Shown here: positions 1 through 59,687 of the stretch, piece by piece
Position numbering within the stretch: position 1 is the stretch's first letter
Layout of the letters: each line of letters opens with the position of its first letter
Assembly: GCF_000340565.2 (NCBI RefSeq)
Contig: NZ_CP007203.1
Span: 3,630,378 to 3,690,064 of the forward strand
Source of the DNA: Nodularia spumigena CCY9414
GTDB taxonomy: Bacteria > Cyanobacteriota > Cyanobacteriia > Cyanobacteriales > Nostocaceae
DNA: 59,687 bases
Reading direction: 5' to 3'
The notes under the pieces: model-generated
Seen by the model: only the letters and a program-made list of their open reading frames with translations
Database searches by the model: none
Told to the model about the DNA's origin: nothing
Program-made: the position numbers and the translations under genes

Positions 1-6
1 TTGTGA

Positions 7-222
7 CTATGCAGGAACTGCAGCAGACTGAGTTAAACCTACTGCTTCTGCATATTTCAAGTAGGTTTCTACTGAAGCGATTACGATTCTAGCTTCAATA
101 GCGATTAATTCGATACCAACTAAAGAAACACGAACCCAAGCGTCAATAACGATACCTTTGTCAAGGATTCTGTCAATAACTTCTGCCAAGCTGGAGGAAG
201 AGTTAGTTTTTTCAACTGCCAT
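7..222 (-). CDS. gvpA: Gas vesicle structural protein GvpA
   Basis: This encodes the small hydrophobic shell protein that assembles into the ribs of gas vesicles, the hollow protein organelles that give planktonic cyanobacteria buoyancy. The 71-aa product is the normal full length. It has the GvpA core: [19 protein letters not shown], then [20 protein letters not shown] and a short Ala/Val-rich tail. The ATG start is supported by an AGGAG ribosome site at 230-234, 7 nt upstream. The stop (7-9) is almost at the window edge, so further gvp genes (a second gvpA, gvpC, gvpN) could follow beyond it on the same strand. The identification is close to certain. Confidence 0.97.
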
Positions 223-790
223 GTGTTTACTCCTGGTATATTTGTCGCAAAATTTACTTCGCGTGACGAGAAAAATGTTTTTTCATCACAATTTGAAAGT
301 TAGCATTTCTAAACGGTACTTGTCAATACCTCGGAAAAAAAAATTGTAATTATTTTGAAAAGGATATTTTTAGGCAATAAAGTTAAAAATAGGGACAAAA
401 TGTTGTATGTTAGAAGTTTTAATTATTTTTAATCTGTTTTTATACTATTTACGGCATCTATCATCTATAAGGAGCATCGCAGTTGGGAAAGTCAGTAAAT
501 CGCAAAGTTTTTTTCAAAGGCGATCGCTAGCCTAAGCCTAAGTATTTTTGAGCAAGTATAAAATTAGTAACATCAATTACACTTAGGAATTTCAAGAAAA
601 GGTTAAAAAAATGAAAAAATAAAGGATAGATCTACGTAGTAAAATTCGATGAATTTAAATTAAAACAATCCCATCCCAAAAAGTTCTGTGTTTGTCTGTG
701 TAGTTCGTTTATACTTAGCACAAAAAAAATATAGCAACCTCAACAGGTTGTGATAAACTCTCAGCCAGAGAAAAGAAAAAGGTACTAAAA
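223..790. other. Divergent intergenic region between gvpA and ddl
   Basis: This A+T-rich 568-bp stretch lies between two divergent genes and must hold both promoters. It contains a HIP1 octamer near 522-529 and one GTA-N8-TAC match (567-580), the core of an NtcA site. On the gvpA strand a weak -10-like AATACT (541-546) lies about 20 nt beyond that match. A small inverted repeat, AACCT/AGGTT, lies near 736-750. I see no credible gene. Confidence 0.5.
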
Positions 791-1858
791 ATGACTAAAC
801 TGCGGGTGGGACTGCTGTTTGGGGGTCGTTCCGGGGAACATGAAGTCTCAATTAGTTCAGCAAGAGCGATCGCTAAAGCCTTAAGCGCAGAGGAAAATGC
901 TAGTAAATACGAAATATTACCTTTTTACATCCAGAAAAATGGCTGCTGGTTAGCCGGAGAAATACCGCAACAGGTTCTAGAAACTGGTACTCCCCACTTA
1001 GAAGACAAAAACCTGAACCGGTGGAAATTACCTGAGCAAGTCACCCAAGTTGATATTTGGTTTCCCATTCTGCACGGTCCCAACGGTGAAGACGGTACAA
1101 TTCAGGGATTACTGACATTAATGCAAGTTCCCTTTGTGGGTTCTGGGGTGTTAGGTTCAGCCTTGGGTATGGATAAGATTGCCATGAAAATGGCCTTTGA
1201 GCAAGCCGGATTACCCCAGGTGAAATACAAAGCCTTAACCAGAGCGGAAGTTTGGTCAAATCCTTGTGTGTTTCCCAAACTCTGCGATGAAATTGAAGCC
1301 GCTTTGGACTATCCTTGTTTTGTCAAACCTGCTAACTTAGGTTCATCAGTGGGTATTGCTAAAGTGCGATCGCGTCAAGAATTAGAAGCCGCTTTAGATA
1401 ATGCTGCTACTTATGACAGACGGATCATCGTCGAAGCAGGAGTAGTAGCCAGAGAAGTAGAATGTGCCGTATTAGGTAATGATCAAACTAAAGCCTCTAT
1501 CGTTGGAGAGATTACCTTCAACAGTGATTTTTATGATTATGAAACTAAATATACCGTAGGACAAGCAGATTTACTGATTCCAGCACCCATCCCAGATGCA
1601 GTCAGCCGCCAAATCCAAGATATGGCATTACAAGCGTTTGCAGCTGTTGACGCTGCGGGGTTAGCAAGGGTAGACTTTTTCTTCGTAGAAGCTACAGGGG
1701 AAATATTAATTAACGAAATCAACACCTTCCCCGGCTTCACTGCTACTAGTATGTATCCCCAACTCTGGGCGGAGAGTGGTATACCCTTTCCGGAATTAGT
1801 GGATCGGTTAATTCAATTAGGGTTAGAAAGGAATTCTAGTCACGAATCCCAGTCATAA
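791..1858 (+). CDS. ddl: D-alanine--D-alanine ligase
   Basis: This ATP-grasp enzyme joins two D-alanines in the cytoplasm to make the D-Ala-D-Ala end of the peptidoglycan precursor. The 355-aa product has all the family landmarks: the N-terminal [17 protein letters not shown] motif, [15 protein letters not shown], the ATP-grasp strand [17 protein letters not shown], and the C-terminal metal and substrate motif [15 protein letters not shown]. Length is typical of the longer (VanA-like) Ddl subfamily. It stands alone, divergent from gvpA, and the next gene on the same strand starts about 145 bp after its stop. The start is the first ATG, preceded by an A/G-rich stretch. Confidence 0.96.
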
Positions 1859-2003
1859 CTCCATTAAAAATGCACTAAAATAGCCGATTTTAGCAAAAAT
1901 CAGGGATTTGGTAGCCTATATTTCCCAAAAAAAAAGCTACTAAATTCCGAAATTTGGCTACGGATACGTCCTCCAGTACAATCATTTACTACAGGGGATC
2001 AAT

Positions 2004-2621
2004 GTGAAAGTTATCATGGAACATAGTCAGAAAGTACAGCATCCGCCAAAACAAGTCAGAAGGCTGAGAAAGAGCTCAAATATTTTTATCCATCTGCTGA
2101 CACGTCATCCAGGGTTTTTGTTAACTGGGTTGTTAACAATGCTGATGGTGACTACGGGTTTAGCTTTGTATAGTTTGGGTTACGTTGAGGATGCAGATAA
2201 CGTAGAACCAGAAGAAATTGCGGCTGTAGTGGAAAAACCAATGACAACATCCACACAGAATAGCAATCCTATACCTTTATGGTTAGTAATGGCGATCGCC
2301 TTCAGTTGCGCCAGTGGTTGCTCAATGATTTTCCGCTTAGTCAACCGTCCTCACCAGCCCAAAAAAGTCCGCAAACCGATTATAGGCGATCGCGCCTCCA
2401 GACATTTAACGCCAAACCATCGCCCAAGATGGGAAACAAGGAATTTAAAGAATTCACCAGTATTTGTAGCACTACAACCACGAAAGCCCACCAACCCCAG
2501 ATGGGCTAAATCACAGCCATCGGTGAGGGTGATACCATCAAAACCAAGGAAAGAAACTTTGGCGGACTTGATGGATATTCGCCAACAAAATTCTTTGTCT
2601 ACAATTTTACAGAAATATTAA
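2004..2621 (+). CDS. Hypothetical two-TM membrane protein
   Basis: I do not recognise a family. The 205-aa product has a basic N-terminus, a hydrophobic helix at about residues 37-59, an acidic loop (about 61-79), a second helix at about 91-112, and a long basic Pro/Arg/Lys-rich C-terminal tail (about 113-190). By the positive-inside rule both ends should be cytoplasmic. The GTG at 2004 has a good ribosome site (AGGGGA, 5 nt upstream); an in-frame ATG lies at 2016. The downstream region holds a noncoding structured locus and a terminator. The short, basic, membrane-tethered design is common among lineage-specific cyanobacterial proteins, but no function can be assigned. Confidence 0.75.
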   Translation: MKVIMEHSQKVQHPPKQVRRLRKSSNIFIHLLTRHPGFLLTGLLTMLMVTTGLALYSLGYVEDADNVEPEEIAAVVEKPMTTSTQNSNPIPLWLVMAIAFSCASGCSMIFRLVNRPHQPKKVRKPIIGDRASRHLTPNHRPRWETRNLKNSPVFVALQPRKPTNPRWAKSQPSVRVIPSKPRKETLADLMDIRQQNSLSTILQKY

Positions 2622-2832
2622 ACTTGCTGTTTGCTGTCAAAACCTCACCCTGTTTCTCTGGTTAGTCAGGATAGGGAAAGATTTTGTCATACCCAAAAGC
2701 TAATCAACGAGCAATGGGCAAAATCTAAAAACCTGCCAAAATGGCAACCATATTCAGATTAACTAAGTTAAATTGTAGAAGACAAAAACAACACAGGTTT
2801 TCTTTAAAGAGATAATCAAGAATCAATTTACC

Positions 2833-2861
2833 TTGATAACTGATAACGGTTTTAATAATTA
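2833..2861 (+). promoter_or_regulatory. Candidate sigma-70-type promoter of the downstream structured RNA
   Basis: TTGATA (2833-2838) is followed after exactly 17 nt by TAATTA (2856-2861). This is a reasonable -35/-10 pair placed about 20 bp before the start of the long hairpin at 2881. It would start a plus-strand transcript near 2868 that contains no ORF and runs to the terminator at 2986-3035. It rests on sequence resemblance only. Confidence 0.35.
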
Positions 2862-2867
2862 GACTTG

Positions 2868-3035
2868 GTATTTGTCACACCAGGAATATTAAATGTGTAT
2901 GAGCGTTGTCATTGATATACACATTAGCCCCCTAAATAAAAGGCAACGCTTATACATATTCCTGAACACTACAGTGGCAAATGCCAGAGTGAGAGATTAA
3001 AGGCGATTGGTATGCCTCCTCTCACTCTTTTTTTT
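2868..3035 (+). ncRNA. Candidate structured small RNA (about 165 nt)
   Basis: No gene fits here, but the plus strand folds strongly. CAGGAATAT (2881-2889) pairs perfectly with 2956-2964. GTATGAGCGTTG (2897-2908) pairs with 2944-2955 with a single G-U wobble, leaving a 7-nt bulge. Inside the arm, AATGTGTAT (2892-2900) could instead pair with ATACACATT (2917-2925), so two exclusive folds are possible. A small TGGCA/TGCCA hairpin (2975-2986) follows, then a strong intrinsic terminator. The next gene downstream is convergent, so this is not the leader of another gene. It could also be an elaborate 3' end of the 2004-2621 mRNA. No known RNA family was recognised. Confidence 0.42.
2986..3035 (+). 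terminator. Strong intrinsic terminator
   Basis: AGAGTGAGAG (2986-2995) pairs perfectly with CTCTCACTCT (3019-3028). An inner AGGC/GCCT pair (3001-3004 with 3014-3017) extends the stem, and a run of U follows (3026-3035 is nearly all T). The orientation is plus strand. It ends transcription just before the 3' end of the convergent hydrolase gene at 3051. Confidence 0.85.
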
Positions 3036-3050
3036 ATCTTCATCTTCATA

Positions 3051-3995
3051 TTAAAAATTTGTCTTTTCCAAAAACTCAAGAATAGCTGCATTTACCACCT
3101 CAGATGAACCACTTGAGGCATCATGACAACAGTTATCGAGAATTTTTAACTGGGATAGGGGAATGCGTTGATGTAACTTTTGCCCATGACTAGCGGGGAA
3201 CCAACTATCTTGATCTCCCCACATAATTAGTGTGGGACACTTAATATTACCCAGATTATTTTGAATTTGACTGAGCATATTAGGTTTATTGACTTGCCAA
3301 TTCTCTATTTCCTGTGCTGCTATTTGTAACTCTTCCGCGACTTTGACAATAGTCCCCGGAAACTCAATAAATGGATAAGTTATCCAATACACATCTTCGG
3401 GTGTGAGCATTGAGGGATCGAACAGCACCCCACGCCTTTCTATAGACATAACTTCTCTGACTAGAGGTGCAAATAGATATGCTAAACGCCAAGCATCAAT
3501 AGTTTGTAATATTTCTAATGGAGTTTTGGCAAGTATCCACATTGCCCAATGTGGTAAACGTTCGGTGAAAATAGGGGCATTTATCACAATTAAACGCGCG
3601 ATTAATTGGGGATTATGTTCAGCTAAGGCTAGAGCTACTAACGCCCCTAAAGATTCGGCGACAATGACAGCAGGTTGATCACATAATGCCTCAAGAATGC
3701 GTTCTAACTCAATAAGTTGATGACCGTTTTTTTCTCTCCGCAACCCAGGTTTTTCCGAAAAGCCGTAGCCTTTGGCATCAAAGCAAATTACCCGAAAATA
3801 TTTCGATAATGGAGCTATGCTGTGCCGCCAATTGTAGCTCCAGCTACCCATTCCATGTAATAAAACTAAGGGTTTACCTGTACCTATTTCACCATAAGCA
3901 ATTTGTACAGGATAACCATGTGTATCAGTAATAATGAGACTTTGCCTTCCTTGCGGAAACGTAGCCTGCCACCAATCTTTCATTCCTTGATTCAT
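3051..3995 (-). CDS. Alpha/beta-fold hydrolase
   Basis: This is a 314-aa member of the alpha/beta hydrolase superfamily; the substrate cannot be told from sequence. Visible landmarks are the oxyanion motif HGMGS (47-51), the nucleophile elbow AESLG with Ser115 (A-x-S-x-G, where many members have G-x-S-x-G), the acidic residue in MWGDQD (Asp261/263) and the catalytic His291 in NCCHD. A cap domain spans roughly 140-235. There is no signal peptide, so it is probably cytoplasmic. It lies 344 bp downstream of the DUF4112 gene on the same strand and is probably a separate unit. Lipase/esterase or haloperoxidase-like activity is only a superfamily guess. Confidence 0.85.
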   Translation of the reverse strand: MNQGMKDWWQATFPQGRQSLIITDTHGYPVQIAYGEIGTGKPLVLLHGMGSWSYNWRHSIAPLSKYFRVICFDAKGYGFSEKPGLRREKNGHQLIELERILEALCDQPAVIVAESLGALVALALAEHNPQLIARLIVINAPIFTERLPHWAMWILAKTPLEILQTIDAWRLAYLFAPLVREVMSIERRGVLFDPSMLTPEDVYWITYPFIEFPGTIVKVAEELQIAAQEIENWQVNKPNMLSQIQNNLGNIKCPTLIMWGDQDSWFPASHGQKLHQRIPLSQLKILDNCCHDASSGSSEVVNAAILEFLEKTNF

Positions 3996-4216
3996 AACTT
4001 GTTGAAAGCATTCTAATTAGTAAGTAGGTCGGCGGAAATAAAGTTAACTAGCTAGGGTCGTCATTGGTCATTTGTCATTGGTCATTAGTAAGGGTTTGGT
4101 CCCTGTTTACGAGTCTTAACATAGTTTGGTTTATTCATGCTTACCTACTTATCACGAGAATGCTATTAAGACAATGGCAAGTTTAAATAATTCTGCAAAA
4201 ACTGCCAAGATATACC

Positions 4217-4246
4217 TGGGGAGTGGGGAGTGGGGAGTGGGGAGTG
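4217..4246. repeat. STRR heptamer array (TGGGGAG)n
   Basis: Four perfect tandem copies of the heptanucleotide TGGGGAG, followed by degenerate TGGTCTG/TGGTCCG units. Short tandemly repeated repetitive (STRR) heptamers are a known hallmark of heterocystous cyanobacterial genomes. The surrounding gap (3996-4339) also has a repeated GTCATTGGTCATT segment near 4060-4090 and no gene. Confidence 0.9.
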
Positions 4247-4339
4247 GTCTGTGGTCCGTAGGGTAAAAACTTTTCGGTGTCTAACTTTTATGATCAGTTT
4301 ATGTCCTAATCTCCTTGGCGGTTGCTATAAATTAACCTT

Positions 4340-4732
4340 CTAGAGTTTTTGGCTCAGGGGGAACTGTAAATGTTCTTCTAATAGTTTGATATTATACTCA
4401 TTGGCTGTCCAAGCGAAATCAAATAAATCTCCAATGACTGGGACAGTGCCTACCAAACCATCGATGATCACATTCAAGATCATTCGGCTCAAAGTAGATT
4501 TAGGTACACCTAGTTTAGCGGCTTCTATGACAATGTAGCTAGAAAGGATAATTCCCAAAATGTCACCACCAATAGGTAAAAATCCGATAAGGGGATCTAA
4601 ACCAATGTGAATTGGGGTTCCGGGAACAGTTACAGCTTTATCGAGGATGCGACTAAGTTGACGCAGGCGTTTTAATTTGAGTGCTGGAGCGTTAGTATCA
4701 ATATCAGAAAACCGTGGATAAGAATCAGGCAT
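4340..4732 (-). CDS. DUF4112 domain-containing protein
   Basis: The 130-aa protein matches the DUF4112 family: an N-terminal helix (LKRLRQLSRILDKAV), a PGTPIHIGLDPLIGFLP segment, a Gly-rich membrane-associating stretch (GGDILGIILSSYIVIEAAKLG) and the VIGDLFDFAWTANEYNIKLL C-terminus. Members are small membrane-associated proteins of unknown function found across bacteria. It is the last gene of a minus-strand cluster, 47 bp after the YihY/BrkB gene, so it is probably co-transcribed with that envelope-related set. No biochemical role is established. Confidence 0.88.
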   Translation of the reverse strand: MPDSYPRFSDIDTNAPALKLKRLRQLSRILDKAVTVPGTPIHIGLDPLIGFLPIGGDILGIILSSYIVIEAAKLGVPKSTLSRMILNVIIDGLVGTVPVIGDLFDFAWTANEYNIKLLEEHLQFPLSQKL

Positions 4733-4779
4733 GAAGGCGATCGCTTATTTGACGTAAAATTAGATACGTTACTACTGTA

Positions 4780-5688
4780 TTAATTTTCTAATTGCTTGTC
4801 CATTGAATGCATCTTTTCACCCACGCTCACATTTAATTGGTCGCCGATGAGCATTACCGCCGCACTCATCCACAGCCACAGCATTAAAACTATCACCGCA
4901 CCCACAGCCCCATAAACTTTGTTATAGTTGCCGAAATTCGCTACATAAGTCCGAAATAAGGCTGAGAGAATTGCCCAGGAGACAGAGGCTGATATAGCAC
5001 CAGGCATCATTGGTGTACCAGAATTCCAGACACTGGGGCCATAGCGGTAGACTAAGCTAAAGGCGGTGGCAATTATACCCAGTGCCAAAGGCCAGCGTAA
5101 CAGTTGCCAAAGATGCAGTAAGAAAATTAAAGAACTCGTTTCATTGACTACCATTCCTAATAGTAGGTCGCTGATAAACACCAGGAAAGAAGCGAAGACA
5201 AACAGTAAGATAGTCGCGATGGTTAATCCGAGGGAGACAAGTTTGGCTTTCCAAAAAGGGCGCTGTTTCTCGGAGGGAATTTGATGAATTTGATCAAAAG
5301 CAGCCATTGCGGTACTTATCGCCCCAGAAGCAGTCCAAATGGCGATCGCAAAGCTCAGAGAAAACAAGCCACCGTTTCTCGATTCGGTAATTTCTCTAGT
5401 CGTAAAATCACGAACTAAATCTAGCACTTCTTTGGGTGCAACTTGACTGAATTGAGCCGCCAGTTGTTTAAAAGTCTCTTGCAAAGATTCTTCAAATAAG
5501 CCGATAGCTGTCAGCAGGGCGAGAATCGCCGGAAACAACGATAACATGGTAGTAAAGGCAATTTCTGAGCCAAGCCCCAAAAGTCGCCTTTCCATTGTTC
5601 TAGTAAAAGTATTTTTCAGGGTGCGCCAATTCAGGTGGCGAAAGAAAGTGATAAAACGAGTCTTTGGCATAACAAAAATTACTTGCAC
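4780..5688 (-). CDS. YihY/virulence factor BrkB family membrane protein
   Basis: The 302-aa polytopic inner-membrane protein has the YihY/BrkB family pattern: an N-terminal amphipathic stretch, about six TM helices, the early LGSEIAFTTMLSLFPAILAL segment (the family's A-x-x-x-x-x-SLFP motif), and the C-terminal YNKVYGAVGAVIVLMLWLW followed by IGDQLN. The family was once annotated as ribonuclease BN, which is wrong; the real function is unknown, with a transport or envelope role suspected. It lies 33 bp downstream of the DUF389 gene and 47 bp upstream of DUF4112, in a likely operon. Confidence 0.93.
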   Translation of the reverse strand: MQVIFVMPKTRFITFFRHLNWRTLKNTFTRTMERRLLGLGSEIAFTTMLSLFPAILALLTAIGLFEESLQETFKQLAAQFSQVAPKEVLDLVRDFTTREITESRNGGLFSLSFAIAIWTASGAISTAMAAFDQIHQIPSEKQRPFWKAKLVSLGLTIATILLFVFASFLVFISDLLLGMVVNETSSLIFLLHLWQLLRWPLALGIIATAFSLVYRYGPSVWNSGTPMMPGAISASVSWAILSALFRTYVANFGNYNKVYGAVGAVIVLMLWLWMSAAVMLIGDQLNVSVGEKMHSMDKQLEN

Positions 5689-5721
5689 AGAGAAAGTTTG
5701 AGCTTTTCTCCCTGGGTAGAA

Positions 5722-7479
5722 TTAACGGGATTTGGGCAGAGTTGCCACTGGTTTTCTCGGTAATTTTACCGTAAGTTGGAGTATGGCGCTACGTTGAGAC
5801 TCTGTTCCTGTTTGCCAGTCGATGCGATCGCTACTAATTTGCCACTGTGATTCCAGATATGCTTTAATGGCTTGCGATCGCTCAGGGACAACTTCTGCTA
5901 ACTCGTCTTCTTCCTGATTAACAATCATTTCCAGGTTTAAACTAGGCTGTTGCTGTAAAATTCGGCCAGCACGGTCTAATAATTTAATATCATCTGATCT
6001 AATTTCTGATTTCTCCGGCTCAAAGGATATAGCTCCGAGATTACTGGCGATTCTCTGCATACTCACTTGAGCCGACTCGTAATTTAGGCGATTTCTGATA
6101 CTATCGGCCACTAAAATTTGAGCATCTCTATCAATCTCCCGTTCACTCAGATACACCACCCGGATGCTTAAAGGTACAACCGGACTAGTGATTAACTCGT
6201 AATTCAGCATTTCTGCTGGTGGGGGAAGTCTCAAATCACGCAGAGCAGATTGAACTTCTTGCAAAAAACTTGATTGTAATTGAGCGATGCTTAAAACTGG
6301 TTCAGGAGTTGGTTCCTTCGGTACGGGGCGTAACAGTTCATTTGAAGCAGTAGGAATTTCCACCAGCTTCAGTGCTAATAATTCTGGAGGTCTTCCCAAA
6401 CGGGGGGCTAGCTGTTGAATATAGCTATCCTGTTCTTCTGATGAATATTGCTGACTCGAAAACACCTGAAGTTGAATTGTCAGCTTCTGATTTTGTTCTG
6501 ATGTCGAGATATTGCTGATAAAAGAACGTGGTTCACCATTGGGAAAAGTTGCAAAATTTTTCTGCCAGACATCCGTCGCCGAACTCCGGTTACGATTATC
6601 CTGTTGCTGTTGAGCAATTTCCCGTCCCAGTTGACTCAAAGAGCGATTGAGTGGGAAGATAATCGCGCCAATGGTAATAAAAATTAGCAATAATCTCCCT
6701 GGAAGCGAGCCAATTTTCCTGAATTTGCCATAAGCAGGTAGTTTCTCCAATAAACTCTGAACCCAGACACTCTCCGGATGTGTGTGCCGCCATTCCCTCA
6801 CTTTTTCTCTGACCAGATCATTATCAATATGCAATCCCAGAAAAACCAGCATCGCAGTGAAGGTAATCGCTACCAAATTGGTGAAAAAAAGTAAGCCACC
6901 ACCACTAGCTACCTGTAGTCCTTGGGTACTATTGACGCTGATAGCGACCCCGATACCATATCCCACAACGCATAATGGCGGCATTAAAGCCACTGCGATC
7001 GCCACACCAGGAATGGAAGTAGCCACGCCTCTGGGTTCCTTACAAATGGCCACAGACCCCACAGCACCAGAAAATAGAGCGATAACTAAATCCAGAATAT
7101 TCGGCCGAGTTCTAGCTAAAATCTCACTGGTAATTTCCTTAAATGGCAGTAATGTCACCAGTAACACAGCAAAGGAAATAGCCACCAGACAACTCAATAA
7201 CAAATTCAGCAGTGAGCGCATCGCTAAGATGACATCACCCGCAGCTAGTGCGAGGCCATTGGCTAAAATCCCCCCCATTAACGGAGAAATCAGCATCGCG
7301 CCAATGATTACAGCTGGGCTATTCAGAACTAGCCCCAGAGTAGCAATACCAGCCGCGAACAGAACTTGAATCCAATAACTAGCATCATCCAAACTGAGTG
7401 AACTGCATATTTCCAGATATACTTGCTCTTTACGAGCTTGACCTACTCCCAAGTTATCGGCAAACCAGTCTCTAAACAT
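5722..7479 (-). CDS. DUF389 membrane protein with OmpA-like C-terminal region
   Basis: Residues about 35-280 form the DUF389 membrane domain, with six or so TM helices and signature stretches such as SPAVIIGAMLISPLMGGIL and VAIALMPPLCVVGYGIG. The remainder (about 285-585) is soluble and unusual for the family. Its last 100 residues (FEPEKSEIRSDDIKLLDRAG onward, then PERSQAIKAYLES) resemble an OmpA-type peptidoglycan-binding domain, although the usual Asp/Arg contacts are not clearly kept. It lies 18 bp after the P/T/E-rich gene and 33 bp before YihY. The family function is unknown; a wall-spanning or mechanical role is my inference from the tail. Confidence 0.88.
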   Translation of the reverse strand: MFRDWFADNLGVGQARKEQVYLEICSSLSLDDASYWIQVLFAAGIATLGLVLNSPAVIIGAMLISPLMGGILANGLALAAGDVILAMRSLLNLLLSCLVAISFAVLLVTLLPFKEITSEILARTRPNILDLVIALFSGAVGSVAICKEPRGVATSIPGVAIAVALMPPLCVVGYGIGVAISVNSTQGLQVASGGGLLFFTNLVAITFTAMLVFLGLHIDNDLVREKVREWRHTHPESVWVQSLLEKLPAYGKFRKIGSLPGRLLLIFITIGAIIFPLNRSLSQLGREIAQQQQDNRNRSSATDVWQKNFATFPNGEPRSFISNISTSEQNQKLTIQLQVFSSQQYSSEEQDSYIQQLAPRLGRPPELLALKLVEIPTASNELLRPVPKEPTPEPVLSIAQLQSSFLQEVQSALRDLRLPPPAEMLNYELITSPVVPLSIRVVYLSEREIDRDAQILVADSIRNRLNYESAQVSMQRIASNLGAISFEPEKSEIRSDDIKLLDRAGRILQQQPSLNLEMIVNQEEDELAEVVPERSQAIKAYLESQWQISSDRIDWQTGTESQRSAILQLTVKLPRKPVATLPKSR

Positions 7480-7497
7480 ATCAAAATCCTAATTGTC

Positions 7498-8415
7498 TTA
7501 ATTTGATGGTTGGTTTGTGTACTGTTGAAAAATAATCATCTGATTACCCACAACTGGGTTACGCGCTATCAGCTGATCTTGGGAGTCGATAATTTCCAAA
7601 TGAGTAAAATCAAGTTCTTGAGAGCGTTGCAATATTTCCGCCGCTAGTTGATTTTGTTCAGATTCTGGGAGACTGTACCAATCATCATGAATTTTGATAG
7701 TCAAATTACTGGTGCGGAAATTAGCTTGTATAGACTGTATCAGACCAGAGGCAAAGCGATCGCTAATTTCAGCCACTTGATTTTCAATAGCTGCAATCAA
7801 AGATTCTTCTGGTGTCAATTTTAATATGGGAGTTGGTTCCGGCGTGGGTTCTGGTTCCGGCGTGGGTTCTGGTTCCGGCGTTGGCGTTGGTTCCGGCGTG
7901 GGTTCTGGTTCCGGCGTTGGCGTTGGTTCCGGCGTTGGCGTTGGTTCCGGTGCTGTTAACTCCGGTGGAATAGTGATTGTTGGTGTGGGTGCTGGAACTT
8001 CCTCACTTGGGGGAACTGTAGCTACTTCAGTCGGCTTTTGCGTAAAAATAGTTGCAGTTGACCAAACTACCGCCACAGTGATTACCGCTAAAATTCCCGT
8101 TAACACTGTATCTGACAAATTGTTAGACACATTTGATGGTAGAAACAAGCGGACTTGTCTTAAAAATCTATTCCATTGTATTTGCAGAGGTTGCCGAAAA
8201 CTGGGTGTTTCTTCAGTACCTGGTGGGGGTGAAGCTTCCAGTTTAACTACCGTTGTTTCTAAAATTCCCATTGTCCCTCTGAGAATTTGGATGATTTTCA
8301 CCTTCCAAATCGGTAGTTGGCGGGATGGATTTACTTGCTCATCAGTCAATTCTGGCTGATTTGCTGCGGGTTCGCGGGACGAAGAAGGTTGTGGATTTTG
8401 ATTGTCTTGTGACAT
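7498..8415 (-). CDS. Single-TM protein with Pro/Thr/Glu-rich linker
   Basis: I do not recognise a named family. The 305-aa protein has a soluble N-terminus (1-100), one TM helix at about 103-124, a low-complexity PT/EP-repeat linker at about 143-197 that would be extended and rigid, and a small folded C-terminal domain (about 200-305). This layout resembles TonB-like or wall-spanning proteins, where a proline linker carries a domain across the periplasm. It is the first gene of the minus-strand cluster with DUF389 (18 bp downstream), so the two products probably act together. The linker DNA (about 7825-7985) is itself a tandem repeat and likely to vary in length. Confidence 0.85.
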   Translation of the reverse strand: MSQDNQNPQPSSSREPAANQPELTDEQVNPSRQLPIWKVKIIQILRGTMGILETTVVKLEASPPPGTEETPSFRQPLQIQWNRFLRQVRLFLPSNVSNNLSDTVLTGILAVITVAVVWSTATIFTQKPTEVATVPPSEEVPAPTPTITIPPELTAPEPTPTPEPTPTPEPEPTPEPTPTPEPEPTPEPEPTPEPTPILKLTPEESLIAAIENQVAEISDRFASGLIQSIQANFRTSNLTIKIHDDWYSLPESEQNQLAAEILQRSQELDFTHLEIIDSQDQLIARNPVVGNQMIIFQQYTNQPSN

Positions 8416-8552
8416 GGAACTTTTCCCAAAAGCAGCGACTCAAAGACAAATAACTGGCATTATTCATCCTGCTGCCTATTTGCCTTAATGTATCACTTCG
8501 TTGCTAATTGCTTCTTCGGCTAAACTGACTAGATGTTGAGTTTATTAAGTTT

Positions 8553-9467
8553 ATGAACCTGAAACGCCGTCAATTCTTATTTTTAGGTAGCCTTGGCACT
8601 ATTAGCACAGGACTTGTAGGCTGGAAGCTAGCTCATCAAAATCATTACATTGCTAATATTGCTAATTCGGCAGTTATAGCCGCCACCCCACCCAAAAAAG
8701 ACTTATTATTGCGTTTTACCTCGGTTGCAGACACAGGAACGGGCGCTAAAGGTCAATATGCTGTAGCTGGAGCGATGAACTATTATCACCAAAAAAACCC
8801 TTATGATTTAGTGGTTTTAGCTGGAGACAACATTTACAACGATGGCGAAATTGAAAAAATCGGTGCAGTTTTTGAGCGTCCCTACCAAGAATTATTGACC
8901 CAAGGCGTAAAATTTCATGCTTGTTTAGGTAATCACGATATTCGCACCGAGAACGGTGATCCACAAATTAAATATCCCGGCTTTAATATGAAGGGGCGTT
9001 ATTACACATTTCGCCGTGACGCTGTGCAGTTTTTTGCTTTAGATACTAACGGTAATGCTGATTGGGAAAAACAAGTAGTTTGGTTAGAGCAAGAATTAAG
9101 CCGCAGTGACGCACCTTGGAAAGTAGTATTTGGACATAATCCATTTTATTCATCAGGTCACTATGGAGTTAGTCAAACACTGATTAAACGTTTCACGCCT
9201 TTATTTAAACAGTACAATGTGCAACTTTACATCAATGGTCACGACCACCATTATGAGCGGACTCATGCTATTGATGGCACAACTTATTTAACCACTGGTA
9301 GTGGTGCTGGTGTTCGTCCTGTAGGGCGTTCTCAGTGGACAGAAAATTCTGCTGACAGGTTGGCTTTTGCTGCCTATGACGTGTATCCAGATAGAATTGA
9401 AGTGAGTGCTATGGGTACTGATAAACGGATTTTTGATCAAGGTGTGATTAAGTTTAAATCTGCTTAA
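8553..9467 (+). CDS. Tat-exported metallophosphoesterase (purple acid phosphatase-like)
   Basis: The 304-aa protein starts with a twin-arginine signal (LKRRQFLFLGSLG) and hydrophobic core, pointing to export of the folded metalloenzyme. The calcineurin-like metal motifs are all present: the Asp in VADTGTG, LAGDNIYNDGE, CLGNHDIR, the His in FGHNPFYSSGHYG, and the terminal INGHDHHYER. The order and the GHDHHYERTH ending are those of purple-acid/tartrate-resistant phosphatases. The likely role is hydrolysis of extracellular phosphoesters for phosphate scavenging, although the substrate is inferred. It is a single gene divergent from the DUF389 cluster. The next gene starts about 107 bp downstream, after a CCCCTCC/GGAGGGG hairpin. 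Confidence 0.92.
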   Translation: MNLKRRQFLFLGSLGTISTGLVGWKLAHQNHYIANIANSAVIAATPPKKDLLLRFTSVADTGTGAKGQYAVAGAMNYYHQKNPYDLVVLAGDNIYNDGEIEKIGAVFERPYQELLTQGVKFHACLGNHDIRTENGDPQIKYPGFNMKGRYYTFRRDAVQFFALDTNGNADWEKQVVWLEQELSRSDAPWKVVFGHNPFYSSGHYGVSQTLIKRFTPLFKQYNVQLYINGHDHHYERTHAIDGTTYLTTGSGAGVRPVGRSQWTENSADRLAFAAYDVYPDRIEVSAMGTDKRIFDQGVIKFKSA

Positions 9468-9512
9468 TATAGCGGTTCTCAGTTGAGTAGGTACTTGAAC
9501 CCCACCCCCAAC

Positions 9513-9537
9513 CCCCTCCGGTGCAAGCGAGGAGGGG
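9513..9537. repeat. GC-rich hairpin repeat downstream of the phosphatase gene
   Basis: CCCCTCC (9513-9519) pairs with GGAGGGG (9531-9537) around an 11-nt loop and is preceded by a C-rich ACCCC run. This is the look of a dispersed cyanobacterial intergenic element. No U-tract follows, so it is not a convincing terminator. Confidence 0.5.
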
Positions 9538-9573
9538 ACTAGTAAATAAACTGTATTCGGTTGAGTTAAAACT

Positions 9574-10845
9574 ATGAAAGTCAAGCGCCTAAAAATGCAA
9601 TCCTTCCGTGGAATCGGCGATTTGACGTTGGATTTTAATCAAAATGAACCAACAATACTTATTGGTATTAACGGTGTAGGTAAATCGAGTATTATTGAGT
9701 GTCTCGCTATTCTTTTGTCACGTTTTACTAGCTCTATTCAACACTCTACGCCTTCAGGAAGACTCTTTACAGAAGAAGATATTACTAATGGAGAGAAGGA
9801 AACACATAACGAGGTTAATATTTCATTTGATTCTGAAGAAATAACATGGTCTTTGACAAAAGTCAAAAAAGGACGTAATAAAGATACTAGCAGTAACCTA
9901 TCAGCTATGACAAAGGTTGCTGAAAATATAAAAGAAAACTTACATATATCTCATATATTTAATATTCCTATTGTAGTTTATTACTCGACGAATCGTGCAG
10001 TTTTAGATATTCCATTAAAGATTCGGACAAAGCATTCATTTGAACAAATAGATGCCTATGAAAATGCCCTGACAGGAAACGCAATTACTGGATTAGGAAG
10101 TGAGTTTAGAATTTTCTTTGAATGGTTTAGAAGACAAGAAGATTTAGAGAATGAATTGCGTCTAGAAAATAATGCTGCTTATAGGGATAAGCAATTAGAA
10201 GCTGTGAGACAAGCCATATCTTCACTGATTCCAGATTTTTCTAACTTACGGGTACGGCGTTCTCCCTTAAGAATGACTTTACAAAAACAAGGCGAAGAAC
10301 TTATAGTTAATCAGCTATCTGATGGTGAGAAATGCTTGCTGGCAATGGTGGGAGATTTAGCTAGACGTTTAGCAATTGCTAATCCTGGTTTACCTGACCC
10401 ATTGCAAGGTAGTGGTATTATTTTAATTGATGAAATTGAACTGCATTTACACCCTAAATGGCAAAGAGGAATTATTCCAGATTTAACAAGAACATTTCCT
10501 AATTGTCAATTTATTGTTACTACTCATTCCCCCCAAGTAATTAGTGATGTGAAACCAGAAGGAATTTATCTTTTAGAAAAAACAGATCAAGGTGTTATCG
10601 CCAAACAACCAGAAAGTTCCTTTGGGAGAGATAGCAATCGTATTTTAGAAGACTTGATGGATGTTCCTGAACGTCCACAGGAAATTAAAGACAGTCTTTT
10701 AGAACTGTTTAGAATGATTGATGCCGGTAATTTGGAAAGTGCTAGGAATTTACGTCAACAGTTAGCGAATGAAATTGGAATAGATGAACCAGAGTTTGTG
10801 AAAGCAGATGTACTCATCCGACGCAAGGAAATTCTCAATCGATGA
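9574..10845 (+). CDS. ptuA: AAA/ABC-type ATPase, PtuA-like (Septu defence module)
   Basis: The 423-aa ATPase has SMC/RecF-like motifs: Walker A GINGVGKSS (31-39), an ABC signature LSDGEKCLLAM (about 248-258), Walker B GIILIDEIELHLHP (281-294) and the switch His in VTTHSPQ (His318). It overlaps the next gene, a TIGR02646-type HNH protein, by the 4-bp ATGA junction. An ABC-like ATPase of this size coupled to such an HNH protein is the composition of the Septu anti-phage system, where PtuA forms a complex with PtuB and controls its nuclease. The symbol is assigned from this pairing. An alternative is the effector part of a retron, but no reverse transcriptase is nearby. Confidence 0.85.
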   Translation: MKVKRLKMQSFRGIGDLTLDFNQNEPTILIGINGVGKSSIIECLAILLSRFTSSIQHSTPSGRLFTEEDITNGEKETHNEVNISFDSEEITWSLTKVKKGRNKDTSSNLSAMTKVAENIKENLHISHIFNIPIVVYYSTNRAVLDIPLKIRTKHSFEQIDAYENALTGNAITGLGSEFRIFFEWFRRQEDLENELRLENNAAYRDKQLEAVRQAISSLIPDFSNLRVRRSPLRMTLQKQGEELIVNQLSDGEKCLLAMVGDLARRLAIANPGLPDPLQGSGIILIDEIELHLHPKWQRGIIPDLTRTFPNCQFIVTTHSPQVISDVKPEGIYLLEKTDQGVIAKQPESSFGRDSNRILEDLMDVPERPQEIKDSLLELFRMIDAGNLESARNLRQQLANEIGIDEPEFVKADVLIRRKEILNR

Positions 10846-11492
10846 AGTATATCAAAAAAAATCGGGAGCCAGAAAAGTTTTCTAGTTGGAAAGCTTTAGA
10901 AAATGATGATTGGAAGCCTAGCTGGGATGATAATTTTCAAGCACCAGAAAAACAGATTGTACATGATGCTTTGCTACAAGAACAGGGTTATATCTGTTGC
11001 TATTGCGGAATGCGTATCACTAGAAAAAATAGCCATATAGAACATCTTCAGCCTCGCAGTGCTTATCCACAGTTGGCGCTGGAGTACACAAATTTTATTG
11101 CTTCATGTCAAGGAGAAAGTGAAGAACCTCCTCCTATTCCAGTACATTGTGGACATCAGAAAAAATATTGGTACGATGAGCGTTTAATGGTTTCGCCTCT
11201 GGAAATCAACTGTGCTGATTTTTTTCACTACCCTGCTTCTGGGGAAATTTTGCCAACAGATGATTCAGGTAAAAAAGCTGCTGCTGAAACAACAATTGAG
11301 AAGCTTGCACTTAACATTAACAAGCTGCAAAATATGCGAAAACTAGCAATCGATGCTACATTATTAGGTATTGAAGATTTAACTGATGCAGAAATACAGC
11401 AACTTGCTCAAGGTTATGAGGAAATGGATTCTAATGGGCAATATACGCCGTTTTCTGCGGCAATTATCTATTTACTCAAGAATTATTTTTAA
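10842..11492 (+). CDS. ptuB: HNH endonuclease, PtuB-like (TIGR02646 family)
   Basis: This is a 216-aa HNH nuclease of the family found as the second gene of Septu and of Septu-coupled retrons. Visible features are the zinc ligands CCYCG (52-56), the catalytic core HIEHLQPRS (65-73), YTNFIASC (82-89), and a distal HCGH (102-105), in the spacing typical of TIGR02646 proteins. The ATG overlaps the ATPase stop codon (ATGA), which implies translational coupling and matched amounts. In known systems PtuB cuts nucleic acid when the ATPase is triggered during phage infection; that role here is inferred from family and gene order. Confidence 0.85.
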   Translation: MKYIKKNREPEKFSSWKALENDDWKPSWDDNFQAPEKQIVHDALLQEQGYICCYCGMRITRKNSHIEHLQPRSAYPQLALEYTNFIASCQGESEEPPPIPVHCGHQKKYWYDERLMVSPLEINCADFFHYPASGEILPTDDSGKKAAAETTIEKLALNINKLQNMRKLAIDATLLGIEDLTDAEIQQLAQGYEEMDSNGQYTPFSAAIIYLLKNYF

Positions 11493-11600
11493 TTGAGTTA
11501 GAATTTCAGCGATCGCACTATACTAAATCACATCAACTGGACTCAAAAAAACTTTATAATTTTAGAAGCAGTGATGCTGAATATCAAACCTGGACTCTCT

Positions 11601-11633
11601 GCGCCTCTGCGCCTCTGCGTGAAATCAATTCAT
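11601..11633. repeat. 3'-end dispersed repeat, copy 1 (at pcrA)
   Basis: GCGCCTCTGCGCCTCTGCGT plus about 13 further bases that differ somewhat from the other copies, placed directly at the 3' end of pcrA. Near-identical copies sit at the 3' ends of the PLD-like gene (32640-32672) and the HDAC-like gene (38763-38795). Confidence 0.8.
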
Positions 11634-13957
11634 TAGTCAACTCTTTGCAACTGCGCTATTCTGGGGTCAACAATTTTCTGTCCCAAACTGGCAAATTTCA
11701 CCGCCACAGACACCTTATTATCTTGTCCGAAGACGTGCGTAATTTCACCTATACCAAAGGATTTATGTAAGACGCGATCGCCTACTTGCCAATTATGGGG
11801 TGTATAAGGCTTACCGCCAGCCTTAGCAGCAGTTTTCGTCTGCGTATGACGACCTTTATTCCGCGTATTTAATAGTTCTTCTGGTAATTCGTCCAGAAAT
11901 TGCGATCGCATCGCCGGTTCACGTGAACCATACAAACGGCGTTCACGAGCGTGTGATATATATAACCGTTCTTGGGCGCGAGTAATCCCCACATAACACA
12001 AACGGCGTTCCTCTTCTAAGGACTCTGGGTTATTGATAGAACGGTAATTGGGAAATAATCCCTGTTCCAAACCCACCAAAAAGACTACGGGAAATTCCAG
12101 ACCTTTGGAAGAGTGCAGAGTCATTAAAGATACAGCTTTTTGTCCGTCCTTTAAATTATCTAAATCCGAACTGAGGGCGCTACTTTGCAGAAAAGCTGTG
12201 AGAGAAACGTCTTCGCTTTCTTCTTGAAATTGCAGTACGGCGTTGTAAAGTTCTTGGACGTTCTGAATTCGATCTTCGGCTTCATCTGTACCTTGATTTT
12301 GCAAGTCTTGAATATAACCAGACTCATTTAACAGTTCTTGTAAAAGTTCGGAAACTGGAACCCTTGCGGCTTGTGCTTTGCAGGTGTTGATCATTTTAGC
12401 AAAGTTATTCACAGCTTTAGCCGAACGTCCAGCTAAGGTATTAACTGATGTTTCATCGCTGAGTATTTCCCACAGGGGTGTCCCCAACTCATAGGAGGCG
12501 TTAACTAAGCTTTCAATGGTGGCTTTACCAATTCCGCGCCGGGGAGTATTGATAACTCGTAATAAACTGACTGTATCAGCAGGATTAGCGATCGCTCGTA
12601 AATAAGCTATGATATCTTTAATTTCTTTGCGATCGTAAAACTTCATTCCTCCCACCACTGTATAAGGAATTTGATACCTGACTAACAATTCCTCAAAAGG
12701 TCGTGATTGGGCGTTAGTACGATAAAGTATGGCAAAGCTACCCCAGTCTAACTCAGGATTTTGCTGTGCTAAATTGCGAATTTGCCCAATCACAAACTCA
12801 GCTTCCTCAATTTCATTATCTGCTTTATGACAATAAATCTGCTCACCGCTTCCCCGCGTCGGTTTGAGAACCTTATCAATGCGTTGAGTATTATTTTCAA
12901 TTAACTCATTAGCTGCTTGCAAAATATTCTCACAAGAGCGATAATTTTCCTCTAGCTTCACCATCGAGCGGGTATCATCATCAGCTAAACCATCGCCAAA
13001 GTCTTGCTGAAATTCCAATAATATGGTAACATCAGCCATTCGGAAACTGTAAATCGACTGATCCGCATCACCCACCACAAACACAGAGCGATTTTGCCAT
13101 TCCCATGCACTCTTGCTTTCTTCGCCATTAGTCACCAACAGCCGAATTAAATCATACTGGGTGCGGTTAGTATCTTGATATTCATCTACCAGGATATGGT
13201 TAAACTTGCGATGCCAATAATCTAAAACCTGGTCATTTTGCTGAAATAATCTGGTAGGGACGAGAATTAAATCATCAAAATCGAGAGCGTTATTTTCTGC
13301 TAACTTTTCCTGATAGCAATTATAAACTTGGGCGATGACTCTTCCCCGATAATTCGGCTGTTCGCGCTCGAACTCCTGGGGTGAAAAGCCTTGGTTTTTG
13401 GCGTTACTGATGGCGTAGCGCACAGAACGAGCATCAAATTTTTTATCGTCTAAATTTAGCTGCTTATTAACAATTTCTTTCATCAGACTGATCACATCGG
13501 ATTCGTCAAAAATCGAGAAATTGCGAGTCCAACGTCTGCCTTTTTCGTCTTGGTATTTGTCGATATCAAACCGGAGAATTTTAGAGAATAAACTGTGAAA
13601 AGTGCCACACCACAAGTCTTTGATGGTATTTTTGTAGACTTGCGATCGCAACTGCATTTGCTGGTATTCTGTCAACAAATCAAATTTTTGACCATGTTTT
13701 TTCATCGCCAAATCTTCACCAAACAGCCTTTGAATGCGTTCCTTCATTTCCCGTGCGGCTTTGTTCGTGAAGGTAACAGCCAGGATATGCTCAGGATATA
13801 CACCGTGTTTGAGAATCAGATTAGCAATACGATAAGTCAGCGCTCGTGTTTTCCCCGAACCCGCGCCAGCAACAACTAACAAAGGACCGCAGTAATGTTC
13901 GACAGCTTGACGTTGGCTGGGGTTGAGATGGCTGAGAAAATCAATAGTTGTTGTCAT
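11633..13957 (-). CDS. pcrA: ATP-dependent DNA helicase PcrA/UvrD
   Basis: This superfamily 1A 3'-5' helicase acts in DNA repair, replication restart and clearing protein from DNA. The 774-aa protein shows the Q-motif region LNPSQRQAVEH, Walker A GAGSGKTRAL (31-40), VDEYQDTN (motif II), QSIYSFRMAD (motif III), LEENYRS (motif IV), LMTLHSSKGLEFPVVFLVG (motif V) and YVGITRAQERLYISHA (motif VI). The C-terminus has the small tudor-like PcrA domain (WQVGDRVLHKSFGIGEI). Length and order match the cyanobacterial/Gram-positive PcrA type. It is a single gene. Its stop codon lies at the edge of a dispersed GCGCCTCTGC repeat. Confidence 0.96.
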   Translation of the reverse strand: MTTTIDFLSHLNPSQRQAVEHYCGPLLVVAGAGSGKTRALTYRIANLILKHGVYPEHILAVTFTNKAAREMKERIQRLFGEDLAMKKHGQKFDLLTEYQQMQLRSQVYKNTIKDLWCGTFHSLFSKILRFDIDKYQDEKGRRWTRNFSIFDESDVISLMKEIVNKQLNLDDKKFDARSVRYAISNAKNQGFSPQEFEREQPNYRGRVIAQVYNCYQEKLAENNALDFDDLILVPTRLFQQNDQVLDYWHRKFNHILVDEYQDTNRTQYDLIRLLVTNGEESKSAWEWQNRSVFVVGDADQSIYSFRMADVTILLEFQQDFGDGLADDDTRSMVKLEENYRSCENILQAANELIENNTQRIDKVLKPTRGSGEQIYCHKADNEIEEAEFVIGQIRNLAQQNPELDWGSFAILYRTNAQSRPFEELLVRYQIPYTVVGGMKFYDRKEIKDIIAYLRAIANPADTVSLLRVINTPRRGIGKATIESLVNASYELGTPLWEILSDETSVNTLAGRSAKAVNNFAKMINTCKAQAARVPVSELLQELLNESGYIQDLQNQGTDEAEDRIQNVQELYNAVLQFQEESEDVSLTAFLQSSALSSDLDNLKDGQKAVSLMTLHSSKGLEFPVVFLVGLEQGLFPNYRSINNPESLEEERRLCYVGITRAQERLYISHARERRLYGSREPAMRSQFLDELPEELLNTRNKGRHTQTKTAAKAGGKPYTPHNWQVGDRVLHKSFGIGEITHVFGQDNKVSVAVKFASLGQKIVDPRIAQLQRVD

Positions 13958-14073
13958 AGCGGTATAGGTAGATCATCGACCACTTGCATATTAGCAGAGT
14001 ATACCTGTGAGTAATCGGCTGGCAACAGATTAGACACCTGGTGAACACTAAAAGACTGTTGACAACAGCATCT

Positions 14074-15798
14074 TCACTCTTGCATAGTCAACGGTAGATG
14101 AACAGTGAAAGTAGATCCCACCCCCGGCTGACTTTTGACAAAAACTTCACCACCCATCATTTGGCAAAAGTGACGGCTAATGGCTAAACCCAAGCCAGTC
14201 CCACCATACCTTTTTGTGGTGGATGTATCCCCTTGTGTAAAAGGCTTAAATAATTGTTGTTGTTGACTCTCAGACATCCCAATACCCGTGTCAGTCACGC
14301 TGAAAGTAATCATATCAAAAGCAGCCTCTGGTGGTAAGTCTGTCTTTTCCCTTTTGACTGTTAAAGTTACCTTGCCATTGGTGGTAAACTTGGCGGAATT
14401 GCTGAGTAAGTTTAATAAAACTTGCCGCATCCTCGTTTGATCTGCGTACATAGTGCCAAGTTGTTGATCACAATACACTTCTAAGATATTATTGTTTTTA
14501 TCTATAGCCGATTTGACTGTCAGCACCACATTATTGATCAACTTCGCAATTTCAAATGTCTCTGGGTAAAGAGTCATTTTACCCGCTTCAATTTTTGACA
14601 AGTCGAGGATGTCATTAATCAGTTCCAGCAGGTGTCTACCCGCAGAGTTAATGGTTTCTAAATCAGTAATGAAATCTCCTGTTAAATCTAAATCGGTAGC
14701 GTCGTCTTGGAGCAGTTGACTCAAGCCAATTACAGCATTTAATGGCGTGCGTAATTCGTGGCTGACATTGGCTAAAAATACGCTTTTAGCTTTGCTCGCA
14801 GCTTCCGCTAATTCTTTCGCTTGTTCTAGTTCTTTTGTGCGCTCAGATACACGTTCAATCAAGCGATTTAGAGATTTAGCTAATAAGCCAATTTCATCTT
14901 CAGTGGTAACGGGAGCGCGTAAATCAAAATTAGATTTTCTCGCTACTTGTTCAGCTACTTGAGTTACAATGATAACTGGTTCAGCGATCGCACGGCTAGT
15001 ACGCCAAGCTACAATGGCAGCGATCGCCACTGATACCAGCATACTCATAATCACAATAAATCTCTCAACTTTTTTGGCTTGATCTACATCTTTTTGCCGT
15101 TCTTGCTCTTGATTTTCGGCAATTTTCAGGATATTGCTTAATCTGAACGAGAGTTGCTCTAGTTGTATGGCTGTTTCACCACGCATAATTTTGAGTAACT
15201 TATCTCGCACCAGTGCAATCTTTTCTGGCTGTACTTGCTGAGAGTCAATTTCCTGTAAAATAGTCTCTATGTAGTCAACGTATAATTTTAAGCTAATGCC
15301 ATAATCCTGTAATAAAGCTTGTAAATTATCACCTTTGGCAGCTAATGTCCCAGGCTTTGTATCTATATATTGGGCTATGTCTTGCTCTAAAGTTTTAGCT
15401 GTGTTAACACTCTTGAGAAATTTAGCTTTTTTATGGGATAATCGTGGTGGATTTTCCAAGACAGCAACTAAATTAGAGCTATACAATTGCGCCTCTAAAG
15501 CTGCATCTTGATAATTTGTCAGTAGTTCTCTTTGCTGTTGGGCTTGATTGAATTGCCTGATTTCTCTTCCTCGGTAGTAATTGGCAATTACTAACCCAGT
15601 CAGTGAACCAAAAAAACCAATTCCGATAGCCACAAAATAACCATAACCAATTTTTTGATGTATGCGCCAGGAACTGGCTTTGAGTTTCCCCCGCGAAGGA
15701 AATTCTATAGTTGGGAGTTCATCTGTCGAAGGCTTTTCGGCTGACACTGTTTTGCTTTCTGAACTGCTATCAACAGGAATTGGTTTTTGAGTTTGCAT
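14074..15798 (-). CDS. HAMP-domain sensor histidine kinase
   Basis: The 574-aa membrane sensor kinase has TM1 at about 52-74, an all-helical periplasmic sensor (about 78-240) and TM2 at about 246-265. HAMP spans about 266-320, then a short coiled coil, then HisKA with the phosphoacceptor His347 in [11 protein letters not shown]. The ATPase domain shows the N-box [10 protein letters not shown]1 DTGIGM (503-508) and G2 [10 protein letters not shown] (532-541). There is no receiver domain and no adjacent response-regulator gene, so its partner is encoded elsewhere. The helical sensor shows no family I can name, and the signal is unknown. It is followed downstream by pcrA on the same strand, separated by about 115 bp. 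Confidence 0.93.
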
Positions 15799-16596
15799 TC
15801 CTCAAACCTCCTTATCCTCCCGCAAATATGAGCGCATCAGTTTTGCTTGTACGATCACATTGATTAACGATTAGCATTTAAAATGATCTTTGCTCATAAA
15901 AATCTCCAAGAACTGCTGACCAGATAATTCTCACGAGGTTATAAAAATGGGGAAAAAATACCTATAGCCTTTCCTAGCCTGTTACAGCGATTTTCAGCTA
16001 AATGAACCACATTTTTATGTCGGGCTACGCCCCGCTACGCTAACACGCAGAGGCGCAAAGGCGCACCAGAGGAATTAAGAGTGTGGTCTAAATACATGAA
16101 AACTGCTGTAAATACTATATTATCTGTGTTTATCTGTGTAGCCTACGGCAAGCCGCTAACGCGTCTATATCTGTGGTCAAATAATTCTTGCTTTACCTCA
16201 TTGAAGTGGGAATAGATATAGTAGAAGCAAAAAAAATCCCTGACTAATCAAACTGCGTCACCAATATTCTGAAAACTGAGTTAATTGTGACAATATTTTG
16301 ATCCTTGGCTGTATGCTACCCTATGTTACTCCAAGCCGAGGAAATCCACACATAGATTTCATCCCAAAATTTCTTTTAATTTCTTCAGCCCAGGAACAGC
16401 AAAGTCCAAAAAATCTCATACTATCGGCTTCGTCAATGCCAATTGTACCACCAAATTAGTCTGATTTTCACTTGTCTAATTTTTTTGAGCATCTTGACTG
16501 AATTGTAGGGGGCAAATATCAGGGCAGGGGCAAGAGGATGAGGATACGCTCCCTACCTTTGCCCCTGCTACTTAACTTTTACTTACGGCTAACACC
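15799..16596. other. Noncoding region with dispersed repeats upstream of the kinase gene
   Basis: This 800-bp stretch holds the kinase promoter and the metK 3' end. It carries an inverted copy of the gene-end repeat (ACGCAGAGGCGCAAAGGCGC near 16040-16065), a TCTGTGTTTATCTGTGTAG repeat (about 16128-16185), and a 10-bp inverted repeat GCAGGGGCAA/TTGCCCCTGC (16524-16533 with 16559-16568) just beyond the metK stop. No gene or RNA family is recognisable. Confidence 0.5.
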
Positions 16597-17859
16597 CTAA
16601 GCGATCGCTGCCGCCAGCGACTGTGTAACTAGTTGCTGCAACAATTCCACCTTATCGGTGCGCTCCCAAGGCAAATCTAAATCATTGCGCCCAAAGTGAC
16701 CGTAAGCCGCGATGTCCTGATAAAAACGTCCGCCTCGTTCACTTGGTAAGTTACGTAAATTGAAAGCATGGATAATCCCGGCTGGACGTAGTTCAAATTG
16801 GTCTTTGACTAATTCCAGCAAAGTTTCATCATCCAATTTCCCAGTCCCAAAAGTTTCCAGAAAAATGCTCACAGGGCGTGCAACACCAATGGCATAACTA
16901 AGCTGAACCTCACACTTTTGAGCCAACCCAGCCGCGACAATATTTTTCGCCATATAGCGAGCCGCATAAGCAGCAGAACGGTCTACCTTCGTGGGGTCCT
17001 TACCAGAAAAAGCGCCACCGCCATGTCGGGAATAACCACCGTAGGTATCAACAATAATTTTCCGTCCTGTCAGACCAGAATCTCCTTGAGGGCCACCAAT
17101 GACAAATTTGCCAGTGGGGTTGACCAAGAAACGTGTTTCCTGGCTTGGCTTAATGTCAATGTCAGCAAAAGCAGGTTCAACTACTGTTGACCAAAGGTCT
17201 TCTTTAATCTTGGCTTGTATGGCGGCTTCTTCAGTGATTTCCCCGATACTTTCTGTATGCTGAGTGGAAATCAGAATCGTATCAATACCTACCGGATACC
17301 CGTCTTCGTAGGCTACAGTCACTTGTGTTTTGCCGTCGGGGCGCAGGTATGGCAATTTGCCTGTTTTGCGAACTGCTGCCAATCGGCGAGCCAGGCGATG
17401 AGCCAGACTGATGGGTAAGGGCATCAGTTCTGGTGTTTCGTTGCAGGCGAAGCCAAACATTATACCTTGATCACCCGCACCCACAGCATCGAATAGTTCC
17501 TCACTATTCTGTTGACGTGTTTCTTGAGCTTTATTAACACCTTGGGCTATATCGGGTGATTGTTCATCTAAAGCTACCAGAACACTGGCGCTGCCCGCAG
17601 AAAAACCATTAACAGCATCTATGTAGCCAATTTCGGCTATTTTTTGGCGGGCAATGTTAACGTAATTAGCATGAGTTTTACTGGTAATTTCACCAGTAAT
17701 TAGCACCAAACCAGTATTAACTACTACCTCAGCCGCCACACGACTGCTGGGGTCTTCTGTGAGTAAGGTATCTAGAATTGTATCAGAAATCTGATCGCAA
17801 ATCTTATCTGGATGACCTTCGGTAACCGATTCGGAGGTAAATAAATAGCGTTTAGACAA
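16597..17859 (-). CDS. metK: S-adenosylmethionine synthase
   Basis: The enzyme makes S-adenosylmethionine from methionine and ATP. The 420-aa protein has the diagnostic motifs: [12 protein letters not shown] near the N-terminus, [13 protein letters not shown] (the hexapeptide GAGDQG), and the Gly-rich loop [19 protein letters not shown]. It is somewhat longer than the E. coli enzyme, as usual in cyanobacteria. The ATG has a strong AGGAGG-type ribosome site just upstream (about 17866-17872). It is a single gene; nothing resembling a SAM riboswitch is evident upstream. Confidence 0.98.
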
Positions 17860-18495
17860 AGAGAATTCCTCCTTTTCAATGATTGCTGCTGGCTAAATTT
17901 TGGTTATTTATTTAATTCAGCAACTAATGTATGAAATCATAACAAGATTTACGCACTCAGCAGTCAGTATTTGATTTATTTTTTAAAATTTACACGTTGA
18001 GATTAAGTATTCTGCCAACAAAATATAGGGTTTCCCGGTCTACTGAGGTAAATACAGCACTACCTCATCAACCTGCAATAGGCTGTATCTATCTGCGTTT
18101 GTCTGCGTACCTTACGGTCAGCCACTCGGTGTCTACGCCCTGTTGTATCGGCGGTTAATTCTGGCTGTATCTCACGAAGGTGGAAATCGCTCTAAATTGG
18201 AGTTTAGACTAACAACTCCTAACTAACACATTTTATAACCCTCATATAGCAAGGCTTTTAGCCAGACCAGAAAAATGTGTTTGTTTCATTCGTTGCGAGG
18301 GGATTTAATACTTTTGATTTTTGACTTCCCCTCCTGGGGCGCTGAAATCTTGCACCATTTTCAATGCCCATTTCCCAAACTGGCAATCAAGCGAATGGTA
18401 AGATATGGGAGATGAGCCGCAAATATTTTTTTTGATATGAGAAAGGGGGGAAACCCAGAAGTACCCCCGAAACCTGCAACAAAAAAACTGCTTAC
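17860..18495. other. Noncoding region between prk and metK
   Basis: About 635 bp with the metK promoter and the prk 3' end. It contains a dispersed CTGCGTTTGTCTGCGTACC-type repeat (about 18083-18145) related to those near 16130 and 51910. No ORF, tRNA or strong terminator was seen. Confidence 0.45.
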
Positions 18496-19500
18496 TTAAA
18501 CTTGAACTGCTAGTTTTGCTTCTTTTGTTGTTAAGCGCTCGTAGGCGGCGCGCATTTTCAAACCTGTCAGCACTTGGAACAACCCAGTTCCATTATTGGA
18601 ACCTGGATACTCACGGTGTTGAAGTAGTAAGTGAGTCATCTCACCTTCATACTTGGTGGATGTCTTACTCAGATGAGTTTCGACATAAATAACTTCATCT
18701 AGGTTGTCGAATTGACCGTCTACTTCTAATACTGAGACGTAGCGACCGTAGTAGACATCAGAACCATAGTATACTTGCATACCAGGGTATGAACAAGTGA
18801 GTTTGCGTCCGCAAGGAGTCCAGTTAATTGTAGACCCTTCATCAAACAAGTAGGTTGGCTCAAAGCCTTCCTTGTCTTCACGTTGGAGCATACGTACCCG
18901 TAGCACCTTACGCTCTGTATCGTTTTTAATCAGGTTCGTGGGTAGTACCTGAAGGACCACATCAGCAAATTCTCTTTGTGGCTCGATGAATTTTTCAAAA
19001 TCGGGTTTACGAGAATTGATTTGAGCGAGAACATCTTCATAGCGATGTCCCCTTTCTGCCATATCGCGCTGGATTTTCCAAGCAATTTTGACTTGATCAC
19101 TAATATCAAAGTAGACGCTGAAATCTAGTAGCGATCGCACCCGTTCATCATATAAAGGATGCAGACCTTCTACAACTATGATGTGATTTGGCTCCACACG
19201 CTCTGGTGGATCAATCATACCGGTTTCGTGGTTATAAATCGGCTTCTGAATTACTTGACCTTCTTTGAGCGCTTTGATTTGCTCATACATCAGGTCAAAA
19301 TTGTTGGCTCTGGGGTCAAGTGCAGTTATCCCAGTTTCTTTGCGCTGCTTGCGGTCTAGGGAGTGATAGTCATCTAAGCAGATAACCGTCATGAACTCTT
19401 CACCAAATAAATCTATTAAACGACGCAAAAAGGTAGATTTACCGCATCCAGAGTCTCCGGCTACTCCAATCAATACCACGCGTTCGGGCTTAGTTGTCAT
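18496..19500 (-). CDS. prk: Phosphoribulokinase
   Basis: This Calvin-Benson enzyme phosphorylates ribulose 5-phosphate to ribulose 1,5-bisphosphate, the Rubisco substrate. The 334-aa protein is of the plant/cyanobacterial type. The P-loop GDSGCGKST contains regulatory Cys19, and Cys41 (TVICLDDYH) is its redox partner. A second cysteine pair lies in CGRKLTCSYPG. These cysteines are what thioredoxin and the GAPDH/CP12 complex act on to shut the enzyme off in the dark. The gene diverges from petH, so a Calvin-cycle gene and an NADPH-producing gene share a long upstream region. Identity is certain. Confidence 0.98.
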   Translation of the reverse strand: MTTKPERVVLIGVAGDSGCGKSTFLRRLIDLFGEEFMTVICLDDYHSLDRKQRKETGITALDPRANNFDLMYEQIKALKEGQVIQKPIYNHETGMIDPPERVEPNHIIVVEGLHPLYDERVRSLLDFSVYFDISDQVKIAWKIQRDMAERGHRYEDVLAQINSRKPDFEKFIEPQREFADVVLQVLPTNLIKNDTERKVLRVRMLQREDKEGFEPTYLFDEGSTINWTPCGRKLTCSYPGMQVYYGSDVYYGRYVSVLEVDGQFDNLDEVIYVETHLSKTSTKYEGEMTHLLLQHREYPGSNNGTGLFQVLTGLKMRAAYERLTTKEAKLAVQV

Positions 19501-21829
<2,329 letters not shown>

Positions 21830-21868
21830 GTTAGTCATTAAACTCAGGCGACTAATAAAGGATAATAA

Positions 21869-21895
21869 GTAGGGTGGGTGAACAACCCACCCTAC
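21869..21895. terminator. Hairpin downstream of petH
   Basis: GTAGGGTGGGT (21869-21879) pairs with ACCCACCCTAC (21885-21895) around a 5-nt loop, 40 bp after the petH stop. The stem is strong but followed by only AATTGTTTG, so it may serve as a terminator or mRNA-end stabiliser, or be one copy of a dispersed GGGTGGG palindrome common in cyanobacteria. Confidence 0.55.
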
Positions 21896-22110
21896 AATTG
21901 TTTGAGATGGACAGACCAGAATACAGCTTTGCGTAAAATTGTGGCGAATTGAGGGTTGAATTTTAAACGCAAAGGTTCGCAAAGGTAAACGCAAAGGGTC
22001 GCTGAGAATTCGCTACGAGTTACTGAAATGTTGTACTAAGTGTTTGATTCACCCATAGGAACTAATTCCTGGGGCTATAATCAGCAATGAAAAGTTAGGG
22101 TGCAAAATTT

Positions 22111-23397
22111 GTGGGAGTGAAACTAGGAATATTAGGTTTAGGCACTGTGGGTACAGGTACGGTGCAGTTACTGCAAGATGTGGTGGGACGTAACCTGTTG
22201 TTGCAGTCCGTGGAAATATATCGCGTGGGTGTGCGATCGCTTGCTAAAATCAGAGATGTAGAATTACCTGCCGATGTCTTAACTACAGATTTAGAGTCTA
22301 TTGTCAATGATCCGGCGGTAGATATTGTTGTGGAGTTGATTGGGGGACTGGAACCTGCGCGATCGCTGATTCTCCAAGCCTTAAACAATGGTAAACACGT
22401 CGTCACCGCCAACAAAGCGGCGATCGCTCGTTTTGGCGCAGAAATTTTTACAACTGCCAACGAAGCGGGGGTATATGTCATGCTAGAAGCGGCTGTAGGC
22501 GGCGGTATACCAGTGATTCAACCCCTGAAGCAGTCTTTAAGTGTTAACCGTATTCATACTATTACAGGCATCGTTAACGGTACAACAAATTACATCCTCA
22601 CCAGGATGCAAACCGAAGGTAGTAACTTCAGCGATGTCTTAGCTGATGCTCAAAGATTAGGTTATGCCGAAGCTGACCCCACAGCTGATGTAGACGGCTT
22701 AGACGCAGCCGATAAAATCGCCATTTTGGCATCATTAGGCTTTGATGGACGCATCAACTTAGAAGATGTTTATTGTGAAGGTATTAGGCAAGTTAGTAAG
22801 ACAGATATTACTTATGCCGAAAAATTGGGATTTGTGATTAAATTATTAGCGATCGCTAAACAATACAGTCCCTCATCTCCCCTGTCCGTCAGAGTGCATC
22901 CCACCTTAGTACCCAAAGCACATCCATTAGCTAGCATTAACGGTGTTTATAACGCCATTCTCGTAGAAGGTGAACCCATAGGGCAAGTAATGTTTTTTGG
23001 CCCCGGTGCAGGTGCGGGCGCAACAGCCAGTGCCGTCACCTCGGATATCTTGAATTTAGTTGCTGTCCTCAAAACCAGTACAACTAACCCCAATCCCCTG
23101 TTAACTTGTGGACACCAAGATTACTGTCAAATTGCCCCCATCACCGAACTCGTGACGCGATTTTATGCCCGGTTCCTCACCAAAGACCAACCTGGAGTTA
23201 TTGGTAAATTGGGTACTTGCTTTGGCAACTATGGCGTGAGCTTAGAATCAGTAGTCCAAACAGGCTTTCAGGGAGGACTAGCAGAAATTGTGGTTGTCAC
23301 CCATGATGTTCGAGAAGGCGATTTTCGGCAAGCCCTGGCAGAAATTCAGAATTTAGAAGCGATCGATAGTATTCCCAGTTTACTGCGAGTGCTGTAA
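22111..23397 (+). CDS. hom: Homoserine dehydrogenase
   Basis: The enzyme reduces aspartate semialdehyde to homoserine, the branch point to threonine, methionine and, via metK, SAM. The 428-aa protein has an N-terminal NAD(P)-binding motif GILGLGTVGTGTV, the catalytic region with GIVNGTTNYILTRM and ADPTADVDGLDAADK, and a C-terminal ACT domain (about 350-428) for feedback control, most likely by threonine. It is monofunctional, without a fused aspartate kinase. The start is GTG at 22111; a second GTG two codons on (22117) is equally possible. It is a single gene with a hairpin 40 bp past the stop. Confidence 0.96.
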   Translation: MGVKLGILGLGTVGTGTVQLLQDVVGRNLLLQSVEIYRVGVRSLAKIRDVELPADVLTTDLESIVNDPAVDIVVELIGGLEPARSLILQALNNGKHVVTANKAAIARFGAEIFTTANEAGVYVMLEAAVGGGIPVIQPLKQSLSVNRIHTITGIVNGTTNYILTRMQTEGSNFSDVLADAQRLGYAEADPTADVDGLDAADKIAILASLGFDGRINLEDVYCEGIRQVSKTDITYAEKLGFVIKLLAIAKQYSPSSPLSVRVHPTLVPKAHPLASINGVYNAILVEGEPIGQVMFFGPGAGAGATASAVTSDILNLVAVLKTSTTNPNPLLTCGHQDYCQIAPITELVTRFYARFLTKDQPGVIGKLGTCFGNYGVSLESVVQTGFQGGLAEIVVVTHDVREGDFRQALAEIQNLEAIDSIPSLLRVL

Positions 23398-23437
23398 GGG
23401 ACGGACAAATAAACAAAATATCCCCAAATTTCTTGTA

Positions 23438-23459
23438 GAGCGGGCATCTTTGCCCGCTC
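23438..23459. terminator. Hairpin downstream of hom
   Basis: GAGCGGGCA (23438-23446) pairs perfectly with TGCCCGCTC (23451-23459) across a TCTT loop. It lies 40 bp after hom and between convergent genes, so it could act on either strand. It lacks a U-tract and may also be a copy of a dispersed GGGCGGGCA-type repeat (compare 39899-39918). Confidence 0.55.
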
Positions 23460-23551
23460 ATCACCAACTTCTAGATTATGCTTGTTATCAGATTCACTTT
23501 CCATCCCCCAGAGCCGCTACGCTGGACTGGGGGAATTTCCGCAAGACTTAG

Positions 23552-23995
23552 TTAAGCTTCTGGATTATTTTTACCGACAACTTGCGATTTCAGAGTGGTG
23601 ATTTCACTCGTTAGCTCTTTCCGGGTCGAGGCTTTGAGCAAATAGCGATAAACAAACCAAGCAGAGTAGCCAATACCAATCAACTCAAAGGTCGGTGCGA
23701 CTAAAGGAATATCATTCAAAGAGTCTAATACTGCCAAGAGTACCTTAACCGAAACAATTGCGGCGACAATTAAACCAACGCTAACCAAGGGCTGCTTATA
23801 TTGATTAAAAAAGCTTCCCAGGTATTCGGGCAGTGTTGCTAAAAAACCAGAAATTTGTTCACCGTATTTTTGCCATTGCTCTTGAGACTGCACAGGACGC
23901 TGGAGTTTGGTAATGGTTCCTGTTTGGTTGTTGATATCTGGCACTGCTGCCTCTTTAGATTTGGTTTCTGTGAATTCCGGTTCTTGCATTTTCAC
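23552..23995 (-). CDS. CAAD domain protein (CURT1-like thylakoid membrane protein)
   Basis: The 147-aa protein has a disordered N-terminus (1-45), an amphipathic helix, two TM helices (about 70-90 and 97-120) with the GIGYSAWFVYRYLL segment, and a charged C-terminal helix. This is the CAAD domain, first seen appended to cyanobacterial aminoacyl-tRNA synthetases. Stand-alone members are related to plant CURVATURE THYLAKOID 1, and the Synechocystis member is needed for normal thylakoid architecture. A thylakoid membrane-shaping role is therefore likely by family, but not shown here. It is a single gene, convergent with hom. Confidence 0.88.
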   Translation of the reverse strand: MKMQEPEFTETKSKEAAVPDINNQTGTITKLQRPVQSQEQWQKYGEQISGFLATLPEYLGSFFNQYKQPLVSVGLIVAAIVSVKVLLAVLDSLNDIPLVAPTFELIGIGYSAWFVYRYLLKASTRKELTSEITTLKSQVVGKNNPEA

Positions 23996-24763
23996 TCCTA
24001 TAAATTTAACAGTTGAGTTTATCTAATCTGTGACAATTACCACCAAAAGGCTGTTGATTAGGCAATGCACGAGGGCATCAGTACAACTTGTGTTTGATCC
24101 ACAAAAGGTTTTAGTGTCCTATAACCATAATTGTCTCATCATCTCTACTGCATCAACTGCAAGGTAGACAGTCAGTATGAGGAGAGAAGTCAGAAAGCGA
24201 CAAGATATCTTAAAATCAGCTTTCTGAGTTCTGGATTTTGTGAATCAGCACAGAATCCTCAAGTTGAGATTATCCCATACCGTGTCAGATCAGCTATCTC
24301 AAGGTGAGGCACGTTGGCTTCGCCCATAGCTCCTACTCTTGAGAGCGGTATTCTGACAATCGTACTCATTCAAGCACAAATCATGCCAAAATCAGACTAC
24401 CTCACATTTATACAAGTTTAAAAGCCGATTTTATCGGATATTAAAGCTATCTTAAGCCGTGTTCGTCGATTAACTCATTGATAATTTATATTAAACTGTC
24501 ACAAAAATTTTTATGTATTCAAATATACTGATTTTTATTAATAGTTTCTGATATATCTTATGTTTTATGAAATTTTTCTACATTAGCACAAGCAGATGAA
24601 ATTTTTGTCTAATCTCAAATATTTTTCCCAGGGCTGATTTAGGGATAATGCTTGCCAATAGCAATTTCTTTTATCCCTACACTCTCAGAGTGACACAAGA
24701 CAATTCTTTTGACTTTTGACTTTTGACTTTTGACTTTTGACTTTTGATTTCCGCCCTGCGGTG
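23996..24763. other. Gene-free region between the pentapeptide and CAAD genes
   Basis: About 770 bp. It holds a perfect 8-bp inverted repeat CAGAAAGC/GCTTTCTG (24191-24198 with 24219-24226), a stretch of low-complexity A+T, and a heptamer array at 24707-24748. I see no gene or known RNA. Confidence 0.5.
24707..24748. repeat. STRR heptamer array (TTTTGAC)n
   Basis: Six tandem copies of TTTTGAC, the last ending in T, placed 16 bp past the 3' end of the pentapeptide protein gene. It is one of five heptamer arrays in the window, each with a different unit. Confidence 0.92.
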
Positions 24764-25222
24764 CTAATCCCAATCGGGGAACATATCTGCTTCCTCTCCA
24801 CCAATACCGATTCCAGTATGATAAATTTCGGCATCAGTAATGATCATATCATCCATTGATGCTCCATATACATTAGCATCGTAAATTTGAGCGCGAGTCA
24901 GATTGGCTCCGTTGAGATTGGCTGCTTTAAAATTAACGTTAGTCAGCATAGCTGAAGTTAAGTTTGCACCTTTCAAATTCGCATTAGTTAAGTCTGCGCC
25001 TTCAAGATTGACTCCTTCGAGGTTAGCTCCAGAGAGATTTGCTCCTCGTAAGTCAGCGCCAATTAAATGAGCGCCTCTGAGGTTAACTCCTGATAAATCG
25101 CACTGGACACATTCTCTAGTCAAATTTAGCTTTTGTAAGTCCTGCGAATTACCAGCGTTAACTGTGCTAGTAAAAATTAGGGGAGTTGCTAAGGCTAGAG
25201 CCGCGAATAGCTGGAGTTTCAT
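24764..25222 (-). CDS. Exported pentapeptide repeat protein
   Basis: The 152-aa protein has a cleavable signal peptide (about 1-23, ending VNA). The segment RECVQCDLSGVNL is typical of secreted cyanobacterial pentapeptide proteins. About fourteen A(D/N)LXX pentapeptides follow (about 43-125), which fold as a right-handed quadrilateral beta-helix. An acidic C-terminal tail ends in a Met/Phe/Pro/Trp/Asp motif. The likely location is the periplasm or thylakoid lumen. Function is unknown; these repeats can be protein-binding scaffolds. It is a single gene. Confidence 0.9.
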   Translation of the reverse strand: MKLQLFAALALATPLIFTSTVNAGNSQDLQKLNLTRECVQCDLSGVNLRGAHLIGADLRGANLSGANLEGVNLEGADLTNANLKGANLTSAMLTNVNFKAANLNGANLTRAQIYDANVYGASMDDMIITDAEIYHTGIGIGGEEADMFPDWD

Positions 25223-25534
25223 AATGTTTTCCCCTTCGTCCTTAAACTACATCCGTTCTTTTCCTCACGCTTTTATTATCTCACGAAATTGCTAAAAATT
25301 GTTGTTGTAACACACAAGCCCATTGTGATCTGGCTCAAATGGTTTGGTGATGCGAGAAGTAGTATTTACTAGGGTTTTGGGCTATTGGCTACCAATAAAA
25401 TCTGCTAAATTTGTCCCATTTAACTAATGTTAATAATTTTGAAGACCTTGTGCCACTTTGCGTAGTTGTACATCAAATATCAAGCCCTATTTTCATACTA
25501 CCAAATGGCACTATCTTGAAAAATAATTAGTATT
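25223..25534. other. Intergenic region upstream of the pentapeptide gene
   Basis: About 312 bp with the promoter region of the pentapeptide gene and the 3' end of the epoxide-hydrolase-like gene. No structure or ORF worth naming was seen. Confidence 0.4.
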
Positions 25535-26398
25535 TTAAGAAACCAAATATTCCCGGATATACTGATTAACTAAATCAGGCTTTTCTTGCTGTACCCAATG
25601 ACCACAATCGGGAATATAGTGAATTTTGAAGTCATTGACATAGGCGGCGGTGTCGTAGGTTAGTTCTTTGCCAAGTGCAGTATCATTTTCGCCCCAAATC
25701 ATCAGTGTGGGTACAGCCAACATTCCCCAATGTTTCTGGCTGAATAAGCAGGGAAAAATATTACGATAATAGTTTAACATGGCTGTAGTAGCACCACGTT
25801 TTGCCGCAGCGTTTTTATAAGCATCAATATCGGCGGCGGTGAAAGCGCTTTGATTCACTGCTGTGCCTTGAATAACCTTTTCAATTGCTTCATAGTCGGA
25901 TAACTGTAGAAGGAATTCAGGTAGCCAAGGTAGCTGAAATAAGAATACATACCAGCTGCGAAGTAACTGCTGATAAGTGCGTAAGCCTTGGGCAAATTTA
26001 GCAGGGTGAGGGAGGTTGAGGATAATTAATCGCTCTACCATTTCGGGGTGAGCATAGGCAAAAGACCAAGCTATCGCACCACCCCAATCATGTCCAACTA
26101 AGATACACTTGTCGTATCCTAATCCGTGAATTACCCCTTCCACGTCTTTAATAAATTCATCCATGACATAAGCTGATTGCTCTTTGGGTTTATCGCTATC
26201 GTTGTAGCCACGTAAATCAAGGGCGACAACTTGAAAATCCTGGGCAAATTCTGGGATTTGATGCCGCCAAGAATACCAAAACTCAGGAAATCCATGTAAC
26301 ATCAGCATTAAAGGCCCTGCGCCTTGAGTGACGTAGTGCAGTTTCACGCCATTGGTGATTATATATTCATGTTGCCAAGAATTCTGGATTACAAACAT
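25535..26398 (-). CDS. Alpha/beta hydrolase (epoxide hydrolase/haloalkane dehalogenase-like)
   Basis: The 287-aa protein carries the motifs of the epoxide hydrolase branch: the oxyanion HGFPEFWYSWRHQIP, the nucleophile elbow GHDWGG (an Asp nucleophile, not Ser), the acidic residue in MWGENDTAL and the catalytic His in DCGHWVQQEKP. The Asp nucleophile and HGFPEFWYSW are shared by soluble epoxide hydrolases, dehalogenases and fluoroacetate dehalogenases, so the reaction is hydrolysis of an epoxide or carbon-halogen bond. The natural substrate is unknown. There is no signal peptide. The gene diverges from the DUF2358 gene, 120 bp away. Confidence 0.92.
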   Translation of the reverse strand: MFVIQNSWQHEYIITNGVKLHYVTQGAGPLMLMLHGFPEFWYSWRHQIPEFAQDFQVVALDLRGYNDSDKPKEQSAYVMDEFIKDVEGVIHGLGYDKCILVGHDWGGAIAWSFAYAHPEMVERLIILNLPHPAKFAQGLRTYQQLLRSWYVFLFQLPWLPEFLLQLSDYEAIEKVIQGTAVNQSAFTAADIDAYKNAAAKRGATTAMLNYYRNIFPCLFSQKHWGMLAVPTLMIWGENDTALGKELTYDTAAYVNDFKIHYIPDCGHWVQQEKPDLVNQYIREYLVS

Positions 26399-26518
26399 AA
26401 TATTGTATTTTTCCCAGTAGGACGTGTGTGTTTGAGAAATTATGTATTATTTTTCTCGTCAAGGTATCTGTTAAGGGATAGTTTTGTGTGAAAAAATATT
26501 TTGTAAAGGACAAGACGT

Positions 26519-26956
26519 GTGGAATCTCAATTGCAGATTGAACAAGTAATAAAGACCCTTGAAGAGGATTTCCCAACACTGTTTGAAAAAGATATTTCCT
26601 ATGATATTTATACGCAGGATATTTATTTTCAAGATCCTGTGAATAAATTTAAATGGAAATTCAACTATCGGATAATATTTTGGACGTTGCGATTTCACGC
26701 CCGGCTATTTTTTACGCAAATTTATTTTGATTTGCATGAAGTATCGCAGCCAGCAAAGGATAGGATTTTAGCCAAGTGGACAGTTCGCGGAATTTTGCGT
26801 GTTCCCTGGAAAGCCCGGCTATTGTTCAATGGCTATTCCACATATAAACTTAACCAAGACACTTTGATATATGAGCATATCGACACTTGGGATCGTCAGC
26901 CGGGAGAAATTGTAAAGCAGTTTTGGCAAAAGGCAGAAACAGATGATGAGTGCTGA
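26519..26956 (+). CDS. DUF2358 family protein
   Basis: The 145-aa protein matches DUF2358, a family of small soluble proteins found in cyanobacteria and plastids. Features are the N-terminal helix (VIKTLEEDFPTLFEKDISYD), YTQDIYFQDPVNKFK, the central WTVRGILRVPWKARLLFNG, and the end HIDTWDRQPGEIVKQFW. The NTF2/SnoaL-like pattern of helix then sheet suggests a ligand-binding cone, but no function is known. The start is GTG with an AAAGGA ribosome site 8 nt upstream. Confidence 0.85.
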   Translation: MESQLQIEQVIKTLEEDFPTLFEKDISYDIYTQDIYFQDPVNKFKWKFNYRIIFWTLRFHARLFFTQIYFDLHEVSQPAKDRILAKWTVRGILRVPWKARLLFNGYSTYKLNQDTLIYEHIDTWDRQPGEIVKQFWQKAETDDEC

Positions 26957-26964
26957 GTGGGTAG

Positions 26965-27019
26965 GGGCGGGTTTAAGCAGTGAGTCTGTGGTTCGTCGAA
27001 ATCCTTAGTGAACCCGCCC
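26965..27019. repeat. GGGCGGGTT inverted repeat
   Basis: GGGCGGGTT (starting 26965) pairs with AACCCGCCC (27011-27019) around a loop of about 37 nt, right after the DUF2358 stop. The GC-rich arms and A/T-neutral loop look like a dispersed intergenic palindrome. It may also serve as a transcription end. Confidence 0.55.
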
Positions 27020-27050
27020 GTACAGGAGTGTTGATTGTTGAGTATAGAAA

Positions 27051-27080
27051 GCAAAAGAGGGAGTTTGGCTCCCTCAAAAA
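27051..27080 (-). terminator. Intrinsic terminator of the M23 peptidase gene
   Basis: On the minus strand a 7-bp stem (GAGGGAG/CTCCCTC, 27057-27063 with 27069-27075) with loop CCAAA is followed by TTTTGC and preceded by a run of T. It lies about 40 bp beyond the peptidase stop codon. Confidence 0.75.
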
Positions 27081-27115
27081 ATCAGCTAATTATTGATTTC
27101 AACGCAGGTAAAGAA

Positions 27116-29893
27116 TTACAGACGTTCCTTTGGTAAGAAGGCAATAGGATCGGTTGCGCCCTTACCTGCTGGGTGAATTTCAAAGTGAGTGTGTGGTCCA
27201 GTACTGAAACCAGTGCTACCCATGTTAGCAATTTGTTGCCCTTGGGTCACCTGTTGACCTGCTCGCACCAAAGTGCGGCTATTGTGAGCATAACGAGTCA
27301 TAGTGCCATCCTCATGGCGAATTTCCACAAGGATGCCGTAACCACCTCTGTTCCAGCCAGATTTAGCAACTACACCGTCAGCGACTGCGAAAATTGGCGT
27401 GCCAGTAGCGTTAGCAATATCAATACCCCTGTGCATTCTTCCCCAGCGTCTACCATAGCCGGAGGTAAGTACACCTTTTGCAGGCCATATGTAGCTTGTT
27501 GAACCTGTTGAAGGGGGAGGTGTAGTCGCGTCAATGGGCTTGGGTAAGTATTGCTCCACTGCTGCCAAAGGCGGTAACTGTGGCCGTAATTGTGGAGTAA
27601 CTCTGGTTCCCCGCAAGTTTCCGAGAGTGTCTGAGATATCAGCACCACTGGGAGTTGTTATTGTTCTCTGGCCAGATGCATTGAGACTGGAGGAGAACTC
27701 TGGATTGATTGGCTCGTTGGCTCGACGAGTACGGGTGGGGAGATGAGCCGATTGACCATAGCCTGGTAAATTCAAAGTGGGAACATGAATGGGAATTGCC
27801 GCATTCTTTTGTCCCGAAGCGGGTTGAAAAGCTGCGGTATTATTCGGTTGAAAAACAGGAATCGCGATGGGAGCTGTCTTTGGTTCCGTCGCGGCTGGAC
27901 TGGTGGCATTTCCAGACTGTTGCTGGCGGTATTGCTCCCGTAGTTTCTGGATTTGGGCTTCTGGGCTATTTGTTTGAGCAACCGGAGTCGCTATGGTAAC
28001 TGTCTTTGGTTCCGTCGCGGCTGGACTGGTGGTATTCCCAGACTGTTGCTGGCGATATTGCTCGCGTAAATTCTGGATGTCTGCTTCTAGGCTATTTGTT
28101 TGAGCAATGGGAATTGCTATGAGGTTTGTCTCAGGTTGGTTAGCGGCTGGACTGGTGGTATTCCCAGATTCTTGGCTGCGGTATTTCTCCTGTAATTTCC
28201 TGATTTCCGCGTGTAGGCTGCTTGTTTGAACAATGGGAGTCGGCGCAACAGCTTTCTTTGGTTCTGTCGCGGCTGGACTGGTGGTATTCCCAAACTGTTG
28301 CTGGCGGTGTTTCTCTTGTAATCTCTCGATGTCCGCACGTAAGACGCGCAGACCTTCATTATCTTTTGTGCTGGCCGCTTGCTCAGTCGATTTTTGAGCT
28401 TCCTGCATTTCGCCAAAGAGTGCTGGGATTGGTGTATCACCACCTAGTCCGTTAACATCAGAACTAATAGATTCTGTCTCTGTGGCTGTAACAGTATTTA
28501 CATTTACCTGGTTCTGGTTATTCGTAGTGACTGGTATGGGGATACTTACACTCTCGTTATTCCCAGATAATGGTAACTGTGATGAAGCAGGGGGGAGATT
28601 AGGGTAGTTGTTAGCACTGGTTACAGGGTAGTTGGCTAGTTGAGGCGTAGTACTAGAATACCCGCTATTGGAGTTAACTGCTACTGGGATCTGAATAGCT
28701 CTAGAGCGGTTAACCGGAGTCCCAGGAATCACCAGTTTTTGGCTAATTTTGAGTTGATGGGGATTGGTAAGATGATTTGCCTTAACTAGTTCTGAGATAG
28801 AAATATTGTATCTACTAGCGATCGCAGCTAATGTGTCTCCAGGTTTAACTTCGTAACCTGTATTACCCAATAACGCCACAATTCGCTGTGTTGCTGGTAC
28901 GGGTATTGTTAAGGCTTGCGGGTTCGATTCACTGGTTTCTTGTGTTTGTTTTAACCTCGATATTAAATCTTCGGTGTTGTCATTGCTTAAATTTGACGAC
29001 TCTTCTACTACCGTTTGACTGGCGCTGATTAAGGGCGCTTTTTCTGTCGTTTTCGGCTGTGTCAAAGCTATGTCATTTTTTGATAAAACTTGGGTCTCCT
29101 CAGACCGCGACTCCGCCAGACTATTTCTTAAACGGTGCGATTTTTCTTGTAAGCGATTGAGAGCAAATTCTTGCTGCGCCTTCAGTTGAGCATTCATTTC
29201 ACCACTGGGATCTGGGTTTTCCAGTGCCTGTGGTTGTGCTTCGCCAGTTTCCTTCGTCACGCTATCACCACTGGACAGTACAACAACTGTCTCATTTGGC
29301 TCTATTGGGGTTGACAATCCCTGTGATACTGGGGGTTGTAAATTTAAGGAAGTTGTGTTGTCGGCTGTTTTGTTTGATTCTGATGTCAGAACAGGAACTG
29401 GCACAGACATTCCACTGGCCGCAACTTGCCATTTAGCTTCAAGCCCTGGTAACTGTGAAATTGCTGTTGGTTCCACGATGACAGGATTTTCTGACAAGCT
29501 AGCTGGTAAGACTGTTTGAGTCTTCAGCGTTGTGGAAGCAAATTTCACTGTAGTGTCAGAAGCAGCAGGAATTGTTGAGGCTGCCTTTTGGCTACCTACA
29601 GGAGCGGCTGCTTGGGCTTGATCGCTTTGTCGAGTCACCAAAAGGCTGGTTGCTCCCATTGAGATAGCCAAACCAATCATGGCGGCTTTTGTCCGCACCC
29701 GGCGCTTAACCTTGGGATTAACTACAATATTTAAGTGTTCTAGGTGTTCTAGGTGTTCCACTAGGGCATCATCACTGCTGGGGGTATTTTTCAGCACAGC
29801 CTTTTCTCTTTTTTTCAATGCTCGTTTCAAAGACGACCTCCTATGATCACTAGCGCTTAACTGATCTCGATTTTTCAGTCGGATACTAGTCAA
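27116..29893 (-). CDS. LysM and M23 domain murein-hydrolase-like protein
   Basis: The 925-aa envelope protein has a basic cytoplasmic N-terminus (1-68), one TM or uncleaved signal anchor (69-87), and a long low-complexity Ser/Thr/Pro-rich region. A LysM peptidoglycan-binding domain lies at about 347-390 (PGDTLAAIASRYNIS), followed by more linker. Four 42-aa coiled-coil-plus-linker repeats span about 518-685. The C-terminal M23 LytM/lysostaphin-fold peptidase (about 800-925) has the metal motifs HRGIDIA and HTHFEIH intact. It probably cleaves peptide crosslinks of peptidoglycan at division or septal sites, by family inference. A terminator follows the gene. Confidence 0.93.
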   Translation of the reverse strand: MTSIRLKNRDQLSASDHRRSSLKRALKKREKAVLKNTPSSDDALVEHLEHLEHLNIVVNPKVKRRVRTKAAMIGLAISMGATSLLVTRQSDQAQAAAPVGSQKAASTIPAASDTTVKFASTTLKTQTVLPASLSENPVIVEPTAISQLPGLEAKWQVAASGMSVPVPVLTSESNKTADNTTSLNLQPPVSQGLSTPIEPNETVVVLSSGDSVTKETGEAQPQALENPDPSGEMNAQLKAQQEFALNRLQEKSHRLRNSLAESRSEETQVLSKNDIALTQPKTTEKAPLISASQTVVEESSNLSNDNTEDLISRLKQTQETSESNPQALTIPVPATQRIVALLGNTGYEVKPGDTLAAIASRYNISISELVKANHLTNPHQLKISQKLVIPGTPVNRSRAIQIPVAVNSNSGYSSTTPQLANYPVTSANNYPNLPPASSQLPLSGNNESVSIPIPVTTNNQNQVNVNTVTATETESISSDVNGLGGDTPIPALFGEMQEAQKSTEQAASTKDNEGLRVLRADIERLQEKHRQQQFGNTTSPAATEPKKAVAPTPIVQTSSLHAEIRKLQEKYRSQESGNTTSPAANQPETNLIAIPIAQTNSLEADIQNLREQYRQQQSGNTTSPAATEPKTVTIATPVAQTNSPEAQIQKLREQYRQQQSGNATSPAATEPKTAPIAIPVFQPNNTAAFQPASGQKNAAIPIHVPTLNLPGYGQSAHLPTRTRRANEPINPEFSSSLNASGQRTITTPSGADISDTLGNLRGTRVTPQLRPQLPPLAAVEQYLPKPIDATTPPPSTGSTSYIWPAKGVLTSGYGRRWGRMHRGIDIANATGTPIFAVADGVVAKSGWNRGGYGILVEIRHEDGTMTRYAHNSRTLVRAGQQVTQGQQIANMGSTGFSTGPHTHFEIHPAGKGATDPIAFLPKERL
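27839..28342 (-). repeat. Four tandem 126-bp coding repeats
   Basis: Within the M23 protein gene, four consecutive units of 42 codons start at residues 518, 560, 602 and 644. Each has a short heptad-like helix (for example IQNLREQYRQQQ) then GNTTSPAATEPK and a Pro/Val/Ile linker. The similarity is visible at DNA level, so expansion and contraction by recombination is likely. Confidence 0.88.
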
Positions 29894-30631
29894 TGATTTA
29901 GATCACATCGAATGATAGATCAAGATCACTTTCACCAGAGATACTTACGCAAGATTAACTTGCTTCTCTGATTTAGACAAGTTCACACATGGAACGCAAA
30001 AGTTAAAAATTGCTGTGCTTACTTGTCCACTTCACTCCTACACACCATAGAACTTTTGCTTTTGACAGTTGTGTTCACTTTTTGTGATTCGCTAACTAGG
30101 ACTGAAGAATAATTATTATATATTCACCAAGTCCATTGTGGCTCTCAGCAATATAGTGACTTTGGCTTCTGGAAAAGCTATGCCCTTTGCTGTAGATATC
30201 TTCAAGGTTTTTTTACTCTATCCGCCTTCTCAACATGAGACTTTACGTTGATTCATCCCTAAAAATCAACCGTACAAACTTCTAACTACTTTTGTCCTCC
30301 TGGAAATTACTTATTCAACAAAAATTGCTCAAATACATGACACAAGAAGGTTTGACTCATTTGAGTCTCTTAGTCACGTTGACTCTAATTCAACAAAATT
30401 TATCATGCAAATTCGGTATTATCTCGAATTTGATATACAAATTTCTTATATTAACCTGCTGGTTTTGATGAGTATTTAACTCTCAAATTCCGGTCAATGC
30501 AATTTTTGGTATAATTTGAAATTTTTTTATACTGCACCTACTGAGAGTGTCTTTTTCGGGAATAAATCACAATTTGGGGTTGTTATTGGCAGTTTTGGCA
30601 GTAAAATTACTGAATAAACCTTGAGTGAGGA
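29894..30631. other. Long upstream region of the M23 peptidase gene
   Basis: About 740 bp, A+T-rich. It holds an inverted repeat GTTGATT/AATCAAC (about 30248-30271) and an extended -10-like TGGTATAAT on the plus strand (30507-30515) with no good -35 and no gene after it. No coding potential was seen. Confidence 0.45.
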
Positions 30632-31093
30632 TTACAGTAAATCACCCAATTGACGACGGGCTTCAAACAAGCTTACCGCGACACTAACCGAAAGATTCAA
30701 GCTGCGAACATGAGGTTCTGCCATCGGAATATAGAGTGTGGCATCACAATCTGAGAGAATTGTGGATGGTAAGCCTGTGGTTTCGCTACCAAAAAGCAAC
30801 CAATCATCAGCTTGAAATTGAAAGCTGGCGTAATTAAAATTGCCCCTAACGGTGAAGCCTAAACATCGACCTCCACGTTCTTGATGTGTGGCTTGAAAGG
30901 CTTCTAAGGATTCGTGATAGTGCAGTTTGACATAAGGCCAATAATCTAAACCTGCTCTTTTGAGGTAGCGATCGCTAATTTCAAACCCCAAAGGTGCTAC
31001 TAAATGTAATTCTGTACCCGTAGCGGCACAAGTACGGGCAATATTGCCTGTGTTTGGGGGTATTTGCGGATAAACTAAAACAACCTGGGGCAT
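30632..31093 (-). CDS. trmL: tRNA (cytidine(34)-2'-O)-methyltransferase
   Basis: This SPOUT-class methyltransferase adds a 2'-O-methyl to the wobble base of tRNA-Leu using SAM. The 153-aa length is typical of the minimal TrmL. Motifs seen are LVYPQIPPNTGNIARTCAAT at the N-terminus, LFGSETTGLP (motif 2) and IPMAEPHVRSLNLSVSVAV (motif 3, the trefoil-knot SAM site). It is a single gene, 258 bp downstream of gshA on the same strand and separated from it by a hairpin. Confidence 0.94.
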   Translation of the reverse strand: MPQVVLVYPQIPPNTGNIARTCAATGTELHLVAPLGFEISDRYLKRAGLDYWPYVKLHYHESLEAFQATHQERGGRCLGFTVRGNFNYASFQFQADDWLLFGSETTGLPSTILSDCDATLYIPMAEPHVRSLNLSVSVAVSLFEARRQLGDLL

Positions 31094-31284
31094 TGTCTGT
31101 GAAATATTGTGTTGGTATAGCTCTATACTAAAATTACTTTCACTCTATCATTAGATAGAGTCGATTCATAGGTTTTGCTAATAAATCTCAAATCATACCT
31201 AAAGATTAAATTTTTTAAACAAAAGATAAATTGTGCCAAAACCTGCTATGGGAAATATTTTGGCTGACGTGAGGCACAAAGGAT

Positions 31285-31324
31285 TTTTGGGAGAGAAAAG
31301 AATTTTGGGGTTTCTCTCCCAAAA
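31285..31324. terminator. Hairpin between gshA and trmL
   Basis: A perfect 14-bp inverted repeat, TTTTGGGAGAGAAA (31285-31298) with TTTCTCTCCCAAAA (31311-31324), lies 28 bp beyond the gshA stop codon. The T-rich arm ends could give a U-tract within the stem on either strand. It probably ends gshA transcription. Confidence 0.6.
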
Positions 31325-31351
31325 TCTACCTTAAGGATGAAGACAGAAGAT

Positions 31352-32491
31352 TTAAGCTATCACAGAAGAACACAATTTGTTTTCTAGTTCAACTTCCCGT
31401 TCTGCAGTCGCCACAATCGCCTGAGTGATCACACGCTGAGAGTCAAAACCGACTGAGTGGAGTTGTAACCACTGTTGGGCTTCATTACCTGCGCGGAGAA
31501 TTTTCTGCAAAGGAGACAGGAAACAGCTAAAACCGTGTTGTTTAGCGATCGCCCAAACATCTTGATATATTTCAGCAATCCAATCTCTAGCCAGGATAGT
31601 TCTACCATCTTGCCAATGAATCAATTGAGCATCAAGACTAGCAGTAGCTGCGGCTGTTTCATTCTGGGCGGTGAGAGCAAGTAATTCTTCAGGAGAGAAA
31701 GTGCTTTGAGTTAAAGGATCGAGGTCAGGGTTTTCGATTAACTGCAACAAACGGGCTTCTAGGAAGGCTGAAATAGCTAGTAAAGCAATAGGATCGGAAA
31801 CCAAGTCACAAATGCGTAATTCCAGGCGATTCAGGTCATGAGGACGGCGATCGCCATTTGGTCTTACCGATGTCCATAAATGGCGGACATTTTGCATAGT
31901 TCCCGCCGCTATTTGTGCCTCCACCCATTGAATATGATGGGCGTGGCTGGTAAATAAAGGTACATGGGCGGGAGTTTGGGGAAACACAGCCCAACGGCTG
32001 GAATGATAACCGGTAGCATTACCATCCAGGAAAGGAGAGGAAGCACTCAAAGCCAAAAATAAAGGAGCTTCTAAACGAATCAACCGACAAGCCCGCATTA
32101 ATACTTCTGGGTCACTGATACCGATATTAATATGAACACTGGCAGTAACTACCTGCGTCCCGTAGGTATGTTCAATATAGTCATGATAAGGGTTATCGGG
32201 GTTAGAACGAAAAAAGCGATCGCTGCCACCCAAAGACAAAGTGCTACCTGGAATCAGAGTATAATTACTCAAACTTTCGAGGTAGCTGCGTAACTTTCGC
32301 CGGGGACGTAACAAAGCACACAATAAGTTCTCGTATTTATGCAATGGGTCTGTGATGTATTCCACATTGCGGCTATCCGGTTCCCGCACAAACCCATCCA
32401 AAGAAGCCACAATTTTGTCAGAGAGACCGACTATTTCACCTTGAGGCGTACCAGTATACATCTCAATCTCGAAGCCTTTTAATAGGACCAC
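31352..32491 (-). CDS. gshA: Glutamate--cysteine ligase, cyanobacterial type
   Basis: This catalyses the first and rate-limiting step of glutathione synthesis, joining glutamate and cysteine with ATP. The 379-aa protein matches the cyanobacterial GshA family (TIGR02048-like): the N-terminal KGFEIEMYTGTPQGEIVGLS, the central GSDRFFRSNPDNPYHDYIE and VTASVHINIGISDP, and the RPNGDRRPHDLNRLELRICD segment. The cysteine-ligase fold is shared with plant-type and carboxylate-amine ligases, but these motifs fit the cyanobacterial subgroup. It stands alone; the defence-like pair lies upstream on the same strand after 172 bp. Confidence 0.92.
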   Translation of the reverse strand: MVLLKGFEIEMYTGTPQGEIVGLSDKIVASLDGFVREPDSRNVEYITDPLHKYENLLCALLRPRRKLRSYLESLSNYTLIPGSTLSLGGSDRFFRSNPDNPYHDYIEHTYGTQVVTASVHINIGISDPEVLMRACRLIRLEAPLFLALSASSPFLDGNATGYHSSRWAVFPQTPAHVPLFTSHAHHIQWVEAQIAAGTMQNVRHLWTSVRPNGDRRPHDLNRLELRICDLVSDPIALLAISAFLEARLLQLIENPDLDPLTQSTFSPEELLALTAQNETAAATASLDAQLIHWQDGRTILARDWIAEIYQDVWAIAKQHGFSCFLSPLQKILRAGNEAQQWLQLHSVGFDSQRVITQAIVATAEREVELENKLCSSVIA

Positions 32492-32639
32492 TTTGTTCTC
32501 CTCGCCTCTCCTAATCTAAGAATTGTATCGAATTAGACGAATTTCTGCATCTACATTTAAATTAACTTAAAATTCATAATTATTTAAGAATTAACGAACC
32601 ACACCAGACACAGAGAACACAGAGCTTAATTCTTCCTCC

Positions 32640-32672
32640 GCGCCTCTGCGCCTCTGCGTGACACTAATCCAT
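32640..32672. repeat. 3'-end dispersed repeat, copy 2 (left of the helicase/PLD pair)
   Basis: A 33-bp unit beginning GCGCCTCTGCGCCTCTGCGT, which contains the stop codon of the PLD-like gene. It differs at one position from the copy at 38763-38795, so the 6-kb two-gene cassette lies between direct repeats. Confidence 0.85.
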
Positions 32673-34445
32673 ATTTCCCCTCCTCTTCCTTGGAGGTTTA
32701 CTTTGTGGTAAAATAAACTTATCGCGCGAATCATGCTCCTGAGCAATCTTAAGACGGATAAAATCTGCCCACACTTGCTCATTAAGTAAGCTTAAAGCAA
32801 ATTCAGGTTGAACAGATGCGATCGCCTGAATAACTTTCCGGCATTCCTGCTGTAACTCATCAATAAAAGCTGACTCCCCAGAAAGCTGACTCAGCAGAGA
32901 AAGTGCAGTAGTGAAATTTATCGAATCATCTATAATTTTTTGTGACATTAAATCGTGAAATACGATATTCAGCCACACCGGGAGAAGTTCCAACCAGTTA
33001 CTTTCTTCTATTTGCTGAAGTGCGATATTTTGCATATTCAGCGCCCCCCAAATGCACAAAGCTTCAGCAGCTAATTGAAAATCGCGTTTTTCCAAAGCAA
33101 TATTCCATTGCTTTTCGGCATGATTTTGGCAACCATGAGCCAGAAATTGATATGCTTCGGCTACTTGTTGGGGAATAGTAACCTGATAAACAGACTCACC
33201 ACAAGGTAAATTTTCGCCACCACAAGAAACCCAATCAAAAAATCCATAAAAATGAATTTTTTGGTCAACTATAACTTCTTTAACATGAGAATTTCCCAAA
33301 CATAAAAATTGTACCGAGGGTAAACCATGAGGCGTTTTGATAGCGCGGAGTTTTTTTTCTACATCTGCTGCTTCTGGCGAAATTCCATATCCAATTAAAA
33401 TCCACACACCGCTATTAGCTAACTTTTGCAACAGCTTAAAAAAATCTTTATTAAAAACAGCCTGACTCAACCAAGGACAGTAGATGATAATTTGACGTTT
33501 TGCAGAATTTAAAACCTCTTCAAAAACGGTAATAACTTCAGCATCGCGTAACTTTAGAGCTTCCTGGCTAAATTTTTCTAGCCTAGATTCTATTTCGGCA
33601 TTTTTATATTTTCGAGTAGCTTCACGCTCCAAATAGATGGCTTCATGGGACAATTTGCATAAAGATTGCCAAGGTATTTTACCTTTACCTTGCAACACTT
33701 CCATGCGTTTGGATGCGGAGGCTAAAATTTGCTTACCGTTTCTGATTTGGATACTTAATTTATCTTCCCTAGCATCACCAATTACAAACAAAGAGATATT
33801 TTTCCAAATTATTTGCGCTGGGGCGATAACCTTACAGCTAGTCACAATTTTGCCGATTTCGGGTACATGAAAATCTAAACCTGACAACTGAATACATTTT
33901 TGTAACTTCTCAATTGATAAAGCAGATATATCATTAATCTTGCGAGCAATCTTGATAAATTCGGCTAAATCAGGTAAATTTAAAGGAGCATCATTTAATG
34001 GTTCAGCATGAAATGTTAGCTTTCCATCTAAAGCATCGGAAACAGCATATATTTGGATAGGATAGGGAAGCTGTGGTACAGAACCTTTGGCGTAAAAAGT
34101 TCGTCCTTCATCTGTAACTGTAATTGGCGATGTTGCGGATAAAGTTTGTAACGCTTGCAAATTTGCAGTTGTACTGCGAACAAATATAGAATCAAGTCCT
34201 AATATAGATGCTAATTCATCTTCTGTGGGTGGAGGTGTAAATTCAATTCCAGCGCGGATAATAAATTCTTCGAGTACGTTAAATTCGCGTGGTTCCTTAA
34301 TAGATAATTCTACAGGAGTTTGATGCAAACTATAACGAAATTCCCTAGCGGCTAAAACTGACAAATTGGGATTTTGCGCGGTAATTTCCTCTGCTAAATT
34401 TATGAGTTTGTCGTCAATAGGTTTAGCCGCAGCAGCGAGAAACAT
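32664..34445 (-). CDS. Phospholipase-D-like protein paired with an SF1 helicase
   Basis: The product (593 aa from the ATG at 34445; a TTG lies one codon earlier) is not a close match to any named family I know. Residues about 60-125 look like a winged-helix or adaptor module. Residues about 305-430 form a PLD domain with one full HxK-x4-D motif (NSHVKEVIVD: His388, Lys390, Asp395 counted from the TTG) followed by YGFFDWVS, where canonical enzymes have GS-x-N. One such motif suggests action as a dimer. The C-terminal 150 residues are helical. It overlaps the helicase 3' end by 23 bp, so the two are translationally coupled. Nuclease activity in defence is inferred. Confidence 0.82.
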   Translation of the reverse strand: MFLAAAAKPIDDKLINLAEEITAQNPNLSVLAAREFRYSLHQTPVELSIKEPREFNVLEEFIIRAGIEFTPPPTEDELASILGLDSIFVRSTTANLQALQTLSATSPITVTDEGRTFYAKGSVPQLPYPIQIYAVSDALDGKLTFHAEPLNDAPLNLPDLAEFIKIARKINDISALSIEKLQKCIQLSGLDFHVPEIGKIVTSCKVIAPAQIIWKNISLFVIGDAREDKLSIQIRNGKQILASASKRMEVLQGKGKIPWQSLCKLSHEAIYLEREATRKYKNAEIESRLEKFSQEALKLRDAEVITVFEEVLNSAKRQIIIYCPWLSQAVFNKDFFKLLQKLANSGVWILIGYGISPEAADVEKKLRAIKTPHGLPSVQFLCLGNSHVKEVIVDQKIHFYGFFDWVSCGGENLPCGESVYQVTIPQQVAEAYQFLAHGCQNHAEKQWNIALEKRDFQLAAEALCIWGALNMQNIALQQIEESNWLELLPVWLNIVFHDLMSQKIIDDSINFTTALSLLSQLSGESAFIDELQQECRKVIQAIASVQPEFALSLLNEQVWADFIRLKIAQEHDSRDKFILPQSKPPRKRRGNMD

Positions 34446-37400
34446 CAACGAAACCTCCTTGACTATCTACAGTATGAGAAATTTCTAAATACATACCTCC
34501 AACTGTTCCCCCTTGGCGGGTAAATAAATCGTGACAACCGACAATTACCAGTAATTCTTGGGCGCGAGAAAACGCCACATTTACTCGTTCTGGTTTTTTG
34601 GCAAAACCGACATCGCCTTGATGATTATTTCGCACCATACTTACTATGACCACAGCGCGTTCCATTCCCTGAAATCTATCAACAGTACCCGTGCGAATTT
34701 CCAAGGAAGGAAAAAGTTCAGGTTGTAAACGTTCGTCAATTCTTTTCAATTGTGCGCCATAAAATGTAATTACGGCAATTTCCTTTTTGGGTTCCCCATT
34801 GGCAATTTTAGCAGCCCAAGTATGCTCAAATTGCTGACAGAGGTTTTCAATGACATCAATTTCACGAGGATTAAAATAAGAAGTATTTTCCCGTTCTTCT
34901 TGAAATTCATCTTCTCTGGGCATTTTTACCCAAACAAGATGGTGATTTTCTTGGATAATTTCACCTGTTAAATTATGGGCGCGTTGGGTGTCAGGTTCCA
35001 AAAGTCCACATTCTAGTTTACCCTGATAGAACTGATTAATCGCCCCCATAATAAAGGGGTGCATTCTATATTGTGTATTCAGCATTTGTTTGACGCTTTT
35101 ATCCGCAGCTTCAAACTGAATTTTAAATAACGATTCTTCTAAAAATTGCAGTTCGGATTTTGTACTTCCCAGTGATTGCGCCACTTCTTCCACTGTGCTA
35201 CTATCAAGCATAGGTGGTAATTGTCGATGGTCGCCTACTAAGACTAATTTTTTGCCTTTTAAAGCGGGGATAAGTAACTCTGGTGGAGTACATTTACTAA
35301 CTTCATCGATGATAACGACATCAAAGGCTTTAAATTCTTGGGAAAAGTTGTAATTTGCAGCTTGTACGCAAGTGATACCGACGACGTTGGCGTTATCTAA
35401 ATAAATGCGTCTTAAATCGTTGCGATCGCGCTCGGAGGGATTTTTAACTTTGGCAATCCAATCTTTGGTAAAATCCTGATATCGGCTGAGATAAGTTTCC
35501 TCTTCCGTGAGTTGATTTCGCCAAACATCAAACTGGTTTTTTACCCTGAGTAAAAATTCCAGGTTAAATAAATCTGGATGGATATCTGCTGGCTGAAATT
35601 TATCAGGTATGGTTTGGCAGAAATTTTCCCACCAATTTCTTGATAAAATTAAATCTTCCGTTGGCTGTATCTCTGGTTGCTTATCTAATTTCTTGATTTG
35701 GGCTTGGATTTTCTTGAGTTCTTTTTGAGCAAGTGTATTTTCTTGTTCTATAATTGTGACTTGCTCATCTAAAGACGTTTTGATATTTTCTAAGACTGCG
35801 AAAGGTGTAATTGATGAAATTAAACTTTCCAAATTGCTAAGATGAGATACCCCAGCACTTACCTGAGTTGCAAATTCTGAAGAATGTTCCCAAATTTTTG
35901 ATTGCGTTGTCAGATACTCTGTAACTAAAGCCCGTAATTTATCCGGGACATTTTGCTGCTGGTTCAGTAATTGCAAAATCTCGATAATCTGTGCTAGCTT
36001 GATATTTGCTGCTTCGACTTGAGAAGACGTAGCAGATATTTGTGCTTGAGTCGTTCTCTGTTTTTCAAGTTCAATTAATTGCTGCCCGAAAGACTCAAGC
36101 TGTTGTTCAGTTTCAGTCTTAACTCGTGCGATACATTGACGCGCATTTGTGAGGATGTTGGTGAGTAAGTCTTCACTAACTTGTTTCAAAGTCGCGTCGA
36201 GATTATTTAACTCCCAGACTTTACTATATACTGTTTGCATTCTCAGCAAAAACAACTGAGTATTTTCCAGCAGTAATGAGCGCTGATGTGGGTTGAGGAG
36301 TTGATAATTTTTGAACTCTTCATATATTTTACGCCATTGAGTGCGATCGCTCGCCGATAGCACAATAGGAATTTGACTAAAATTTTGCTCTAAAAAGTAA
36401 CTGAAATGATATTGTTTACCGATTCTATCAATAAAGCCGCCTTCTGTCTCATATATCAAAGCCTTGTCTAAAGCTTTCCAGTCTGGTAAATGTATTTGAT
36501 ATTTTTTAGGTAATATAGTCAACTTTAATTGATTAGCAAACATCAACAAACCCAGTGGCAATTGTACCAACTCTTCCGTTAATGTTTGTCCTGATTGCTG
36601 AGATTCCTTAACTATTTGATATAATACCACAGGTGCAGTAGATTTCCATTCCTTAATAGCTGCAATTACATAATCAATTTCCCGTTGACGATTTTGCCAA
36701 CCTTGAATTGTTTGTTGTAAAATTTGTCGTAGGCTGAGAAACTCCTGTTCATCGATTTCTGGTGAATTCAGATTTTGAGAATTTTGGGGAATAGCCGATA
36801 CCGCTTTTGCAACTTCCGACATGACTAAAATAGCATCTTGGGCGTAACCGAATGCTAGTTTAAAATCAGCAATTTTATCAGCCACATCTTCACGCAACCA
36901 AACAGCTAAACCAAAAGCACCATAAGGAGGACGCACTAAACCAAGTTCATCAGTATAATGAATAGCTTCTTGAACATGGGTTAAAAAATCTTGGACGACA
37001 ATATTATTTTCTGTATAAGGCTGAAGATAGGGTAGACAATTTGTAACTTCTGGCGCTTCCCAATTAATCTGCGGTGCATTTTTCAGGAGATAATCTAAAC
37101 CTAACTGAATTGATTCTACCTGATTTTTCCGAGTTAAACCTTCCTGATAAATTGCTGATTGAATTTTACAGTCTGCTGCTAAAGTTTCCTTTTCCTGATT
37201 TAATTGATTCTGTTGCTGATTTCGTTCTAATTCTAAGTTAAAATAATCTGTAAATCGTGGTAACTCTGCCAATAATTTTCCCAAAAATCTCACATTTTCC
37301 AGACGTTTAGCCAAACTACTTTCACAGTCAGTCGCCGTATTTTCCAACCAAGTCTCAATAACTTGGTCTTCTAAAAATGGCTGTCCTTCCTCCCCGACTC

Positions 37401-38649
37401 TCTCAGCGCGTCCTTTACGAACAGCCCGAATAACAGGGTTGTGAACTAACCGACTTAAAGCATTATCCACAGCTAAATTAGCTTGAGAAGCGATGAGAGT
37501 CCGCCCACCCCGCAAAGCTATTTGATAACAAATTTCAGCAATTACCGTAGTTTTCCCAGTTCCCGGCGGTCCTTGAATCAGAATTAAATCCTCAGCAGCT
37601 AACACCTTTTCCACTGCGGCTTTTTGTCCAGCATTAGCAGAAGATAATAACAAATCATCCGCTTTGAGTTCCACAGTTTTCTTCATCCGTCTAGCTTGGG
37701 AAGCGTCGAATAAAAAGTTACCCAAATAAGGATTTTGAGTATTTCCATGCTTTAATTGTTCTAAAGCTTCCTTCTTCCGGCGAACTTGTTGAATATCACC
37801 TGCTGCGTCAAAAAATAAAAATCCCTTCACGGGTGGCTGATAACGTTGTGTAGCGATATATTCAGCTAATTCCCGTTCTACTTTCACCTTAATTAAACAA
37901 TTTTTCGGGTCAACTTTTTCAATTGAACCAAACTTAGGAATTTTATGAGTAAAATTTCCCGTCGGAACAGTATCCGAAAGCTTCACTTCTTGATTCTTTG
38001 AACGTTTCACCCGTTCCCAGAAACTAGAGACCTTTAAATAATTTTGTTCAGAACCATCAAGAGTAGCCGAATTAACATCTACTTCAAAAGTAATTTGTCT
38101 GGTATTATTGCCATAATCATTACCCACAAAAGCCACACAAAACTGACGCGCCTTAGCGATATTTTCCTCAACTTGCAAAAAAGCCTTCCAAGCTTGCAAT
38201 TGGTCTTCAGTCGGTATATGATCACCACAGACTGGCATCTTTTCCACACGTGCCAATGCTGCTTTCGGAATACCTAAACGATGTTTATCATGAGGTAGGA
38301 GACGCAAAGAAAAAGGAACAGAATAACCATCAGCGTGTCCCCGTGAAACTTGTAATAAACGAGTAGATAAAACTTTTAACCCGCCACGCCCATCTTCTTG
38401 AATAGCAGCGATTAAACCTAAAGTTTTACCTTGCTTTTCCAACGTTACAGGTAAAGGAAAATCATCTCTATCAGTTGCGATTGTTAACTGCCAAATTTCC
38501 TCATTTTGGTGTTTTCCTGCACCTTGACGACGCACATAAAACAGACAAACTTGATCACCCAATAAATCTATTATCTCATCCTTCGCCACTGCTCCAACAC
38601 ATTTATAGCTCCAGTCTTGGAAATTACGGTTGTTAGAAAAAGTGGGCAT
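34423..38649 (-). CDS. Large superfamily 1 helicase (COG1112/Upf1-like), Mokosh-like
   Basis: The 1408-aa helicase is split by a huge helical insert. The N-terminus (1-330) is beta-rich and of unknown fold, with no kinase motifs. The first RecA core starts with Walker A GPPGTGKT (360-367) and motif Ia (LIASQANLAVDNAL). An insert of roughly 650 residues is largely coiled coil. Then come Walker B VVIIDEVSKCTPPELL, motif III VLVGDHRQLPPML, NTQYRMHP (motif IV), GTVDRFQGME (motif V) and NVAFSRAQELLVIVG (motif VI). This is the COG1112/Upf1-like branch. Pairing with a PLD-like protein is the composition of Mokosh anti-phage systems, in which helicase and PLD are separate (type I, with a kinase) or fused (type II). 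Confidence 0.88.
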   Translation of the reverse strand: MPTFSNNRNFQDWSYKCVGAVAKDEIIDLLGDQVCLFYVRRQGAGKHQNEEIWQLTIATDRDDFPLPVTLEKQGKTLGLIAAIQEDGRGGLKVLSTRLLQVSRGHADGYSVPFSLRLLPHDKHRLGIPKAALARVEKMPVCGDHIPTEDQLQAWKAFLQVEENIAKARQFCVAFVGNDYGNNTRQITFEVDVNSATLDGSEQNYLKVSSFWERVKRSKNQEVKLSDTVPTGNFTHKIPKFGSIEKVDPKNCLIKVKVERELAEYIATQRYQPPVKGFLFFDAAGDIQQVRRKKEALEQLKHGNTQNPYLGNFLFDASQARRMKKTVELKADDLLLSSANAGQKAAVEKVLAAEDLILIQGPPGTGKTTVIAEICYQIALRGGRTLIASQANLAVDNALSRLVHNPVIRAVRKGRAERVGEEGQPFLEDQVIETWLENTATDCESSLAKRLENVRFLGKLLAELPRFTDYFNLELERNQQQNQLNQEKETLAADCKIQSAIYQEGLTRKNQVESIQLGLDYLLKNAPQINWEAPEVTNCLPYLQPYTENNIVVQDFLTHVQEAIHYTDELGLVRPPYGAFGLAVWLREDVADKIADFKLAFGYAQDAILVMSEVAKAVSAIPQNSQNLNSPEIDEQEFLSLRQILQQTIQGWQNRQREIDYVIAAIKEWKSTAPVVLYQIVKESQQSGQTLTEELVQLPLGLLMFANQLKLTILPKKYQIHLPDWKALDKALIYETEGGFIDRIGKQYHFSYFLEQNFSQIPIVLSASDRTQWRKIYEEFKNYQLLNPHQRSLLLENTQLFLLRMQTVYSKVWELNNLDATLKQVSEDLLTNILTNARQCIARVKTETEQQLESFGQQLIELEKQRTTQAQISATSSQVEAANIKLAQIIEILQLLNQQQNVPDKLRALVTEYLTTQSKIWEHSSEFATQVSAGVSHLSNLESLISSITPFAVLENIKTSLDEQVTIIEQENTLAQKELKKIQAQIKKLDKQPEIQPTEDLILSRNWWENFCQTIPDKFQPADIHPDLFNLEFLLRVKNQFDVWRNQLTEEETYLSRYQDFTKDWIAKVKNPSERDRNDLRRIYLDNANVVGITCVQAANYNFSQEFKAFDVVIIDEVSKCTPPELLIPALKGKKLVLVGDHRQLPPMLDSSTVEEVAQSLGSTKSELQFLEESLFKIQFEAADKSVKQMLNTQYRMHPFIMGAINQFYQGKLECGLLEPDTQRAHNLTGEIIQENHHLVWVKMPREDEFQEERENTSYFNPREIDVIENLCQQFEHTWAAKIANGEPKKEIAVITFYGAQLKRIDERLQPELFPSLEIRTGTVDRFQGMERAVVIVSMVRNNHQGDVGFAKKPERVNVAFSRAQELLVIVGCHDLFTRQGGTVGGMYLEISHTVDSQGGFVDVSRCCG

Positions 38650-38762
38650 AAATACTCTTAAAATTACTGATATAGAGTGAGATAATAAACTTTAGCTGTT
38701 GAGGAAGAAATAAAAAACCACAGAATAAAACCGCGACAAAATCTCTTCCTCCCTCTTCCTTT

Positions 38763-38795
38763 GCGCCTCTGCGCCTCTGCGTGACACTAATTCAT
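38763..38795. repeat. 3'-end dispersed repeat, copy 3 (right of the helicase/PLD pair)
   Basis: A 33-bp unit overlapping the stop codon of the HDAC-like gene, identical to the 32640-32672 copy except for one base. The orientation is the same, making a direct repeat pair about 6.1 kb apart. Confidence 0.85.
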
Positions 38796-39724
38796 AACCT
38801 ATATTGATGATAAACCTGACTAGCCGCGCGATGCAGCAAAGAATGTCGCCAAACCAGAGACTTCATATCATCAGCGTACCCCCCACCGATAACACAAGCC
38901 ACAGGATAACCAGCAGCCACACAGGTGCTTAAAACCTGCATTTCCCGGAGAAAGATCCCCGTATCACTCAAAGCCAATTTTCCCAAGCGATCGCCTATAT
39001 GAGGATCTACCCCGGCATCGTATAATACTAAATCAGGCTGAATATGGGATAACAAATCTGGTAAATAATTCGCCAAAGTTTGCAAATAAGCATCATCCTC
39101 CATACCCACCGTTAGGGGAACATCCAAATCACTGGTTTGTTTAGTACCCGGAAAATTAACTTCACAGTGCATAGAAAAAGTAAATACACTGTCATCTCCT
39201 TGAAAAATAACAGCCGTACCATCTCCTTGATGCACATCCAAATCGACAATTAGAATATTCTGCACAAGTCCCAATTTTTGTAAGACTCGACAAGCGATCG
39301 CTAAATCATTGAAAATACAAAAACCAGAACCATAACTAGGAAAAGCATGATGAGTACCACCAGCCGTATTACAAGCTAACCCTTGACTGAGTGCCATCTG
39401 GGCTGTAAGTATTGTACCACCAACCGCTACACAGGTACGATTTACCAGTTCTGGACTCCAAGGTAAACCAATTCGACGCTGTGCTTTCGGTTCTAGTGTT
39501 CCCTCACAGTAAGCCTTCACGTACTCTGAAGTATGCACCAACTCGATTAATTCCGGGGGTGGGCGTTTGGGGGTGTGAAATTGTGCGGTTTGTGCGACAC
39601 CCTCAGCTAACAGTAATTCATAGAGTTTTTCAAACTTCGACATCGGGAAGCGATGCCCCGGCGGTAATGGTGCAATATAATCTGGGTGGTAAATAATTGG
39701 CAATTCCATAATCTTTATTATCAA
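38792..39724 (-). CDS. Histone deacetylase superfamily amidohydrolase
   Basis: This is a zinc-dependent deacetylase of the HDAC/AcuC/acetylpolyamine amidohydrolase superfamily. The 310-aa protein has GGTHHAFPSYGSGFC (tandem active-site His), LIVDLDVHQGDGTA (zinc-binding Asp and His), LYDAGVDPHIGDRLG (zinc Asp) and VIGGGYADD (the transition-state Tyr region). The substrate is unknown: acetylated protein lysines or acetylated polyamines are possible. The natural start is probably the sixth codon (MELPIIYHPDY), since family members begin there. It lies upstream of a repeat and the helicase promoter, with no clear operon partner. Confidence 0.92.
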   Translation of the reverse strand: MIIKIMELPIIYHPDYIAPLPPGHRFPMSKFEKLYELLLAEGVAQTAQFHTPKRPPPELIELVHTSEYVKAYCEGTLEPKAQRRIGLPWSPELVNRTCVAVGGTILTAQMALSQGLACNTAGGTHHAFPSYGSGFCIFNDLAIACRVLQKLGLVQNILIVDLDVHQGDGTAVIFQGDDSVFTFSMHCEVNFPGTKQTSDLDVPLTVGMEDDAYLQTLANYLPDLLSHIQPDLVLYDAGVDPHIGDRLGKLALSDTGIFLREMQVLSTCVAAGYPVACVIGGGYADDMKSLVWRHSLLHRAASQVYHQYRL

Positions 39725-39954
39725 CCATATAGCGTTTCCTAGCCTACTAGTAAGGAATCCAAATTCCCTTTCCTATCAGAGATGTTTATGTGCAGAATAA
39801 TGGAGCCGAAAGTTCAAATCTTGATTTAAATTAAGCTCAATTCGCTACGCGGAGTGATTTGTCCTTTGTCATTGGTCATTAGTACACCTAGGTAATTAGG
39901 GCGGGCAAGATGCCCTCCCCACATATAATATATTGATGACAACCACAAACTTAT
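39725..39954. other. Intergenic region with GGGCGGGCA hairpin
   Basis: About 230 bp between rodA and the HDAC-like gene. It holds a GTCATTGGTCATTAGT direct repeat (near 39857-39882) and a GGGC/GCCC hairpin (about 39899-39918) near the rodA 3' end. This element is close in sequence to the hairpin after hom. Confidence 0.45.
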
Positions 39955-41280
39955 CTAAAAACTGGAGGAATAATACTTTTTTCGGATACGAAAATTTGCT
40001 ACCGATTCTACTAAGCCTAAAGCAATGAAATTGGTGAGCATGGCTGAACGTCCGTAACTCATCCAAGGTAGGGGAATTCCGGCTACAGGTGCTAAACCAA
40101 CGGTCATACCGACGTTAACAAGTAGCTGAAACACAATCATTGATAAAACACCAATAGCTAATAAGGAACCAAAGTTATCTTTAGCAGTTTGAGCTATACG
40201 TAATAGGCGAAAGCAAATTACGCAGAAGATCAACAACACTAATAAACAACCAACAAAACCAAATTCTTCACCCACTGCGGAGAAAATAAAGTCTGTATGT
40301 TGTTCGGGTACGAAATTTAATTGTGTCATTGGTCCTTTGAACAAACCCCATCCCCAAACTTCACCAGCACCGATAGCAATGCGAGATTGGTGTTGGTGAT
40401 ACCCAACGCCGAGAATGTCGTATCCAGGTTTGAGAAATACAGTCAGGCGGTCTTTTTGATACTCCTTCAATATATGGTTCCAGGCAAAAACTCCTAATTC
40501 ACCACCTAAGAAATTGAGCGCCGATGCACCAATACCATTGAGGACAAAATTACGCCAGGGGAGAGTTATCCAACCCAAAATGCCCATAGCGACTACCCAA
40601 ACCAACCCTAAAAGTCCGAAAGATATTGTATTAAATAAAACTATTGGTTCGGAAAAAGGCCAACTGATACTAAAAAGAATGGCAGAAATGATCGGCGAAA
40701 TCAGCAGAATCAGCCAGCCAGGGTTAGCATTTGCCCAGTACAGCATTCCTAAGACGATGGCACCAAATACCAAGGATGTTGCTAAATCTGGCTGCAAAAA
40801 GATTAATGCCCAAGGAATCGCCGTGATTGCTAAAGCCCGGAACACACTGTTTATACTAGCAGCTGTGCGCTTGTGTAAGACAGCTGCTAAGGTGATAATC
40901 ATCCCAATTTTGGCAAATTCCGAAGGCTGCACGTTGAAGTCGCCAATGGTAATCCATCGCTGCGCCCCTTTGGCGCTAGTGCCAATAATCATCACGGCAA
41001 TGAGGCTGATGTTGGTGAGAGCGTATGTTACCCAATGCCATTTAATGAGATTTTCATACCGGGTACAGGCTAAAAACAAGGCTATGAAAACGCCGATCCC
41101 AGCGATAGTCCAGTGCCAGAACCAGTCAGCAACTGGTTGCGTTAGTTCCGTACTCAGGATCATCAGTCCACCAAACATACTGAGACTAATAACTAGGCAA
41201 AATAGTAGCCAATCTACTTGTTGCCAGGGCTTAAGCCAAGACTTCCAGCGACTTTTGGGGCGCGAACGTTTTAACAACAT
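39955..41280 (-). CDS. rodA: Rod-shape-determining protein RodA (SEDS glycosyltransferase)
   Basis: This SEDS-family peptidoglycan polymerase works with a class B PBP and MreBCD in cell elongation. The 441-aa integral membrane protein has about ten TM helices, the SEDS motif region GVGYHQHQSRIAIGAGEVWG, the extracellular NFVPEQHTDFIFSAVGEEFG, and the C-terminal GIPLPWMSYGRSAM. The order and the GLFKGPMTQLNFVPE stretch point to RodA rather than FtsW. A short cytoplasmic basic N-terminus precedes TM1. It lies 87 bp downstream of mrp on the same strand and could be co-transcribed with it. Confidence 0.95.
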   Translation of the reverse strand: MLLKRSRPKSRWKSWLKPWQQVDWLLFCLVISLSMFGGLMILSTELTQPVADWFWHWTIAGIGVFIALFLACTRYENLIKWHWVTYALTNISLIAVMIIGTSAKGAQRWITIGDFNVQPSEFAKIGMIITLAAVLHKRTAASINSVFRALAITAIPWALIFLQPDLATSLVFGAIVLGMLYWANANPGWLILLISPIISAILFSISWPFSEPIVLFNTISFGLLGLVWVVAMGILGWITLPWRNFVLNGIGASALNFLGGELGVFAWNHILKEYQKDRLTVFLKPGYDILGVGYHQHQSRIAIGAGEVWGWGLFKGPMTQLNFVPEQHTDFIFSAVGEEFGFVGCLLVLLIFCVICFRLLRIAQTAKDNFGSLLAIGVLSMIVFQLLVNVGMTVGLAPVAGIPLPWMSYGRSAMLTNFIALGLVESVANFRIRKKYYSSSF

Positions 41281-41367
41281 TGTGCGATTTTAGACTTTAA
41301 ATTTATGACTACTGTTGATTGGTATTCCTAGGCTATAGCCCAGGAATAAGGCAAAACTAGAAGTTGA

Positions 41368-42438
41368 TTATGTCAGTGCGGCAACTGATATTTTACCTGC
41401 AATATTCAGTGCGATCGCCTTTAATGCTTTTGCCGAAGCAGAATCAGGATCAGCAACAACTATCGGCACACCACTATCACCGCCAATTCTGGTAGAAATC
41501 TCCAGGGGAATGCACCCCAGTAAAGGCACTCCCAACTCAGTTGCGGTTTTGGAACCACCACCAGAACCGAAGATGTCATACTGCTTATCTGGCATATCCG
41601 GGGGAATAAAGTAGCTCATATTTTCGACTATTCCCAAAACCGGGACATTCATTTGCTGGAACATCCGCAAACCTTTACGTGAATCTAACAGTGCCACATT
41701 TTGGGGTGTAGTTACAATTACTGCCCCTGACATTGGTACTGCTTGGGTTAAAGTTAATTGAGCATCGCCTGTTCCTGGTGGCATATCTACAATTAAATAA
41801 TCCAGTTCTCCCCATTCCACTTGATAGAGAAACTGGCGAATTACACCATTGAGCATGGGGCCGCGCCAAATCACGGGCTGATCTCGGTCAATCAAAAAGC
41901 CCATTGAAACCAATTTGACACCGTGATTAAAGGCAGGTTCGAGAATATCACCTTTGTCTGTGGAACGCACCACAATTTCCGCATCAGCTAGCCCCAGCAT
42001 AGTCGGGTCGTTGGGACCGTAAATATCAGCATCCAGTAATCCCACTTTCGCCCCTGTTTGTGCTAAAGCCACAGCGACATTGACCGCTACGGTGCTTTTA
42101 CCAACACCGCCTTTACCACTGGAAACAGCCAAAATATTTTTCACCCCAGTAATGCCAGTCCGGTCAGGCAAACTTTTTTGTTGGGGTGTTTCTGCTGTCA
42201 CATCTACGCTTACCTCTGTAACACCAGGTAGCTTGTTAATAGCTTTTTTACAATCTTCAACAATAAATTCACGTAAGGGACAGGCGGGTGTAGTCAACAC
42301 CAAAGTGAAGCTAACCTTACCAGCGTCAATTTTGACATTGCGAATCATATTCAGTTCCACCAAACTCTTGCGGAGTTCTGGGTCTTCCACTGGTCGCAAA
42401 ACTTCTAGAACTGAGGCGGAATCGAGAACATCGTACAT
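41368..42438 (-). CDS. mrp: Mrp/NBP35 family iron-sulfur cluster carrier ATPase
   Basis: This 356-aa P-loop ATPase binds and delivers 4Fe-4S clusters to apoproteins in the cytosol. An N-terminal DUF59/MIP18 domain (about 1-85) precedes the ATPase, whose deviant Walker A is VSSGKGGVGKST. Other motifs are LLDADIYGPNDPTMLG, the switch region MPPGTGDAQLTL, and a QNVALLDSRKGLRMFQ segment. The usual C-terminal CxxC of NBP35 is not evident, which is normal for DUF59-containing bacterial Mrp. Its start is a clean ATG; rodA follows 87 bp downstream. Confidence 0.95.
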   Translation of the reverse strand: MYDVLDSASVLEVLRPVEDPELRKSLVELNMIRNVKIDAGKVSFTLVLTTPACPLREFIVEDCKKAINKLPGVTEVSVDVTAETPQQKSLPDRTGITGVKNILAVSSGKGGVGKSTVAVNVAVALAQTGAKVGLLDADIYGPNDPTMLGLADAEIVVRSTDKGDILEPAFNHGVKLVSMGFLIDRDQPVIWRGPMLNGVIRQFLYQVEWGELDYLIVDMPPGTGDAQLTLTQAVPMSGAVIVTTPQNVALLDSRKGLRMFQQMNVPVLGIVENMSYFIPPDMPDKQYDIFGSGGGSKTATELGVPLLGCIPLEISTRIGGDSGVPIVVADPDSASAKALKAIALNIAGKISVAALT

Positions 42439-42540
42439 ACTGTTTTCACTGTTACTGCCGTAACAAAATTTAAGAAAATTTTATTATCATCTCCTCAAAT
42501 CTTAACTTTCTTTGGAACGTCATTAGTCATTAGTCAATCA

Positions 42541-42610
42541 ATTTTAGATTTTAGATTTTAGATTTTGGATTAGACTGCAATCTAAAATCGCTTTCTCCAA
42601 AATCTAAAAT
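42541..42610. repeat. STRR (ATTTTAG)n array folded as an inverted repeat
   Basis: About four copies of ATTTTAG (42541-42570) are followed by an inverted copy: ATTTTAGATTTTGGA (42555-42569) and TCCAAAATCTAAAAT (42596-42610) are perfect 15-bp inverted repeats. The flank carries GTCATTAGTCATTAGTCA upstream and GGACCACTCCCCACTCC (STRR-like) downstream. Confidence 0.88.
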
Positions 42611-42777
42611 TCTTTACGGACTACTCCCCACGGACCACTCCCCACTCCTGTTAAGTCAACTACCTTCAGCCACATTTCATCTACACAAGCATAACTAATT
42701 TCTCGATAAGTTCTGACCAGAGAAGCGCAAAACCGACGATGTTTGCGGTAAATGAATTTGGATAACCAACTTCGCAT
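42604..42777 (-). CDS. Small hypothetical protein (57 aa) ending in repeat sequence
   Basis: An ATG at 42777 opens a 57-codon frame, preceded by GAGGAGGA, a strong ribosome site, 8 nt upstream. The N-terminal 43 residues (MRSWLSKFIYRKHRRFCASL onward, through REISYACVDEMWLK) have protein-like composition: basic, with aromatic residues and two Cys. The last 14 residues (VGSGPWGVVRKEF region) come from the adjacent heptamer repeat, so the original stop may have been lost. No family is recognised. Confidence 0.5.
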   Translation of the reverse strand: MRSWLSKFIYRKHRRFCASLVRTYREISYACVDEMWLKVVDLTGVGSGPWGVVRKEF

Positions 42778-43109
42778 TTGCCTAATCCTCCTCGCTATGC
42801 ACTTGCTGATAACTCTGGTATGGTAAGTAACACTGGCTCACAGTACCTCATAGACTAATTAACCAAAGTCTGATATCGATACCAAAATGTTTATATCAAG
42901 AAGTACAAATAAAACTTGGTCAATATACAAGCCTATACGCATTTGAGGGAAAATAACTCTAGTCATGCCCATCAATCTTGTAAATCCTGACAAGTAAGAA
43001 AAAAGCAGATTAGGCAAATTACGCCTGATAATTGGCTCGTATTACCCACAAATGTTTAAATTAAAGACTTTGTGGCTTTTTGAAAATTGTAATTTAGGTT
43101 CGGGAATCT
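42778..43109. other. Upstream region of hemF
   Basis: About 330 bp between the small ORF and hemF, diverging on both sides. It presumably holds the promoters of both. It is A+T-rich with no clear ORF or repeat. Confidence 0.4.
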
Positions 43110-44153
43110 ATGTTGACTAACTCGCAAACGCCAACTGTAGAAACAACACCATCCCAGTTTTTACCTGGAACTGACTCTCAGGCTAGAGTCAGTCAGTTTA
43201 TGAAACAGCTACAAGATGAAATTACCCAAAAACTGGCAGAACTGGATGGTGTAGGTAAGTTTCACGAAGATAGTTGGGAACGTCCGGAAGGAGGTGGCGG
43301 GCGATCGCGTGTGCTGCGTGATGGGGCAGTATTTGAACAAGCTGGGGTAAATTTTTCGGAAGTTTGGGGTTCTCAGTTACCTCCCTCAATTTTAGCCCAA
43401 CGTCCAGAAGCCGCAGGGCATGGGTTTTATGCTACGGGTACTTCTCTGGTGTTACACCCACGCAATCCTTACGTCCCTACAGTTCACTTGAATTATCGCT
43501 ATTTTGAAGCGGGGCCAGTCTGGTGGTTTGGTGGTGGTGCTGATTTGACACCTTATTACCCCTTTGCTGAGGATGCAGCGCATTTTCACAACACACTCAA
43601 GCAGGCTTGCGACCAACATCACCCAGAGTATTACCCAGTGTTTAAGCGCTGGTGTGATGAATATTTCTACCTGAAGCATCGGGACGAAAATCGAGGTGTT
43701 GGTGGTCTATTTTTGGATTACCAAGATGGCCAGGGTTTGTTATATCGCGGTCCAGACCCCAAGGGACAGGCGGCGATTTATAGTAACGAAGTGGGCGCAC
43801 CAGCACCCCGCAGTTGGGAAGATTTATTTGCTTTGGTGCAAGATTGTGGTAGAGCATTTTTGCCTGCATATACGCCGATTGTGGAACGGCGACAGGGGAC
43901 CGAATATGGCGATCGCGAACGGAATTTCCAACTTTATCGTCGCGGCCGGTATGTAGAATTTAACTTGGTTTACGACCGAGGCACGATTTTTGGACTCCAA
44001 ACCAACGGACGGACAGAATCTATTTTGATGTCTTTACCCCCCTTGGTGCGTTGGGAATACGGTTATCAGCCAGAACCCAATACTCCAGAAGCCGAGTTGT
44101 ATGAAACCTTCCTCAAACCTCAAGATTGGGTAAATTGGACACCCAGTGCTTAA
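43110..44153 (+). CDS. hemF: Oxygen-dependent coproporphyrinogen-III oxidase
   Basis: This enzyme oxidatively decarboxylates coproporphyrinogen III to protoporphyrinogen IX, on the path to heme, chlorophyll and (via heme) phycobilins. The 347-aa protein has the HemF signatures [22 protein letters not shown] followed by [24 protein letters not shown] and [34 protein letters not shown]. It starts with ATG near position 43110, with a non-conserved N-terminal extension of about 20 residues. It is a single gene. Confidence 0.97.
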
Positions 44154-44484
44154 AAGGTACTCATCTGTGTTCTGGTGAGTTAAACTGCTAAATGTCACCG
44201 TATTGACATCACGGGGACGTAAAGCCAAAGCTCAGGAAATGTCCGATGCGATGATCGCAGGAGTCACTGAGAAGACTACACTCTATTGCGTGCAACCAGT
44301 GTAGTATACGTCATCTGTAACTTGTTAATTCAAGTATCAGTAAGGGATAATTTTGTGGCTGGTGAGTCAATTAACTTACTTCACGGGAAATTTTTATCGT
44401 GATGTGAAAGTAAAAATTCTCAAAACAAATTTTTTGGCTCACCAATCCCAAACTAAATTTAGACTATTGCCACGGGGAGGCTTA

Positions 44485-44853
44485 GTGATTCAAATAGAAC
44501 AAACAACTTATACAACCCAAGACGACGATACCGTGATTGTCTTAACACCAGCAGGACGCTTAGACATCACCACGGCTTGGCAATTTCGCCTGAAGTTACA
44601 GGAATGTATTTCCAAACTCAGTCACCATGTGGTAGTGAATCTCGGTCAGGTAAATTTTATTGATAGTTCTGGTCTCACGTCTTTGGTGGCGGGGATGCGT
44701 GATGCTGATAAAGTCAAGGGCAGTTTCCGCATCTGTAATGTACATTCCGAAGCAAAACTTGTGTTTGAAGTAACAATGATGGATACAGTATTTGAAATCT
44801 TTGAAACCCAAGAGGAAGCTTTAGAAGGCGTACCTCGGAGTATTGCTAGTTAA
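44485..44853 (+). CDS. STAS domain protein (anti-sigma factor antagonist-like)
   Basis: The protein has the SpoIIAA/RsbV STAS fold: VIVLTPAGRLDITTAWQFR, VVNLGQVNFIDSSGLTSLVAGM with the phosphorylatable Ser in DSSG, and an acidic C-terminal helix. Such proteins bind or are phosphorylated by anti-sigma kinases (RsbW-type). No kinase or phosphatase gene is adjacent, so the partner is elsewhere. The GTG at 44485 (after GGGGAGG at 44474-44480, 122 aa) gives a normal STAS length. An in-frame GTG at 44353 would add 44 residues with no domain and has an AAGGGA ribosome site, so the longer 166-aa form cannot be excluded. Confidence 0.85.
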   Translation: MIQIEQTTYTTQDDDTVIVLTPAGRLDITTAWQFRLKLQECISKLSHHVVVNLGQVNFIDSSGLTSLVAGMRDADKVKGSFRICNVHSEAKLVFEVTMMDTVFEIFETQEEALEGVPRSIAS

Positions 44854-44874
44854 AACAATGCTGCGTGTACAGTG

Positions 44875-45471
44875 TCAATACTGTTCTCGCTTGGTGTAAC
44901 GATAAGGCCCTAAAATTGCTCCCCAGGTTGCTTTTCCAGTATCGGAGTCAATTCCTTTATCGTAGCTGTTAAATTCTGCTGCTGTGGCTTCAAATCCTAA
45001 AGCAACTTGGACAATCTGGTTCAGATAAGTAAAGCAGCAACGAGTATTTGGCGGTTGAGTAGCAGTAAATTTAGAGCTATTTGCAGCTATTGTTTGTTGG
45101 GTAACTGTGAGGATGCAGCCTGGTAGTAAATCTAGTTGATCCACCGTCAATCTTTTGAGCAAAGCCGGATTACGACCTGCACCACGTAAAGCACTGGGAT
45201 CTTTGAGCATATAGTATTGTAGCTGCAAGGGTGCATCAGCGCCGCCCCCCGACATCAACCGCATAATTCGCTGGCGATAAGGTTGGTCTAAGTTGACAAT
45301 GTTAGCTTGCTCGGCAAACAAGGTGATACTGTCTTCTGTAAATAGATCAACTGGTCTGTGCCAAAGATGTAGATGCACAAACCAAGCTGAATCTGCTAGA
45401 GCTTGTTCTCGATTATCGAATTTACCAGCTAGGTACTCACCTAAAGCAATTAAATTTGGCGAAAAACTCAT
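44875..45471 (-). CDS. CpcT/CpeT family phycobilin lyase
   Basis: CpcT/CpeT enzymes attach phycobilins to phycobiliprotein beta subunits (Cys-153-type sites) or chaperone the bilin. From ATG at 45471 the protein is 198 aa, close to the family norm. The motif order fits: LIALGEYLAGKFDNREQALA, HLHLWHRPV, FAEQANIVNLDQPYRQRI, LDLLPGCILTVTQQ, and the C-terminal ATWGAILGPYRYTKR. A TTG at 45504 could extend it by 11 residues. It is divergent from thf1 and lies next to photosynthesis genes. Which cysteine and bilin it serves is not clear from sequence, so no symbol is given. Confidence 0.88.
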   Translation of the reverse strand: MSFSPNLIALGEYLAGKFDNREQALADSAWFVHLHLWHRPVDLFTEDSITLFAEQANIVNLDQPYRQRIMRLMSGGGADAPLQLQYYMLKDPSALRGAGRNPALLKRLTVDQLDLLPGCILTVTQQTIAANSSKFTATQPPNTRCCFTYLNQIVQVALGFEATAAEFNSYDKGIDSDTGKATWGAILGPYRYTKREQY

Positions 45472-45564
45472 AAATGACACTGATCGGAAACCTGAACTTG
45501 GCAAAGTAACCTTTAAGCGACAAAATATAATAACGTCGCCCTTAACATTCTTAACATTTTATTT

Positions 45565-46266
45565 GTGAATAACGTCCGTACTGTCTCAGATACAAAGCGA
45601 GCTTTTTACTCCCTTCACACCCGGCCAATTAACACAATTTATCGTCGGGTGGTAGAAGAGTTGATGGTAGAAATGCATCTACTATCAGTCAATAGCGGTT
45701 TTTCCTACAATCCAATTTATGCCTTGGGTGTCGTTACAAGCTTTGACCGCTTTATGCAAGGCTACCTACCAGAACAGGATCAGGAATCGATTTTCCAAGC
45801 CTTATGTCAGGCTGTAGAGCAAGAACCGCAACGCTACCGAGAGGATGCTAAACGGCTGCAAGCTTTAGCGAAAGACCTCCCAGTCAATGATTTAATTGCG
45901 TGGTTAAGCCAAACCACTCATTTAGATCGAGACCCTGACTTGCAAGCACAACTGCAAGCGATCGCGCACAATTCTGAGTTTAAATACAGCCGCTTATTTG
46001 CAGTTGGTTTATTCACCTTGTTAGAACAGTCCGATCCGGAATTAGTCAAGGATGAAAAGCAACGCACTGAGGCCTTAAAAACCATTGCTGCTGGCTTACA
46101 CCTATCTGATGAAAAACTCAACAAGGATTTGGAGCTATACAGTTCCAATCTGGAAAAGATGGCTCAAGCGCTCGTAGTTATGGCCGATATGCTCTCTGCT
46201 GATCGCAAAAAGCGCGAACAGCGTCAACAACAAACAACTACCCCAGTTGTTCCCCCATCTGAATAA
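45565..46266 (+). CDS. thf1: Photosystem II biogenesis protein Psb29/Thf1
   Basis: Thf1 (Psp29) is needed for normal PSII repair and for stability of FtsH protease complexes. The 233-aa protein matches the family from the N-terminus (NNVRTVSDTKRAFYSLHTRP, INTIYRRVVEELMVEMHLL) through FSYNPIYALGVVTSFDRFMQGY, SEFKYSRLFAVGLFTLLE and the helical C-terminus, with a disordered Gln/Pro tail. The start is GTG in the published-like frame. It stands alone, divergent from the CpcT-like gene; a shared promoter region of about 60-90 bp lies between them. Confidence 0.95.
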   Translation: MNNVRTVSDTKRAFYSLHTRPINTIYRRVVEELMVEMHLLSVNSGFSYNPIYALGVVTSFDRFMQGYLPEQDQESIFQALCQAVEQEPQRYREDAKRLQALAKDLPVNDLIAWLSQTTHLDRDPDLQAQLQAIAHNSEFKYSRLFAVGLFTLLEQSDPELVKDEKQRTEALKTIAAGLHLSDEKLNKDLELYSSNLEKMAQALVVMADMLSADRKKREQRQQQTTTPVVPPSE

Positions 46267-46391
46267 TTCTTAATTGATAACTCGTAATTCGTAATTGTTA
46301 TCGACGGAAAAAAGTTGATTTTTTCCATAAATAGATTGAGGACTTGTAACCTGAATTAATTACGAATTACGAACTACAAATTAGTAATTAT

Positions 46392-46754
46392 TTACACGCC
46401 TAACAATTTGTAGATGAGGCTGTTGACGATAGTCAGGGCAAAAGCCCCCAGTACAGCACTCCAGATGCCAAAACGTAAGCGAAACCCCTCGACTAACCAA
46501 GCGGCGATACTAAAACACACAACGGCAATCATAAATGTGAAAATGCCGGATAACAAGTCAAAGGTAAGTAAGTTTGGTACTGTAAATATGAGGCTTAAAA
46601 TGGGTCTTACTACTGCTGTGACAATACCGAGAACTGCCGCCGACAAAAAGGCTTTTCGGGGAGAGTCAACTTCCACTCCCAAGGGCAGCTTACTAATAAT
46701 CAACAAGCTGATAGATGTTACTACCCAAACAATTAAAAGCGTCACAATATTCAT
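46392..46754 (-). CDS. Phage holin family 4 membrane protein (YvlD-like)
   Basis: The 120-aa protein has four predicted TM helices and fits the phage_holin_4_2 family: LLIVWVVTSISLLIISKLP, LGIVTAVVRPILSLI, LTFDLLSGIFTFMIAVVCF and AVLGAFALTIVNSLIYKLL. Despite the family name, chromosomal members in cyanobacteria and firmicutes are not linked to phage lysis. No phage gene is nearby, so it is likely a membrane protein of unknown function. It is a single gene. Confidence 0.88.
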   Translation of the reverse strand: MNIVTLLIVWVVTSISLLIISKLPLGVEVDSPRKAFLSAAVLGIVTAVVRPILSLIFTVPNLLTFDLLSGIFTFMIAVVCFSIAAWLVEGFRLRFGIWSAVLGAFALTIVNSLIYKLLGV

Positions 46755-46905
46755 GCCACAACCCTTGAAAAGCGAACGGTGATTGGCGCTAAATTACTAA
46801 GTCTGACGAGCAAGAAATTTTTGAAGCTTAACCAATTATTTATAAATTAACAGCTATTTTTAGCTAAACAATATTTATTCCGTATATCTTTAGGTTTAGC
46901 TGAAA

Positions 46906-46950
46906 TCAGTTATCAGTTATCAGTTATCAGTTATCAGTTATCAGTTATCA
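46906..46950. repeat. STRR heptamer array (TCAGTTA)n
   Basis: Six tandem copies of TCAGTTA plus a partial one, between the holin-fold and exbD genes. It is AT-rich and carries no ORF. Confidence 0.93.
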
Positions 46951-46961
46951 TTAGAAGACAA

Positions 46962-46990
46962 AACAAGGGGAATTTTTATCTCCCCTTGTT
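46962..46990 (-). terminator. Intrinsic terminator after exbD
   Basis: On the minus strand a perfect 10-bp stem (AACAAGGGGA with TCCCCTTGTT, 46981-46990 with 46962-46971) is followed by TTGTCTTC, directly past the exbD stop. It is a good candidate transcription end for the exbB-exbD unit. Confidence 0.7.
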
Positions 46991-46998
46991 CATCCATA

Positions 46999-47589
46999 TC
47001 ACCTTGAAGGGGCAGGAGTTGTTTCAGGTGCTACAGGCACTTGAGGTGCTGCTTCGTTGGGCAGAACTGGAGACACCATATCGGGATTAACTCCCGGAAC
47101 TGGTGCTGGTAATCCTCCTGGACTCATGGGAAAATTAGGTGGATTAAATGAGTTATTAGGTAGTTGAGTTGGGCCTGGTATAATTCCCAAAGACACGCGA
47201 TCGCCACCCACTTGCCGCATCAAGTCTAATATTTCCACCACATCATTATAGGTTGCTGTTCGTGATGCATTGAGTACCAAAGTGCCACTGGGGTTGGCTT
47301 GGAGATATTGGCTTAAGTTTTGTGCTAACTGATCTCGTTGTACAGGCTGTTTTTCTATGTAAAGATTACCTACAGCATCAATAGTGACAATTTGAGTGGC
47401 ACTCTGTGAAGTGACACCACCAGCCAATGTACTTGTAGCAGCTTTGGGCAAATCAATATTAATTGCCTGTTGTCGAGTAAATTGTAAAGCTGCCAACAAA
47501 AAGAACGTCAGGATACAAAAAACGACATCAATTAAGGGGAGAATTTGAATTTGTGTTTCTTCAATGGGAGTATGCAAATTAACTTTCAT
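46999..47589 (-). CDS. exbD: ExbD/TolR-type biopolymer transport protein
   Basis: This is the inner-membrane partner of ExbB in a proton-driven motor that energises outer-membrane transport. The 196-aa protein has a short cytoplasmic N-terminus, one TM helix (about 18-38, IDVVFCILTFFLLAALQF with the proton-relevant Asp), and a periplasmic domain. The final 55 residues are very Pro-rich (GPTQLPNNSFNPPNFPMSPG and on), an extension not present in E. coli ExbD. It lies 40 bp after exbB, with a terminator after it. No tonB lies nearby. Confidence 0.92.
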   Translation of the reverse strand: MKVNLHTPIEETQIQILPLIDVVFCILTFFLLAALQFTRQQAINIDLPKAATSTLAGGVTSQSATQIVTIDAVGNLYIEKQPVQRDQLAQNLSQYLQANPSGTLVLNASRTATYNDVVEILDLMRQVGGDRVSLGIIPGPTQLPNNSFNPPNFPMSPGGLPAPVPGVNPDMVSPVLPNEAAPQVPVAPETTPAPSR

Positions 47590-47629
47590 CGTTTCACCAT
47601 TACGCCTGCTTCGGGTGTGGAATGCTTAA

Positions 47630-48397
47630 CTATTGCTCAGGATCTACAGATTCTAATGAATCAGGTGTATTTGGGGGTTCGGGAGGTTTAGGAAAGGGTT
47701 TTTTCTCTCGCTTGCGGGGAGGAGTCACACTTTCTGGTATAGATTCCTCCACGATGACTGAGGCAATTTTGTCATAGTCAGGCGGAGACTGACGATATAA
47801 CAACTCCATCTCATTTCCCGCCTTGCGAAAAATTTTCACTTGGTCAACGACAAAACTTTGAAATAGGCGATAAAATACCAAACTGATAATCGCAACGATC
47901 AACCCAGTAGCGGTACTGATTAAAGATTCACCAATACCAGTAGTCACACCAGCTGTAGATTCAGTTCCCAAATCGCCAATGCGAATTGAGCGCAAAGATT
48001 GGATTAAACCCAAAACCGTACCCAGCAATCCCAACAGAGGTGAGAGGGCGATAACGGCTTCTAAAAGTTTTTCCCCCCGGCGCATTCCCGCTAATTCATC
48101 TTCGGCGGTGGACTCCAGTGCGAGTCGAAAGGTTTCGGGATCACGTTTCGGGTAGCTTAACGGGGCATAGAGAAACCTTCCAATCGGCTGATGGCGCGCC
48201 TTTCTGGCAATATCCGCCGCGATTTCCCAACTATCTTGGGCTGCATTCAGGACACGTTCCACTATTTCCTTTTCTTGAGTCATGATTCGTAACCAGAACC
48301 ACAGACGCTCGAAAATCACGCTGATAGACAGAACGGACAACACAAACAAGGGCCACATCGCTGGGCCGCCCTTTTCAAACAAATCTAAAATATCCAC
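47630..48397 (-). CDS. exbB: MotA/TolQ/ExbB proton channel family protein
   Basis: This forms the proton channel of the ExbBD-type motor. The 255-aa protein has three TM helices (near 15-35, 110-140 and 150-180), with the conserved [22 protein letters not shown] and [21 protein letters not shown] segments that line the channel. The C-terminal cytoplasmic tail (about 215-255) is charged and Pro-rich. It is the first gene of a two-gene unit with exbD 40 bp downstream. Cargo, such as iron-siderophore import, cannot be assigned from this window. Confidence 0.93.
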
Positions 48398-48652
48398 TGG
48401 TTAGGTTTCCTCCCTCCATTTCTACAGCAACAATCCCTAAGCATTTTAATTCTCAAGATTAATGTATAATTACCATATTCCTGTACAAAATCGTCGAGCA
48501 GATATTTGGTATTTGACGACGGAGAATTATGTGGATGCGGTTTCTGTTGAATAAGAGTTTTAACGCAAAGGTACGCGGAGGTTAGCGCAGAGGTACGCAA
48601 AGAAGAATCTTGCTCTGCGCTCCTTTGCGTTTACCTTTGCGCTCCTTTGCGT

Positions 48653-51600
48653 TTAAATCTCTTTGACAAATTCTGTTAAGAATCTAAAGGCTTTTAATAT
48701 ATAACTCACGCAATCTTGAGGTGAGGTATTATAAAAGGAACCCCAGGCTGAGGCTTTGTCTTCATCATAGCGATCGCCTCTTTCGGGATGGTGTTCTAAC
48801 CATGCTAATCTGACTGCATGGCCAATTAATACGTCTAATACTATATATTCTTCTATTTGTAGGCTGGGGTTATTTGCGACAATTGTGGCTAATTCCATTA
48901 AGGCTTCAATGTTGACTTTCCGGTATTCTGGAGCTTCAATTTTATTCAGTAAATGCTCAATTCTCAGGGCAAAGTTCTTTTCGCCGGCTGTCATTTCTGA
49001 TAACATTAGCTCACTATCTAAACGATTGCGGCGCTCTAGTTTATCGCCAATCACAATCCCTTTACAATGTTTCATTAATAGCCAAACCTGCTGGAAGAAG
49101 TCTTTGGGGACGCGGTTTAATGCTCCCTCGGCTTGGCGAAATCTTCGCCAACCACCAAGGGGAACTGTAGTTTCTTCTTTTTCAGTCGCTAGCACTACCC
49201 AAGCAATATCAGTTTCTTTTTGCTTAACGTGGAGTGATTCCTGTTGGCGTAATAATTTACTGATACCTGTGTAACCTGTTAATACTTGATGTAAGCGCAT
49301 TTTCACTTCAAATGGTGAAAGTTCCATCAAGCGTTCATAGGCTTCATCTTGAGTGACACCTAACTCTTGTGCTAATTCACTGGTAATTAATAATATCAGA
49401 TAGCCAACTCTCAGAGTTAGTAACCCTTGAAATAGTTCAGGTTCTGATCGCATTAAGACCCCAAGATAAATGATAATCTCTTGTGTGAGGACGCGATCGC
49501 GGATATCTTCACGACAAAAATTATTAATTTTCTCAGTAATTTCCATGTGGGGCATAGGTACAGAAATCAGGGATGATTTACTGTAAGCTCTACCCACAGC
49601 AATTTGCTTACCCCTGACTAAAATACTCGTCACTGTATCTGACAAGCTGATATCAACCATTTGTCTTAATCCAGCCGCCCGACGTACCACCGCCCAAATG
49701 CCTAAATCGCCGGCTTTAGTATAGACTTCATCCAGTAAATCGGCTGCTGTTACAGGACGTTGTGGACCACCAAAACCTGTATCAAATGTTAGCCCCTGCA
49801 AACGAATTAAAGTTTGTAATAACTCAATTTGTTCATAGATATTTTCCGATGAACGCAAAGAAGAAAGTAATAATCCCAAGTTAGTTTCGCATTCCATCTG
49901 GAATTCTTGGGTATGTCCTAAACGCCAGTTTTCCCCAGGATGATAAGCCAGGTAATAGCAACGAGGCCCGGCGTTTTGCATCGGTGCTTGGGAGAAGTCC
50001 GCATCTGGGAGAAAATCAATCTTTTGCATCTTGGCTGTCAGCATTAGTTGATTTAGTCGCCCCAATTTTACCTGTACACCGTTACACACACCATCTTTAA
50101 GTTCTTGCATCAGTTCTAATAACGCCTCAGAACCGATTTCTAACATGGTATGGGTTAACATTAAAGTTAGGGTAGGACGACCCAAATCAAGCCAATAATC
50201 TTGAATATAAGCCAGTTCACTTCTAATTTGGTCGAGTAGAAAGTGGTAATCAAGGGTTAAATAAAACTGTTGCGAATCCAAAAACGAAGGTAAAAAGACA
50301 ATTGTCTCATTGTGAATCCGAAAAAATCGAGATGTGGTCAAACTCCGCAACCGCCGCACTGGACGACCAGTTAAACCCAGTTTGTTGTTACGTCCAATTT
50401 GAGTATAAATAGCGGAAAGTTCGCCAGCTTTTCTAACTTGAATCGGTTCTACTTGCTGGGGTGTTTGAGCTTCAATTCCATAAACTTCTAATTTTTTTTG
50501 TAACTCTTCATCCTCAGCTATCAAAGCAATTTGTACTAAAGCCTCGCGTTTTCTCCCCCCAGACAAATGTCTTCCTAACGGGTCAATATCCCCAACTGCG
50601 ATTAATTCTTCATTTAATAGCTGACCGAGAAAATATAAACTTTGCGCCCAGACTAAAGGAACATTTTCGTTAGGTACGCGAGTTTGACTTTGGGGCGTTA
50701 ACCTTTCAGCTTCTACATGGTCATCTAACACATAATAAAGTTCTGGTAATAAACCTATGCCATCACGTTCAATTAGTAATGACTCCAAACGTTCTTGGTA
50801 ATTTTTAGCTTGCTGGCTGTCACCACGAAATAACCCATCTAAAAATAAATAAGTGAAAAATAAAGGCCATTCACATTCAATATGCTCGAATTGCTTCAGT
50901 TCCCCAGGTTCGTAATGTAAGCGTTTGCCATCTTCTAAAACCGTTTGGTGTCCATCACGTAAGAAGCGTTTGCAACCGTATTTCCCTTGGAGTTTATGAA
51001 TAATATCATTAAATGTGCGGTCGCGTAGTTGCACATCTTCAATTGCAAAAGCTGGATAACTAATAATACTCAATAGTGCAGCATCAATTTCTTTAGAAGC
51101 TGATTCTCTGGGTAACAAAGATTCTAAAGTAATGCGGGCGCGGGCGATTTCATCGGGTAAAACATGAATTACTGAGGCTTGACTACCACGCACACCAAAC
51201 AAATCTAGTCCATTAATAGCTTCTAAAGCGGCTTTAGCCATACCTACTGAACTAGCATTTAACTCCGCACTACCATGATTAATTTTATTACCTCGTTCCC
51301 AAATGCCATAATCTGGTGTCCGGTAAGCCCGTCCAATATAGTAAACCAAGTTCTGCACAAAATTTACTTCATCAATCGTATAAATAATTTGCAATCCTGA
51401 AGCGGTCATTTGTGCCAGCATCAACAAAAATATAGATGTAGCATCAAGTTGTAAATGTCCCCATTCGTCATCACCCACTACAATATCGGCGGTAGCGGTG
51501 TTGTATTTGGCGTGTAACCCATCCAGGGGGGACTGAGTATGTTTAAATTGTTCTACTTTATGGGACTGACGCAACATCGCAAATAGTAGCCCCCGCATCA

Positions 51601-51859
51601 GCTTGGTGACACTATGCTCTAGTTCATAGGTGCGTCCCTTATCTTCGTCAATCTTACGATAGGCCAGGGCTAAACCCCAAACTCCCAAAATGCTGTAAAC
51701 GTTATCTCGTACCCAAGCATCTGTATAATCACCGTGGGGGGTTATTGCGGTACTCGCAGGAAGCAAACCAGTGATGGGATTCTGACGCGTTAGAATGATT
51801 GTCTTGATTTGCTGGTAATAATGTTCCAATCGAGCTTGCAATTCGGTGACTGTTTTCAT
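48653..51859 (-). CDS. GH15/phosphorylase kinase alpha-beta-like protein
   Basis: The 1068-aa protein has the (alpha/alpha)6 fold of glycoside hydrolase family 15 in the form found in the phosphorylase b kinase regulatory subunits. The N-terminal PASTAITPHGDYTDAWVRDN and YGIWERGNKINHG segments correspond to GH15 substrate-pocket strands. DGHQTVLEDGKRLHYEP and FEHIECEWPLFFTYLFLDG are further GH15-type blocks. The second half (about 500-1068) is helical and has no enzyme motif I recognise. Cyanobacterial members are well conserved but their role (alpha-glucan handling or regulation) is unproven. It lies 255 bp upstream of exbB, on the same strand, beyond a dispersed repeat. Confidence 0.85.
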   Translation of the reverse strand: MKTVTELQARLEHYYQQIKTIILTRQNPITGLLPASTAITPHGDYTDAWVRDNVYSILGVWGLALAYRKIDEDKGRTYELEHSVTKLMRGLLFAMLRQSHKVEQFKHTQSPLDGLHAKYNTATADIVVGDDEWGHLQLDATSIFLLMLAQMTASGLQIIYTIDEVNFVQNLVYYIGRAYRTPDYGIWERGNKINHGSAELNASSVGMAKAALEAINGLDLFGVRGSQASVIHVLPDEIARARITLESLLPRESASKEIDAALLSIISYPAFAIEDVQLRDRTFNDIIHKLQGKYGCKRFLRDGHQTVLEDGKRLHYEPGELKQFEHIECEWPLFFTYLFLDGLFRGDSQQAKNYQERLESLLIERDGIGLLPELYYVLDDHVEAERLTPQSQTRVPNENVPLVWAQSLYFLGQLLNEELIAVGDIDPLGRHLSGGRKREALVQIALIAEDEELQKKLEVYGIEAQTPQQVEPIQVRKAGELSAIYTQIGRNNKLGLTGRPVRRLRSLTTSRFFRIHNETIVFLPSFLDSQQFYLTLDYHFLLDQIRSELAYIQDYWLDLGRPTLTLMLTHTMLEIGSEALLELMQELKDGVCNGVQVKLGRLNQLMLTAKMQKIDFLPDADFSQAPMQNAGPRCYYLAYHPGENWRLGHTQEFQMECETNLGLLLSSLRSSENIYEQIELLQTLIRLQGLTFDTGFGGPQRPVTAADLLDEVYTKAGDLGIWAVVRRAAGLRQMVDISLSDTVTSILVRGKQIAVGRAYSKSSLISVPMPHMEITEKINNFCREDIRDRVLTQEIIIYLGVLMRSEPELFQGLLTLRVGYLILLITSELAQELGVTQDEAYERLMELSPFEVKMRLHQVLTGYTGISKLLRQQESLHVKQKETDIAWVVLATEKEETTVPLGGWRRFRQAEGALNRVPKDFFQQVWLLMKHCKGIVIGDKLERRNRLDSELMLSEMTAGEKNFALRIEHLLNKIEAPEYRKVNIEALMELATIVANNPSLQIEEYIVLDVLIGHAVRLAWLEHHPERGDRYDEDKASAWGSFYNTSPQDCVSYILKAFRFLTEFVKEI

Positions 51860-52122
51860 AATTTTATTTGGGGAAACTGGCGAAATTAGAATGGGTAAGA
51901 GAAGATTTATTTAACCGCAGATAAACACAGATGAACACAGATGAATATTTAATTAATATAGGACTTACGCAAGAACTCTCTGAAACCCTCTTAACTTAGT
52001 GTCCTTTGTGTCCTTCGTGGTATGCGCTTCGCGCACGCTTTGCGAACGTTTTTTCATAATTTTCCGCAAGTCCTGTTAACAAAGGAGGAAATTTTATATT
52101 CCCCTTTTGAATTTTGAATTGT

Positions 52123-53106
52123 TTATTGTGGGTATTCGTGAGAAACAAACGGTATTTCTACAACTTCGCCTTCAGTTTCTCCTACTTGAACTTTTAAACC
52201 AACACCACCAGCTTTGCTGCGAATGTAACCTAGTCCAAAATGACCGTTAGCTGTTTCAGTATAACTGGTAAGTTTACCAACTTTTTCATCTCCAACTGTA
52301 ATCGCACTGCCAACTTCCACAGGTGCATTCAGCCGGATACCCCAGAGGTACTGTTTTACACCTTTATATGTATTTAACCTGGCGATGGTTTCTTGACCGA
52401 TGTAGCAGCCTTTATTAAAAGAAATCGTTTGCCATAAACCCACTTCTAAGGGATTGTAATCATCTGTAAGTTCCGCATCTGGCGCTGGCCTGCCTTGTAA
52501 AATACGTAACATATCCCAGGCGCGATCGCTCAATTCTACCGCCCCTAATTCTAAAATCTGCTGCCATAGTTGCGCTTTTTCGGAATTGGGCAAAATCAGC
52601 GTATATCCAGGTTCAGCCAAGCCGCTACCCACCGCTACCATTACCCCGTCAACTTGTTGATGACTACCATAGGGTTTACCAATAATTGCCCCAGCACCCA
52701 GTTTTTCAACTATTGCATCACTTTTTGCACCAATGAGGCTGAAGGTTGATGTTTCATTTGTTATATCTTGCAGTTGCACTTTATCAGCATAAAAGATGTA
52801 GCGATCCAGCCATTGAAAAAGAGCTTCACGACGGCTAGGGGAAGTCAGCAACAGCACTGCATCCTCTAAAACATAGGCGCTCACTAAGTCAATGGTGCGG
52901 GCGGTGGATGACACCATCACGGTATCACAGCCTTGTCCGGGCTTGAGACTTTGGAAATCGTTTGTGCTTTGATTGTGTAAAAACCGCAGATGGTCATCAT
53001 CAGAAACACGGATGCGTCCCCAGTGAGAGCGATCGCATACAGCAACCCCTTCTGTTGCGGCTTCGATAGCTGCTGCGTCTTTAGCGTCAGTTGCAGATGT
53101 TGGCAT
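52123..53106 (-). CDS. ygfZ: YgfZ/GcvT folate-binding family protein
   Basis: YgfZ-type proteins bind folate and assist iron-sulfur enzymes such as MiaB. The 327-aa protein has the diagnostic KGCYIGQETIARL motif (the K-G-C-Y-x-G-Q-E signature with the essential Cys) and the GcvT-like folate-binding fold: DRSHWGRIRVSDDDHLRFLH at the N-terminus and a C-terminal barrel (LWGIRLNAPVEVGS). It is a relative of the glycine cleavage T-protein but lacks its operon. It is divergent from the O-methyltransferase gene, 140 bp away. Confidence 0.92.
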   Translation of the reverse strand: MPTSATDAKDAAAIEAATEGVAVCDRSHWGRIRVSDDDHLRFLHNQSTNDFQSLKPGQGCDTVMVSSTARTIDLVSAYVLEDAVLLLTSPSRREALFQWLDRYIFYADKVQLQDITNETSTFSLIGAKSDAIVEKLGAGAIIGKPYGSHQQVDGVMVAVGSGLAEPGYTLILPNSEKAQLWQQILELGAVELSDRAWDMLRILQGRPAPDAELTDDYNPLEVGLWQTISFNKGCYIGQETIARLNTYKGVKQYLWGIRLNAPVEVGSAITVGDEKVGKLTSYTETANGHFGLGYIRSKAGGVGLKVQVGETEGEVVEIPFVSHEYPQ

Positions 53107-53245
53107 AGTGATGAAGAGTTGCCCTGTTTGATGTTCAAAAATTTTTTCTTAGGAAATCTTAGCATATTCAGCTTTTCAGTTTCAAACCTGAATAAAAAGA
53201 CACAAAAACCTATATTATTAATGTCTAGTTTATGATTCACTCATC

Positions 53246-54295
53246 ATGGTATCTCAACATGACAGTTACGATACAGAAAATCAAATGCTGGCCGGGGAAA
53301 AGATGCAGCAAATGGTTTTTTGCTCGTTAATAACCCAATCAATCATCTACGTAGCCGCTAAATTAGGGATTGCTGATTTACTCAAAGATGGCGCTAAAAG
53401 TTGTCAAGAATTAGCGCAATCTACAGAGGCTGATCCCGATTCACTATACAGAGTCATGCGGGCTTTGTGTAGTATTGGTATTTTTACGGAAATAGAAAAC
53501 CGTTGTTTTCAGCTAACACCCATGGCAGAATATCTCCGCAGTGATGTTCCTGGTTCCCTACGGGCAATGGCCATAATGTACGGTTGTGAAAGCTGGCGTT
53601 GGCAACCCTGGGGAAACATTCTCTACTCGGTCAAAACTGGCAAACAGGCTTTTGATCATGTTTTTGGAATGCCCATATTTTCCTATTTGGCTCAACAACC
53701 AGAAGCAGGAGCTATATTTGATGCCTGCATGACAAGCTTTACTAGCTCATATATCAATAGTCTCATATCTAGTTACGACTTTTCATCAATCCACACCTTA
53801 ATTGATGTTGGTGGTGGAAATGGTACTCTGATGGCTGCCATTCTCCAAAAATATCCCACTGTTAAAGGTGTAGTTTACGAACAAGAGCAAGTAGCTGAGG
53901 GAGCCAAAAAATATCTAGAAGCAAGGGAATTAGATGGACGTTGGCAAGTAATGGCTGGTAACTTCTTTGCCAACGTACCGAGTGGTGGTGATGCTTACAT
54001 CATGAAACATATCATTCATGACTGGGACGATGAAAGCTGTATCAAAATTCTCCAAAACTGCCGTAATGTTATGCCAGATAACGGCAAAGTTCTAGTTGTA
54101 GAAAATGTGATTGGCAATATTAACGAACCTTCTCCGGATAAGTTCCTTGACCTGGAAATGTTAATCATGACTTCTGGGGGGCGTGAACGCACTGCAACAG
54201 AGTTTCAAGAACTTTTTGCTGCTGCTGGGTTACAACTTACTAATATTATTCCTACTGGTTCCCAGGTGAGCGTCCTGGAATGTGTCAAAGGTTGA
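53246..54295 (+). CDS. Class I SAM-dependent O-methyltransferase (plant-type fold)
   Basis: The 349-aa protein resembles plant and polyketide O-methyltransferases (acetylserotonin OMT-like): an N-terminal winged-helix dimerisation domain (ADLLKDGAKSCQELAQST, DPDSLYRVMRALCSIGIF) and a Rossmann SAM domain (DVGGGNGTLMAAILQKYP). The catalytic HDWDDESCIKILQNC has the active-site His-Asp pair, and NGKVLVVENVIG follows. Such enzymes methylate small-molecule hydroxyls in secondary metabolism, but no biosynthetic genes flank it, so the acceptor is unknown. It is a single gene. Confidence 0.9.
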   Translation: MVSQHDSYDTENQMLAGEKMQQMVFCSLITQSIIYVAAKLGIADLLKDGAKSCQELAQSTEADPDSLYRVMRALCSIGIFTEIENRCFQLTPMAEYLRSDVPGSLRAMAIMYGCESWRWQPWGNILYSVKTGKQAFDHVFGMPIFSYLAQQPEAGAIFDACMTSFTSSYINSLISSYDFSSIHTLIDVGGGNGTLMAAILQKYPTVKGVVYEQEQVAEGAKKYLEARELDGRWQVMAGNFFANVPSGGDAYIMKHIIHDWDDESCIKILQNCRNVMPDNGKVLVVENVIGNINEPSPDKFLDLEMLIMTSGGRERTATEFQELFAAAGLQLTNIIPTGSQVSVLECVKG

Positions 54296-54372
54296 CTCTC
54301 ATTTGATTTACACCCCAGAGACTAATAACAATGTGCATTATTTTGCTGTACACAGCATTCCTTGGGGTTAAA

Positions 54373-55020
54373 TTAGGGTGCTGTGGTTTTTTTCACAAAT
54401 ACAGCCCGATACACTGGTTCACCTTTGTTCTGAGTTCCTATTTCCCGTTCTGTTGGTACTGGTAAAGGGTTTTCTGTTAACCATTCTGCTGTACCCACCC
54501 GTTCAAAAGCGGGATTTTCGGCAAAGCGCGATCGCATTTCGGTAGCCACAAACTCAATATCTGATTGCAAAAACACAATTCCCCCAGGGGCTAGATAATC
54601 AGCTAATTCTGTGACTAATTGCGGTTGTACTACCCGGCGTTTAGCATGGCGAGTTTTAAACCAAGGATCGGGAAATTGAATACTGACACGCTGTAAAGTG
54701 CCTGTAGGTAGAGACGATAACAGCGACTTCAAGGAATTATTCACATTACAAAACAAATAATGCAGATTTGTTAAACCCAACTCACCACGTAACTGATTCG
54801 CCTCCACTACCAACGGTTCCCGAATTTCCAAACCCAGAAAATTCCAGTTCGTTTCTATCTGCGCCATTTTCACCAAAAACCTGCCCTTAGCGCAACCAAT
54901 ATCTAGATGTAGTGGTTGGTTTAGCTGTGGATAAACTTTTTCCCATTCTAGAGAATTTGCTGGCGTTTGATACTTTTTAGCCAGTGGGTTTACGTGTTGG
55001 CGGACTCGGACTACTGCCAA
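54373..55020 (-). CDS. trmB: tRNA (guanine-N7-)-methyltransferase
   Basis: This SAM-dependent enzyme makes m7G46 in the variable loop of tRNA. The 215-aa protein has the TrmB motifs: [17 protein letters not shown] (SAM-binding), [28 protein letters not shown] (catalytic Asp and RRVV), and [15 protein letters not shown]. It is convergent with the methyltransferase gene and a single unit. Confidence 0.96.
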
Positions 55021-55159
55021 AATTGATACTTCTCCTTTCCTTCAAAAAACGAGCGCAGATCAACGCTCGTAATATTCATAGTATTACTTTCTGTTAGGGA
55101 CTTCCAAATAAAAAAATACGAAATCACCTAACGCAAAAAAGCTCCCAAACCCTTATTCC

Positions 55160-55198
55160 TCTGTTTCCTCTGCGCCTCTGCGGTTCGTTAATCCGGAT
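55160..55198. repeat. Partial copy of the GCGCCTCTGCG repeat
   Basis: TTCCTCTGCGCCTCTGCGGTTCGTTAA lies between trmB and the small 34-aa gene. It is a divergent copy of the 3'-end repeat family, here between genes rather than at a stop codon. Confidence 0.5.
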
Positions 55199-55222
55199 AA
55201 TTTATTTCGAGTAAGTCCCTTA

Positions 55223-55327
55223 TCAGCCTGGTGCTTGCTCTGCTTTGGCTTGTAATTGATCAATTTTTGCACCCAATTCACTGAATCGAGCTTCCATGCT
55301 TTCTTGATACGCTGTTTTATCTTCCAT
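55223..55327 (-). CDS. 34-aa coiled-coil small protein, possibly truncated
   Basis: An ATG at 55327 with AGGAAA about 8 nt upstream opens a 34-codon frame: MEDKTAYQESMEARFSELGA, then KIDQLQAKAEQ and PG. The heptad pattern predicts one helix. I associate similar N-termini with longer (about 100-aa) stress-related coiled-coil proteins in cyanobacteria, so this could be a truncated remnant. No known domain can be assigned. The short length makes it easy to miss. Confidence 0.45.
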   Translation of the reverse strand: MEDKTAYQESMEARFSELGAKIDQLQAKAEQAPG

Positions 55328-55485
55328 TTTGCTGTTTCCTGTATTTTCAGGGTTTGAACTCACCGTTTCGGTTACTAGCATAGATTATTGTTGATATCTT
55401 TGCTTTATTCCTGAGCAATGTTTAAATTTAAAGTATCAAGGTAGCTATAAAACCGAAATAACACTGAAAAATCCAACAAGAACAA

Positions 55486-55921
55486 ATGGAAGTAATTTAT
55501 CTCGAATTATCAGATGTTCAATCTCAAAAATTTGATGAATTGACCATTAATAACGCAGAATTTAGCATTCGTTATGGTCGCATTGGCACTCAAGGACAAA
55601 CCTCTACTAAGACTTATGATACACCAGAAAAAGCCCAGTATTAAAATTACTGAAGAACTTGCAGAACTCAGTGAAGAATTTAATCAATGGATTTCAGATT
55701 ATGACTATGAACATGATACGCACATGAGACGAGACAAGCTAGGGGGATATGTAGATTTCCATTCTAATGTGAATGAGATTGCAGAATACGCCGAAGGAAA
55801 GTTACTATTGGAATTTTCTCATCCTTTTAATAGTGATGATTCTTTCTACTTTTTTATCGAAGATGCTCGGTTAAGTAACCGTGATTTTAGTGAAGTCGAA
55901 TTTTATTTTGTGTGTGATTAA
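55486..55921 (+). pseudogene. Remnant of a WGR-domain/YwqG (DUF1963)-like gene
   Basis: From ATG 55486 a frame encodes 52 residues that look like the start of a WGR domain (EVIYLELSDVQSQKFDEL, then FSIRYGRIGTQGQTST and EKAQY) but stops at TAA 55642-55644. In a different frame, coding resumes up to 55921 with KLGGYVDFHSN and FYFFIEDARLSNRDFSEVEF. That matches the end of the YwqG/DUF1963 family, including its NRDFS motif. The middle is missing, so this reads as an internal deletion plus a frame change in a WGR-YwqG fusion gene. The 115-aa frame starting at 55574 may still be translated. Confidence 0.7.
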
Positions 55922-56253
55922 GCTGATTGGAGTAAGAAATAGCTTCAAAAATAAATTTAAAAATCTTTTTTTCTAGGCAAAAATAAAAATTACCGTAATT
56001 TAATTTAGATAAAATACAGACTTATCTGTGTTGATGTGACGTTTGTGCTGAGATATTTATCTGCCTCATAAACCTGCGATACGCTGTATGTGTGAAATTA
56101 GAAAAAAAATAATATTAAGAGATATTTAAGGTTAGCGAATTTGATTATAAAAAAGCTGAGTGATGGTATTACGCAAGATTTCCAAGCAAGCAAGGGTTAT
56201 ACTTTGTGTAAAAGAGTTTTTTTAGCTTGTTTGTAACATTATCCTATAAATCA
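55922..56253. other. A+T-rich region upstream of the metallophosphoesterase
   Basis: About 330 bp between the broken gene and the phosphoesterase. It has A/T runs and no ORF, repeat or structure that I can name. Confidence 0.45.
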
Positions 56254-57384
56254 ATGGCTCCAAATTTTCGTTTTGCCGTAGTTAGCGACCTACATATAGC
56301 TCTTCCCCATACTATTTGGGATCATCCTAGTCGATTTCATCTGGTGGAGGTGAGTATACCAGCTTTTGAAAGTGCAATAGAACATTTAACACAACTTAAT
56401 TTAGATTTTCTCTTGCTTCCAGGAGACCTAACTCAGCACAGTGAACCGGAAAATCATCTGTGGTTACAAGAAAGATTAGCGAAGCTACCTTTTCCCACCT
56501 ATGTTGTTCCTGGTAATCATGACGTTCCTGTGGTGATAGCAAATGAGCAATCAATTGGGTTTGCCGATTTTCCCCACTATTACCGCAAGTTTGGTTACGA
56601 AAATCCCCAGCAACTTTACTATACACATCAATTGCTGCCTGGAGTCCGGCTAATTGGTCTAAATTCTAACTTTTTTAATGAAGATGGTGAGCAAGTAGGG
56701 CGTTTGGATGCTGAACAACTCAAATGGTTAGAAGAGGTACTAGCCGCAGCAGGTGATGAATTAGTACTGGTCATGGTACATCACAATGTCGTTGAGCATC
56801 TGCCGGAACAATCGCGCCATCCCCTAGGTAAGCGCTATATGTTAGAAAATTCTGCCCAACTGTTAGAGATTCTCCGGCGTTATGGAGTCAAGCTGGTATT
56901 TACAGGACATTTACACATTCAGGATGTGGCTTGCTCACAAGGGGTTTATGACATCACTACTGGTTCTTTAGTTAGTTATCCTCACCCTTATCGTGTGTTT
57001 GAGTTTCAACAGGATAATTACGGTAGAGAGTGGTTACAAATTTTATCACATCGTGTAGAAACAGTAGCTGATTTTCCCAACCTGCAACATTTCTCACGCC
57101 AGTGGATGGGCGATCGCTCTTTCCCCTTCCTGGTTAAACTATTAACTCAGTACCCCTTAAACCTACCATTGGCAGATGCAGAAAACTTAGCTATTGGTCT
57201 GCGGGACTTTTGGGCAAATATTGCCGATGGGGATGCTTTATTAGACTATCCCCATTTTCCCCCAGCAGTGCGTCGCCATATTCAGACCTATGGTGCGATC
57301 GCCAGTGGGATTCCTACCCTCATTGATAACAATAGCACTCTTCTGTTAGGGAGTGGTCCGTGGTCCGTGGTCCGTGGTGAGTAG
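56254..57384 (+). CDS. Calcineurin-like metallophosphoesterase
   Basis: The protein (376 aa from ATG 56254) has the binuclear metal motifs of calcineurin-like phosphoesterases: FAVVSDLHIA (D-x-H), LLPGDLTQHSE (GD), VVPGNHDVPV (GNHD), the His in VMVHHNVVEH, and the terminal TGHLHIQDV (GHxH). There is no signal peptide, so it is probably cytoplasmic, acting on nucleotides or other phosphoesters. An upstream in-frame start at 56227 would add MFVTLSYKS; family members begin at or near MAPNFRFAVVSDLH. Its last 10-11 codons (GSGPWSVVRGE) are made of the adjacent heptamer array, so the native C-terminus has been changed or extended. Confidence 0.92.
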   Translation: MAPNFRFAVVSDLHIALPHTIWDHPSRFHLVEVSIPAFESAIEHLTQLNLDFLLLPGDLTQHSEPENHLWLQERLAKLPFPTYVVPGNHDVPVVIANEQSIGFADFPHYYRKFGYENPQQLYYTHQLLPGVRLIGLNSNFFNEDGEQVGRLDAEQLKWLEEVLAAAGDELVLVMVHHNVVEHLPEQSRHPLGKRYMLENSAQLLEILRRYGVKLVFTGHLHIQDVACSQGVYDITTGSLVSYPHPYRVFEFQQDNYGREWLQILSHRVETVADFPNLQHFSRQWMGDRSFPFLVKLLTQYPLNLPLADAENLAIGLRDFWANIADGDALLDYPHFPPAVRRHIQTYGAIASGIPTLIDNNSTLLLGSGPWSVVRGE

Positions 57385-57423
57385 GGAGTGGTCCGTGGTC
57401 CGTGGTCCGTGGTCCGTGGGGGG
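57348..57423. repeat. STRR heptamer array (GTCCGTG)n overlapping a gene end
   Basis: About nine copies of the heptamer TGGTCCG/GTCCGTG, broken once by TGAGTAGGGAG, spanning the end of the phosphoesterase gene and its stop codon (57382-57384). Similar GTCCG/GGGGAG units occur at 4217-4260 and 42615-42650. Confidence 0.92.
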
Positions 57424-57440
57424 AAAGAAAGTTACAATGC

Positions 57441-58679
57441 CTACTCAGCAGTCATTTGACGGCAAATGCCAAAAACTGAGGTGTAGCCATGTACAAAGGT
57501 ACTACCACCAACAGGGCCGATTTCGCCATTACAGAAAAAACCACCTATGGGGATATCGTGAATGTAGCGCCGAAATAACTCCGAATCAAAATTGGGCTTG
57601 CCGTAAAGACCTTGACCACGACCCACACAGGAAAACATGAAAGCCGCAGCCGCAGAGGGTTGGGAACCTTGTTGATTTTGATAGCGTTCTAGAAGTAATT
57701 CTAGGTCTTCGGCTGAGGCTTCGGCATCACGCAGTTGGAATTGTAGGCGTTGACCAGGACGAGCAACATCTCCAATGGCGATCGCTCCCACCGATGGATC
57801 TACCCCCAAGATGTTGCGAATTAAAAAATCTCCCTGTTGTAAAGACAGCTTAAATTGATCCATCACTATACCTACAAACAGAGACTGCTGCGCTAGCATC
57901 CGTTCTTCTTCACTCAGGCTACTAATCAAATCGCGTAACACCACTAGCGGCACTTTTTCATCTAGTTCCAGAATGATATTACGTTCAGCTTTTGTGACTT
58001 GCATCGGCTGGCCGATGGGTCTGCATCCTTGAGCCACAATAGTTTCTAGAACAATATTGCCACTCAACGCCAAGCCTACGGTTCCCTCACGATACAGGCC
58101 TTGGTGCAGACCGCCTTCAGGATCATGACAAAACAAAGATATCTGACTACTTGAACCGCCAGAACTAGCCTGTCCCCCGATGACCACCGAGCCAGGGTAG
58201 GCAAAATCCAGCCCCTGCAATAAATCATTGATTCTCGAAGAAAAAGCACTAGACAGCAAAATGAACTGAGGCGCTGGAGATGGTTCCACACCAAGCACAT
58301 CTATCCAAGCATCTGGTGAACTGTCCAAATCTGGTAATTCTTCGGACAGAACATGAAAAACTTGTATATTCACACCCGGCAGATACCCCAAGGTAAGGCT
58401 GATAGCGGGTTGTGACTCTAATTCTTGAGGTTCTCCTGTAGCTGTAGTCCCAATTACACCACCACCACTACAGCCAATCATTACAGGTACCGCAAGTTTT
58501 TCAGCTAGCAAGGGTAAAAGCCGGGAATACTCACTCGCAAAAGCAGACGAAATGAATACCAGCCCTAAATCAGCAGGTACTGTTAAGGACGAGACAGCCT
58601 GTTCTACTACATCTGTAACAGCTGCTTCTAAAGAAGGACGGGTTGATAGGGCATTTGCCCACTGCATTTGGTCTGCCAT
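57441..58679 (-). CDS. FIST domain sensory protein
   Basis: The 412-aa protein consists of FIST-N (about 35-240: LGLVFISSAFASEYSRLLPL, IGCSGGGVIG, LLSSAFSSRINDLL, VIGGQASSGG) and FIST-C (about 240-400: EERMLAQQSLFVGI, GQRLQFQLRDA, CVGRGQGLYG, GGFFCNGEIGPVGGSTFVHG). FIST modules sense small ligands, possibly amino acids, usually next to chemotaxis or diguanylate cyclase modules. Here it is a stand-alone protein, as often found in cyanobacteria, so its output is unknown. It is divergent from the IS630-type element. Confidence 0.93.
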   Translation of the reverse strand: MADQMQWANALSTRPSLEAAVTDVVEQAVSSLTVPADLGLVFISSAFASEYSRLLPLLAEKLAVPVMIGCSGGGVIGTTATGEPQELESQPAISLTLGYLPGVNIQVFHVLSEELPDLDSSPDAWIDVLGVEPSPAPQFILLSSAFSSRINDLLQGLDFAYPGSVVIGGQASSGGSSSQISLFCHDPEGGLHQGLYREGTVGLALSGNIVLETIVAQGCRPIGQPMQVTKAERNIILELDEKVPLVVLRDLISSLSEEERMLAQQSLFVGIVMDQFKLSLQQGDFLIRNILGVDPSVGAIAIGDVARPGQRLQFQLRDAEASAEDLELLLERYQNQQGSQPSAAAAFMFSCVGRGQGLYGKPNFDSELFRRYIHDIPIGGFFCNGEIGPVGGSTFVHGYTSVFGICRQMTAE

Positions 58680-58808
58680 GAATTTTGGGCTAATTTTTTT
58701 GTTAATCTAGTAGTATTTTAAGTTTGCCCCTAAGTAGGTAAACAAAAAAAATTAAAGGTGTGTAAAGATAAGTAAATACGGAAAAACATATATTAGGGTG
58801 ATGTAAAT
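58680..58808. other. Left flank of the IS630-type element
   Basis: About 130 bp of A+T-rich sequence between the FIST gene and the transposase start. The left inverted repeat and target-site TA of the element should lie here, but without the right end the boundary cannot be fixed. Confidence 0.4.
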
Positions 58809-59216
58809 ATGGGGTCAAGGTTAAGGATATTCCTGACAAAAAAACAAGATAGAGAGTTGTTTGACCTGAGAACAGCGAAAGTACCGCAGAAAGTAAAAGA
58901 TAGAGCTGAAGTAATCAGATTAAATGCAGATGGTTGGTATGTGGAAAAAATAGCGGCTCACTTTGATTGGGGAGAGCAAACAGTAAGAGTCGTGTTGAAT
59001 AAGTGGGAAAAAGAAGGAATAGAAGGACTCCATGAGTTACCAGGTCGAGGGAGAAAGCCAAAATTGGTGGAAGCTGACATTGAATATTTAGAAAAATGCT
59101 TGAAAGAAGAAGCACAAACTTATAACAGTAAGCAATTAGCAGAAAAACTGGATAAAGAGCGTGGGATAAAAGTAAGTACCAACACAATCAGACGGGGACT
59201 AAAAAAAAAGGGGTGA
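58809..59216 (+). CDS. IS630-type transposase, HTH part (orfA)
   Basis: The 135-aa product contains two helix-turn-helix modules, as in the N-terminus of IS630 transposases: DRAEVIRLNADGWYVEKIAA with FDWGEQTVRVVLNKW, then the linker RGRKPKL and a second module (NSKQLAEKLDKERGIKVSTN). It ends in RRGLKKKG and a stop (59214-59216) within an A9-GGGG tract (59201-59213). A -1 shift on this tract would read KKKGVIWKR and enter orfB, giving one full transposase. Shift on poly-A is well known in this family. Confidence 0.9.
   Translation: MGSRLRIFLTKKQDRELFDLRTAKVPQKVKDRAEVIRLNADGWYVEKIAAHFDWGEQTVRVVLNKWEKEGIEGLHELPGRGRKPKLVEADIEYLEKCLKEEAQTYNSKQLAEKLDKERGIKVSTNTIRRGLKKKG
59201..59209 (+). promoter_or_regulatory. 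Poly-A slippery site for -1 frameshifting
   Basis: Nine consecutive A residues precede GGGG and the orfA stop. In the orfA frame it reads CTA AAA AAA AAG GGG TGA; one step back it reads AAA AAA AAA GGG GTG ATT TGG, opening orfB. An A AAA AAA heptamer is the classic bacterial -1 slippery site. Confidence 0.75.
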
Positions 59217-59687
59217 TTTGGAAGCGGATAAGAATAAGTCATCAAGCAAAACAAGATCCAGTGACTCGTGCAAATAAACAAGCAGATATGGATATGTTAG
59301 AACTGGCTGCGGCTAGTGGAGAAATAGACCTAAAATATTTGGATGAATCAGGATTTTCAGCTTGGAGTGATTCAGGTTATACATACTATCAAAAAGGAGA
59401 ACAAAAAAAGCTCGAACAAACAAAAAGACGTGGACGCAGAATCAGTATTATTGGGCTATTTCAGCCATTAATTAGCTTTATTTATGGTCTAGTAATTGGA
59501 GGAGTTAAGCGCAGTTCTTACATCAAAATGATGGAACAAGAGGCGCAAGAAGCATCTGAAAGTAAACGAATGAGAGTCATAGTTCAAGATAATGGACCAA
59601 TACATTGTTGTAAAGAAGTTCAGGCATTATGGACAAAGTGGGAACAAATGGGTTTATATATGTTTTTCCTTCCTAAATATTGCTCGG
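59210..59687 (+). CDS. IS630-type transposase, DDE part (orfB), partial
   Basis: The frame continues from the -1 shift (GVIWKRIRISHQAKQDP) to the window edge with no stop. It holds the first catalytic Asp in KYLDESGFSAWSD and the second in VIVQDNGPIHCC. The final acidic residue of the DDE/D triad is past the end. It has no ribosome site or start codon of its own that is convincing, so it is likely expressed only by frameshifting. The left 5' limit is approximate. Confidence 0.85.

Follow-up and report, generated by a model that had tools for sequence, protein, structure and literature searches.

The comparisons presented here indicate that two overlapping genes in the Nodularia spumigena CCY9414 window (the whole stretch of DNA analysed, 59,687 nucleotides) probably encode the helicase and the adaptor of a Mokosh-related system that is native to the order of this cyanobacterium and whose effector is exchangeable and dispensable. 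Protection against phage or plasmid is the likely role of the pair, as judged from sequence. A helicase gene and a PLD-like gene with a 23-bp overlap had been described in the sequence-only reading, and both open reading frames are present as claimed; they lie on the minus strand, the helicase gene upstream of its partner:

34423..38649, minus strand: helicase gene, superfamily 1 (UPF1/SMUBP-2-like), 1408 aa; MkoA 1.6e-114; Pfam AAA_11/AAA_12
32664..34448, minus strand: partner gene, MkoB-related, 594 aa from the TTG at 34448, alternative ATG at 34445
34423..34445, minus strand: gene overlap, 23 bp from the ATG at 34445 (26 bp from the TTG at 34448)
37660..38580, minus strand: helicase N-terminal region, residues 24-330, clade-specific, without a kinase
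37549..37572, minus strand: helicase Walker A motif GPPGTGKT, residues 360-367
35296..35307, minus strand: helicase motif II DEVS, residues 1115-1118
36235..36486, minus strand: RecG N-terminal-type module in the helicase insert, residues 722-805, similar to RecG of the same genome
33594..34448, minus strand: partner adaptor region (winged-helix-like), residues 1-285, constant among relatives
33114..33566, minus strand: PLD-like domain of the partner, residues 295-445, exchanged or missing in relatives
33264..33287, minus strand: partner motif HVKEVIVD (HxKx4D), residues 388-395 in 594-aa numbering
33234..33245, minus strand: partner motif GFFD replacing the family G-S-x-N, residues 402-405
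38792..39724, minus strand: histone deacetylase (HDAC)-family gene, conserved upstream neighbour (Pfam PF00850, 2.7e-58; synteny)
31352..32491, minus strand: gshA, conserved downstream neighbour (NCBIfam TIGR02048, 4.6e-218; synteny)

The best solved relatives of the helicase are SMUBP-2, UPF1 and DNA2. Its Walker A and DEVS motifs, which had been read from the sequence, are kept in all 39 helicases of the clade, a set that includes one split ORF (L087); QYRMHP and GTVDxFQG each occur in 38 of the 39 and VNVAFSRA in 36. The insert between the RecA motifs, put earlier at about 650 aa, measures about 560-600 aa. The absence of an N-terminal kinase was borne out, as the best 25 of 43 Pfam matches for residues 1-492 are all AAA or other P-loop types and include no kinase family; Pkinase is recognised in true Mokosh relatives of the same order (1.8e-44 in L100, 9.7e-33 in L101). 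In a search of 386 genomes of the phylum, the full-length matches to the N-terminal region, among those listed, came from the same order only, and weak matches were seen in some Bacillota. Within the clade, the kinase position is empty or, in sister helicases, filled by an extension of about 230 aa. A kinase identity of this extension was ruled out by the Pfam matches of five extensions scanned, none of which is a kinase. Its identification as a parallel beta-helix is weakly supported, with NosD reaching only 0.28 in a PDB profile search and no significant Pfam match; alignment to three NosD-type proteins of the host (hhalign) gave a probability of 11.5% and an E-value of 0.0026, and the label "beta-helix-like" is kept.

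In Mokosh type I, the helicase MkoA begins with a Ser/Thr kinase domain and has an adjacent PLD protein, MkoB; in type II, helicase and PLD are fused in one protein, MkoC. The Mokosh relationship proposed earlier is upheld by the PADLOC HMMs, the assignment being made at the HMM level: the helicase matches MkoA (PDLC03920) within the helicase core, and the partner matches MkoB (PDLC03922, 9.8e-23) within residues 46-397. Against MkoA the window helicase scores 382 bits; true type I relatives, matched along the entire profile, score 718-878 bits. The window has an MkoA-type helicase and an adjacent MkoB with a PLD-like domain, in the same gene order as the type I loci L100 and L101, but no kinase; its helicase and PLD also resemble the two ends of MkoC (9.1e-34 and 1e-07), but they are encoded by two separate genes. 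The pair thus fits neither type exactly, in agreement with the sequence-only reading. No helicase-PLD fusion was found among the 78 helicases of our tree. A Ruminococcus MAG locus (L142) carries an adaptor-type domain without PLD fused to a helicase. The description "kinase-less Mokosh" is correct as to the kinase but falls short of the clade's distinctness. Kinase-bearing type I is present separately in the window's order, and in the tree, which has long branches, the window helicase groups in a clade apart from the kinase-bearing MkoA of that order. Members of this clade have nothing or a beta-helix-like domain where the kinase would be, and the effector is swapped or lost, which goes beyond mere kinase loss.

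The N-terminal part of the partner, about 285 aa, is constant among relatives, and the C-terminus is a PLD, a DarT, an unknown domain, or nothing. The adaptor alone matches the N-terminal half of MkoB in a PLD-less relative (L068, 2.3e-7). The winged-helix-like fold suggested for it is seen as HTH_45 in Bacillota homologues, although these matches (0.0015 to 0.01 in four of the five partners scanned) are weak and each below the curated cut-off. DarT (PF14487) was recognised by Pfam in only two loci, L098 (2.3e-18) and L247 (6.7e-21). The DarTG system combines a DarT domain with a DarG macrodomain antitoxin, and the window pair does not belong to it; in these two relatives the toxin sits on the helicase adaptor, and the sole adjacent antidote candidate seen is an ADP-ribosylglycohydrolase (ADP_ribosyl_GH, 1.1e-45) rather than a DarG macrodomain, next to the DarT partner of one of them, L098. 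A third effector domain (X3) is defined by the resemblance between L097 and L245, and its profile then recruited L248; its Pfam matches do not exceed chance level, and the PDB yielded nothing useful. Members used to train the X3 and DarT profiles are also matched by them, DarT being confirmed independently by Pfam.

The effector also appears to be dispensable. Of the 126 partner matches, 53 are intact frames that, at 281-321 aa, have no room for a PLD, and all 19 of them that were fetched lack the domain by profile. On the 78-helicase tree, for which the PLD profile was built without the non-PLD rows L097 and L098, the PLD state switches six times or more, and a single PLD-less clade is rejected (AU p 1.3e-59). 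The losses have several deletion geometries, some being in-frame excisions that leave the downstream tail in place. A tblastn scan of 17 loci detected no PLD remnants downstream of the partner in 14 truncated loci, its sole PLD hits lying in the broken partner of L099. No same-family PLD acting in trans was found in ten PLD-less single-locus genomes (G001, G033, G058, G128, G142, G154, G166, G179, G181 and G191), where the 594-aa query retrieved the short partner only. In eight effector-less pairs, dN/dS is 0.10-0.22 for the helicase and 0.14-0.25 for the adaptor, which indicates that both are under purifying selection without the effector. Since relatives swap or lose the cutting domain of the partner, a reusable helicase-plus-adaptor core is suggested, and the exchangeable toxin-like effectors (PLD, DarT) are consistent with a sensor-effector module. 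A distant, effector-less relative of the pair in Bacillota (examined in 16 of the loci L141-L161; L142, L148, L152, L158 and L159, of other architecture, were left out) points to a wide occurrence of the effector-free form.

The signature of PLD (HKD) nucleases is HxKx4D followed by GSxN, the latter also being the consensus of this family in our alignment; 31 of the 45 partners with a readable PLD have both elements. The window partner does carry the HxK-x4-D motif reported from the sequence, followed by GFFD in place of GSxN, and has zero Pfam matches at E up to 1; PLDc_2 was detected in the relatives L063 (2.3e-5) and L297 (6.2e-6), both slightly under the curated cut-off. It is rather unlikely that the locus is an ordinary active Mokosh without a kinase, whose helicase senses phage nucleic acid and whose PLD cuts it. 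The MkoA/MkoB homology would agree with this, as would the H, K and D residues, intact in 44 of the 45 partners including that of the window, and a PLD dN/dS below 1 in all eight pairs measured; the values of 0.32-0.50 in the window's genus indicate that some constraint on the domain remains. However, GSxN is changed to GFFD or GFYD in all four members of the window's clade, Pfam is silent on the window partner, and the PLD state shifts repeatedly in close relatives, some of which lack the domain. The PLD, proposed earlier as the effector, is therefore doubtful as a working effector in the window copy, where it is still encoded with an active site that appears to have drifted, so that the effector is probably weakened or absent. 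Hachiman (HamAB) contains an SF2 helicase and a nuclease of another type; the window pair shares with it the layout of a helicase and a separate effector, and no sequence relation is claimed. The pairing of a sensor helicase with an effector nuclease, established for Hachiman (PMC12278908), also speaks for an active nuclease.

A module of 84 aa in the helicase insert is similar to residues 6-89 of RecG from the same genome (40% identity, E 2e-16, BLAST), and in cyanobacterial RecG it is N-terminal. Matches to the module in 26 genomes (its own and 25 relatives) were RecG-length frames and this helicase, plus two odd frames. BLAST similarity between the two proteins is confined to this module, and RecG also differs in its wedge domain and its DEAD-type motor.

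Of the 388 genomes of the order, 113 have the helicase and 113 the partner; 109 have both, out of 117 with at least one of the two genes. Both flanks (the HDAC-family gene and gshA) were retained in 21 of 33 loci read from the window's family, one flank in eight and neither in four; two other families retain one of the two. The locus appears to have been passed down vertically among housekeeping genes. It is doubtful that the pair has been domesticated for replication, recombination or RNA surveillance, with the PLD vestigial and any defence role gone. The conserved site, the RecG-shared module, purifying selection persisting without the effector and the retention of both genes where they lie apart (G282, L250/L251; G414, L253/L254) would all suit such a function. 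Nevertheless, the locus is dispensable, being absent from no fewer than 20 genomes of the window's family. The HDAC and gshA genes directly adjoin in 11 of those 20, and tblastn found no locus remnants in any of the 11 empty sites. Presence and absence are seen within one genus (g2), the whole locus is a pseudogene in G510, and effectors are swapped in other lineages. The patchy distribution and clean empty sites likewise argue against a universal core gene of cyanobacteria. Erosion of an unneeded system, already disfavoured, is very improbable: pseudogenised loci (G510, G168), broken partners (G550, G592) and clean absences would fit it, but the low helicase and adaptor dN/dS in effector-less pairs, the intact helicase motifs and the in-frame excisions preserving the downstream tail do not.

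The conserved site between housekeeping genes does not bear out the idea of a defence island. Among the best 25 of 156 matched PADLOC families in the window are Septu and Mokosh models, one for an ATPase, and GajB/RTasHel models with UvrD-like matches; the Septu pair, the other defence-type pair seen among these, lies over 21 kb away, and the UvrD-like matches come from a 774-aa ORF at 11633-13957, taken as housekeeping. A PADLOC survey of 117 neighbours of 20 other loci, 19 of them outside the window's family (cut-off 1e-20), matched 66 families, the best 25 each by one to three proteins; the matches listed include two PD-T4-6-type kinases, one IetA, one PDC-S03 and one Cas12f-type protein. 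These loci have some defence-like neighbours and no clear island. On viral contigs the adaptor and beta-helix-like profiles found no relative, and the helicase profile matched 33 loci in part, in the region around the RecA1 core, with a best E of 3e-31 at 36% identity.

In the preferred reading, that of a helicase-adaptor core with an exchangeable effector, the helicase would load on nucleic acid that is single-stranded, and this would probably be DNA at forks or in recombination intermediates. This is suggested by the UPF1/DNA2-like motor, the RecG-type module and the alternative effector DarT, whose Pfam family is a single-stranded DNA ADP-ribosyltransferase. The adaptor would dock on the helicase and present an effector that damages the exposed nucleic acid, and the window copy would probably work through the helicase-adaptor core, with a weakened effector or none. 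The literature searched yielded no mechanism paper on Mokosh; according to one paper (PMC11291487), Mokosh degrades viral transcripts, and this would point to RNA rather than DNA as the target. This statement counts against our reading, as do the housekeeping-gene setting, the lack of a clear defence island, the small number of DarT loci, the absence of relatives of the adaptor or the beta-helix-like domain on the viral contigs, and the PLD dN/dS below 1 in the window's genus. More tentatively, and at somewhat less than an even chance, the helicase and winged-helix adaptor may form a chassis for interchangeable effectors (PLD, DarT, the third domain), repeatedly shed to leave an effector-free form with its own function, which the RecG-shared module would steer to forks or recombination intermediates.

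The natural series of N-termini (kinase, beta-helix-like, none) and of effectors (PLD, DarT, unknown, none) separates sensor, adaptor and effector without engineering. Paired natural strains, such as the same-genus G440 with the PLD and G645 without it, make helicase sensing and stand-alone action directly testable. The exchange of a nuclease for DarT hints at exposed single-stranded DNA as the common target, and the repeated removal of the effector would clearly exemplify an immune module kept without its weapon.

The two genes lie on a cyanobacterial host chromosome of one contig (5,462,271 bases):

34423-38649, minus strand: helicase, 1408 aa, ORF, first of the pair
32664-34448, minus strand: partner, 594 aa, ORF, second of the pair, downstream of the helicase

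The sequence-only reading had proposed a kinase-less, split Mokosh-like helicase and PLD pair as a candidate defence variant. The genes are indeed separate, overlapping by 23 bp when counted from the partner ATG at 34445, and profile searches recovered the relationship to the anti-phage system Mokosh. PADLOC models of MkoA (kinase-helicase) matched the helicase at 1.6e-114 and 3.7e-104, while the partner matched MkoB (PLD protein) at 9.8e-23 over residues 46-397 and, more weakly, MkoC (helicase-PLD fusion; 1e-07). The nearest solved structures to the helicase are SMUBP-2, UPF1, NAM7 and DNA2 (4e-36 to 1.7e-31), which places its motor in the UPF1-like SF1 group. The closest named homologue in the scan, from which very near records were possibly excluded, belongs to an uncultured Nodularia MAG (84% identity over the query); Anabaena lutea, Aphanizomenon flos-aquae and Nostoc also have homologues.

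In type I Mokosh the helicase carries a kinase domain. The proposed lack of a kinase held for helicase residues 1-492, where each of the 25 Pfam matches shown (of 43) is of an AAA or other P-loop type. Two relatives from the same order, L100 and L101, carry Pkinase (1.8e-44 and 9.7e-33) and match the whole MkoA profile with 718 and 878 bits, versus 382 bits for the window helicase; therefore kinase-bearing type I occurs alongside the window's clade, and one genome (G094) has both forms. A tree separates kinase-bearing MkoA from this clade, on long branches that call for caution. Sisters of the kinase-less forms have an N-terminal extension of ~230 aa (19 aligned), with no significant Pfam match in the five extensions scanned; its opening motif bears a weak resemblance to the first turns of a parallel beta-helix. 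Loci L074 and L077 contain a tandem double pair, both copies with the beta-helix-like extension and a PLD partner, and a 268-273 aa gene between them.

The helicase N-terminal profile A2 (residues 24-440) and the adaptor profile A3 were each matched in 113 of the 388 genomes of the order, and together in 109. The adaptor occurs without the helicase in G168, G550, G572 and G634, and the helicase without the adaptor in G150, G175, G558 and G657; some of these genomes are incomplete (G150 66%, G572 82%, G657 55%), and G168 and G550 hold broken copies. Among the matches listed for 386 genomes of the phylum, full-length ones to the A2 region are confined to the same order, other orders matching the helicase core only (best 6.4e-19). 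This patchy distribution argues against a universal core gene.

Partner residues 1-285, the adaptor, are constant, whereas the C-terminus varies. Most full-length partners examined end in a PLD-like domain. DarT replaces it in L098 (PF14487, 2.3e-18) and L247 (6.7e-21), and a third domain of ~200 aa, without significant Pfam or useful PDB matches, is common to three further partners, that of L248 being interrupted by a stop:

L097:5968-7386: adaptor and third domain
L245:7866-9335: adaptor and third domain
L248:7856-9225: adaptor and third domain

At L098:10555-13542 a winged-helix-like adaptor-DarT fusion is followed by an ADP-ribosylglycohydrolase gene (PF03747, 1.1e-45), possibly a toxin-antidote pair attached to the helicase; no such gene was seen beside the L247 partner.

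The effector may also be missing altogether. Among 126 partner matches in the 113 genomes, 53 (52 genomes) are intact frames whose 281-321 aa leave no room for a PLD; 58 (55 genomes) have at least 530 aa, and the others are 8 intermediates, 3 fragments and 4 with stops. None of the 19 short partners fetched matched the PLD profile, the remainder of the 53 being judged on length. Across a tree built from 78 helicases (46 with PLD, 22 with none, 2 excised, 2 DarT, 3 third domain, 3 not called), PLD presence shifts at least 6 times, or 7 with excised and truncated as separate states; because shifts were counted in either direction, five losses and one regain are also compatible. A single group of all 24 PLD-less rows was rejected (AU p 1.3e-59), as was one of the 17 outside the Tychonema-type group (AU p 3.5e-64), on a quick tree with SH-aLRT only, many unresolved forks, and groups named after it was seen. 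The domain is missing in different ways: by truncation, by in-frame excision with the C-terminal tail retained (L298/L133, L256), and by an excision restricted to the PLD, with the next domain retained (L242, L243, L244). Within one genus, G440 has the PLD and G645 does not. Recombination among partner genes is a possible alternative to repeated loss. The entire L300 locus (G510:C1:4700000-4719000) is pseudogenised: its helicase, adaptor and PLD are each in fragments.

By simple Nei-Gojobori estimates, from pairs that have sequences in common, helicase dN/dS was 0.10-0.22 and adaptor dN/dS 0.14-0.25 across 8 effector-less pairs; 8 PLD-bearing pairs gave 0.08-0.24, 0.11-0.41 and, for the PLD, 0.18-0.50. 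The PLD motif of the window's partner is incomplete: H, K and D are preserved, as they are in 44 of the 45 PLD partners that could be read (a 46th is truncated at the end of its contig), and the G-S-x-N that follows in the family reads G-F-F-D here. HxKx4D with subsequent G-S-x-N is found in 31 of the 45, L261 having G-S-x-N without the K. All four members of the window's clade (L062, L260, L295, L296) have G-F-F/Y-D, six loci of one other genus have S-A-x-N, and L140, L257 and L258 deviate otherwise. In three pairs of the window's genus the PLD dN/dS (0.32, 0.41 and 0.50; adaptor 0.15-0.21) is only mildly raised over the 0.18-0.44 of the five other pairs, and stays below 1. This suggests that the window's PLD is a weakening effector, rather than proving it inactive.

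The helicase insert contains a module common to RecG:

36235-36486, minus strand: RecG-type module, 84 aa, helicase residues 722-805

Its counterpart in the host RecG, at residues 6-89 upstream of the wedge domain, shares 40% identity with it. With the RecG N-terminus as query (E <1e-3), 54 of 78 clade helicases matched and none of 5 outgroup helicases. The module is present in 24/24 PLD-less helicases, and the 24 helicases lacking it carry PLD (19), the third domain (3) or DarT (2); this link follows the tree and so may be inherited rather than functional. Across 26 genomes (own and 25 relatives) the module lies in this helicase and in RecG-length frames (817-933 aa), RecG identity being confirmed for the host's protein and judged by length in relatives; exceptions are one weak module match in G006 and, in G010, a frame of 281 aa. 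RecG N-terminal extensions are known from cyanobacteria and are dispensable in Aquifex RecG, according to the part of PMC7889586 consulted. Our literature search found no report of this module in another helicase.

An HDAC-family (histone deacetylase) gene upstream and gshA downstream both lie beside or near the pair in 21 of 33 loci read from the window's family; in 8 the fetched stretch shows one of these flanks, and in 4 it shows neither. Two further families retain a single flank (HDAC in L249; gshA in L074 and L077). In G282 and G414 the helicase still adjoins HDAC with the partner elsewhere, next to gshA in G282, and both genes are intact. At least 20 family genomes lack the pair; among the 20 looked at, gshA is present in all and HDAC in 18 (broken in G629), and in 11 the two are directly adjacent (gaps of about 90-1840 bp) with no remnant of the pair found between them. 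Given these conserved flanks and clean pair-less sites, the simplest reading of the locus is an old insertion that is inherited vertically and can be dispensed with, and a mobile defence island is disfavoured. Nor did a clear island emerge around the homologues: PADLOC, run at 1e-20 on 117 proteins neighbouring 20 other loci (19 of these from outside the family), matched 66 families. The 25 families shown have 1 to 3 matching proteins each and include, as defence-like neighbours, PD-T4-6-type kinases, IetA and PDC-S03 as well as a Cas12f-type protein. At L242:4385-17213 several unrelated ORFs separate helicase and partner, both intact. The window itself also holds:

9574-11492, plus strand: Septu-like pair of a 423-aa ATPase (AAA_21/AAA_15) and a 216-aa protein that has CxxC and His residues
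58809-59687, plus strand: apparent transposase start with helix-turn-helix, by eye

Matches of window proteins to PtuA (4.8e-169) and PtuB (6.2e-78) probably belong to the former ORFs, judging by their sequence, and this pair is the other defence candidate of the window.

Outside cyanobacteria, five of the 21 loci L141-L161 were set aside because their architecture differs; the remaining 16, from Bacillota (Planococcaceae, Bacillaceae and relatives), encode a helicase of about 1230-1320 aa and a partner of 244-305 aa, adjacent in 16/16, with no PLD match in any of these partners; any other gene family is common to at most 7 of the 16. The partner matched the adaptor profile pN1 in 6/16 and PADLOC MkoB in 3/4 tested, indicating weak homology to the adaptor. 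A Ruminococcus MAG (L142) carries an adaptor-type domain as a fusion at the end of the helicase (3e-9). In loci L148, L152, L158, L159, L162 and L165, from diverse bacteria, genes of ~730-840, 370-495 and 610-625 aa come after a related SF1 helicase; these loci look like a separate multi-gene system.

No description of an effector-swapped or effector-less Mokosh was found in titles and abstract starts, a search outside which most subscription papers and preprints fall. We read helicase and adaptor as the conserved unit and the effector as an accessory. A defence role is inferred from homology, patchiness and effector type, and a domesticated genome-maintenance role for the two is a serious rival. 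The helicase, a nucleic-acid motor, would expose or remodel single strands, and the adaptor would link it to effectors that act on nucleic acid (PLD; DarT on ssDNA). Degradation of viral transcripts by Mokosh, stated in the part of PMC11291487 consulted, counts against a DNA target. By analogy, the pair may share the logic of Hachiman, as far as the consulted part of PMC12278908 describes it, and motor, adaptor and effectors can be read as a coherent sensor-adaptor-effector system.
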